A stretch of DNA of 39,507 nucleotides from NCBI GenBank assembly GCA_003284375.1, contig QBVL01000015.1, positions 1 through 39,507 of the forward strand, in the 5' to 3' direction. How positions within the stretch are numbered: the first letter of the stretch is position 1; the number at the start of each line of letters is the position of its first letter. The stretch comes from Prochlorococcus sp. AG-311-J23. GTDB lineage: Bacteria > Cyanobacteriota > Cyanobacteriia > PCC-6307 > Cyanobiaceae. The notes under the pieces were generated by a model. The model searched no databases. It had not been told where the DNA came from and saw only the letters and a list, made by a program, of their open reading frames with translations. Of this stretch, positions 1-39,507 are shown in pieces. A program made the position numbers and the translations under genes.

Positions 1-1
1 G

Positions 2-503
2 AACATCACAACTAACAAATATTTATACAACTACCAATACGCAGGTATTATCGCTCGGGATATAGTAAATGCAAAAATTATTCACTGCTATAGAAATCCT
101 TTAGATAATATTCTTTCAATTTACCGAACACACTTTGCCAGAGGAAATGACTATTCCTCTTCCTTCGTTGATTGCGCAAGAGTTTATTTAGATCAAGAGG
201 AAATAATGAGTAAGTATAAAAAAAGATTTGGATCAATTATATACGACTTAAATTATGATTTATTAGTGAGTGATCCTAAGAATGAAATTAAATCTTTGAT
301 CTCTTGGTTAGGTTGGGAGTGGGACAATCAATATCTATCACCGCATCTGAATCCACGATCAGTGTCAACCGCCAAGCAGTGTTCAAGTTCGTTCCCCAAT
401 CAATTCAAAATCAATTGGTGGATGGAAGAACTATAAAGAGATGCTGAAACCTGCTATTGAAATCCTTACTCAAACGGATAAATATCAAGACATAATCTTC
501 TAA
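2..503 (+). pseudogene. Sulfotransferase C-terminus, left-truncated by window, frameshifted
   Basis: This reading frame is open from the first bases of the window, so the gene begins outside it. It encodes the end of a sulfotransferase-like protein, with the conserved stretches IIHCYRNPLDNILSIYRT and SLISWLGWEW that also occur in the intact paralog at 999-2651. The frame stops early at 434-436 after an out-of-frame tail. Near 370-373 the text reads accgccaag; removing one C restores the reading T-A-S-S-V-Q-V-R and lets the frame run on to the stop at 501-503, in register with the paralog. Everything downstream of the slip is identical to the paralog at DNA level, so the frameshift is recent or a sequencing error. 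I call it a pseudogene. A programmed shift is unlikely because there is no slippery heptamer. Confidence 0.72.
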
Positions 504-559
504 AACAAACTTATGAAAATGGGAAAAGTTTGAAGAACAACATCCCACGACCTTCTCAG
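185..559 (+). repeat. Direct repeat, copy 1 (sulfotransferase 3' end)
   Basis: Bases 185-369 match 2334-2518 exactly by eye, and bases 381-559 match 2529-2707 exactly. Between them is a non-matching block of 11 bases here against 10 bases in the other copy. Upstream (1-184) the two genes are clearly diverged apart from a 39-base patch around 94-132. The match ends about 55 bases past the stop codon, with weaker similarity near 628-670 and 2897-2943. Confidence 0.93.
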
Positions 560-998
560 GTATTTATCAGTTCTGGGTTCCTAATATTAATACCTAAATA
601 TTCTGAATATTCAGAGAACATCGTGGCAGTAATAATTCATTAATCTGATAGGGCAAAATTCCATACCACTTCCATACGAGTACCTTTTTTGAGGGGTTGT
701 TGTTTGTTTCTTATTTATGAGTCATTGGGATGGAAGTTCTGGGTATTTAGCCAGCTTGGGATTTCTAGAAGGGTGTATGAGTGGTTGAAAGTCATTGATA
801 AGTTCTGTTGAGAAAAAGACTTACGAAAGAAGATTCTCAAGGAGAAGCAAGCAGTCAAATCATTTGCACTGGAATTCTTGCAGGATGATTTAGGTCAATA
901 GATCTTTAAGGAACTTCAGGACACCAAGCAATTTCAAGTATCCGCTTTACTTAAGTAGTAAAATCTGAAGAAACACAAGAGAGAAAAGATAATAGAAG
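504..998. other. Intergenic spacer between sulfotransferase paralogs
   Basis: This spacer of 495 bases has no convincing gene. Its first 55 bases belong to the direct repeat. The stretch around 628-670 resembles 2897-2943 downstream of the second copy, so the duplicated unit includes flanking DNA. One plus-strand frame from about 662 to 901 has a single internal stop and protein-like composition, but is too short to assert a gene remnant. Confidence 0.5.
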
Positions 999-2651
999 AT
1001 GGATAGTTCTAGTAAAGAAAGAGGAGAAAAGAAGAAAGGCACTGAAGTAAAAATATTTACAGTTCCAATCGCTTTAGGAGAAAAAAAAGAAAATATTATT
1101 ATTAAGACTAATGCTCCTTCTAAACCTTCTAAAGAACAAATAATCAATCAAGCATTTAAGTTTCATTCACAAGGAAATATTTCAGAAGCAATAAAATATT
1201 ATCAATATTTTATTGATCAAGGATTCAAAGATTACCGAGTTTTTTCTAATTATGGAGTGATTTTGCAAAACCTTGGCAAGTTAAAAGAAGCAGAAATCTC
1301 ATACCGCAAAGCAATTGAACTTAATCCTGATTATGCAGAAGCGCATTACAATCTGGGAAATATATTGAGGCATCTTGGACAATTCCAAGACGCAGAATTA
1401 TCTATTCGCAAAGCAATTGAAATCAAACCTAATTGTGCAGAGGGGCATTTAAATCTGGGCGGCATATTAAAATATTATGGTAACCATCAAGAAGCAGAAT
1501 TATCTATTCGCAAAGCAATTGAAATCAAACCTAATTACGCAGAGGCGCATAACAATCTTGGAAATATTTTGAAATATCTTGGTAAATTAGAAAAAGCAGA
1601 ATTATCCTTTCTTAAAGCAATTGAAATCAATCCTAATTATGCAAAAGCATTATTTTCAATATCTACTCTTAAATATTCGAGTGATAATAAGATATGGAGA
1701 AATAAACTCTTTTCAAAAAGCATATTAAACAGTAAATCCATAGAAGATAAAATTCATATTTTCTATGCCAGAGCAAATGTTCTTCATAAAGAAAGAAATT
1801 TCAAAGAAAGTTCCAAATACCTTAAAATAGCAAATGATTATAAACTCAATAATAACCCATGTAAACTTCATCTTATATTAAATAAAACACAAGATTTACT
1901 GATTGAATCTGAAAAAAATGGAATTAATAATAAAAAAGATATAGAATCTTGCGAAAATATTTTTATTGTAGGTATGCATAGAAGTGGCTCTACTTTAGTA
2001 GAGTCAATCATTAGTATGAATAAGGACATTTGTCATTTGAAAGATGTTAATATATTCGAGCAATGTTTTATAGAAAGTAAGAAAATTGATCAAAAATTAA
2101 ATCTCGCTGAATTATATTCAAGGAAAGTTGATTATCTAAGAAAAGAATGCAAAATTGTAACCAACAAATATACATATAATTATCAATTCTCCGGTATTAT
2201 CGCAAATCAAATACCTAATGCCAAAATCATTCACTGTTTTAGAAATCCTTTAGATAATATTCTTTCAATTTACCGAACAAGTTTTAATACAGGACAAGAA
2301 TATTTCTCCTCCTTGATTGACTGCGCTAGGGTCTATTTAGATCAAGAGGAAATAATGAGTAAGTATAAAAAAAGATTTGGATCAATTATATACGACTTAA
2401 ATTATGATTTATTAGTGAGTGATCCTAAGAATGAAATTAAATCTTTGATCTCTTGGTTAGGTTGGGAGTGGGACAATCAATATCTATCACCGCATCTGAA
2501 TCCACGATCAGTGTCAACAGAAGCAAATGTTCAAGTTCGTTCCCCAATCAATTCAAAATCAATTGGTGGATGGAAGAACTATAAAGAGATGCTGAAACCT
2601 GCTATTGAAATCCTTACTCAAACGGATAAATATCAAGACATAATCTTCTAA
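999..2651 (+). CDS. TPR-repeat sulfotransferase family protein
   Basis: This 550-residue protein has two parts. Residues about 45-225 are tetratricopeptide repeats, seen as repeated units of the type NLGNILKYLGKLEKAELS followed by KAIEINPNYAKA with a 34-residue period. Residues about 320-550 are a sulfotransferase-like domain, with the PAPS-binding P-loop-like motif IVGMHRSGSTLVES near residue 325 and the second conserved motif IIHCFRNPLDNILSIYR near residue 410. Such fusions are common in Prochlorococcus and in surface-polysaccharide clusters, and are presumed to transfer sulfate from PAPS to a glycan or protein; the acceptor is unknown. The ATG at 999 follows a purine-rich stretch. It is the intact member of a tandem pair. 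Confidence 0.85.
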   Translation: MDSSSKERGEKKKGTEVKIFTVPIALGEKKENIIIKTNAPSKPSKEQIINQAFKFHSQGNISEAIKYYQYFIDQGFKDYRVFSNYGVILQNLGKLKEAEISYRKAIELNPDYAEAHYNLGNILRHLGQFQDAELSIRKAIEIKPNCAEGHLNLGGILKYYGNHQEAELSIRKAIEIKPNYAEAHNNLGNILKYLGKLEKAELSFLKAIEINPNYAKALFSISTLKYSSDNKIWRNKLFSKSILNSKSIEDKIHIFYARANVLHKERNFKESSKYLKIANDYKLNNNPCKLHLILNKTQDLLIESEKNGINNKKDIESCENIFIVGMHRSGSTLVESIISMNKDICHLKDVNIFEQCFIESKKIDQKLNLAELYSRKVDYLRKECKIVTNKYTYNYQFSGIIANQIPNAKIIHCFRNPLDNILSIYRTSFNTGQEYFSSLIDCARVYLDQEEIMSKYKKRFGSIIYDLNYDLLVSDPKNEIKSLISWLGWEWDNQYLSPHLNPRSVSTEANVQVRSPINSKSIGGWKNYKEMLKPAIEILTQTDKYQDIIF

Positions 2652-2707
2652 AACAAACTTATGAAAATGGGAAAAGTTTGAAGAACAACATCCCACGACC
2701 TTCTCAG
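2334..2707 (+). repeat. Direct repeat, copy 2 (sulfotransferase 3' end)
   Basis: This is the partner of 185-559, and lies inside and just past the end of the intact gene. Identity is complete except for the block 2519-2528, which encodes T-E-A-N in this copy where the left copy would encode T-A-S-S if its frame were restored. The sharp boundaries inside otherwise diverged paralogs suggest gene conversion rather than one simple duplication. Confidence 0.92.
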
Positions 2708-3019
2708 TTATTTATCAGTTCTGGGTTTCTAAAATAACTATCTGAATTCCCTTGATTCTAAGAAAACATCTAGGTTTTGAGGTTTGTTTGGAAAATAAAC
2801 AATTCATGTGGTTATTGGGGATCTATCATCTGAAACTACTTTTTTATATTTCTACCGACTTTTTTGCTATTCCTTGGATTGGAATTATTGACAGCAATAA
2901 TTCATTTCTCTGATAGGGCAACTTCCATAGCACTTCCATACCGTTTTTATAGATACTCGTTTTGTGCCTTATTGAACTTGAAACCCTTGAAAAGCATGTA
3001 ATAAGGTGCTTTTGCTATT
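2652..3019. other. Intergenic spacer without a gene
   Basis: I see no supported gene here. The first 55 bases are the tail of the direct repeat, and 2897-2943 resembles the sequence downstream of the left copy. A short element, aaggtgcttttgc, at 3003-3015 can pair with the left arm of the tRNA-Phe terminator just downstream. Confidence 0.5.
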
Positions 3020-3042
3020 AAAAAAGCACCTATAAGGTGCTT
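3020..3042 (-). terminator. Terminator after tRNA-Phe
   Basis: Read on the minus strand, an 8-bp stem (AAGCACCT with AGGTGCTT, loop of 3) is followed by a run of six T. It sits 8 bases past the 3' end of the tRNA, as expected for its rho-independent terminator. The left arm could instead pair with 3003-3013, giving an alternative hairpin on the plus strand. Confidence 0.75.
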
Positions 3043-3050
3043 AATAATGG

Positions 3051-3123
3051 TGCCAGGACCCAGATTTGAACTGGGGACACGGCGATTTTCAGTCGCCTGC
3101 TCTACCAACTGAGCTATCCCGGC
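3051..3123 (-). tRNA. tRNA-Phe (GAA)
   Basis: The minus strand gives a complete 73-base cloverleaf. The acceptor GCCGGGA pairs with TCCTGGC (one G-T pair), the D arm is AGCTC..GAGC, the anticodon loop is CTGAAAA with anticodon GAA, and the T arm carries GTTCAAATC. No CCA is encoded. The discriminator base is A. Confidence 0.96.
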
Positions 3124-3266
3124 TTTCGACCCTAATAATCTACCAATTCGTAAGTACCTTATTGAAAAATAAATTGAAATCTCCTTATTTTTCTTTTGTC
3201 CAATTGCAAAAGCAATTTGAAAATCATGAGAACTCTATCTTCCTCCTGATTATGTTGGAGTAAATT

Positions 3267-3536
3267 TCATAAGCTAGGAATAGCTTTAATCATCCGAACC
3301 AGTGTTTTATGTGCATCTGAACAGTCTTGAAGAATATGATCAAATTTTATTTCTAATGTCTGTTCATCAATTTTAAGCTCAATAGCTTCTTGAGATAGGC
3401 TTATCATTTTTGCTGATTTAAAAGTTTTAATTTTTCCATAATATTTTGCATATGCCTTTATTGCATCCTCATGGTCTTTGTTCATATGATTACATATTCT
3501 TGTACTTGACTCTTGGTTGATAGGTTCGGAGTTCAT
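3267..3536 (-). CDS. DUF2470 domain protein
   Basis: This 89-residue protein contains ICNHMNKDHEDAIKAYAKYY near its start, the hallmark of the DUF2470 family. In larger proteins that domain sits at the C-terminal end of haem-utilisation or pyridoxamine-oxidase-like enzymes; stand-alone versions are common in cyanobacteria and have no proven role. The histidine pair in HMNKDH is intact. There is no signal peptide or membrane segment, so it is probably soluble. It stands alone, with about 95 bases between it and the kinase gene upstream on the same strand. Confidence 0.85.
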   Translation of the reverse strand: MNSEPINQESSTRICNHMNKDHEDAIKAYAKYYGKIKTFKSAKMISLSQEAIELKIDEQTLEIKFDHILQDCSDAHKTLVRMIKAIPSL

Positions 3537-3632
3537 GAGAATCTTTTGTTATTGAATTTAAAAATTAATTAATAAGTTAGGTAGATTTAAAGAATCTAGA
3601 TTAAAAATTTTATAAAGAATGTAATCCTTGAT

Positions 3633-4868
3633 TCATAATAATCCCTGCAAAGCAATACTTGCTACTCCTGCCGCGGGGGGTCTGTTGCAAATTTTTATTG
3701 GTATGCCAATTTCTCTTTCTCTTATTTTTTTCCAAGTAATATTCTTTGATCCACCTCCAATAGTAATTATTTGCCGAGGTAAATCAGCTCCTAATTCATT
3801 TAGTTTTTGCCAGCCTCTTGCTTCTATTTTCGCCAATCCTTCAAATAATGCATGAAGATAAAGAGAATCACTGACTGGTCTTGGCTCTAGTTTAGGTTTT
3901 AGATTGGGATCATCTATTGGAAATCTTTCTCCTCGACTTGATAATGGAAGAAGGTTTAATCCGGATGATTTATTAGGATTTATTTGTTTGCTTAATTCTT
4001 CAATATATTCAAGATTAAAGAAATCTAGTAGTATCGCAGCCCCTGTATTAGATGCTCCACCACATATCCAATTCCCTAACAATTTATGATTTGAAATGCC
4101 TTTCCCCTCAAAGGGCTTATCGACAAACTTCTTAATTACTATTGTGCTGCCAAGGATTGTTATCCCATCATTTTTATTAGGAAAAGTGGCTAAAACCCCA
4201 GCATTAGAATCTGTAGTTCCTGCTATCACTTGAAGATTTTTTGGTAAGTTTAATTCATTTGCTTTTTTAGAACATAAATTCCCCATTCTTTGCCCTGAAG
4301 GAATTATTTTCGGAAGACATTTTAACCATTTTAAATTTTGAAAATTTTCTGGCCATGAACTATTTGATATGTCCCAACCCATCCTAATATTGTTACCTTC
4401 TTCCCCATACTCCCAATTATTTATAAGCCATCCACTAATCCAATCTGCTTGATGCCTTAAAATTATCTCATTGCCATACAAGGCTATAAGTCTTAGTGCT
4501 CTCCCAACACTTCCACTTATGCTTGATCCTGCACATTCTTTGGTAAATAGCTTTTCTATTTCGTATTTATATTCCGAAAAGGATAAGAAATAAGGGAGTG
4601 CTTTACCAAAAGGCTCTCCATCTCTATTGCATGCCAATAATGTTCCAGATGTTCCATCTACTGAACAAGAAACTAATTTTTCTTTAAGACCTTTTGGAAT
4701 TGCTTGTATTAAAGTTTTTAGGCTATTTATCCAGTCTTCAGGTATTTCAAGACCTTTAGAGTATGTTTTTGATGATGTAAATAATATTTTTTTGTTAGCA
4801 TTAACGATTGCAATTCTTACTCCTGATGTACCAAGATCTATACCTAGTACAAGATAATTATTTAACAT
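3633..4868 (-). CDS. FGGY-family carbohydrate kinase (D-ribulokinase/xylulokinase-like)
   Basis: This 411-residue protein has the FGGY kinase layout. An N-terminal phosphate-1 loop (GIDLGTSGVRIAIV, residues about 9-22) is followed by a SVDGTSGTLL motif near 69-78, AGTTDSNAGVLATF in the middle, and a C-terminal adenosine motif (TIGGGSKNITWKKI, then RPPAAGVASIAL). The family phosphorylates sugars with ATP. Cyanobacterial members of this short type have been assigned as D-ribulose or xylulose kinases, but the substrate cannot be read from the sequence. It lies 20 bases downstream of metK on the same strand and may be cotranscribed with it. Confidence 0.85.
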   Translation of the reverse strand: MLNNYLVLGIDLGTSGVRIAIVNANKKILFTSSKTYSKGLEIPEDWINSLKTLIQAIPKGLKEKLVSCSVDGTSGTLLACNRDGEPFGKALPYFLSFSEYKYEIEKLFTKECAGSSISGSVGRALRLIALYGNEIILRHQADWISGWLINNWEYGEEGNNIRMGWDISNSSWPENFQNLKWLKCLPKIIPSGQRMGNLCSKKANELNLPKNLQVIAGTTDSNAGVLATFPNKNDGITILGSTIVIKKFVDKPFEGKGISNHKLLGNWICGGASNTGAAILLDFFNLEYIEELSKQINPNKSSGLNLLPLSSRGERFPIDDPNLKPKLEPRPVSDSLYLHALFEGLAKIEARGWQKLNELGADLPRQIITIGGGSKNITWKKIREREIGIPIKICNRPPAAGVASIALQGLL

Positions 4869-4888
4869 TTTTTATGATTTAATTCTTT

Positions 4889-6118
4889 TTATTTGAGCAA
4901 ACTTAGTTCTTTTGCTTTTTGAGATACGTCCTCCCATGGGAGAAGAATATCCGTTCTGCCAAAATGACCATAGGCAGCAGTATCTCTATAAAAACGACCA
5001 CCTCTAATATTTGGTAGGTTTTGAAGATCGAATGCTTTGATGATTGCGCCTGGTCTTAGATCGAATTGATCTTGTACAAGTTGTGTTAGTTCAGAGTCTG
5101 AAACCTTTCCTGTCCCAAATGAATCCACAAGTATCGATATAGGTTTTGCTACTCCTATTGCATAACTTAATTGAACTTCAACTTTTTTTGCCAAATTTGC
5201 TGCAACTAATGCCTTCGCAACAAATCGTGCTGCATAAGCTGCAGATCTATCAACCTTAGTAGGGTCTTTCCCTGAGAAAGCACCTCCTCCATGCCGAGCA
5301 TATCCACCATAGGTATCAACAATTATTTTTCTTCCAGTTAAACCTGCGTCGCCTTGAGGACCTCCAATAACAAATTTCCCGGTTGGATTCACAAGGAAGC
5401 GAGTTGATTCTTTAACAGGTTTCAGAGACAGGTCTTCGGTGGCCGGCTCAACAACAAATTTCCATAGGTCTTTAGCAATTCTTTTTTGGATTTCCTCTTC
5501 AAGAGTTATTCCATCGACCTCTGCTTTGTGCTGAGTAGAAATCAAGATTGTGTCTATGGAGCATGGCACTCCGTTTTGGTAGGACACACTCACTTGGGTT
5601 TTGCCATCAGGTAAAAGATAATCGATTAATTTTTGGTGCCTTACTAATGCCAACCGTCGTGCTAATCGATGAGCGAGACTTATTGGCAATGGCATAAGTT
5701 CAGGAGTCTCATCACAAGCAAATCCAAACATGATTCCCTGATCACCAGCCCCAACTTGATCGAGCGGATCTGTTGAATGGTCTTCAGCTTCATTAACACC
5801 TTGAGCGATATCTGAAGACTGTTGGTCAAGTGCGACTAGAACCGCGCAACTATTAGCATCAAATCCACCATCACTAGCACTTTTATAGCCAATGCTTTTG
5901 ATGACTTCTCTTACAAGCTTGTTGAAATCCACCTCTGCTTTTGAAGTTATTTCTCCAGTTATTAAACATAAGCCAGTATTAACAACTGCTTCACATGCGA
6001 CTCTGCTTGTTGGGTCAGCATTTAGGCATGCATCTAAAACTGCGTCACTCACTTGATCACAGATTTTGTCTGGATGCCCTTCAGTGACAGATTCAGATGT
6101 GAAAACGTATCTACTCAT
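4889..6118 (-). CDS. metK: S-adenosylmethionine synthetase
   Basis: This 409-residue enzyme makes S-adenosylmethionine from methionine and ATP in the cytoplasm. Signatures are intact: [20 protein letters not shown] at the N-terminus (ATP/methionine site), [15 protein letters not shown] (family signature 1), and [19 protein letters not shown] (signature 2, phosphate-binding). Length matches bacterial MetK with the usual cyanobacterial C-terminal extension. I see no SAM-responsive riboswitch in the 23 bases before the start. It is the third gene of a leftward run with rpsA and a HAD phosphatase, a layout typical of marine picocyanobacteria. Confidence 0.97.
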
Positions 6119-6141
6119 TTGAAATATTAATATTCAATATT

Positions 6142-6930
6142 TTAGTGGCTTGAATGAATTTTTAATTCATTCAATTTTTCTATAAGAAATCTATTTTCAG
6201 TCAGAGCTGGGGGGGTTTGCCAACCACCATTAAAGCCAACTACTATTGTTATACCAGCTTCTTTGGCCATTCTTAAATCAGTATCTGCATCTGAAATAAG
6301 AGCACAATCTGAAGGATTCAAACTCATTTTTTTGCAAAGTTCTATAACTGCTTCTGGATTGGGTTTAGTCGGTTTATTCTCAGCACTCCAAGAATAATCA
6401 AATATACCTTCCAATTTATTCTTGCGAATAAATTCTTCAATCCCTCCTTGTGAATCATTTGTCATTAATGCAATAGATACTCCTTTCTTTTTTAGAGAAA
6501 CCAATAAATCTAAAGCTCCTGGAATTAGAGCTCTATGCTTGTGCTTATTACCTTTTTTATTAGAAAGGTAAATGTCTACTTCATCGAAGATTTCTTTACT
6601 GATTGAAAGTGATTGAAACCAATCGAAACCAAATAGAGTAAATATTGTCGCAGTAGATATAATATTTTGCTCTCTAGAAGCTATAGCTAAGCATGCATTA
6701 GCTGAAAGACAATTTTTTTTTAATCCATAAACAGAAATAAGTAATTTCTTTAATAACCAAATTTTAATATTGTTTAGCTTTGATTTTTGGAATTTATCCT
6801 CAAAAAAATTAATCCTAGTTTTAGCTAGTTCTAACAAGCATTCTTCACTATTTGATAAGGTTCCATCCTTATCAAATATTACTGCCTTAATAGAACCAGC
6901 AGAGCTATTTTTTATTAATAGTTCTGCCAT
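6142..6930 (-). CDS. HAD-superfamily hydrolase (phosphoglycolate-phosphatase-like)
   Basis: This 262-residue protein has the four HAD motifs. Motif I is AVIFDKDGTLSNSEE (nucleophile and acid aspartates, residues about 17-31). Motif II is the threonine in ALMTNDS. Motif III is the lysine in ENKPTKPNPEA, and motif IV is ALISDADTDLRMAKEAG. A helical cap between motifs I and II makes it subtype C1, like phosphoglycolate phosphatases and related sugar phosphatases. The substrate is not determined. It lies 18 bases after rpsA and 23 bases before metK on the same strand, so it is probably in the same operon. Confidence 0.85.
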   Translation of the reverse strand: MAELLIKNSSAGSIKAVIFDKDGTLSNSEECLLELAKTRINFFEDKFQKSKLNNIKIWLLKKLLISVYGLKKNCLSANACLAIASREQNIISTATIFTLFGFDWFQSLSISKEIFDEVDIYLSNKKGNKHKHRALIPGALDLLVSLKKKGVSIALMTNDSQGGIEEFIRKNKLEGIFDYSWSAENKPTKPNPEAVIELCKKMSLNPSDCALISDADTDLRMAKEAGITIVVGFNGGWQTPPALTENRFLIEKLNELKIHSSH

Positions 6931-6948
6931 TTCAATAAATGTAAATAA

Positions 6949-8058
6949 TTAAATAGTCATCACTGCAATAGGATCTTCTCCTTCTTCTGCTTGCTCAAGA
7001 AGCATTTGTTTGTATCTTGCTGCCATCTCTTCAGCCTTATCAAAAACTTTTTGAGGGTCAGTCAGCATGTCTCCAGGTTCTGGCTCAAGCGCCTTTGTCG
7101 ATAGAGAAATTCTTCCTCTTTCAGCGTCTAGATCGATAATCATGACCTTCATTTGATCATTGACGTTTAATACAGAGTGAGGGGTCTCGATATGCTCATG
7201 GCTTATTTCAGAGATGTGAAGAAGTCCACTGACTCCTCCAATGTCTATAAATGCCCCGTAAGGTTTAATTCCTCTGACTGCTCCAACAACAACTTCTCCC
7301 ACTTCAAGGCGATTCATTTTTCTTTCAACTAAAGCCCGGCGATGACTTAAAACAAGCCTATTCCTCTCTTCATCAACCTCTAGGAATTTCAATGGTAAGA
7401 AATCAGCAACTAGTTCTTCTTTAGCCTTTCTAGTGCTTATGTGTGATCCAGGAATAAAGCCTCTAAGGCCTTCAACTCGAACAAGTGCACCGCCTCTGTT
7501 TGTGGCGAAAACCTCAGAGTAAATTGTGGCATCTTCTTTTTGTAATTGTCTAACTCTTTCCCAAGCTCGTTGATATTCAATTCTCCTAATTGATAAAGAT
7601 AATTGACCATCCTCATTTTCCTCCGTCATTATAAAAAATTCTCTGATTTCCGAAGGCTGTAAAACATCACTTAGACCCTCGACTCTATTTATTGAGACCT
7701 CTTGCATCGGCATGAAAGCAGCTGTTTTGGCTCCAATATCAATCATTGCTCCTTTCGATTCAAGAGCAAAAACTGTTCCATTGACTATGTCACCCGGCTT
7801 AAAATTGTAGTCATATTTGCTTAGTAAAGATGCGAATTCATCAATTGTGAAGCCTGCACTTTCAAGATCACTCTTATTGATTCTGCTTGAAGAGTCATCA
7901 GCAGCAGGAATGTTTTTTGGGATATCGTCTTCTTTTAATTCATTAATTGACTTTTCTTCAACCTCTGCAATTGTTGAATTTGAGATGTTTTCTTCAGGTA
8001 TTGATGTTTCTTTTTCAGGGGTTTTTTCTTGAATTTTGCTCGCTGAATTTTCAGTCAT
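6949..8058 (-). CDS. rpsA: 30S ribosomal protein S1
   Basis: This 369-residue protein has an acidic, low-complexity N-terminal extension of about 75 residues, followed by three S1 RNA-binding repeats. These start at about residues 90 (FKPGDIVNGTVFALESKGAM), 175 (the VFATNRGGALVRVEGLRGF region) and 250 (LEVGEVVVGAVRGIKPYGAF). Three repeats is the cyanobacterial/plastid S1 form, shorter than the six of E. coli. It binds mRNA at the small subunit. It begins the leftward run to the HAD gene and metK; nrdR lies 103 bases upstream in the same direction. Confidence 0.95.
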   Translation of the reverse strand: MTENSASKIQEKTPEKETSIPEENISNSTIAEVEEKSINELKEDDIPKNIPAADDSSSRINKSDLESAGFTIDEFASLLSKYDYNFKPGDIVNGTVFALESKGAMIDIGAKTAAFMPMQEVSINRVEGLSDVLQPSEIREFFIMTEENEDGQLSLSIRRIEYQRAWERVRQLQKEDATIYSEVFATNRGGALVRVEGLRGFIPGSHISTRKAKEELVADFLPLKFLEVDEERNRLVLSHRRALVERKMNRLEVGEVVVGAVRGIKPYGAFIDIGGVSGLLHISEISHEHIETPHSVLNVNDQMKVMIIDLDAERGRISLSTKALEPEPGDMLTDPQKVFDKAEEMAARYKQMLLEQAEEGEDPIAVMTI

Positions 8059-8161
8059 GCTTGAATGGCGGTCTGCCTTTTTAGAACAGTTCGATAGAAA
8101 TACAAAATGGCCCGCCGACCAAATTGAAATTAAATTCTACTTTATAGATAGGTCTTTCTAG

Positions 8162-8641
8162 TTAAATAACTGTTGCCAATTGTTCTTTTTTTATTGGTTT
8201 TAGTGCTTCAAGGGTTTTCATAAAATCATTGATTCCATTAAATTGTCTATAAACAGAGGCAAATCTGATGTAAGCAACTTCATTAATATCTTTTAAATGT
8301 GTCAGAACCATTTCTCCGATCTCAATTGATTTGATTTCTTTGCAAACTCCTTGATGGAGTACTAGTTCTATTTCGTCAACAATAAATTCAATTTTAGATC
8401 CATGTATCAGTGTTTTTTCACATGCTCTGTTTAAGCCATTAATTACTTTACTGCGATTAAACAATTCTTTTGCTCCGCTTCTTTTTAAAACAGTAATTGG
8501 TGTTGTTTCTACTCTTTCATAAGTAGTAAATCGGAAGTCGCAATTTAAGCACTCCCTTCTTCTTCTTACGCTTTTTCCAGAATCAGCCGAACGGGATTCA
8601 AGAACTCGACTGTCTGTGTTTTGACAAGATGGGCACTGCAT
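8162..8641 (-). CDS. nrdR: Transcriptional repressor NrdR
   Basis: This 159-residue regulator has a zinc ribbon at its N-terminus ([11 protein letters not shown] near residue 3 and [13 protein letters not shown] near residue 31) and an ATP-cone domain in the rest. The family senses ATP and dATP and represses ribonucleotide reductase genes by binding NrdR boxes. No ribonucleotide reductase gene is in this window, so its targets are elsewhere. It is encoded upstream of rpsA on the same strand. Confidence 0.96.
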
Positions 8642-8787
8642 GCCGCCCTTTTCAACGATCTATCTAACTTTAAACATTTATTTGGCTTCTGAGAAGGGGT
8701 AGATTAAATAAAACTACTTTTTATTTAAAATATTTTTTAATTGTATTGAAGATTAAAATTATTAAATTGTTAATTTCAAGTCCAAAT

Positions 8788-8817
8788 AAAAAAGCCCTGA
8801 AAGTTCAGGGCTTTTTT
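8788..8817 (-). terminator. Bidirectional terminator after psbT
   Basis: A strong hairpin, AAAAAGCCCTGA paired with TCAGGGCTTTTT around a 4-base loop, has A-runs on one side and T-runs on the other, so it can work in either direction. It starts 10 bases past the psbT stop and is the likely end of the psbB-psbT transcript. Confidence 0.85.
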
Positions 8818-8826
8818 ATTTTTATT

Positions 8827-8922
8827 TTACTTGTCGTATTTCGGAGGATCACGAAATGCGACAGCAAAGAAGAGCGTTACAAGTGCCAAAGTAAGAATTA
8901 GCACGTAGGAGAAAGCTTCCAT
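8827..8922 (-). CDS. psbT: Photosystem II protein T
   Basis: This 31-residue protein begins [18 protein letters not shown] and ends RDPPKYDK. It has one membrane helix and matches the standard length and pattern of PsbT, a small photosystem II subunit at the dimer interface near the acceptor side. It is encoded 36 bases downstream of psbB, the normal partner gene, and is followed by a strong terminator. The frame was found by reading the minus strand. Confidence 0.95.
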
Positions 8923-8958
8923 CTAAGTTCTCGGTATAAGGGGGTAAAGAATCCTGAT

Positions 8959-10482
8959 TTAGGCTCGACCAGGAACTCGGCGGGTGGATTCGTCTCCAAG
9001 TTTTTTGAAGAGACCAAACTCAACCTGATCTCCAAGCTCTGGATCGATACCTGAGAATCTGTCGCCAAAGAGAGTCCTGGCAGCGTGCCACCAGTGCCCA
9101 AAGAGGAATAGCAAGCCAAAACACAAGTGAGCATAAGTGAACCAGGCTCTTGGAGAGCTTCTGAATACACCATCTGACTTGTAACGATCTCTGTCAAACT
9201 TGAAGGCTTCTCCAAGCTGAGATTTTCTGGCTAGACGTTTAACAATTACTGGATCAGTAAATGTTTGTCCATTTAATTCACCACCATAAACAGTAGCTGT
9301 GACTCCAGTTTGTTCAATGGAGTACTTAGCTTCGGCTCGACGGAAAGGAATGTCAGCTTTAACGTTCCCATCCTTGTCTTCAAGAATGACAGGGAAGTTC
9401 TCAAAGAAATTTGGAATTCTTCTTACTTCTAAGTCATTGCCATCGCTATCAGTAAATGAGATGTGACCTTGCCATCCACTTGGAACTCCATCTCCATTAA
9501 CCATTGCACCAACTCTGAATAGCCCTCCTTTGGCTGGGCTATTACCTACATAGTCATAGAAAGCAAGTTGCTCAGGAATGGCGGCATAAGCTTCAGCTTT
9601 CGAAGCACCATCATTCATAGACTCTTGAACTCTGCGGTTGATTTCGGTTTTGAAATACCCAGAATCCCATTGATATCTGGTAGGACCAAATAATTCAACT
9701 GGAGTTGTTGCTGATCCATACCACATGGTTCCAGCAACTACAAAGGATACAAAGAGAACAGCTGCTAGAGCACTAGCTAGAACGCCTTCAAGGCTACCTA
9801 ACTTTAGAGCCCTATAGAGCCTTTCTCCAGGTCTATTGGTGATATGGAATATTCCACCAATTATTCCTAAAAGTCCTGCCCCAACATGATTGGCGACAAT
9901 TCCTCCAGCATCGAAAGGATTAAATCCTTCTGCTCCCCAGACTGGAGCAACTTTTTCTACATGCCCAGTTAATCCATATGGATCAGAGACCCATATGCCT
10001 ACACCTGAGCAATGAAATGCGCCAAACCCAAAGCATGTCAGGCCAGCTAAGAAAAGATGAATTCCAAATATTCTTGGAAGATCTAAAGCTGGCTCTCCAG
10101 TGCGGGAATCTTCCCACAATTCAAGGTCCCAATATGTCCAGTGCCATACGGCAGCGAGCATTAGGAGACCACTGAAAACTATATGAGCTGCAGCAACACC
10201 TTCGAAGCTCCAGAAGCCGGGGTCGACTCCAGTTGCTCCGGTTATGTCCCATCCGTTCCAGCTACCTGTAATACCAAGGCGGGCCATAAAGGGCATGACA
10301 TACATGCCTTGGCGCCACATTGGATTAAGTACTGGATCAGAAGGATCAAAAATGGCCAATTCATATAAGGCCATTGAGCCGGCCCAGCCGGCTAGCAAAG
10401 CAGTATGCATGAGGTGCACGGCCAAGAGGCGGCCGGGGTCGTTGATAACGACTGTGTGCACCCGATACCAGGGCAATCCCAT
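8959..10482 (-). CDS. psbB: Photosystem II CP47 chlorophyll-binding protein
   Basis: This 507-residue core antenna protein starts [20 protein letters not shown], the canonical CP47 start. It has six membrane helices with the paired histidines that bind chlorophyll (for example [18 protein letters not shown] and [17 protein letters not shown]) and the large lumenal loop between helices V and VI. In Prochlorococcus it would bind divinyl chlorophyll a; that is family knowledge, not visible here. It leads a psbB-psbT unit. The ATG at 10482 lacks a strong Shine-Dalgarno sequence. Confidence 0.98.
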
Positions 10483-10959
10483 GGGTCAGGTTCGTATAAC
10501 GAAGCTGCTTAATGCAGCAAGACTCGCATGATCGTAAATGGTATTGCTTGAGTTAATGCAAAGGATGAAGATACCTGAAATGACTTTTGACACTCTTTCG
10601 TGAAATCCAACTGGTTTTGAGGGGCTGAAAATTGCGAGTAATCAGTCTCAGACTAGAAAAAATTAAAAAAAAAAAAAAAAGGAAGAATTTTTCGAATTTC
10701 AATTGAATTTGTAATTTTAAGACTTTTTCGTATCAAATTATTTTTAAAAAACTAAAAATCGAGCTCAAATCTAGTTGAAATCGATAGTTTGAAAATTATT
10801 TTTCGTGGTTTTCAAATTCACATAGTTGAACAGTTTTTTTACTCATAATTTTTCGGCAAATTACAAAATCTCAGTCTCTTTGATTCAAACCCCAGTTTTT
10901 CTGCTGAGGGGATATATAGTTTATTTCAGCAAAATTTGTTCTTAGTAAAAAACTCGGTT
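10483..10959. promoter_or_regulatory. Divergent psbB/psbM regulatory spacer
   Basis: These 477 very AT-rich bases separate leftward psbB from rightward psbM and hold no gene I can support. An A-rich run lies near 10663-10680. The hairpin-forming pair tttgaaaa and ttttcaaa surrounds 10800. A tatata element lies about 45 bases before psbM at 10912-10917 and may be its -10 region. Promoters for both genes should lie here; exact start sites cannot be read. Confidence 0.5.
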
Positions 10960-11118
10960 ATGGAAACCACTAGTTTTGGCTTTGCCGCAAGTCTTTTATT
11001 TGTTGGGGTACCAACTATCTTTCTAATCGGTTTATTTGTTTCTACCAGTGATGGTGAGAAATCAAGCTTTTATTCTGATACCAGTAAAGGAAGATTGAGC
11101 CCTGAGCCTAAAAAGTGA
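10960..11118 (+). CDS. psbM: Photosystem II protein M, with C-terminal extension
   Basis: This 52-residue protein begins METTSFGFAASLLFVGVPT and has one membrane helix of the pattern LFVGVPTIFLIGLFV, matching PsbM at the photosystem II dimer interface. I chose the ATG at 10960 rather than the upstream TTG at 10936, because the family starts at this methionine. Canonical PsbM is about 34-36 residues; here a polar tail of about 16 residues (SSFYSDTSKGRLSPEPKK) follows the helix. It is divergent from psbB. Confidence 0.88.
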   Translation: METTSFGFAASLLFVGVPTIFLIGLFVSTSDGEKSSFYSDTSKGRLSPEPKK

Positions 11119-11254
11119 TTTAAGACTTTTTCTAATGCGAAGATCTCTAGTATTTGCTCGAGGTCAATATTTTATTGAGGTTTTACTGTAAAGGTATCGC
11201 TTCGAAAGTCTTTATATTAAATTCAACGACTAAGAAAATTGGTTCTTTTTTCGT

Positions 11255-11695
11255 ATGAATTCAACAGATAATATATGGAGATTAACAAAAACAGTTCTTC
11301 CCCAACACACTGATCATGCAGGGGTTATGTGGCATGGTTCTTATTTAAACTTCTTAGAAGAGGGGAGAATTGATGCTTTAGATAAAGTTGGATATTCGTA
11401 TCCAACTTTATCTAAAAAAGGTTTCGAGATCCCAGTCTTTTCAATTCAACTAAGATATAAAATATCTTTTATTCATGGCGATAAAGTTCTTTTAGCGAGT
11501 CAATTTAAACTGGAAAATAAAATACGACTTTCTTGCAAAACTTTATTTTTAAAATCAAACGGTGATATTGGTGCAGAAGCAAAAATAGGACTTGTTGTTG
11601 CAAGAAAAACAAATGACTCTATAAAGTTAGTGAGAGAATTACCAATACAAATTAAAAATATATTATTAATGCTCGAAGAAGGACCAAAAATATAA
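11255..11695 (+). CDS. Hotdog-fold thioesterase (4HBT/YbgC-like)
   Basis: This 146-residue protein has the 4-hydroxybenzoyl-CoA thioesterase pattern: a TDHAGVMWHGSYLNFLEEGR motif near residues 19-38, containing the catalytic-type aspartate, the HAGV turn and the glutamate on the long helix. Related cyanobacterial proteins hydrolyse 1,4-dihydroxy-2-naphthoyl-CoA in phylloquinone synthesis, which is a plausible role here but not provable from this sequence. It lies 15 bases before prmC on the same strand, so the two are probably cotranscribed. Confidence 0.8.
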   Translation: MNSTDNIWRLTKTVLPQHTDHAGVMWHGSYLNFLEEGRIDALDKVGYSYPTLSKKGFEIPVFSIQLRYKISFIHGDKVLLASQFKLENKIRLSCKTLFLKSNGDIGAEAKIGLVVARKTNDSIKLVRELPIQIKNILLMLEEGPKI

Positions 11696-11710
11696 GGAAT
11701 TGAGGAATCT

Positions 11711-12583
11711 ATGATGTTTAAATCTATTCCTGGTGACGCTTTTCTTCAATGGAGAAGAAAAATGATAATAACAGGAGGTAGGAAAGTTGATTTTGATTGG
11801 CTTTTGTATATTGCGGCTGGAGTCTCTTGGGCTAAATTACAAAGCATTATTTTGAATCCTGAGACTTTTATTTCCTTAGATATTTCAACTGCTGAATTAG
11901 AATTTATTTGGGAATCTCATTTGAAAGATCAAACCCCACTTCAGTATTTGATTTCTAAGTGCCCCTGGAGAGATATTGAGTTAGAGGTTTCATCAGAAGC
12001 TCTGATCCCTAGACAAGAAACAGAACTTTTGATTGATGTTGCTTTGAAAAAAATTACTAATGTTGATTGTGGCAGATGGGCTGATCTTGGTACAGGCTCT
12101 GGAGCTATTGCAGTATCTTTAGCTAAATCTCTTTCTGACTGGAATGGACATGCAACAGACATTAGCAATGAGGCATTAGAACTAGCAAAAAGAAATTTAA
12201 AATCTATTGCGCCAAATGCAAATGTGAGATTTTCTATGGGTGATTGGTGGGAACCTTTGAAAAGATGGAGGGGAAGCTTTGATTTGGTTTTAAGTAATCC
12301 TCCTTATATTCCCTCCGATTTAATTGAAAAGTTAGAACCAGTTGTTAAAAATCATGAGCCAATTCTTGCCTTGGATGGTGGAAAGGATGGAATGAATGCT
12401 TCTAGGAAAATTATCCTCGGAGCATTAAATGGACTTGCCAAAGGAGGTTGGTTGATTCTTGAACATCATTTTGATCAAAGTGAAAAGATAACTAGTTTTA
12501 TGAAAAATATTGGAATGGAAGAGGTTTCTTTTGAAAAAGATTTAAGTGGAATTAAGCGCTATGCAATTTGTCGTAGAAAATAA
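11711..12583 (+). CDS. prmC: Peptide chain release factor glutamine methyltransferase
   Basis: This 290-residue enzyme methylates the GGQ glutamine of release factors using S-adenosylmethionine. It has the N-terminal helical domain ending in the PLQYLISKCPW region, the SAM-binding motif WADLGTGSGAIAVSLA near residue 120, and the diagnostic NPPYIP motif near residue 197. Two adjacent ATGs (11711 and 11714) could serve as start. The next gene, tsaC, starts one base after its stop, so the two are likely translated together. Confidence 0.94.
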   Translation: MMFKSIPGDAFLQWRRKMIITGGRKVDFDWLLYIAAGVSWAKLQSIILNPETFISLDISTAELEFIWESHLKDQTPLQYLISKCPWRDIELEVSSEALIPRQETELLIDVALKKITNVDCGRWADLGTGSGAIAVSLAKSLSDWNGHATDISNEALELAKRNLKSIAPNANVRFSMGDWWEPLKRWRGSFDLVLSNPPYIPSDLIEKLEPVVKNHEPILALDGGKDGMNASRKIILGALNGLAKGGWLILEHHFDQSEKITSFMKNIGMEEVSFEKDLSGIKRYAICRRK

Positions 12584-12584
12584 A

Positions 12585-13160
12585 ATGATCACCCAGCAAT
12601 TTGGAATTTATGAGTTGGCTTTGAAGTTGAAAAAGGGATCTTTAGCTTTATTCCCTACTGATACTTTGCCAGCAATTTGTTCATACCCAAAATACTCAAA
12701 AAAAATATGGACTATTAAGAAAAGGCCTTCAAGTAAGCCACTCATATTAATGGGAGGTTGCTTGGATGATTTGTTTGAATTTGTACATCCATGTGCTTTG
12801 GAAGATGGCTCTCAATTGGCGAAAATCTATTGGCCTGGAGCATTAACAATGGTTTTGCCCACGATAGGGAACTTATCTGAGCATTTGAATGGCAATTCAA
12901 ATGCTGTTGGTTTCAGAGTCCCCGCACTAAGAATTGCAAGAGATTTGCTAATGCAAACTGGCCCTCTTGCAACTACAAGTGCAAACATTTCTGGAGAAGC
13001 ACCTGTTAAAGATGCGATGGAAGCTTCGATTAAATTCCCTGGGATTCCAATACTGGCTCCTATCCCTTGGCCAAATTCTTCTGGAATGGCAAGCACAGTT
13101 GTTGAATGGGAAAATGGAAAGTGGAATTTGTTAAGGCCTGGTTCAGTCGTTTTGAAATAA
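12585..13160 (+). CDS. tsaC: Threonylcarbamoyl-AMP synthase (Sua5/YrdC family)
   Basis: This 191-residue protein makes threonylcarbamoyl-AMP for the t6A modification of tRNAs. It has the YrdC-domain motifs LFPTDTLPAI, IKKRPSSKPLILM and GPLATTSANISGEAP, the last forming the nucleotide-binding end. An upstream in-frame ATG at 12546 would overlap prmC by 38 bases. I prefer 12585, which begins one base after the prmC stop and leaves the family core intact. It is followed closely by a small membrane protein gene. Confidence 0.9.
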   Translation: MITQQFGIYELALKLKKGSLALFPTDTLPAICSYPKYSKKIWTIKKRPSSKPLILMGGCLDDLFEFVHPCALEDGSQLAKIYWPGALTMVLPTIGNLSEHLNGNSNAVGFRVPALRIARDLLMQTGPLATTSANISGEAPVKDAMEASIKFPGIPILAPIPWPNSSGMASTVVEWENGKWNLLRPGSVVLK

Positions 13161-13168
13161 AGAATCCA

Positions 13169-13327
13169 ATGATTTATCTACTTTTAATAGTTTTGTTAGT
13201 GCAATCTATTTTTTGGTGGCTTTTCAGACTCCCCATAATGAGTTTTGATTGGATTTTTCAATTAAAATTCTTAAGCCTATTTATTTCAGCTTTTTTAATT
13301 TGGATAATTTCTGGTAAATCTAAATAG
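13169..13327 (+). CDS. Small membrane protein of unknown function
   Basis: I do not recognise this protein of 52 residues. It is almost all hydrophobic, with two predicted membrane helices (residues about 2-17 and 32-47) separated by a short polar loop, and a basic end, GKSK. The frame stays open upstream into tsaC, but the ATG at 13169, 8 bases after the tsaC stop, gives a sensible N-terminus right at a membrane segment. Position suggests it is the last gene of the thioesterase-prmC-tsaC run. Confidence 0.6.
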   Translation: MIYLLLIVLLVQSIFWWLFRLPIMSFDWIFQLKFLSLFISAFLIWIISGKSK

Positions 13328-13351
13328 ATCTTTTAGTTCTGGTTTTTAAAA

Positions 13352-13423
13352 TGCCGGCTAACAGATTTGAACTGATGACCTTCGCTTTACAAAAGCGCTG
13401 CTCTACCGCTGAGCTAAGCCGGC
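13352..13423 (-). tRNA. tRNA-Thr (TGT)
   Basis: The minus strand gives a 72-base cloverleaf. The acceptor GCCGGCT pairs with AGCCGGC, the D arm is AGCTC..GAGC, the anticodon loop is TTTGTAA with anticodon TGT, and the T arm carries GTTCAAATC. The discriminator base is A and no CCA is encoded. Confidence 0.95.
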
Positions 13424-13547
13424 AATCTTTTTATCTTACCTAAAAAAGTAATATTAAAGTTAATTTATGTAAGAAATTTGTTAAAAATACTTTTGTAAAT
13501 AACTTTTTTTGATCTCATCCAACAAATGAATGCCATGTTGGAATTGA

Positions 13548-13886
13548 TTAAGATTTTTGATCTGTACCTTCAGTTTCTTCTTCTGACTGTTTAGGAGGCT
13601 CTTTAAGTTGGATTTGACCAGTCATAGTCCTTTTTATTGGTAAGTTTGCTACTAATGCGGTCATGCGATCTTCTGTCTCAAGACTTACTGCGCCTTCATC
13701 AACGTCTATCTCTACATACTTTGCTACCACCTCAAGTATTTCTTTTCTCATTTGATCTAAAAGTTCTGTACTCAGATCTGATCGATCATGAGCTAAAACA
13801 AGTTGCAACCTCTCTCTCGCGGTGCTCGCGCTAGCCGGCTGTCTACGTAGTAACTTGTTGATAATGTCTCTGAGGGTCATTGTCAT
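13548..13886 (-). CDS. minE: Cell division topological specificity factor MinE
   Basis: This 112-residue protein has the MinD-activating region near residues 18-38 ([19 protein letters not shown]), followed by the dimerisation domain ([14 protein letters not shown]). It stimulates the MinD ATPase and keeps the division inhibitor away from midcell. It starts 4 bases after minD and is the last gene of the min operon. The acidic C-terminal tail of about 20 residues is longer than in E. coli MinE, as is usual in cyanobacteria. Confidence 0.95.
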
Positions 13887-13890
13887 TGCT

Positions 13891-14727
13891 TTAGAAAATT
13901 TTTGTTTGCATTAGTCTTCTAAATTTCGCACCAAATCCAGAACTCTCCTTTAATGGATCAATAAGTGGAATATCTTCTCCTTGTAATCTCTTTGCAATAT
14001 TTAGATAGCATTTAGCTGCTGGGGAATTAACGCTATTTAAAGTTAGTGGCTCTCCTCTATTTGTACTGACAATTATTTGTTCATCTTCAAGCACCAGGCC
14101 AAGTAAAGGTAAGGCTAAAATATCAGTCACATCGTTGATAGAAAGCATTTCTTGGTTAGCCATCATCTTTGGCCTAACTCTATTAAGAACTAACTGAACT
14201 GGTTTAATACTATTTGTATTAAGTAAACCAATTACTCTGTCTGCATCTCTAACTGCTGACACCTCTGGATTGGTCACTACTATCGCTTCTTGAGAGGCTG
14301 CCATAGCATTTTTAAATCCATCCTCAACTCCTGCAGGGCAGTCAATTAAAACGTAATTAAACTGTTCTTTTAGCATATCTACTATTCGTTTCATATCATC
14401 GGGCTTTAACCAATCAAGCATTCTTGGATTACCCGCAGGAAGTAAAGATAGATTGGATTCTTGCTTGTGCTTCACTAAGGCCTGATCAAGTCTGCATTCC
14501 TCTTCTAGAACTTCTTGTGCTGTGTACACAATTCGATTTTCAAGGCCTAAAAGTAGATCTAAATTTCTTAGGCCAAAGTCTGCGTCTAAAACAGCAGTGG
14601 TTAAACCTTGCCTTGCTAGTGAAATGCCAAGATTAGCTGTAAGGGTTGTCTTGCCAACACCACCCTTTCCTGAGCAAATAAGAATGACGCGTGTATCTGT
14701 CGCCACTGACCTCCTTGGATTCGTCAA
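13891..14727 (-). CDS. minD: Septum site-determining ATPase MinD
   Basis: This 278-residue ATPase has the deviant Walker A motif [17 protein letters not shown] near residue 19, a switch region ([18 protein letters not shown]), Walker B ([14 protein letters not shown]), and a C-terminal amphipathic membrane-targeting helix ([14 protein letters not shown]). It recruits MinC to the membrane and oscillates or forms gradients under MinE control. The first nine residues before the Walker region are variable. It lies between minC and minE. Confidence 0.96.
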
Positions 14728-14858
14728 ACTTTAGTTCGATTTTGATGGAGAAAAAAGCTTTATTGTTATATAAGTTGTATTGGGTTTGCTTTTGAAGACA
14801 TCTCCTGAGTAAGTATGAAGTAATTTTTTCTGGCTTTTTGTCTGAAAACTTGATGAGT

Positions 14859-15518
14859 TTAGCTATTAAATTGTGTGGTCAAAAGTGGTGTAATTATAAT
14901 TTCTTCAGAATCTATTTTTGCTTGTTCTGCATGACCAAGTTGAGGCTTCTCCTTAGGCCCCCTAGCAATTTTTTTTGCGATTCTTAGTTGAACAGGTCTA
15001 AGTTGAAGTGCGGATATTGTTGCTTTAGAGTTGCCTTTGGTTCCTGCATGGGCAATCCCAAGAAGTTTTCCCCAAATAATTATATTTCCCTCTGCGCTAA
15101 CTTTTGCCCCTGGATTAACATCTCCAAGGATTAACAAATTCCCAGGACTTTCAAGATACTCGCCTGACCTGACAGTTCCTTGATGAAAGTGAGTTTTTGA
15201 AAAAGTTAGATTTTTTTTATTTGCATCTGAGGTATTTTTTGAATTATTTTCAATACTAAATTGAGATTTATAACCTAGTGATTGTGAGCTTACGATCGTC
15301 TTTGGAGACGATGAGCAAAAACCAGTGATTTTACAATCATATTGATTCACAATTTCTATTATTTCTGATATGTCTTTACATGAAAGATCGATATTCTCTG
15401 AATCTATTTCTAAATTATTTGACCTAAGCATTTTTAGTTTATTTTTGAAACCTATTTTCCATTTAGGGTCGTTTATATCTCCGATATTAATTATTATTTT
15501 TTGATTGTTTGAATTCAT
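14859..15518 (-). CDS. minC: Septum site-determining protein MinC
   Basis: This 219-residue protein has a weakly conserved N-terminal half and a clear MinC C-terminal beta-helix domain from about residue 110 (GTVRSGEYLESPGNLLILGD, then AEGNIIIWGKLLGIAHAG). The C-terminal domain binds MinD and dimerises; the N-terminal domain inhibits FtsZ assembly. It begins 2 bases after the stop of the HD-domain gene, so the two are coupled. There is a gap of 131 bases before minD, where an internal promoter is possible. Confidence 0.93.
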   Translation of the reverse strand: MNSNNQKIIINIGDINDPKWKIGFKNKLKMLRSNNLEIDSENIDLSCKDISEIIEIVNQYDCKITGFCSSSPKTIVSSQSLGYKSQFSIENNSKNTSDANKKNLTFSKTHFHQGTVRSGEYLESPGNLLILGDVNPGAKVSAEGNIIIWGKLLGIAHAGTKGNSKATISALQLRPVQLRIAKKIARGPKEKPQLGHAEQAKIDSEEIIITPLLTTQFNS

Positions 15519-15520
15519 TT

Positions 15521-16780
15521 CTAATTGTGTTTCATTTTTAGTTTCTCAATCTCTATTTTTAATTCAATTTCTATTTCTTTTGGATAAATCAACCATGAAG
15601 CTTGATTAGGTTGAATTAATCTCTCAACTAAAGGTGAAACTTTCTCTAAAGCTTGTAACTTATCACCGTCCCATAAACGAAGTCCATGTTTATAAGGATG
15701 GTAACTTTTAACTATTTGTTCTCTTAACCCACAGGATATATCTGGCTCAATGCAATACTTTTCAGATAATTTTCTAGCTTTTGCTAGCGATTCAAGTCTT
15801 GTCTCTAAATTAAAGGAGGATATATTTAGTGCTTTTAATAAATTTCTATGTATGAAGCGCCTACAAAGATTGGATAGATTGTCATAACTACAGTCTTGCC
15901 ATTTGTGAATATGATACCCAGTTACTATGTCATCATTATATAAAAAACTATCTAGGCTCATTTCTTCATGATTCCAAAGCCATTCAGACATGCTTTTATC
16001 AGCCCATAAGTTTTTTGGACCAATTTTTCTTGCTGTTTTTATAATTTGCTCTAATAACCAATTACAAACTTCATTTAATCGATGATTGTATACGCTTCTA
16101 TACATTAGATTCCTTATGACTAAATAATGCTCAACTGCCATTAATCCTTTTGGATGTATTGCTAAATCTCCATCAGGCGAGATTGTCATTGCTGAAATTA
16201 TTCGGTCTATATCTAATTGACCATATCTTGCCCCCGTTGTATAACTATCTCTCATTAGATAATCAAGTCTATCACAGTCTAATTGACTACTGATTAACGA
16301 AATTAGTGATTTTTTTACTGCTTTTCTCGATTGAATCAACTCTGAGATTTCTTTTGCATTTCCTTTCCCATATTTATTAAGTATGCTAGTTATTTCTTGA
16401 CTTGAATTTATTAATTTAGCGGTCCATGATTCATGTTTTATTTTGAAAATTTCTTCACTTGTATGACTTAGTGGACCATGCCCTAAATCATGTAAAAGCG
16501 CAGCACCATAGAGGATGAATTTATGTTCTTTTAATCCAGAATCAAAGTTTGATAAATGATGTATGGCTCTTCTTGCTAGATGAAAGACACCAAGAGAATG
16601 AGTGAATCTGCTTGATTCCGCACCATGAAAAGTTAAGTATGCAGGACCTAATTGTTTGATTCTTCTTAATCTTTGAAATGGGGAGGAATCTATTAATTCC
16701 ATCACCATTTTTTCCTCTGGAATTGAACTATTTAATGTAATGGATTGATGAAGAGGGTCGTAATAAGTTCTTGAGGACAT
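15521..16780 (-). CDS. HD-superfamily phosphohydrolase (dGTPase-like)
   Basis: This 419-residue protein has the metal ligands of the HD family in order: a histidine in SSRFTHSLGVFHLA near residue 60, the HD pair in GAALLHDLGHGPLSHTSE near residue 95, and the distal aspartate in LDCDRLDYLMRDS near residue 175. The HDLGHGPLSH motif groups it with dGTP triphosphohydrolase/SAMHD1-like and YwfO-like enzymes that hydrolyse nucleotides; the actual substrate is unknown. It lies 3 bases after the protease gene and 2 before minC, so it is part of the same leftward operon. Confidence 0.88.
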   Translation of the reverse strand: MSSRTYYDPLHQSITLNSSIPEEKMVMELIDSSPFQRLRRIKQLGPAYLTFHGAESSRFTHSLGVFHLARRAIHHLSNFDSGLKEHKFILYGAALLHDLGHGPLSHTSEEIFKIKHESWTAKLINSSQEITSILNKYGKGNAKEISELIQSRKAVKKSLISLISSQLDCDRLDYLMRDSYTTGARYGQLDIDRIISAMTISPDGDLAIHPKGLMAVEHYLVIRNLMYRSVYNHRLNEVCNWLLEQIIKTARKIGPKNLWADKSMSEWLWNHEEMSLDSFLYNDDIVTGYHIHKWQDCSYDNLSNLCRRFIHRNLLKALNISSFNLETRLESLAKARKLSEKYCIEPDISCGLREQIVKSYHPYKHGLRLWDGDKLQALEKVSPLVERLIQPNQASWLIYPKEIEIELKIEIEKLKMKHN

Positions 16781-16783
16781 GAC

Positions 16784-18091
16784 TTATTCAATTTCTTGGC
16801 TTATTACTTGTTCTTCTTTTACTAAAGTTTTCGATGATTTTTCTGAGACTTCTTCTTTGTCTAAAGTTGCTTGCAAAATCAGCTCTGCATCTAAAAGCCA
16901 TCTGTCTTCATCAGAGCCTGGATTAAGTGGCTCTGGCATTTCTAATAGGCGATCAGGATCAATTCCAAGATTTTGTATGTCTCTACCACTTGGTGTTAAA
17001 TAGCTAGCAACTGTTACAGCTAAACCACTACCATCACTGAGATTGGTTAAAGATTGTATGAGGCCTTTCCCAAAAGTTTTATTACCTATGAGCTCAGACC
17101 TTTTATTGTCCTGAAGCGCACCAGCAAGAATTTCACTAGCACTTGCTGTCCCCTCATTTACCAAAGTGACCATAGGGCCATCATAAATAGTTTCTAATTC
17201 AGAACTGATGGGATCATTTATTGAATCTCTTTTTTTTGTTTCAACAATAGGCATGTTGCTGAGGAAATCGTCAGCAACTGCAAGACCAGAACTTACGAGA
17301 CCTCCAGAGTTATTTCTTAGGTCCAAAATAAGCCCATCAATTTCTTTGCCAGAAAGTTCTTCCAATGCTTCCTTGACTTTTTCAGGGACTCCCTCACTAA
17401 ATTGAGTAATTCTTAAATAACCAAATGTATGTGATTCATTTCTTATTCTCTTAGTCCTGACTGGTCTTAAATCAACACTTCTCCTTTCTAGAGAAATTTC
17501 TTTTATTTCATTGTCTGGTAGTTCTAACTCAACAACTACTTGTGTTCCAGTTTGCCCTCTCAATTTTGCTGCAGTTGCTTCAAGTCCTAATTGCTTAGGA
17601 GATTGCCCGTTGACTTTTTTTATAATCGTTCCACTTGTAATCCCTGCATCAGAGGAGGGAGAGCCTTCGAGAGGAGATATTACAACTATCTCTCCATCTT
17701 CCTTTCTTGCTCCCAATTGAAGTCCAACTCCATTGATTTCGCTACCTATATTGCTTTTCTTCATGGCTTCGTAATCAACTGGTCTTAATAATCGCGTGTA
17801 GGGATCTCCAAGGGGAAGAAGCATTGCTTCGATAGCTGAATATGCCTGTTGAGAATTGTTTATTGGCTTTTCAAGAGCTTTTTGACGAAGCTTTTTCCAT
17901 TGAATTTCATCAAATTTCTTAGGATCTAAGTAACCCGCATTAACTAGATTCCAGGCCTCAATAACCAGCAATTGTCCATCATTTAGGGCAAAAGCGGGCT
18001 GAGTAAAGACTTGAAATAAAATTCCGAAGCATATTAATACTGCAAATAATCTTTGCAGTAGCTTAGTTAAAGTTTTAACAGATAAAAGCAT
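16784..18091 (-). CDS. Carboxyl-terminal processing protease (S41 family)
   Basis: This is a 435-residue exported serine protease. The N-terminus carries a hydrophobic signal segment (LFAVLICFGILFQV) ending near QPAFA. A PDZ domain with NGVGLQLGARKEDGEIVVIS follows, then the S41 catalytic core with the serine in NEGTASASEILAGAL and the lysine in KTFGKGLIQ. Members process D1 or other proteins in the thylakoid lumen; which paralog this is cannot be read. I moved the start to the ATG at 18091, because the longer frame from 18154 adds an unlikely N-terminus that nearly reaches the petB start. It is first of the cluster leading to minE. Confidence 0.88.
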   Translation of the reverse strand: MLLSVKTLTKLLQRLFAVLICFGILFQVFTQPAFALNDGQLLVIEAWNLVNAGYLDPKKFDEIQWKKLRQKALEKPINNSQQAYSAIEAMLLPLGDPYTRLLRPVDYEAMKKSNIGSEINGVGLQLGARKEDGEIVVISPLEGSPSSDAGITSGTIIKKVNGQSPKQLGLEATAAKLRGQTGTQVVVELELPDNEIKEISLERRSVDLRPVRTKRIRNESHTFGYLRITQFSEGVPEKVKEALEELSGKEIDGLILDLRNNSGGLVSSGLAVADDFLSNMPIVETKKRDSINDPISSELETIYDGPMVTLVNEGTASASEILAGALQDNKRSELIGNKTFGKGLIQSLTNLSDGSGLAVTVASYLTPSGRDIQNLGIDPDRLLEMPEPLNPGSDEDRWLLDAELILQATLDKEEVSEKSSKTLVKEEQVISQEIE

Positions 18092-18160
18092 TAGATTGAT
18101 CTTTTGCGGCGACCAAGGGGCACATCGAGTAAGATATTTGAAAGTACAGTGCATAAGTGG

Positions 18161-18817
18161 ATGGCGAACTCTTCACCGGTTTATGACTGGTTCCAGGAAC
18201 GTCTTGAAATACAGGACATAGCTGATGATGTCACTTCAAAATACGTACCTCCACATGTCAACATTTTTTATTGTCTTGGTGGCATAACACTGGTTTGTTT
18301 CTTGATTCAATTCGCGACTGGATTCGCGATGACCTTTTACTACAAACCCACAGTAACTGAAGCTTATAGCTCAGTAAGTTATCTGATGACAGATGTTAGT
18401 TTTGGTTGGTTGATTAGATCAGTTCATAGATGGAGTGCCTCAATGATGGTACTCATGCTTATTTTGCATGTTTTTCGAGTTTATTTGACTGGTGGATTTA
18501 AAAGACCTAGAGAATTGACATGGATAACCGGAGTGGTTATGGCTGTTATAACTGTTGCTTTTGGAGTTACAGGGTATTCATTGCCTTGGGACCAAGTCGG
18601 TTATTGGGCAGTTAAAATTGTTTCTGGAGTTCCCGCAGCTATTCCAGTTATTGGTGACTTTATGGTCGAACTTCTTAGAGGTGGTGAGAGCGTTGGGCAA
18701 TCAACTCTGACAAGGTTTTACAGTCTTCATACTTTTGTTATGCCATGGCTATTGGCTGTATTTATGTTGATGCATTTTCTAATGATTAGAAAACAAGGAA
18801 TCTCCGGTCCCTTATAA
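18161..18817 (+). CDS. petB: Cytochrome b6
   Basis: This 218-residue protein has four membrane helices and haem-ligand histidines in the segments [20 protein letters not shown] and [20 protein letters not shown] cysteine in NIFYCLGG near residue 38 matches the ligand that attaches the extra haem c in cytochrome b6f. The open frame starts earlier at 18104, but the family start [11 protein letters not shown] falls at 18161. It forms an operon with petD, 53 bases downstream, and is divergent from the protease gene across a promoter spacer of about 70 bases. Confidence 0.97.
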
Positions 18818-18870
18818 TTAAATTTATTTATTTATTTAACCCTTAATTTTCTTAAACCAAACCTTAAACC

Positions 18871-19353
18871 ATGTCAACTCTTAAGAAACCTGATTTAACC
18901 GATACAAAATTAAGAGCAAAACTTGCTAAAGGAATGGGGCATAATTATTACGGAGAACCAGCATGGCCTAATGACTTATTGTATATTTTTCCGGTGGTTA
19001 TTCTCGGGACAATTGCATGTGTTGTCGGTTTAGCTGTTTTAGATCCTGCATTCCTTGGAGACAAAGCAAATCCCTTTGCTACTCCATTAGAAATTCTTCC
19101 TGAATGGTATTTATATCCTGTTTTTCAAATATTAAGAGTTGTACCTAATAAGTTACTCGGTATTGCTCTGCAGACTTTGATACCTCTGGGTTTAATGATT
19201 CTTCCTTTTATCGAAAACATAAATAAATTTGCTAATCCTTTTAGAAGGCCAGTTGCAATGTCATTATTTTTATTTGGAACTGTGTTGACAATGTATTTAG
19301 GGATAGGAGCATGCTTGCCAATTGATAAATCTCTGACTTTAGGTTTGTTTTAG
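18871..19353 (+). CDS. petD: Cytochrome b6f complex subunit IV
   Basis: This 160-residue protein has three membrane helices and the quinol-oxidation-site motif PEWY (in [14 protein letters not shown] near residue 78). It completes the cytochrome b-like core together with PetB in the thylakoid membrane. The length matches the family exactly. It is cotranscribed with petB. The convergent invertase gene ends 5 bases after its stop, so the two transcripts likely overlap. Confidence 0.97.
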
Positions 19354-19358
19354 AGGCT

Positions 19359-20801
19359 TTACTCTAAGTTCAACATCGATACATCATCTGGCTTAGCTCT
19401 TAGCAAATGATGCATTAATAAAAATCCAACAATTGTCCAAGTCTGATAAGTCCTAGATTGTTGTCCTACCCAGGTGCCAGTTGGCCCATCGAAATATTCT
19501 GCCCATTTCTGTCTTGGGAGTTGATTCAATTGACTCCAATAACATTCTTCAATAAGAGCCCTCATTTGTCCCATGAGTAAAACGTCAGCTTTTGGATAAC
19601 GTTTTTCATGAAGCAAAATCGAAGCACCAAAAAACCATAAAAGACTAGGCCAATGACCACCATTGTGATAGCTCCATGGCCAATTTTTTGGGTCTGAACC
19701 TGTTTTGTTTTGCCACTCTTCTATATCCATAGGCGGATGACATATCCTCATTGGCATTTGTGCCATGAGGTGTTTACGGTTATGAAGAACCAGACGAAAT
19801 AATGCTCTCTGTTGAGGTGCTGTCAATACTCCAAACATGCATGCTAATGAATTCCCCAAGCTATAAAATCGAAAATCTGGCCTACCAGTCCTTATATTTC
19901 CAATGAGGTATCCACCTCTATTCTCAAGCCAATCCTGAAGCCATGAAGGGACTACTTGGGGTTGGACATTGAATTCATTTTGATGTTGATCTTCACCGTA
20001 TTGCTCTGTAGGCCTTCTTCTGAGAACTTGCATCGTTTTGCTTGTGACCCAGTAGTGTTTTAAAAGAAATTGTCGAAGATCATGCACCCACTGACGAGTT
20101 AAAACAAGCCTCTGATCGAGCAATCGACTTTTTTGATGTTTTCTGCTTAGTTCCATTAGTTGAATGCAGCTTTTTAAACATGCATGCAATAAAACCTCTA
20201 CCTCAAGAGGAGCTCCCCAAACATCCATGGGTCGATCGATCATAAATGAACAATCTGGTACGAATAAAACCGGATTTCCCTCAAAAGTTGGATGTAAAAC
20301 TAAATCAAGAAGAAGTTGCACACCTCTTTGCACCTGTTGACTCGTCCCAAAACTTTGATCACCACTTTTTTTCACATAAAGCCAACAGAGTACTGGCCAC
20401 CATAAGCTTGCATCAGCAGAAGTAATTCTTCCAATAGATCTCTGACCATAATCAGCTATTAGTTTTCCTTTTTCTTCAACAAAACTTGTTGGAAAAACCC
20501 CTCGAGTTTGATAAGTGGTGCTTTGCAAATCAAGACTTACTGTCAAGAATTTTTTGACTATGTCATATCTTTTTTGAGTTAAGAGATAGATCATTACAGG
20601 AACGTTGTCCCTTAAAAAGATTTCTCCGTAATTGAGAGCATCATTTTTTGTTGGATGCTCTAAGGCCGCGACACTTCCTGCAATATCTCCAGAAATTTCA
20701 ATTAGAGTTTTTTCAAAATGTTCCTTAGCTCTTGCAACAACTTTGTCTTCATTCGAGTTGGGGCGGACCCTTTGATGCTGTTGGCTAAAACGTGCGGGCA
20801 T
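19359..20801 (-). CDS. Glycoside hydrolase family 100 (alkaline/neutral invertase-like)
   Basis: This 480-residue protein matches plant and cyanobacterial cytosolic invertases, which cleave sucrose into glucose and fructose. Visible family motifs are NYGEIFLRDNVPVM near residue 58, MDVWGAPLEVEVLLHACL near 191 (with the catalytic-type aspartate), NWPWSYHNGGHWPSLLWF near 370, and EECYWSQ followed by AEYFDGPTGTWVGQQSRTYQTW at the end (the latter in two parts). It has no signal peptide. It sits convergent to petD and divergent from the rRNA operon. Sucrose is a minor compatible solute in these organisms, so turnover of sucrose is the likely role. Confidence 0.88.
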   Translation of the reverse strand: MPARFSQQHQRVRPNSNEDKVVARAKEHFEKTLIEISGDIAGSVAALEHPTKNDALNYGEIFLRDNVPVMIYLLTQKRYDIVKKFLTVSLDLQSTTYQTRGVFPTSFVEEKGKLIADYGQRSIGRITSADASLWWPVLCWLYVKKSGDQSFGTSQQVQRGVQLLLDLVLHPTFEGNPVLFVPDCSFMIDRPMDVWGAPLEVEVLLHACLKSCIQLMELSRKHQKSRLLDQRLVLTRQWVHDLRQFLLKHYWVTSKTMQVLRRRPTEQYGEDQHQNEFNVQPQVVPSWLQDWLENRGGYLIGNIRTGRPDFRFYSLGNSLACMFGVLTAPQQRALFRLVLHNRKHLMAQMPMRICHPPMDIEEWQNKTGSDPKNWPWSYHNGGHWPSLLWFFGASILLHEKRYPKADVLLMGQMRALIEECYWSQLNQLPRQKWAEYFDGPTGTWVGQQSRTYQTWTIVGFLLMHHLLRAKPDDVSMLNLE

Positions 20802-21446
20802 TAAGATAATTTGTCGCCATCGCTAAAAGCTAGTTATGGCTTGCTCATTTAATATTGATAGTAAGAGGTAAAACATTTCATTTGCAACTTTGTTGCAAGT
20901 AAGTACTTCGAGGGTCTACAATATTCTTCTGCGCGAAAGTTAATCTGGAGCGCACTCAGTTAGCGAAAATTACGAAAGTTATTTTAGTTAAGTGGGAGTT
21001 TTACAACATTTGAAGACTAAACCCTTCTGTGCTGTAAGCTTAAAAACGGTCGCAAGATCGAAAATGTTCTTGGCTTTTTAAGTCAAAAACATCGCACCTA
21101 GACAACTTAAAAAGTTTAGGAACTGACGCTTTTATCGCGTCTGGTTCATTAGTGAATCGGATGTATTGCGATAAAGGTGTGAGGTCCCGTCAAAAAGAAA
21201 TTAGTTGCATGATTTTGTCACTATTTCTAATTGGAGTTTCACGGCTCTAGTTAGATATTTGTTTCAGAGTTAGAGCAACGACGGATCTGAGATCCGGGAA
21301 AGTCACGAAGATAAAACTAAGTGCACTCTTTAGAACCCTTATTAAAACTAAGGTGGCAACAATCACAATCAGTACGCCAGTGCTGTTATTAGTGGGAGAA
21401 GCAAATCAGACTGAGTAGAAATTATTTTTTACAACAGGGCCTGACT
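20802..21446 (+). promoter_or_regulatory. rRNA operon promoter and leader
   Basis: These 645 bases separate the divergent invertase gene from 16S rRNA and hold no gene. GC content rises toward the 16S gene, as expected for a transcribed pre-rRNA leader. I cannot fix the transcription start. Paired processing stems around 16S are expected but were not resolved by eye. Confidence 0.6.
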
Positions 21447-22931
<1,485 letters not shown>

Positions 22932-23097
22932 CAGGGAGACAATAAATTGATTGTGATGTCTAAGTTTTTTATTCTTAGGCCGCAATCCTGTCACCTTAAG
23001 GTCGATCGGTACCTCAGATTTTAGAATTATTTTTATAATTATTCTCTTATTTCAGTTCCTAAACTTGTCTAGGTCACACCCAACAAAGGTTTCTCCT

Positions 23098-23171
<74 letters not shown>

Positions 23172-23180
23172 TTCGTTGTT

Positions 23181-23253
23181 GGGGGTATAGCTCAGTTGGT
23201 AGAGCGCCTGCTTTGCAAGCAGGATGTCAGCGGTTCGAGTCCGCTTACCTCCA
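23181..23253 (+). tRNA. tRNA-Ala (TGC)
   Basis: This 73-base cloverleaf starts 10 bases after tRNA-Ile. The acceptor GGGGGTA pairs with TACCTCC, the anticodon loop TTTGCAA carries TGC, and the T arm has GTTCGAGTC. It is processed from the rRNA precursor. Confidence 0.97.
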
Positions 23254-23557
23254 CTGAAAACTATCCTGATAACTAATTCTGGAGAAAAATTTGTAGATGT
23301 GGCTTAGAATTGTCTATTGAAAAGAACCTAGCTTCTTATCATCTTTTAATAGTTGATAATATGCTGGGCTCCCATGAATTTATTTCATGAGAATTCAGTA
23401 GAACCTTGAAAACTGCATAGATTAGAAAGAATAAAGCATCTCATGGATGCATAATTCTGTTTTTATTATTTAGCCTTAAAACTAAATTATAAAACAAGAA
23501 TTCATGTTTAATTCTTGAGTAAAAGCCGAGCACAATTGATTTTTTGATTGTATTTAA
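23254..23557 (+). other. 16S-23S spacer, 3' half
   Basis: About 300 AT-rich bases separate tRNA-Ala and 23S rRNA. No gene is present. This is the transcribed internal spacer, which should hold antitermination and 23S processing signals, but I could not place them individually. Confidence 0.7.
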
Positions 23558-26433
<2,876 letters not shown>

Positions 26434-26519
26434 CTTGCTTTTATTCAAATTATTGCTTTATTCTTTCTGTTTATTTTTTAATAATTTCTATGCAGTCTTC
26501 AGGGTTCATAAGTAACACT

Positions 26520-26637
26520 ATCCTGGTGTTCATGGCGATGTGGAACCACTCCGATCCATCTCGAACTCGGTTGTGAAACGCATCAGCGGCGACGATATTT
26601 GGGGGGTTGCCCCCTGAGAAAATAGCTCGATGCCAGG
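26520..26637 (+). rRNA. rrf: 5S ribosomal RNA
   Basis: About 118 bases begin TCCTGGTGTTCATGGCG and end GATGCCAGG, with the complementary ends pairing, and carry the conserved CCGATCCATCTCGAACTCGG loop B/C region. It lies about 90 bases after 23S and is followed by a terminator. Confidence 0.96.
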
Positions 26638-26648
26638 TAAAAATCTTT

Positions 26649-26676
26649 AAAAAGGGTCTCTAAAGACCCTTTTTTA
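26649..26676. terminator. Bidirectional terminator between 5S and mutM
   Basis: AAAAAGGGTCT pairs with AGACCCTTTTT around a 4-base loop, with A-runs and T-runs on opposite sides. It ends the rightward rRNA transcript and lies 8 bases beyond the stop of leftward mutM, so it can serve both. Confidence 0.88.
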
Positions 26677-26684
26677 GTCCCAAA

Positions 26685-27533
26685 TTATATCTGGCAATTA
26701 GGACACCAGTGTGTGCTTCTTCCACAGATTTTTTCTCGCAATATCTTTACTCCACATTTTTTACAACTTTTGCCACTTCTTCTATACACCCAAGCTTGCC
26801 CTCCATAATTTCCATTTACTCCCTCTAAATTTCTAAAGTCACTAAAAGTTGTGCCTCCCTCACCAATACTTATATTTAATATTTTTACCAGACTATTGCA
26901 AAGCCTTTTTAATTCATCACTTTTTAATTTTCTACTTTCTGTTTTTGGATTAATCCCTGCATCAAATAATGTTTCATCTGCATATATATTTCCAACCCCA
27001 GCAACAGTTTCTTGATCTAATAAAGCAGATTTAATTGAGCGAGTTTTTTTCTTCAAATATTCTTCTAAATAATTACTATTAAACTCATCACTAAATGGTT
27101 CTGGGCCTAATCTTTTAATTCCAGAAACTACTTCTGGAACTGATTTTGTCGAGGGCACGTACCAAATTTGTCCGAAATTTCTAATGTCTATAAAACGGAG
27201 TTCTCCTCCTCTCTCTTCGAAAAATCTCACTCTCGTATGGCTGCATGGTAAAACTTCTTTCTCAAGTAATTTAAATTGGCCTGTCATTCTTAAGTGAACA
27301 ACTATAAAACCTTTGTTAACTTTTTCTTTTGTAAGCAGTGATCCTATTAAATATTTGCCTCTTCTTCCCCAATTACCGAAATAGCTATCTTTAACATTAT
27401 TTATGAAGCTTTTAGATCCACCATTACTTGCTATTGAGCGTTCTTTTAATACTTCTATTCTCTCAATATAAAAATCATCTAGACGTTTCTCAAGTCCTTT
27501 TCTAACTGTCTCAACTTCAGGTAATTCTGGCAA
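26685..27533 (-). CDS. mutM: Formamidopyrimidine-DNA glycosylase
   Basis: This 282-residue DNA-repair enzyme removes oxidised purines such as 8-oxoguanine. The N-terminus is the catalytic PELPEVETVRKGL (proline as nucleophile after methionine removal). The helix-two-turn-helix lies near residue 170 (QETVAGVGNIYADETLF), and the zinc finger at the C-terminus has CKKCG and CPNC with the family arginine in GRSTHWC. Length is normal. It lies 14 bases downstream of psaE on the same strand. Confidence 0.96.
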   Translation of the reverse strand: MPELPEVETVRKGLEKRLDDFYIERIEVLKERSIASNGGSKSFINNVKDSYFGNWGRRGKYLIGSLLTKEKVNKGFIVVHLRMTGQFKLLEKEVLPCSHTRVRFFEERGGELRFIDIRNFGQIWYVPSTKSVPEVVSGIKRLGPEPFSDEFNSNYLEEYLKKKTRSIKSALLDQETVAGVGNIYADETLFDAGINPKTESRKLKSDELKRLCNSLVKILNISIGEGGTTFSDFRNLEGVNGNYGGQAWVYRRSGKSCKKCGVKILREKICGRSTHWCPNCQI

Positions 27534-27547
27534 AAGTATTAATACTG

Positions 27548-27766
27548 CTAAATTGTGGCAGCTTCTAATTCCTTCGCTGAAAATTGACTGGTATTGGCTC
27601 CACCATCAACACCGCTAAAAGCTTTGAAATCACATTTATCGAATTTCACCGTTACTGGGTATCTCATTGATGGAGATTTATCTATAGAGACTATTTCTCC
27701 AATTTGATTGAACCAGTATGATTCCTGACGCAAGATGCGAACCTTATCTTTTCTTGCAAAGCTCAT
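27548..27766 (-). CDS. psaE: Photosystem I subunit IV (PsaE)
   Basis: This 72-residue protein has the SH3-like beta-barrel sequence of PsaE, including KVRILRQESYWFNQIGEI and RYPVTVKFDKCDF. It is an extrinsic stromal-side subunit that helps ferredoxin docking and cyclic electron flow. Length matches the family. It is the first gene of a psaE-mutM pair, and its promoter should lie within the 200 bases before the divergent gene at 27968. Confidence 0.95.
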   Translation of the reverse strand: MSFARKDKVRILRQESYWFNQIGEIVSIDKSPSMRYPVTVKFDKCDFKAFSGVDGGANTSQFSAKELEAATI

Positions 27767-27967
27767 CTGAATTACCTATATGACTTTAATATATTTATTA
27801 TCTATCAGAACAGGATATATTTGCAGATGTGTCACAGACTGTCGCTGGTATCCCAAAAAATAAACCTTAAAAGAGTTTTTACTTAGAGATAAAAATAATC
27901 CATATTGATTTTTTGGTTATTTTTCAATTAGCTTTGAAATGTTAAACCTTTAAAGATTTTATTTTTT

Positions 27968-29017
27968 GTGATACCTCAGCCATCTTTAGACCCCTCTTCT
28001 CTTAGTTTTGATTTGCCTGATCCTGATCAAGATGACTTAAGTAATATTGATTTCATCAAAAAATTAGAGAATGCATGGTCAATATGTGAACAGTTTGATT
28101 TGCAAACTGAAATTTGGAGAGGAAGAATTTTACGTGTTGTAAGAGATAGAGAAAAGAAAGGTGGGGATGGCAGAGGTACAGGCTTTTTGCAGTGGCTCAG
28201 AGAGATGGAAATCAGTAAGAGCAAAGCCTATTCCCTTATTCAATTAGCTGATTCCTCAGATAATCTTGTAATCGAAGGAATCCTTGAAGAATCTAGCGTA
28301 AATAATTTTTCTAAAAGAGCTTTTATAGAAACAGCACAAGCTGAGCCTGAGATTCAACATATGATTTCTGAGGCTGCTAATGAGGGGAGGGACATAACAA
28401 GAAGACAAGTAAAAAGCTTAACGGATCAATTTATGGCCGCAACAAGCACTCTTTTGCCTGATGAAATTAGAGAAAAAACGCAATCAAATTTATTGCCAGC
28501 CAAGTTTGTGGCGCCATTAGTAAGAGAATTGTCCAAGTTGACGCCTATTCAGCAGGAAGAAATCTGCGAAACTTTAAGAGAAAATCCTGAAATAGATTCA
28601 GTAAAAGATATGACGAATACAGCTAAATGGATGGGCAAGTCTTTAGATGCTTCTTTAGCTTTAAGAGCTTTCCAAAATAAGAATTTAAATTTAGATAAAG
28701 CCACTCAAGAAGCTCTAAGGTTGGATTCCTTAGGATTGCTTTCAGAGGCTTTTGGACAAGCAAAAAATATAGAGAGTTCTATTTTGAAATTTCATTCTGC
28801 TTGGAAAAGATTAGAAGGCTTGCAAGAAAGACTGTGGGTCGAGTCTGGTAGTAGCACTCCATATTTAAGAGAGCTTTTAGACACCCTTCAAACCCTTACC
28901 GGCTCCACAATAAGAGTTTCTCTTGGAGAACTTTCAGGAGGAAAAAGGTTGAGATTACAGCTTGTTGAGGAAGACTCTGAAAGATTGGAACCACCACCTC
29001 TTGAAATAAATAAATAA
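27968..29017 (+). CDS. Conserved-looking protein of unknown function
   Basis: I do not recognise a family for this 349-residue soluble protein. It starts with GTG at 27968. The N-terminus is acidic. Residues about 72-100 (FLQWLREMEISKSKAYSLIQ) look like a helix-turn-helix region of the kind found in DNA-binding DUF3102/ParB-like proteins, followed by a second short helical motif (EGRDITRRQVKSLTDQF). The rest is mostly helical, with no cysteines suggesting metal binding beyond one. The C-terminal part (LDTLQTLTGSTIRVSLGELS) may form a small sheet. A DNA-binding role is inference only. It is divergent from psaE. Confidence 0.7.
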   Translation: MIPQPSLDPSSLSFDLPDPDQDDLSNIDFIKKLENAWSICEQFDLQTEIWRGRILRVVRDREKKGGDGRGTGFLQWLREMEISKSKAYSLIQLADSSDNLVIEGILEESSVNNFSKRAFIETAQAEPEIQHMISEAANEGRDITRRQVKSLTDQFMAATSTLLPDEIREKTQSNLLPAKFVAPLVRELSKLTPIQQEEICETLRENPEIDSVKDMTNTAKWMGKSLDASLALRAFQNKNLNLDKATQEALRLDSLGLLSEAFGQAKNIESSILKFHSAWKRLEGLQERLWVESGSSTPYLRELLDTLQTLTGSTIRVSLGELSGGKRLRLQLVEEDSERLEPPPLEINK

Positions 29018-29018
29018 T

Positions 29019-29876
29019 TTAAAAATTAAAATCCTGATCACAAAAATCATTAATTAATTTAAATTCAAAATCAGTTTCAGGGAAATACCAGCTTGTCCAG
29101 AGTGAATTATTTAATGTATTGTTTAAAACTCTCTTTTTGCAGCTAAGAGCTAAATAGAAAGCTTTATTCTTTTTTGTTTTTGATTGAGCCATATAGTTGC
29201 CATCAAAATATGTCCAATCTGACCAATTGATCATTAATGATCCATATCTGATCCATTTTGCAGGTTTATGTTTTCTTAATTTTAATTTGAAATTAGGTTT
29301 GATTTTTATAGGATTATTTAATTTATTTAAAGTCTTAACTTCTTCTATTGGGATTTTGTGTATGTATGCGATGGTTGAAAGATCTTCTGACTTAGACGTT
29401 TGATGATAAAAAACTTTTTTACTTGCTACTTTAATATTTTTTCTAATAATTACTTTCTTATATGTAGCTCCCTTTGGTATGAAGATAATCTGATTAAGCT
29501 TAAGAGAAGAATCATTTCCAAAATTATTCATGGAAATAATATCATTTAGACTTACGTTGTGATCTCTTGCAATCTTGTAAAGAGTATCTCCTTCTATAAC
29601 TTTATAAGTTGCTTTCTCATTATTATATTCACCAATGTCTTTGCTAGGTATAATTATAATTTCCCCTTCTAAAATTTTTGTCGCATTATTGAAATTATTC
29701 TTATACATTAATTCTTTTAAGGTTACTCCGTATTGCTTGGATATTTTGAAAAGTGTATCACCACTTTTTGCGATAATCTTTGTTTCTGCATTAACTTTTA
29801 AAGTAAATATTGATAAGAGTAAGGTAATGCTATTAACATAAAATAAACCGTTAAGCATTTTTATATTTTTAATCAT
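29019..29876 (-). CDS. Secreted LysM-repeat protein
   Basis: This 285-residue protein has a hydrophobic signal peptide (cleavage expected after VNA near residue 30) and two clear LysM modules. The first is about residues 33-76 (KSGDTLFKISKQYGVTLKEL), the second about 88-135 (VIEGDTLYKIARDHNVSLND). A weaker third follows around 160-205 (DLSTIAYIHKIPIEEVKTLN). LysM binds peptidoglycan, so it is probably periplasmic and wall-attached. The last 80 residues have no recognised domain and include three cysteines. Its stop is one base from the convergent gene ending at 29017. Confidence 0.82.
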   Translation of the reverse strand: MIKNIKMLNGLFYVNSITLLLSIFTLKVNAETKIIAKSGDTLFKISKQYGVTLKELMYKNNFNNATKILEGEIIIIPSKDIGEYNNEKATYKVIEGDTLYKIARDHNVSLNDIISMNNFGNDSSLKLNQIIFIPKGATYKKVIIRKNIKVASKKVFYHQTSKSEDLSTIAYIHKIPIEEVKTLNKLNNPIKIKPNFKLKLRKHKPAKWIRYGSLMINWSDWTYFDGNYMAQSKTKKNKAFYLALSCKKRVLNNTLNNSLWTSWYFPETDFEFKLINDFCDQDFNF

Positions 29877-29921
29877 CTCTAGCCTAAATTGATAATCTAC
29901 TTTATAGATATTAAGTTTACT

Positions 29922-31301
29922 TTAACCTATTAACTTATTAAGTAAAGACAAGTCTAATTTGTATGGAGGGTATCTGAAGTTTAGATCTAGCCAAAAAGGT
30001 CTTTTTAGGACTGATTTATAATGAGTAAAGTTATCAAAACCTGCTTTACCGTGGTATTTCCCCATGCCGCTTGTTCCTACACCTCCAAATGGCAGTTCAG
30101 GTATCCCTGCCTGTAGAACAACATCATTAAAACAAACACCTCCTGAAGAGGTCATTGATAGTACTTTCGCTTGTTCCTTCTCACCTCCTCCAAATAGATA
30201 TAAAGCAAGGGGTTTAGGTAATAACTTGAAATCTGAAATGGCTTGATCGAGATTTTTAATACTCAAAATAGGTAACAATGGGCCAAAAAGTTCTTCTCTC
30301 ATAAGAGGATCATTTCGATTCTCGATTTTGATCAGTGTAGGGCTAATTCTTTTCTCTTTTTCATTGCTATCTCCTCCATAGATTATCTGGTTATTCTCTT
30401 TAGCCTGATTTAGTAAATTATTAAGTCTATTAAATTGTTTTTCATTGATGATGCTTCCCAGATGTTTTGAATCTAAAGGCGCATTTCCGTAAAAATCATT
30501 AATCGAATTTATTAAATTAGAAATTAATGAATCAAAAAGTCTATGCTCAACCAGTAAATGATCAGGCGCTATACATGTTTGCCCAGCGTTTAAACTTTTC
30601 CCCCATATAACTCTCTTTGCAGTTACTTCTAGATTTGCACCATCTATAACAACAGCTGGGCTTTTACCTCCAAGTTCTAAAGTGACTGGAGTGAGATTTT
30701 TTGAGGCGGCTTCCATTACTTTTTTCCCTATATTTTCTCCACCTGTGAAAAAGACATGATCAAATTGTCGAGTCATTAAGTCAGCTGCAATATTTCCATC
30801 TCCTTCAAAAACTTGCGCGACCTCTGGAGGGAAATACTGCTCTATGAGTTTTTTTATCAGATTTGATACGTTAGGAGCATGTTCAGATGGTTTTAAAACG
30901 GCAGTGTTCCCAGCGGCTAAGGCTCCTACTAGTGGTTGAAGAGTAAGCGAAAAAGGATAATTCCATGGACCAATTATCAAAATGCAGCCCAATGGATCTG
31001 GCTGGACAAGTGCTTGAGCTGGTTTAAGAGAGACAGGTACGTTGATTTGCCTTGTCTTCATCCAATTCGACAAATTTTTCTGCGCCAGTTTTATTTCTTG
31101 TTTGACAGCAATAATCTCAAAGAACGCTTCTGTCGCTGGCTTACCTAAGTCTTGACTTAGAGCATTTAAGATTTCTTGCTGATGATTTTCTAATAAATTT
31201 GATAAAGAGTTAAGCTGAGCCCTTCTCCATTTCTCTTTTCTTGTTTTGCCAGATAAAACTAAATCTTGTAATTGATTAAGTACGAAATTTTCTAATGACA
31301 T
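29922..31301 (-). CDS. Aldehyde dehydrogenase, class 3 (ALDH3) type
   Basis: This 459-residue NAD(P)-dependent enzyme oxidises aldehydes to acids. Key features are the IIGPWNYPFSLTLQPLVGAL cofactor region near residue 108, the FTGGENIGKKV turn, the general-base glutamate in TLELGGKSP (about residue 209) and the catalytic cysteine in NAGQTCIAPD (about residue 243). Those spacings match class 3 enzymes, and the C-terminus continues with PPYKLDLSLLNKL. Cyanobacterial relatives act on fatty or apocarotenoid aldehydes; the substrate here is inferred only. A long hairpin lies about 50 bases upstream. Confidence 0.9.
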   Translation of the reverse strand: MSLENFVLNQLQDLVLSGKTRKEKWRRAQLNSLSNLLENHQQEILNALSQDLGKPATEAFFEIIAVKQEIKLAQKNLSNWMKTRQINVPVSLKPAQALVQPDPLGCILIIGPWNYPFSLTLQPLVGALAAGNTAVLKPSEHAPNVSNLIKKLIEQYFPPEVAQVFEGDGNIAADLMTRQFDHVFFTGGENIGKKVMEAASKNLTPVTLELGGKSPAVVIDGANLEVTAKRVIWGKSLNAGQTCIAPDHLLVEHRLFDSLISNLINSINDFYGNAPLDSKHLGSIINEKQFNRLNNLLNQAKENNQIIYGGDSNEKEKRISPTLIKIENRNDPLMREELFGPLLPILSIKNLDQAISDFKLLPKPLALYLFGGGEKEQAKVLSMTSSGGVCFNDVVLQAGIPELPFGGVGTSGMGKYHGKAGFDNFTHYKSVLKRPFWLDLNFRYPPYKLDLSLLNKLIG

Positions 31302-31350
31302 TGTTCACTACAATTTTTTAAACCCTTCTAACAAAATAAATCATGAGTTG

Positions 31351-31404
31351 AGGCTAAGGTCTAAGAAGATACTTCTATAAGCATTTTGACTTAGATCTTG
31401 GCTT
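31351..31404 (+). other. Long imperfect hairpin upstream of the aldehyde dehydrogenase
   Basis: Bases 31351-31365 (aggctaaggtctaag) can pair along all 15 positions with 31390-31404 (cttagatcttggctt) if three G-U pairs are allowed on the plus strand, with a loop of 24 bases. Because the G-U pairs become A-C mismatches on the minus strand, the structure favours a plus-strand RNA. No T-run follows, so it is not a simple terminator. It may be a 5' UTR element of the gene at 31578 or a small RNA. Confidence 0.55.
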
Positions 31405-31577
31405 CTATGTTTTGAGGAGCCGCAGTGCTTTTTTAAGGTTGATAAATCTAATAATAAAAACTTTCAAAGAGGGTAATCCCTATTATCAGTAAAATAAAAA
31501 AAAGAGCTTTGAGTATTATTTACGAGTTACTTTCTTTGAATGTCGAGCCTAAGATGTTAATCCCCTGAGGCGAAAGA

Positions 31578-31832
31578 TTGATTAATCATTTGTTAATTGT
31601 TTTTGTATTCTCTTTGGCTTTTATAGGTGTTGCCGAGGTCATGTACTGGTTATATAAAAAAGAATTTCTTAGAGCGAAAGCTAAATATCTAAGAGAATTA
31701 ATAGATCAGAAAAATGATTTGAGTAGTTTGAATGAACCTTTTTATGCATGTGTATATGATAAATGGAACACTGGAGAAATGCCGTTAGCAGAAGCTAATA
31801 CAATGTGTAGTCTAAAGTTTGAACATAATTAG
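31578..31832 (+). CDS. Small N-terminally anchored membrane protein
   Basis: I do not recognise this 84-residue protein. It has one hydrophobic helix at the N-terminus (LLIVFVFSLAFIGVAEVMYW) followed by a charged helix (KKEFLRAKAKYLRELIDQK) and a soluble end with two cysteines (YACVYDKW and TMCSLKF). The start is a TTG at 31578, which would make the helix begin right at the N-terminus; the first ATG is mid-helix and less likely. The gene is followed by a VTT-domain gene in the same direction after 79 bases. Confidence 0.6.
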   Translation: MINHLLIVFVFSLAFIGVAEVMYWLYKKEFLRAKAKYLRELIDQKNDLSSLNEPFYACVYDKWNTGEMPLAEANTMCSLKFEHN

Positions 31833-31911
31833 TTATTTTTATAGCGATTTTATTGTAATTACATTACTGTAAACTGAAGGTAGAAGTTGGGTTCTAATTG
31901 AAAAATATTTT

Positions 31912-32661
31912 ATGACTAATAAGTTTATCATTAGTAAGTATTTCGGTTGTTTAATAATAATTTTCTTTGTCATTATTTTAAGTATCACTCTTATTCACTT
32001 GGATGTTAATATTATTACTGATTTCTTTTATGATAGTGTTAGAAGCTTAAATAAGAATAATTTTTTTGGCTTAATATTAATATTCTTATTATTTGTTTTA
32101 AGATCAATTAGTATAATAATACCAGTTTTACCTGGAACAATATTTTCCGCTGCTGCCGGATTTCAGTTTGGCTTTACGCAGGGGTTATTCATTATATTTT
32201 TTGCAGATTTTTTCTCTTGTTCAATATCATTTTTACTGGCTAGAAAATTAGGAAGAAAATATATTACTAGATTACTTGGATCAAGACAAATGCGAAGAGT
32301 TGAAAGCATTAGTCAAGATTATCTAGAAAATAATTATTTCCTTATGACAGCTCTATTAATGTCAGGTTTCTTTGATTTTGTTTGCTATGCGATAGGACTG
32401 ACAAAAATAACATGGAAAAGGTTTATGCCTGCTTTGATTTTTAGCATAATAATCTCAGATTCACCTTTCGTTGCTAGTGGCCTTGCCGCAAGAAAAATCA
32501 AGGATATTGGTTTGAAAAACTTCTTGCAAAGAATATTAAGTGGAGAGTTAGATATGATTTCTGGAAATTATTTGTTTCTATTCATAACTTCTTTTTTAAT
32601 AATATTTATCTTGGCAATGATAAATATATATATACAAAAAAGATCGAATATTATTAAGTAA
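31912..32661 (+). CDS. VTT-domain (TVP38/TMEM64, SNARE-associated) membrane protein
   Basis: This is a 249-residue integral membrane protein with about six hydrophobic segments. The centre carries the VTT pattern: IIPVLPGTIFSAAAGFQFG near residue 70, then ADFFSCSISFLLARKLGR near 103 and a second half with YAIGLTKITWKRF. The family, related to DedA, has been linked to lipid scrambling in other organisms; here the function is inferred only. It reads MTNKFII from the ATG at 31912, with a purine-poor leader. It closes the rightward run begun at 31578. Confidence 0.8.
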   Translation: MTNKFIISKYFGCLIIIFFVIILSITLIHLDVNIITDFFYDSVRSLNKNNFFGLILIFLLFVLRSISIIIPVLPGTIFSAAAGFQFGFTQGLFIIFFADFFSCSISFLLARKLGRKYITRLLGSRQMRRVESISQDYLENNYFLMTALLMSGFFDFVCYAIGLTKITWKRFMPALIFSIIISDSPFVASGLAARKIKDIGLKNFLQRILSGELDMISGNYLFLFITSFLIIFILAMINIYIQKRSNIIK

Positions 32662-32674
32662 TTTATTTGGTAAT

Positions 32675-32698
32675 AAAAAAGCCCCTAAAGGGGGTTTG
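32675..32698 (-). terminator. Terminator after the DUF4278 gene
   Basis: On the minus strand AACCCCC pairs with the GGGGCTT arm around TTTA, and a T-run of six follows (32675-32680 on the plus strand). It lies about 20 bases after the stop of the 33-residue gene. Confidence 0.75.
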
Positions 32699-32717
32699 GT
32701 GGATGTAGTTATTGTTG

Positions 32718-32819
32718 CTAGCTTTGGTAAGACTTACCTCGATAAGTAAGTTGTACATGCTGCTTTTCTATAGCTTCTTTTTGCTGGTTGTACTTAAGAC
32801 CTCTGTAGGTTAAAGACAT
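32718..32819 (-). CDS. DUF4278 small protein with duplicated motif
   Basis: This 33-residue protein consists of two copies of the DUF4278 signature, SLTYRGLKY near residues 2-10 and QLTYRGKSY near 23-31, joined by a charged helix. DUF4278 is a short family seen mostly in cyanobacteria, with no known function. A strong Shine-Dalgarno sequence (GGAGAAAAG) precedes the ATG, and a terminator lies about 20 bases after the stop, so it looks like a complete single-gene unit. Confidence 0.8.
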   Translation of the reverse strand: MSLTYRGLKYNQQKEAIEKQHVQLTYRGKSYQS

Positions 32820-32835
32820 CTTTTCTCCGAAATAT

Positions 32836-32915
32836 GCTCAAGTCCCCGTTCCTTGGCTTGAGTCAAACTGCGGCTCATCATTTGATGAGTTGAACGTTTT
32901 AGTAGCTTTTACTAC
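32836..32915 (-). promoter_or_regulatory. Structured leader of the DUF4278 gene
   Basis: Immediately upstream of the ribosome binding site, three short inverted repeats follow one another: ctcaag/cttgag at 32837-32842 and 32857-32862, ctcatc/gatgag at 32873-32888, and gtag/ctac near 32901-32915. On the minus strand they would form a row of hairpins in the 5' UTR. No promoter is certain. Confidence 0.4.
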
Positions 32916-33056
32916 ATATTTAACATAAGCCAATTATCCTATCCCCGGAGTTCAGTTTGTTACATAAGTCTTATTGTCCTTGCTGAAGTAAAACTTTTTA
33001 AATGCTTATGATCTGTGAGAATTGAAAAACTTTACGGCTTGCTTCTCTAGTTAGTA
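32916..33056. other. Spacer without a supported gene
   Basis: I see no gene, RNA or strong terminator in this AT-rich stretch, which forms part of a spacer of about 600 bases between the DUF4278 gene and the gene at 33425. Confidence 0.4.
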
Positions 33057-33215
33057 TTAATCCTCATATCCAATATTATTTTCTGGATTAGTGATAAATA
33101 GAATCAGTTGAAAGACGAAATTTGATGGCAGTGAAATTTTTTTAAGCAGCAACAGAGTCATGCCCTGCGTCACATTGAACTTCTCCTTCTCCTTCTCCTT
33201 CTCCTTCTTACTCAT
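33057..33215 (-). CDS. Possible small lysine/glutamate-repeat protein
   Basis: The minus strand gives an open frame of 52 codons: MSKKEKEKEKEKF, then a hydrophobic LILF segment, ending in NIGYED. The lysine-glutamate run is encoded by a six-base repeat (see the repeat entry). There is only a weak purine-rich leader and no family match that I know. Since the repeat unit is six bases, gain or loss of units would keep the frame. It could equally be a chance frame across a repeat. Confidence 0.3.
   Translation of the reverse strand: MSKKEKEKEKEKFNVTQGMTLLLLKKISLPSNFVFQLILFITNPENNIGYED
33180..33209. repeat. Hexanucleotide repeat (CTTCTC)n
   Basis: Four perfect copies of CTTCTC are followed by one copy with a single change (CTTCTT). 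Microsatellites of this kind are rare in the compact genomes of marine picocyanobacteria. Confidence 0.95.
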
Positions 33216-33329
33216 GTTTTTTCTTCACAAAAGTTATACATGTTGGAGAATTGATTGCTCATATCAACAATAAAGGCATAAAAAGAATTGACCTCCTTTT
33301 GGTCATTTTAAGTTCTTTTGATGCAGAAC

Positions 33330-33380
33330 CTTTGTGGATTTGATTAGAAAAAGTAAAGGCATAATTACTACTCCTACTTG
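33330..33380 (+). repeat. Dispersed repeat related to 38171-38220
   Basis: The stretch ctttgtggatttgattagaa followed by aaagtaaaggc resembles 38171-38200 almost base for base, and the following bases contain actcct in both places. It lies upstream of the gene at 33425 and may be a shared regulatory or small-RNA element. Confidence 0.5.
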
Positions 33381-33424
33381 TTCAAATACATCAAATGAGA
33401 CATCCTGATTAACTGAATTGTGAG

Positions 33425-33841
33425 ATGATTTGGAGACATACTTTTAGAAAATTGTCTTCTGATTCACAGCAGCTAGAAGCTCTTATACAAGGTTTTGCGG
33501 ATAGGTCTCAAGACAAAACATTTTTACCAGCCAACACCACAAGTAATTTCTTGGCTATCAGGCCAAGTGGTAACCCCATAACCGCACAAGGTCTTGCCGG
33601 AATGTATGACAGTGATGATTTGGTTATTGAACTCTCCGAATTGGTCAAGATTCATCGTTTAGAAGCTGATTCGGATTGGGGCTTTGCTGCATTTACATTG
33701 AAAGAAGCGTTTAGCTACAAAGGTGACCTGAATAATGATCTGTCTACTTATTCTTTAATTTTCAAGAAAATTGATGGCACTTGGAGAATTTCATGGTTGC
33801 AAAGATCACAAGGCACTACGGATCTTTCAACGTGGGGCTAA
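33425..33841 (+). CDS. NTF2/SnoaL-like fold protein, unknown function
   Basis: This 138-residue protein has no signal peptide or membrane helix. Its end, STYSLIFKKIDGTWRISWLQ, is the typical last strands of an NTF2/SnoaL-like fold (a strand, a turn with DG.WRI, then a strand), and the N-terminal helix with LIQGFADR fits as well. Proteins of this fold can be enzymes or ligand binders; no catalytic set can be pinned down. Similar stand-alone proteins are frequent in marine cyanobacteria. It is monocistronic in appearance, preceded by about 600 bases of spacer. Confidence 0.65.
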   Translation: MIWRHTFRKLSSDSQQLEALIQGFADRSQDKTFLPANTTSNFLAIRPSGNPITAQGLAGMYDSDDLVIELSELVKIHRLEADSDWGFAAFTLKEAFSYKGDLNNDLSTYSLIFKKIDGTWRISWLQRSQGTTDLSTWG

Positions 33842-33881
33842 CTAACACAAAAAGCCCTGAAGATGATATTGCATATTACTT

Positions 33882-34163
33882 TTACTTCTTGAATTTTAGA
33901 AGTTGTTTGATAACCACTTTAGCGCTAGAAATCCATCTCCCAGCGCGTGAAGAAGAAGTGAGGGATTTAGTTAAAAGTTTTATTTGTTCTTGTCTCTCTT
34001 TGTATTTAATTTCCAGTTCGTTTTTAGCAATAAGAAGGTTTTGGGTTTGAGTTGGGCAATCACTCTCTTTATCCCAACTATCGATATTTGCTTCTAATTC
34101 ATATATGTCCATAGTTCTGTACTTACTGATAAGTATTTGTAAATTATCAGGTTCAGAGCTCAT
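33882..34163 (-). CDS. Small soluble protein of unknown function
   Basis: This 93-residue frame is read from the ATG at 34163 (MSSEPDNLQILI). A longer version from 34196 adds 11 residues with no better ribosome binding site. It is mostly helical, with a charged coiled-coil-like stretch (AKNELEIKYKERQEQIKLL) and a basic C-terminus (KVVIKQLLKFKK). I recognise no family. It is convergent with the gene at 33425 and divergent from the hli cluster. Confidence 0.55.
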   Translation of the reverse strand: MSSEPDNLQILISKYRTMDIYELEANIDSWDKESDCPTQTQNLLIAKNELEIKYKERQEQIKLLTKSLTSSSRAGRWISSAKVVIKQLLKFKK

Positions 34164-34432
34164 GAAAAATGATTTGCTTGGTGTGTTTTGATACACGAAA
34201 TATAGCCTGTAAACAAAATATCAATGGTGGGTAAACACACTCGTGTTCGGACTGTTTATACTTATCACGATCATCAGCGGATCTAATCATGGTATAAATA
34301 TCTCCCTAATTATTTGCTGTCATTAGTATTTGAGACTTATTTTTATTGATTATTAGAAGAAGCCGTACCCGCCCTATCTTTGCTCTTCGAAGTTGATACT
34401 TTACATTTATTTACATAGACGCATCACCAGTA

Positions 34433-34648
34433 ATGACAACTTCTTCTGATACAGCTTCTTCTCAGGTAATCACTGAGTACGGCAAGCAAAACATCTTTGG
34501 CCGTGAAACACAGCCTCAGCTTGTAGAGGATTACACCAGCTACCCAGAAGAAGCAGAAAAGACAAATGGCCGTTGGGCAATGATCGGTATGGTCAGTCTT
34601 TTGGTTTCATACTTCACAACAGGTCAAATCATTCCTGGAATTTTCTAA
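34433..34648 (+). CDS. High-light-inducible protein (Hli)
   Basis: This 71-residue protein has a soluble N-terminus and one chlorophyll-binding helix with the Hli motif EKTNGRWAMIGM, ending in TGQIIPGIF. The ExxxGR and AM residues form the chlorophyll-binding signature. Hli proteins bind chlorophyll and carotenoid in thylakoid membranes and protect under excess light and other stress. The TGQIIPG ending marks the multicopy, island-associated and phage-shared class in Prochlorococcus (established knowledge). It is first of three in a row. Confidence 0.93.
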   Translation: MTTSSDTASSQVITEYGKQNIFGRETQPQLVEDYTSYPEEAEKTNGRWAMIGMVSLLVSYFTTGQIIPGIF

Positions 34649-34681
34649 ACCAATAATTACTAACAAGTAACTACTAAAACA

Positions 34682-34801
34682 ATGCAACCATCTAACAAAA
34701 CAATTCTAGAAAGAAGCATCGGCAGACCAGCCATGATGGCATTCGTTCTACTAACAGGTATTTACCTAACAACAGGTCAAATCATTCCAGGTGTTGTGTA
34801 A
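34682..34801 (+). CDS. Short Hli protein, variant motif
   Basis: This 39-residue protein is almost only one membrane helix. The usual motif reads ERSIGRPAMMAF here, with E, GR and AM kept, but I in place of the usual N before GR. It ends in TTGQIIPGVV. It lies 33 bases after the first Hli gene, and its TAA overlaps the ATG of the third by one base. Its role in the membrane is presumably like that of the others, possibly as a heterodimer partner. Confidence 0.87.
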   Translation: MQPSNKTILERSIGRPAMMAFVLLTGIYLTTGQIIPGVV

Positions 34802-34926
34802 TGAACAAAGAAACTAACTACTGGAAAACAGCGGAGCAAATGAATGGCCGCCTTGCAATGATGGGATTCTTTGCCGCTGTGATTAACTACGGATTAACAG
34901 GCTGGATCATTCCAGGAATTGTATAG
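34801..34926 (+). CDS. Short Hli protein
   Basis: This 41-residue protein has the standard motif AEQMNGRLAMMGFF and ends TGWIIPGIV. It starts on the last base of the previous stop codon, so translation is likely coupled. A strong terminator follows 26 bases after its stop, ending the three-gene hli transcript. Confidence 0.92.
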   Translation: MNKETNYWKTAEQMNGRLAMMGFFAAVINYGLTGWIIPGIV

Positions 34927-34951
34927 TCTTAGCTTTTAATACTTATTAAAG

Positions 34952-34989
34952 AAGGCCTCTTCTCTGTCATTACGGAAGAGGCCTTTTTT
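34952..34989 (+). terminator. Terminator of the hli operon
   Basis: AAGGCCTCTTC (34952-34962) pairs perfectly with GAAGAGGCCTT (34975-34985) around a 12-base loop, and a run of six T follows. Confidence 0.92.
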
Positions 34990-35073
34990 AGTGCGTTGGA
35001 AGCACTTGTCGTGGTTTCTGATTCCTATTGTCTGAATCACTTAAAATACAAAAAACGCAAATAATTGGAACTA

Positions 35074-35523
35074 ATGAGCGAGTTTAAGATTCCAGATGAG
35101 TGGAGAAATGAATTTTTGAAAACATATATTCCGTTAATTGCTAGTGTGGATTCTGTTGGAGTTTATAAAGATAAAATTGAAGGTCTAACAACAGAAGAAG
35201 TTTATAAAGTTTTATATTTTTGTGAGGTAAGTAGCAGAAAAGAGTGGTTAGAAGGAATGACTAAATTTGATAAGCCAAAAAGGGATCTCGCTTTAAGATA
35301 CTTGAATTGCAGAGGTAGAATTGTTCCAAGATTAGCGATTCCTTTTTCAGTTAAATATAAAAAATATAGAAATAAACTTTCTAGTTTAATTAATTTGCTT
35401 TCATTCCTATCATTCGCTTTGTTTTTTATTAGTAAATATTTGTGGATAAATTCGATAGTATATTTATTATTGATTTTATCTATCCTAGTTCTACTATTTT
35501 TATATTTTAAAAGTAAAAATTAG
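35074..35523 (+). CDS. Protein of unknown function with C-terminal membrane hairpin
   Basis: This 149-residue protein starts at the ATG at 35074; the frame also allows a TTG nine bases earlier. The first 100 residues are soluble and helical (EWRNEFLKTYIPLIASVDSV). The end has two closely spaced membrane helices (about residues 105-123 and 128-145). I do not recognise it. It stands alone between the hli terminator and a spacer of about 330 bases. Confidence 0.6.
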   Translation: MSEFKIPDEWRNEFLKTYIPLIASVDSVGVYKDKIEGLTTEEVYKVLYFCEVSSRKEWLEGMTKFDKPKRDLALRYLNCRGRIVPRLAIPFSVKYKKYRNKLSSLINLLSFLSFALFFISKYLWINSIVYLLLILSILVLLFLYFKSKN

Positions 35524-35696
35524 TGAATTCTTGACCTGTTGAAAGTCCGCTTTTTATATCTTTATTTATCCCTGTTAATTCCTTCATTGTTGCTTAGAAA
35601 TATGTAGGGAACTTTGATTTTTAATTTTTGGTGTATCCTGATATTTTCTGATGCTCCTCTTTCGGAATTCCCCTCTGATCGCAACTGCTGGGCATT
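35524..35696. other. Spacer without a supported gene
   Basis: This stretch is AT-rich and I see nothing in it. It is followed by a minus-strand terminator at 35697. A minus-strand frame of 50 codons crosses this region and the terminator, and was not accepted as a gene. Confidence 0.4.
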
Positions 35697-35719
35697 AAAA
35701 AATAGACCTCTTGAGGTCT
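35697..35719 (-). terminator. Minus-strand terminator with no obvious gene
   Basis: AGACCT and AGGTCT pair around a 4-base loop (35704-35719), and on the minus strand a run of six T follows (35697-35702). No minus-strand gene ends close by. It could end an unseen small RNA from about 35720-35850, or readthrough from the recombinase cassette 450 bases away. Confidence 0.55.
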
Positions 35720-35852
35720 CTTGATTACGGTTAATCTCTTTGAGGTCCTTCTGACGATGCCCTCGTCGGTCATTGAACTGATGGTATATCTCTAGTCCCT
35801 GATTGCTATTGAGGGGGTAATTGAATTCTCAAAAGACTATAAAGGTGTCCTT

Positions 35853-36125
35853 TTGTCAACAAGTCAAACCCCTGGTATTTCTGAAGTATTCTTCCAAGAT
35901 GGAGAAATATCGATCTATTGGTGTGTTAATAGAAGCTTTCTAACAGAATCAGAAAGTATTAATTATACGAAGGAATACGTTCTTGATTTTATTAGCAATT
36001 TAAACAAAGTTAAATCAGTTGAATACTTGGTAGACCTTGGAATAGAGGTCCATATTTTCATTGGTTCATTGAAACCAATTGATGAATACGATAGAGAAAG
36101 AAATGGTACATTCTGTTATTTCTAA
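35853..36125 (+). CDS. Small soluble protein of unknown function
   Basis: I do not recognise this protein of up to 90 residues. The composition is that of a real folded protein, with alternating strands and helices (EISIYWCVNRSFL, then KEYVLDFISNLNKVKSVEYL, then IEVHIFIGSL). The only start in a suitable place is a TTG at 35853; the frame stays open further upstream, so the N-terminus is uncertain. It is convergent with the recombinase cassette. Confidence 0.5.
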   Translation: MSTSQTPGISEVFFQDGEISIYWCVNRSFLTESESINYTKEYVLDFISNLNKVKSVEYLVDLGIEVHIFIGSLKPIDEYDRERNGTFCYF

Positions 36126-36167
36126 AACCACCTATAAATCATACTCAGATCAATGCAATATTGATCC

Positions 36168-36527
36168 TTAAAAAAATTCTAATTCATTCCTATTCAATCC
36201 AATCTGCTTCAATTTCTTCCAGTGTGTATACAGAGAACCCAAATAACAAGAAGAGGAGAATGACTTATAACCTTTATTTAATTGATTATCTGCTTTCTCG
36301 TTAAAGAGTTTGGAAGATTCGATCTCTTCTCTCCAGTTGATTTCATTCATACCCTTTCTCTCTCTCATCTTGTAGAAAGTTTCCTCGCAACGAACAACCA
36401 TGCCTTTGTAGTCACGAGGAAAAGATTGAATCCAAGTAGGAATTACCAACTGAACTGGAAAGGTTCCTTTGATATGAAAGACCACTTCTTTCTTCTTATC
36501 ATCTATGAAATGCGGAGGAAGACTCAT
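36168..36527 (-). CDS. Unknown protein, last gene of recombinase cassette
   Basis: This 119-residue protein matches no family I know. Its first half (KEVVFHIKGTFP, then LVIPTW, then FPRDYKGMV) lines up with the 63-residue protein encoded just upstream: K-E-V-V-F, then a proline, L-x-I-P, then F-P-x-x-Y-K at the same spacings. The second half is charged and helical, with one hydrophilic end ELEFF. It starts 5 bases after the previous gene. It is the fourth gene of the leftward cassette led by a serine recombinase. Confidence 0.6.
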   Translation of the reverse strand: MSLPPHFIDDKKKEVVFHIKGTFPVQLVIPTWIQSFPRDYKGMVVRCEETFYKMRERKGMNEINWREEIESSKLFNEKADNQLNKGYKSFSSSCYLGSLYTHWKKLKQIGLNRNELEFF

Positions 36528-36532
36528 GTCAC

Positions 36533-36724
36533 CTACCCTCTGTATTTCTTGAATTCCTCAAGTGAACTGGTAACTATTGATTTGTAGTTATCAGGGAATC
36601 TTTGCTTCATGATTGCTGGAATTTCCAAGCAATCTGGATAGGGATTATGCAAATAAAAAACAACTTCCTTCTCTTTCTTCAAGACAATGTAATCAGATAG
36701 TCCCCCTGTATTTTTGTCGGTCAT
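36533..36724 (-). CDS. Unknown small protein, paralog of the next gene
   Basis: This 63-residue protein contains KKEKEVVFYLHNPYPD, then CLEIP and QRFPDNYKSIV, which align with the first half of the neighbour encoded at 36168-36527. Its ATG overlaps the stop of the preceding gene (ATGA), showing translational coupling. No membrane segment or known motif is visible. Confidence 0.6.
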   Translation of the reverse strand: MTDKNTGGLSDYIVLKKEKEVVFYLHNPYPDCLEIPAIMKQRFPDNYKSIVTSSLEEFKKYRG

Positions 36725-36915
36725 GCCGCTTCCTTCTCTCCAAAATCAGGAACCATCAATACGTCTTCTATCTCTTCAGAAAGAGGGTTATACATCCACT
36801 CACCCATCTCACACAAAAGGTGGAATCTCTCTTCAGCTTTGAGGGATTTTATGCGCTCGCAAGCATTCACCACGCATTCATCCATTGCTTGCATTGTTGT
36901 TGGTTCCTTTCTCAT
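36721..36915 (-). CDS. Unknown small acidic protein
   Basis: This 64-residue protein is mostly helical and acidic (KSLKAEERFHLLCEMGEWMY near the middle). It has no known family. Its start overlaps the stop of the recombinase gene by four bases (ATGA), and its stop overlaps the next start in the same way, so three genes are tightly coupled. An internal ATG at residue 8 is an alternative start. Confidence 0.6.
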   Translation of the reverse strand: MRKEPTTMQAMDECVVNACERIKSLKAEERFHLLCEMGEWMYNPLSEEIEDVLMVPDFGEKEAA

Positions 36916-37547
36916 ACCTCTATCACCACATCTTGTTCAACAATAATTCTTCTAATGGTTGATAAGGCAAGACCAGTTTGTTTCCTGATTGATCTGTAAG
37001 AACATCCTTCCTCTCTTAACCGCAAAACCAATGCCTCTTTTTCATTATTGGTCTTTGGTCTTCCTCCAAGATTTCCTCCTGTCTCTCTTCTGTGGTTAAT
37101 GGATTCTTGCGTTCTCTCGATCACCATCTGACGCTCAACTTGTCCGATTCCACTTAAAAGACCAATCACAATTGGAGCAAACTTTCCAAGAGCACGAGTA
37201 TTGATCATCCCATCGGTTGTACGAATATGGATTCCACGCTCTTGGAGGTCATGAAGAGTATCAATGCATTGCCTCTGATTTCTAAAACCTCTATCCAACT
37301 TCGTGAAAACAATTTCATCTCCTTCTTCAAGCTTTCCTAATGCTGCCTCAAATTGAGGTCTTGCTTTATTTGCACTTGAAACAGTCTCTTGGAAAACAAC
37401 AACGCAACCTGCTTTCTTTAACTCTTCAACTTGAGCGCCAATAGGTATTTGTTTATTAGCGGACTGCCTCGCATACCCGAGACACTTGTACTCAGGTTTA
37501 TCTCTGAATAATGGTCTTTCTCTTTGGAACTTAGTTCGTGTTTTCAT
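36912..37547 (-). CDS. Serine recombinase (resolvase/invertase family)
   Basis: This 211-residue site-specific recombinase has the catalytic serine in LGYARQSANKQ (about residue 29), and the conserved TKLDRGFRNQRQ region with its active-site arginines near residue 85. A long linker helix (GQVERQMVIERTQESINHRR) precedes a C-terminal helix-turn-helix (GRPKTNNEKEALVLRL, then RSIRKQTGLALSTIRRI). All parts of an active small serine recombinase seem present. The N-terminus is about 15 residues longer than in Tn3-type resolvases. It leads three coupled small genes. The crossover site and mobile unit are not identified. Confidence 0.9.
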   Translation of the reverse strand: MKTRTKFQRERPLFRDKPEYKCLGYARQSANKQIPIGAQVEELKKAGCVVVFQETVSSANKARPQFEAALGKLEEGDEIVFTKLDRGFRNQRQCIDTLHDLQERGIHIRTTDGMINTRALGKFAPIVIGLLSGIGQVERQMVIERTQESINHRRETGGNLGGRPKTNNEKEALVLRLREEGCSYRSIRKQTGLALSTIRRIIVEQDVVIEV

Positions 37548-37554
37548 CTGTTCC

Positions 37555-37572
37555 AGAAACTATGGTGTTTCT
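37555..37572. promoter_or_regulatory. Inverted repeat upstream of recombinase gene
   Basis: AGAAAC and GTTTCT form a perfect 6-bp inverted repeat with a 6-base spacer, starting 8 bases upstream of the recombinase ATG. A second pair, GTTCCA at 37550 and TGGAAC at 37618, flanks it. These may be binding sites of the recombinase acting as its own repressor, or parts of a crossover site. Confidence 0.4.
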
Positions 37573-37776
37573 TGTTGAATTGCTTATGTCATTATTTTAG
37601 CAAGAAAACAGTCTTATTGGAACATTGCAACCCTTTTAATCCAGATTTTTAATAATATCCAATTGAGCAGTCTATGAGTTTGATTACCGTCCCCTTTTTT
37701 GGAACACAAATTTTTTCCCAATATTCAAGAGATTGTTTTTGTTGTTGCTATCTTCGTCTTGGTATATAAGAATAGA

Positions 37777-37840
37777 TATACAGAACAACTCCTCACACAT
37801 AGTTCTGTACCAAAAGGGCATCCAATAGGGTGCTTTTTTA
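37777..37840 (+). ncRNA. Candidate small RNA with Yfr1-type loop
   Basis: A hairpin, TACAGAAC (37779-37786) with GTTCTGTA (37802-37809), holds a 15-base loop containing ACTCCTCACAC at 37788-37798. That is the exact 11-base core of the cyanobacterial small RNA Yfr1. A second hairpin (GCATCC/GGGTGC) with a run of six T ends at 37839. Upstream, TTGTTG near 37740 and TATATA near 37764 sit at promoter-like spacing. In classical Yfr1 the core lies single-stranded between two hairpins, whereas here it lies in a loop. It is therefore a relative or look-alike rather than certain Yfr1. Confidence 0.6.
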
Positions 37841-37866
37841 GTGCCTTTGCACCAGTAACAATCAAT

Positions 37867-37886
37867 AAGCCCACCTGGTAGGGCTT
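37867..37886 (+). terminator. Weak terminator-like hairpin
   Basis: AAGCCC and GGGCTT pair around an 8-base loop, followed by a T-rich stretch (TTTGTTCTT). It lies between the two candidate small RNAs and may back up the first terminator. Confidence 0.35.
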
Positions 37887-37913
37887 TGTTCTTGATCCTG
37901 TTCCGATAAATTC

Positions 37914-38010
37914 CGTTTGTTAGAAGTCGAGATCCTTCGCAGTCGAAACAAGGAAACTCTTGCGCTTGATCTCACGAAGAAACGCCCTGGCAAGACTGGG
38001 CGTTTTTTTT
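37914..38010 (+). ncRNA. Candidate small RNA of the Yfr2-5 type
   Basis: A hairpin pairs GAGATC (37929-37934) with GATCTC (37968-37973) and, after a symmetric CTT/CTT bulge, CGCA with TGCG. Its apical loop shows GAAACAAGGAAAC (37945-37957), close to the doubled GGAAACA loop described for Yfr2-Yfr5. A strong terminator follows, AAACGCCC with GGGCGTTT and then T-run, ending at 38010. GATAAA at 37905 is a possible -10 site, giving an RNA of about 95 bases, the size expected for the family. The start is inferred. Confidence 0.6.
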
Positions 38011-38032
38011 GTGTCTTTCCTAGAATGATTTG

Positions 38033-38146
38033 ATGATATTTCCGCCTCCACAAGTTGTTTTTGGACTTTTGCTTTTAAGCATTGCAGCGACTTTGATTTT
38101 TAATGTCAGATACAACCCATTTGGAAATAGCGAAGACGACATCTAA
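38033..38146 (+). CDS. Small single-helix membrane protein
   Basis: This 37-residue protein begins MIFPPPQVVFGLLLLSIAAT, has one membrane helix, and ends in an acidic GNSEDDI tail. I do not recognise it. Its composition, clear helix and polar ends are typical of the many small membrane proteins of picocyanobacteria. There is no strong Shine-Dalgarno sequence. It follows the terminator of the candidate small RNA. Confidence 0.5.
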   Translation: MIFPPPQVVFGLLLLSIAATLIFNVRYNPFGNSEDDI

Positions 38147-38170
38147 TTAGGAATAATTTCCGATTCTTCT

Positions 38171-38300
38171 CTTTGTTGATTGGATTAGAAAAGTAAAAGC
38201 AGAACAACTCCTTACCAGTATTAGTTCTGTTGACAGAAAAGAAGGGGGCTCAAGGTCGCTGATGCAGCAGGGTCCCTTTCTTAATGTCAAAAAATAAGTA
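38171..38300 (+). repeat. Hairpin element related to the Yfr1-type RNA and to 33330
   Basis: CAGAAC (38200-38205) and GTTCTG (38224-38229) form the same outer stem as at 37781 and 37802, and the loop begins AACTCCT as in that RNA, then differs. Upstream bases 38171-38200 match 33330-33360. Downstream, 38236-38284 can form another long hairpin of about 13 pairs including G-U pairs. This may be a third small RNA or a degenerate copy; it lacks a clear T-run. Confidence 0.4.
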
Positions 38301-38360
38301 ACTTGACTTCCTAGGTAAGTGTAGTACATTTGTATTGACTTAATCCCTCGTCGCAGACGC

Positions 38361-38394
38361 AAAAGGAGGATCCAGTGAGCAGGATCCTTTTTTT
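38361..38394 (+). terminator. Rho-independent terminator
   Basis: AGGATCC (38367-38373) and GGATCCT (38382-38388) pair around an 8-base loop and are followed by a run of seven T. No gene ends nearby on the plus strand, so it may end an unseen short transcript from the 38200-38360 region. Confidence 0.75.
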
Positions 38395-38414
38395 GTCTCT
38401 ACATGAGGAGGACT

Positions 38415-38657
38415 ATGACATGGTCAAGGAAATCAAGATTCGTTTCGCCTGTAGAGGTTCTAGAGAACCCTGAAGAGTAGAAATACTTCACTGACTTGGA
38501 ACTTATGAAGTCCAGGGGTAGTTCGATTTGTATGACATGCGAACACTTCACATACAACTGAGACAAGTCATGCGTAACTCTTCTAACTTATCCTCTTCAT
38601 CAGCGTCTTATTCCTCAAGGTGAACATCTAACCAAGCGTTGTAGGAATTGGCAATGA
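38415..38657 (+). pseudogene. Decayed zinc-ribbon-like small protein gene
   Basis: A strong GAGGAGG precedes the ATG at 38415, but one frame runs for 80 codons with two in-frame stops (TAG at 38478, TGA at 38559) before the final TGA at 38655. The protein-like content continues after each stop: C-M-T-C-E-H-F, then DKSCVTLLTYPLHQRLIPQG, then EHLTKRCRNWQ. A CxxC followed by spaced C and C-x-x-W suggests a small zinc-ribbon protein. I read it as a recently inactivated gene, since the frame itself has no shift. An alternative is two or three separate tiny genes. Confidence 0.5.
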
Positions 38658-38728
38658 AAGAGAGTTCTTGATATTGGTCTGTGTCATGAAGTTGCCTAAC
38701 AACCGACCAAATTATTTCTTAAAAATCA

Positions 38729-38860
38729 ATGAACTTAACTACGACTACAGATTCTGTGATGATGTTTTGCATCCTTGCTTTAATGGCAATTTTTGATGCC
38801 GTCTCAACTTTTCTTTCAATCCTCAAGAAAGGAATTTTTTTGATTAGAAATCGCTCCTGA
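38729..38860 (+). CDS. Small membrane protein of unknown function
   Basis: This 43-residue protein starts MNLTTTTDSVMMFCILALMA, has one hydrophobic helix (about residues 11-30), and ends in a basic tail (KKGIFLIRNRS). Not recognised. A protein-like fragment in another frame follows at once (38861-38964), so the real gene may be longer and broken by an indel just before its current stop. Confidence 0.45.
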   Translation: MNLTTTTDSVMMFCILALMAIFDAVSTFLSILKKGIFLIRNRS

Positions 38861-38964
38861 GGCAAAAGGCTAATAGAGAATTAAAGGCAATGCTTGCAGG
38901 GGTGAAAAGCATCTCCAATATAAATAAAAACCAATTAGTGGATTTGATATTGGTTGCTTCTTAG
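38861..38964 (+). pseudogene. Frameshifted continuation of a small protein
   Basis: Reading from the upstream stop at 38842 in this frame gives KANRELKAMLAGVKSIS and then NINKNQLVDLILVAS before a stop. This has strong protein character (a helix-rich, HeH/SAP-like short motif), yet no plausible start codon precedes it. It is probably the displaced end of the gene at 38729 or of a lost gene. If genuine on its own, it could start only at the internal ATG and be 24 residues long. Confidence 0.35.
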
Positions 38965-38968
38965 TAAG

Positions 38969-39139
38969 TCAGTCCCCCTTGTCGTGAGTATCTCCTGCGT
39001 AAGGTTGGGTACCTATTTCTGGTGGTGGATTATTGCTGAAGTCATCAACTAAAGCATCTGCCTCACTTGTAAAAAGTTTGGCGAACCATTGCTTAGTTGC
39101 AATAATTGCTGTCCAGATCTTGTCTCTTTTTCTGGTCAT
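38969..39139 (-). CDS. Small protein of unknown function with good ribosome binding site
   Basis: This 56-residue protein begins MTRKRDKIWTAIIATKQWFA and has a proline-rich, acidic second half (SNNPPPEIGTQPYAG) that is probably disordered. The N-terminal half is an amphipathic helix. A perfect GGAGG lies 7 bases before the ATG, the best Shine-Dalgarno sequence in this region, which is the main reason for calling it. I recognise no family. Confidence 0.6.
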   Translation of the reverse strand: MTRKRDKIWTAIIATKQWFAKLFTSEADALVDDFSNNPPPEIGTQPYAGDTHDKGD

Positions 39140-39224
39140 AGATATGCCTCCAAAGTAGTAAGGGGGCTTTTTGGCCTACTCCCTTTGAGTCCATCACTTC
39201 AGACCTAAGAAAGTGCCTTAACTC

Positions 39225-39263
39225 ATGAGACTCTCCTCCTCCTACTACTACTACTACTACTGA
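39225..39263 (+). repeat. TCC/TAC trinucleotide repeat within a 12-codon frame
   Basis: Three TCC and six TAC triplets (39234-39260) sit in frame behind an ATG at 39225 and before a TGA at 39261, encoding MRLSSSYYYYYY. A run of six tyrosine codons resembles an attenuation leader in form, but there is no clear Shine-Dalgarno sequence and no tyrosine gene nearby. A chance microsatellite is the simpler view. Confidence 0.85.
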
Positions 39264-39275
39264 ATGGAAATTGCT

Positions 39276-39365
39276 ATGGCTAAGAACACCACAGTATTTC
39301 TACATTTTGGTTCTCCGTATAGATATTGTCTGATAAGAGGAGTAAACATAAATCAAGAGTCATAG
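39276..39365 (+). CDS. Doubtful 29-residue frame
   Basis: An ATG frame (MAKNTTVFLHFGSPYRYCLI and nine further residues) stops at 39363. It lacks a strong ribosome binding site and any known motif. Listed only because this part of the window otherwise has no gene. Confidence 0.2.
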   Translation: MAKNTTVFLHFGSPYRYCLIRGVNINQES

Positions 39366-39398
39366 CACTCTCGAAGATATGAGAAAGGGGATATGTGC

Positions 39399-39507
39399 AT
39401 GACTCTAGGGAGGAATCTCACACCTCCTTTTGTGAACAGAGTCACTTTTCGTGCGGTCTCTGCAACGGTCGGAACAACCCCGACTTCTGAGTTCTCTCAG
39501 AGGTTTT
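39399..39507 (+). CDS. Possible gene running off the right end
   Basis: From the ATG at 39399, preceded by AAAGGGG at 8 bases, the frame is open for 36 codons to the window end (MTLGRNLTPPFVNRVTF onward). It contains a hairpin-forming stretch, GGAGG with CCTCC inside GACTCT with AGAGTC (39401-39443), which is unusual in coding DNA, so the region may instead be a structured RNA. Undecided. Confidence 0.25.
   Translation, partial: MTLGRNLTPPFVNRVTFRAVSATVGTTPTSEFSQRF

Follow-up and report, generated by a model that had tools for sequence, protein, structure and literature searches.

Does a short hairpin that lies beside a recombinase gene of Prochlorococcus, and that displays the core motif of the small RNA Yfr1 in its loop, represent a new kind of RNA or one already described? 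We considered this question for positions 1 to 39,507 of contig QBVL01000015.1 (Prochlorococcus sp. AG-311-J23, assembly GCA_003284375.1), a stretch of 39,507 nucleotides hereafter called the window, in which the core ACTCCTCACAC occurs once, at 37788-37798 on the forward strand; 0.02 occurrences are expected per dinucleotide shuffle, and 2 of 100 shuffled sequences contained it. In the predicted fold, an 8-bp stem (arms 37779-37786 and 37802-37809) closes a 15-nt loop (37787-37801) that contains the core, as an earlier note on this DNA had described, and this hairpin (37779-37809, +) is followed by a 12-bp stem and a U run, in agreement with the terminator placed there by the same note. This predicted intrinsic terminator (37812-37839, +) is kept in sequence in most copies of its class and is absent from the list returned by a terminator scan of the window. 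The segment 37777-37840 folds at -21.7 kcal/mol (z -4.84), a value that none of 200 shuffled sequences equalled or bettered.

The hairpin could first be read as the canonical Yfr1 gene (RF01116), with which it shares the identical 11-nt core and for which repression of a porin is demonstrated (PMC6778093). Canonical Yfr1, however, has its core single-stranded between two hairpins and occupies a single locus, guaB-trxA, whereas the core of the window sits in a loop, its neighbours are a resolvase gene and a Yfr2-family gene, and RF01116 has no match in the window or in its assembly. A separate Yfr1 is moreover recognised by RF01116 in 29 of the 41 genomes of the genus, where Yfr1 and Yfr10-type hairpins coexist, and the copy at locus L043 lies between an ORF that we take to be guaB and a thioredoxin-like ORF. 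Structure and locus have thus already refuted this reading, which we consider scarcely conceivable. The search for a canonical Yfr1 elsewhere in the genome, which the earlier note had proposed, was made and found none, and guaB was likewise not found in the assembly, so that loss is not implied. The 12 genomes of the genus without RF01116 also lack guaB, except for a contig-end stub in G037, and guaB is present in three control genomes that have Yfr1; because the genomes without Yfr1 are also without a full guaB, the absence of Yfr1 here is an assembly gap. The idea that Yfr10 replaces a lost Yfr1 was dropped for this reason.

The scaffold is that of Yfr10 (RF02362), whose Rfam consensus consists of an 8-bp stem and a 15-nt loop with the core inside. 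The earlier note had regarded the scaffold as new, but published Yfr10 already has this motif of Yfr1 displayed in the loop of a hairpin (PMC2518516, PMC6778093), and the RNA that was noticed is therefore real in form and known in kind. According to PMC2518516, Yfr10, Yfr12 and Yfr18 of strain MED4 carry the motif (exactly in Yfr10 and Yfr18, as in Yfr1, and with two changes in Yfr12) and adjoin Yfr2, Yfr4 and Yfr5, a 270-nt species is listed from which both Yfr10 and Yfr2 would derive, and ncRNAs cluster in genomic islands. Yfr10 with Yfr2 downstream is described for high-light strains in PMC6778093 and for MED4 in PMC2518516, and the former also describes the display of the core in the loop of Yfr10 and reports mRNA targets of MED4 Yfr10. 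The window shares with Yfr10, and with Yfr12 and Yfr18 of MED4, the motif ACUCCUCACAC exposed in the loop of a stem of about 8 bp (predicted fold), its own terminator immediately after, giving a total length within about 60-80 nt (terminator and length both predicted), a Yfr2-family gene directly downstream (a diverged copy below the cut-off of its model) and a location in a variable region. It differs from Yfr10 in its stem (CAGAAC/GTTCTG as against AUCAGAAA/UUUCUGAU in the Rfam consensus), in occurring in several copies per genome, in adjoining a resolvase gene and in being followed by a second hairpin with another core. It also scores below the Rfam cut-off: RF02362 matches 37779-37849 with 26.2 bits and E 0.22 at a permissive threshold, under the gathering cut-off of 43, and at the gathering cut-offs neither Yfr10 (37779-37849) nor Cyano-1 (37913-37977) is listed for the window. 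We take the low score as divergence from a narrow model and not as the failure of a biological feature, and consider it very probable that 37779-37839 is a gene of the Yfr10 family of low-light Prochlorococcus, encoding an RNA of about 60-65 nt whose function would resemble that of its MED4 relatives.

A model, R1, was built from 12 hairpins of the genus, the window's included. At E 0.001 it matches 23 of 251 sampled genomes of the family, 16 of its own genus and 7 of other genera (7 of 235 outside the genus), and because the remaining 228 have no match, R1 is mostly a genus-level model. At the matched loci of other genera, RF02362 scores 81.8 bits (L133) and 43.9 bits (L132), both above its cut-off, and 41.3 (L130), 35.4 (L134) and 32.6 bits (L131), below it; in L133 and in L132 the two models match one and the same hairpin, and in L133 Cyano-1 then follows. 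Up to E 0.5, RF02362 lists nothing in 7 of 12 loci (L128, L129, L142, L144, L085, L093 and L107), five of which carry an R1 hairpin. In all seven R1 loci of other genera the predicted fold places the core in a loop that is closed by 7-9 bp, and the letters of the stem differ, for example ATCAGAAA/TTTCTGAT and ATTAGGAC/GTCCTAAT.

Within the genus, a search at E 0.1 gives R1 matches in 39 of the 41 genomes, including 17 of the 17 good ones, with up to ten copies per genome among the matches listed. The earlier note had proposed a second RNA with the Yfr1 core; another such RNA does exist, but the number was understated, as the assembly holds five of these hairpins among the matches listed (two in the window, one on contig C18 and two on contig C10). 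The 44 loci chosen around R1 matches yielded 104 matches, from which three rows were dropped, two that gave listed hairpins on the opposite strand and one that was an artefact, its loop measuring 45 nt; 101 hairpins were left. The loop core is invariant in the nine copies first aligned (three from the same genome and six from five relatives) and varies over the 101 hairpins, chiefly in one subclass. In the alignment of the 104 matches (58 distinct), which was fitted to the structure by the model, 92.8% of cells are paired and four of the eight pairs are changed on both sides; covariation reaches 0.211, as against 0.149 in shuffled alignments (0 of 500 reach it) and 0.014-0.071 in slid ones, and 64 of 500 shuffles have at least as many doubly changed pairs. 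The conserved loop and covarying stem that the earlier note had named as support are borne out. By their flanks and terminators the hairpins fall into three groups, A (with 37779 of the window), B and C (38 rows, with 38198 of the window). For 57 of the 101 hairpins, a Yfr2 core is found no more than 600 nt downstream; by the classing rule, such a core follows 21/21 hairpins of A, 35/35 of B and 1/38 of C; the rule is crude, as that one row of C belongs elsewhere and seven rows stay unassigned. In this low-light genus, Yfr10 forms a family of multiple copies whose flanks fall into three classes or more.

Upstream of the first hairpin lies a -10-like TAAGAAT (37767-37773, +), a motif that recurs before hairpins of the genus: T[AT]A[GA]AA[AT] is found inside positions -16 to -9 of 56 of the 101, starting at -13 in 32 and at -12 in 25 of the 57 placements. 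As to the promoter-like boxes claimed earlier, a consensus sigma-70 scan gave no site at the first hairpin and, in 37500-38500, a single one at 38303-38330.

What looks less ordinary is that a resolvase often accompanies Yfr10 in the relatives and that the usual partner RNA is altered here. The recombinase cassette noticed alongside is indeed present, as a serine resolvase gene at 36912-37547 (-), divergent from Yfr10, with a Pfam Resolvase N-terminal domain (PF00239, 1e-25) and a C-terminal HTH (PF02796, 22.8 bits, slightly under the cut-off of 23.8). Eighteen resolvase matches are listed in 14 of the 41 genus genomes (1e-40), six further loci (L020-L025) being taken as genomes already counted. 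Nine of the 18 are at least 85% identical to the window's; eight of these have upstream sequence, the ninth lying at a contig edge, and all eight show the exact core in a divergent hairpin, at 218-240 bp from the start of the resolvase match in the seven that are whole. Among the more distant resolvases, a hairpin or core is found within 300 bp of those on C18 (77%, broken), G035:C4 (66%) and G035:C24 (59%, core ACTCCTCACTC) and at about 700 bp from that of G036 (58%); none is found within about 1.5 kb of five others (G035:C1, G029, G024, G037:C6 and G006), nor at the homologue of an archaeal MAG (L026). In other genera, the 26 of the family's resolvase matches that were returned as loci include seven with a divergent core (at most one mismatch) at 219-248 bp, having different stems (CGACA/TGTCG, GAGA/TCTC, CGAA/TTCG) and a clear Yfr2 core after two of the seven; by the same rule 19 of the 26 have no core, and one of them, L153, shows a core that is altered further. 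Because related loci are not independent, these linkage counts are given without a probability.

Between the two genes lies a res-like region (37549-37706) with three TGTTCC/GGAAC[AG] sites, TGTTCC near 37549 and GGAACA near 37619 and 37701. At least two such repeats occur in 8 of 12 loci of the genus and in 19 of the 25 outside it, where mononucleotide shuffling gives 0.12 and 0.18 per shuffle, respectively; L036 and L042 have none. Since the repeats are present whether or not a Yfr10 lies nearby, they go with the resolvase. One could suppose that the hairpin itself belongs to the resolvase system, as a site or leader controlling recombination, and is not a trans-acting sRNA, given that in two groups of genomes a divergent hairpin or core recurs about 220-250 bp away, separated from the resolvase by res-like repeats. 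Most Yfr10 hairpins of the genus are, however, away from any resolvase (hairpin in 39 of 41 genomes, resolvase in 14 of 41 at 1e-40), the repeats persist at resolvases that have no Yfr10, and MED4 Yfr10 has reported mRNA targets (PMC6778093), all of which make this supposition very unlikely.

The Yfr10 gene may be linked to the resolvase in another way. We suggest, as a conjecture that is more doubtful than probable, that the resolvase, its res site and the Yfr10-Yfr2 pair make up a single unit, retained or reassembled across Prochlorococcus genera, in which the recombinase would spread, duplicate or remove copies, site-specific recombination would set the dose and ratio of regulator and sponge, and the copies would then either diverge in their core, as in the ACTCCTTACC subclass, or be left without their sponge, as in the window. 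The conserved resolvase neighbourhood would offer a testable route for the multiplication of RNA pairs in genomic islands. No report linking Yfr10 to a resolvase or recombinase was found in the open-access papers searched, and no resolvase relative was found in the viral contigs searched. A second resolvase copy, with two stops, lies beside an intact Yfr10-Yfr2 pair at G000:C18:32610-33062 (-).

The Yfr2-family gene of the window (37913-37977, +) aligns along the entire model of Cyano-1 (RF01701), which we take to be the Yfr2 family, with 35.1 bits as against a cut-off of 41. Compared with its relatives, it has GTTAGAAG for GTGAGGAG, CCTTC for CCTCC, GTCGAAACA for GTGGAAACA and CTC for CAC, and both its Yfr10-pairing site and its inner stem are changed. 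Over 57 cassettes, the energy predicted for pairing between the Yfr10 loop and the 5' part of Yfr2 ranges from -30.4 to -3.9 kcal/mol (median -21.1), and the cassette of the window is the last of the 57 (-3.9 kcal/mol, the next worst being -9.2), so that by predicted pairing the 5' site complementary to the Yfr1/Yfr10 core is missing from 37913-37977. Yfr10 of the window is nevertheless predicted to pair with the Yfr2 RNAs of C18 and C10 at -21.0 to -24.6 kcal/mol. In one cassette of C10 the situation is inverted, the Yfr10 core being damaged and the Yfr2 site intact.

According to PMC6778093, Yfr2 binds Yfr1 and Yfr10 and, in E. coli, repression of a porin reporter by Yfr1 is undone by Yfr2. 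By analogy with MED4, the exposed ACUCCUCACAC would pair with GUGAGGAG-like sites of mRNAs and change their translation or stability, and Yfr2 RNAs would titrate Yfr10 by pairing with the same core. In MED4, the ppa footprint of Yfr10 is lost once UCCU in the loop has been changed. As the local Yfr2 is predicted to pair poorly and those of C18 and C10 well, sponging would need a supply in trans, and the mismatched pair could serve as a natural experiment on whether sponging works in cis or in trans.

The lost pairing site and inner stem of this Yfr2, together with the broken C18 resolvase with its two stops and the ORF remnants seen by eye at 38418-38640, would also suit a decaying duplicate, that is, a non-functional relic of a Yfr10-Yfr2 cassette in an island made by the resolvase. 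Against such decay stands the intact state of the hairpin, its core, the -10-like box and the terminator, all of them nearly the same as in the copies that relatives carry, and we hold a decaying duplicate to be improbable compared with a Yfr10 gene in working order. One change of the window's Yfr2, which falls in the GGAG/CTCC helix, has a compensating change as judged by eye, so that a drift toward another partner may have occurred. A search of the assembly for an orthogonal partner of the changed loop (ACTTCTAACA) gave five matches, one of which is Yfr2 itself and none of the others of which lies in a hairpin loop (folds by eye); this candidate was rejected.

The second Yfr10-type hairpin of the window (38198-38231, +; R1 38.9 bits) has the core ACTCCTTACC and is followed by a terminator-like stem in the predicted fold. 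It would be a paralogue whose core has been altered and whose targets have presumably shifted. In class C, to which it belongs, 21 of 38 hairpins have a CTCCTTACC-type core and nine the usual one, and 21 of the 38 are preceded on the same strand by an A or B hairpin no more than 1.2 kb away, in most cases at 419-447 nt. By its letters, the CTCCTTACC-type core would be complementary to TAAGGAG, a Shine-Dalgarno-like sequence. Hairpins with a ACTCCTTACC core and no Yfr2 after them occur in L086, L087, L091, L104, L118, L120 and others as well as in the window, about 420-450 nt behind a Yfr10-Yfr2 pair, and this subclass is possibly a separate sRNA with shifted targets. At L024 (4901-5763, -), a stretch of about 0.9 kb contains a Yfr2 together with three hairpins or loops in which the core or a near variant appears; one of the three differs in its stem (TTCTCT/AGAGAA) and has a loop of 24 nt.

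Between Yfr2 and the second hairpin, a possible ORF of 37 aa (MIFPPPQVVFGLL...; 38033-38146, +) was noticed by eye; it is membrane-like, and its DNA is conserved in L093, L094 and L095. The small ORF of which 38418-38640 appears by eye to be a remnant is whole in L143 and L152, right after the resolvase repeats. Elsewhere in the window, a cyanobacterial ribosomal protein S1 leader (8065-8149, -) scores above the Rfam cut-off and a glutamine-II riboswitch occupies 32837-32899 (-); another glutamine-II riboswitch is found in L107 (147-209, -), about 170 bp from a Yfr2 gene.
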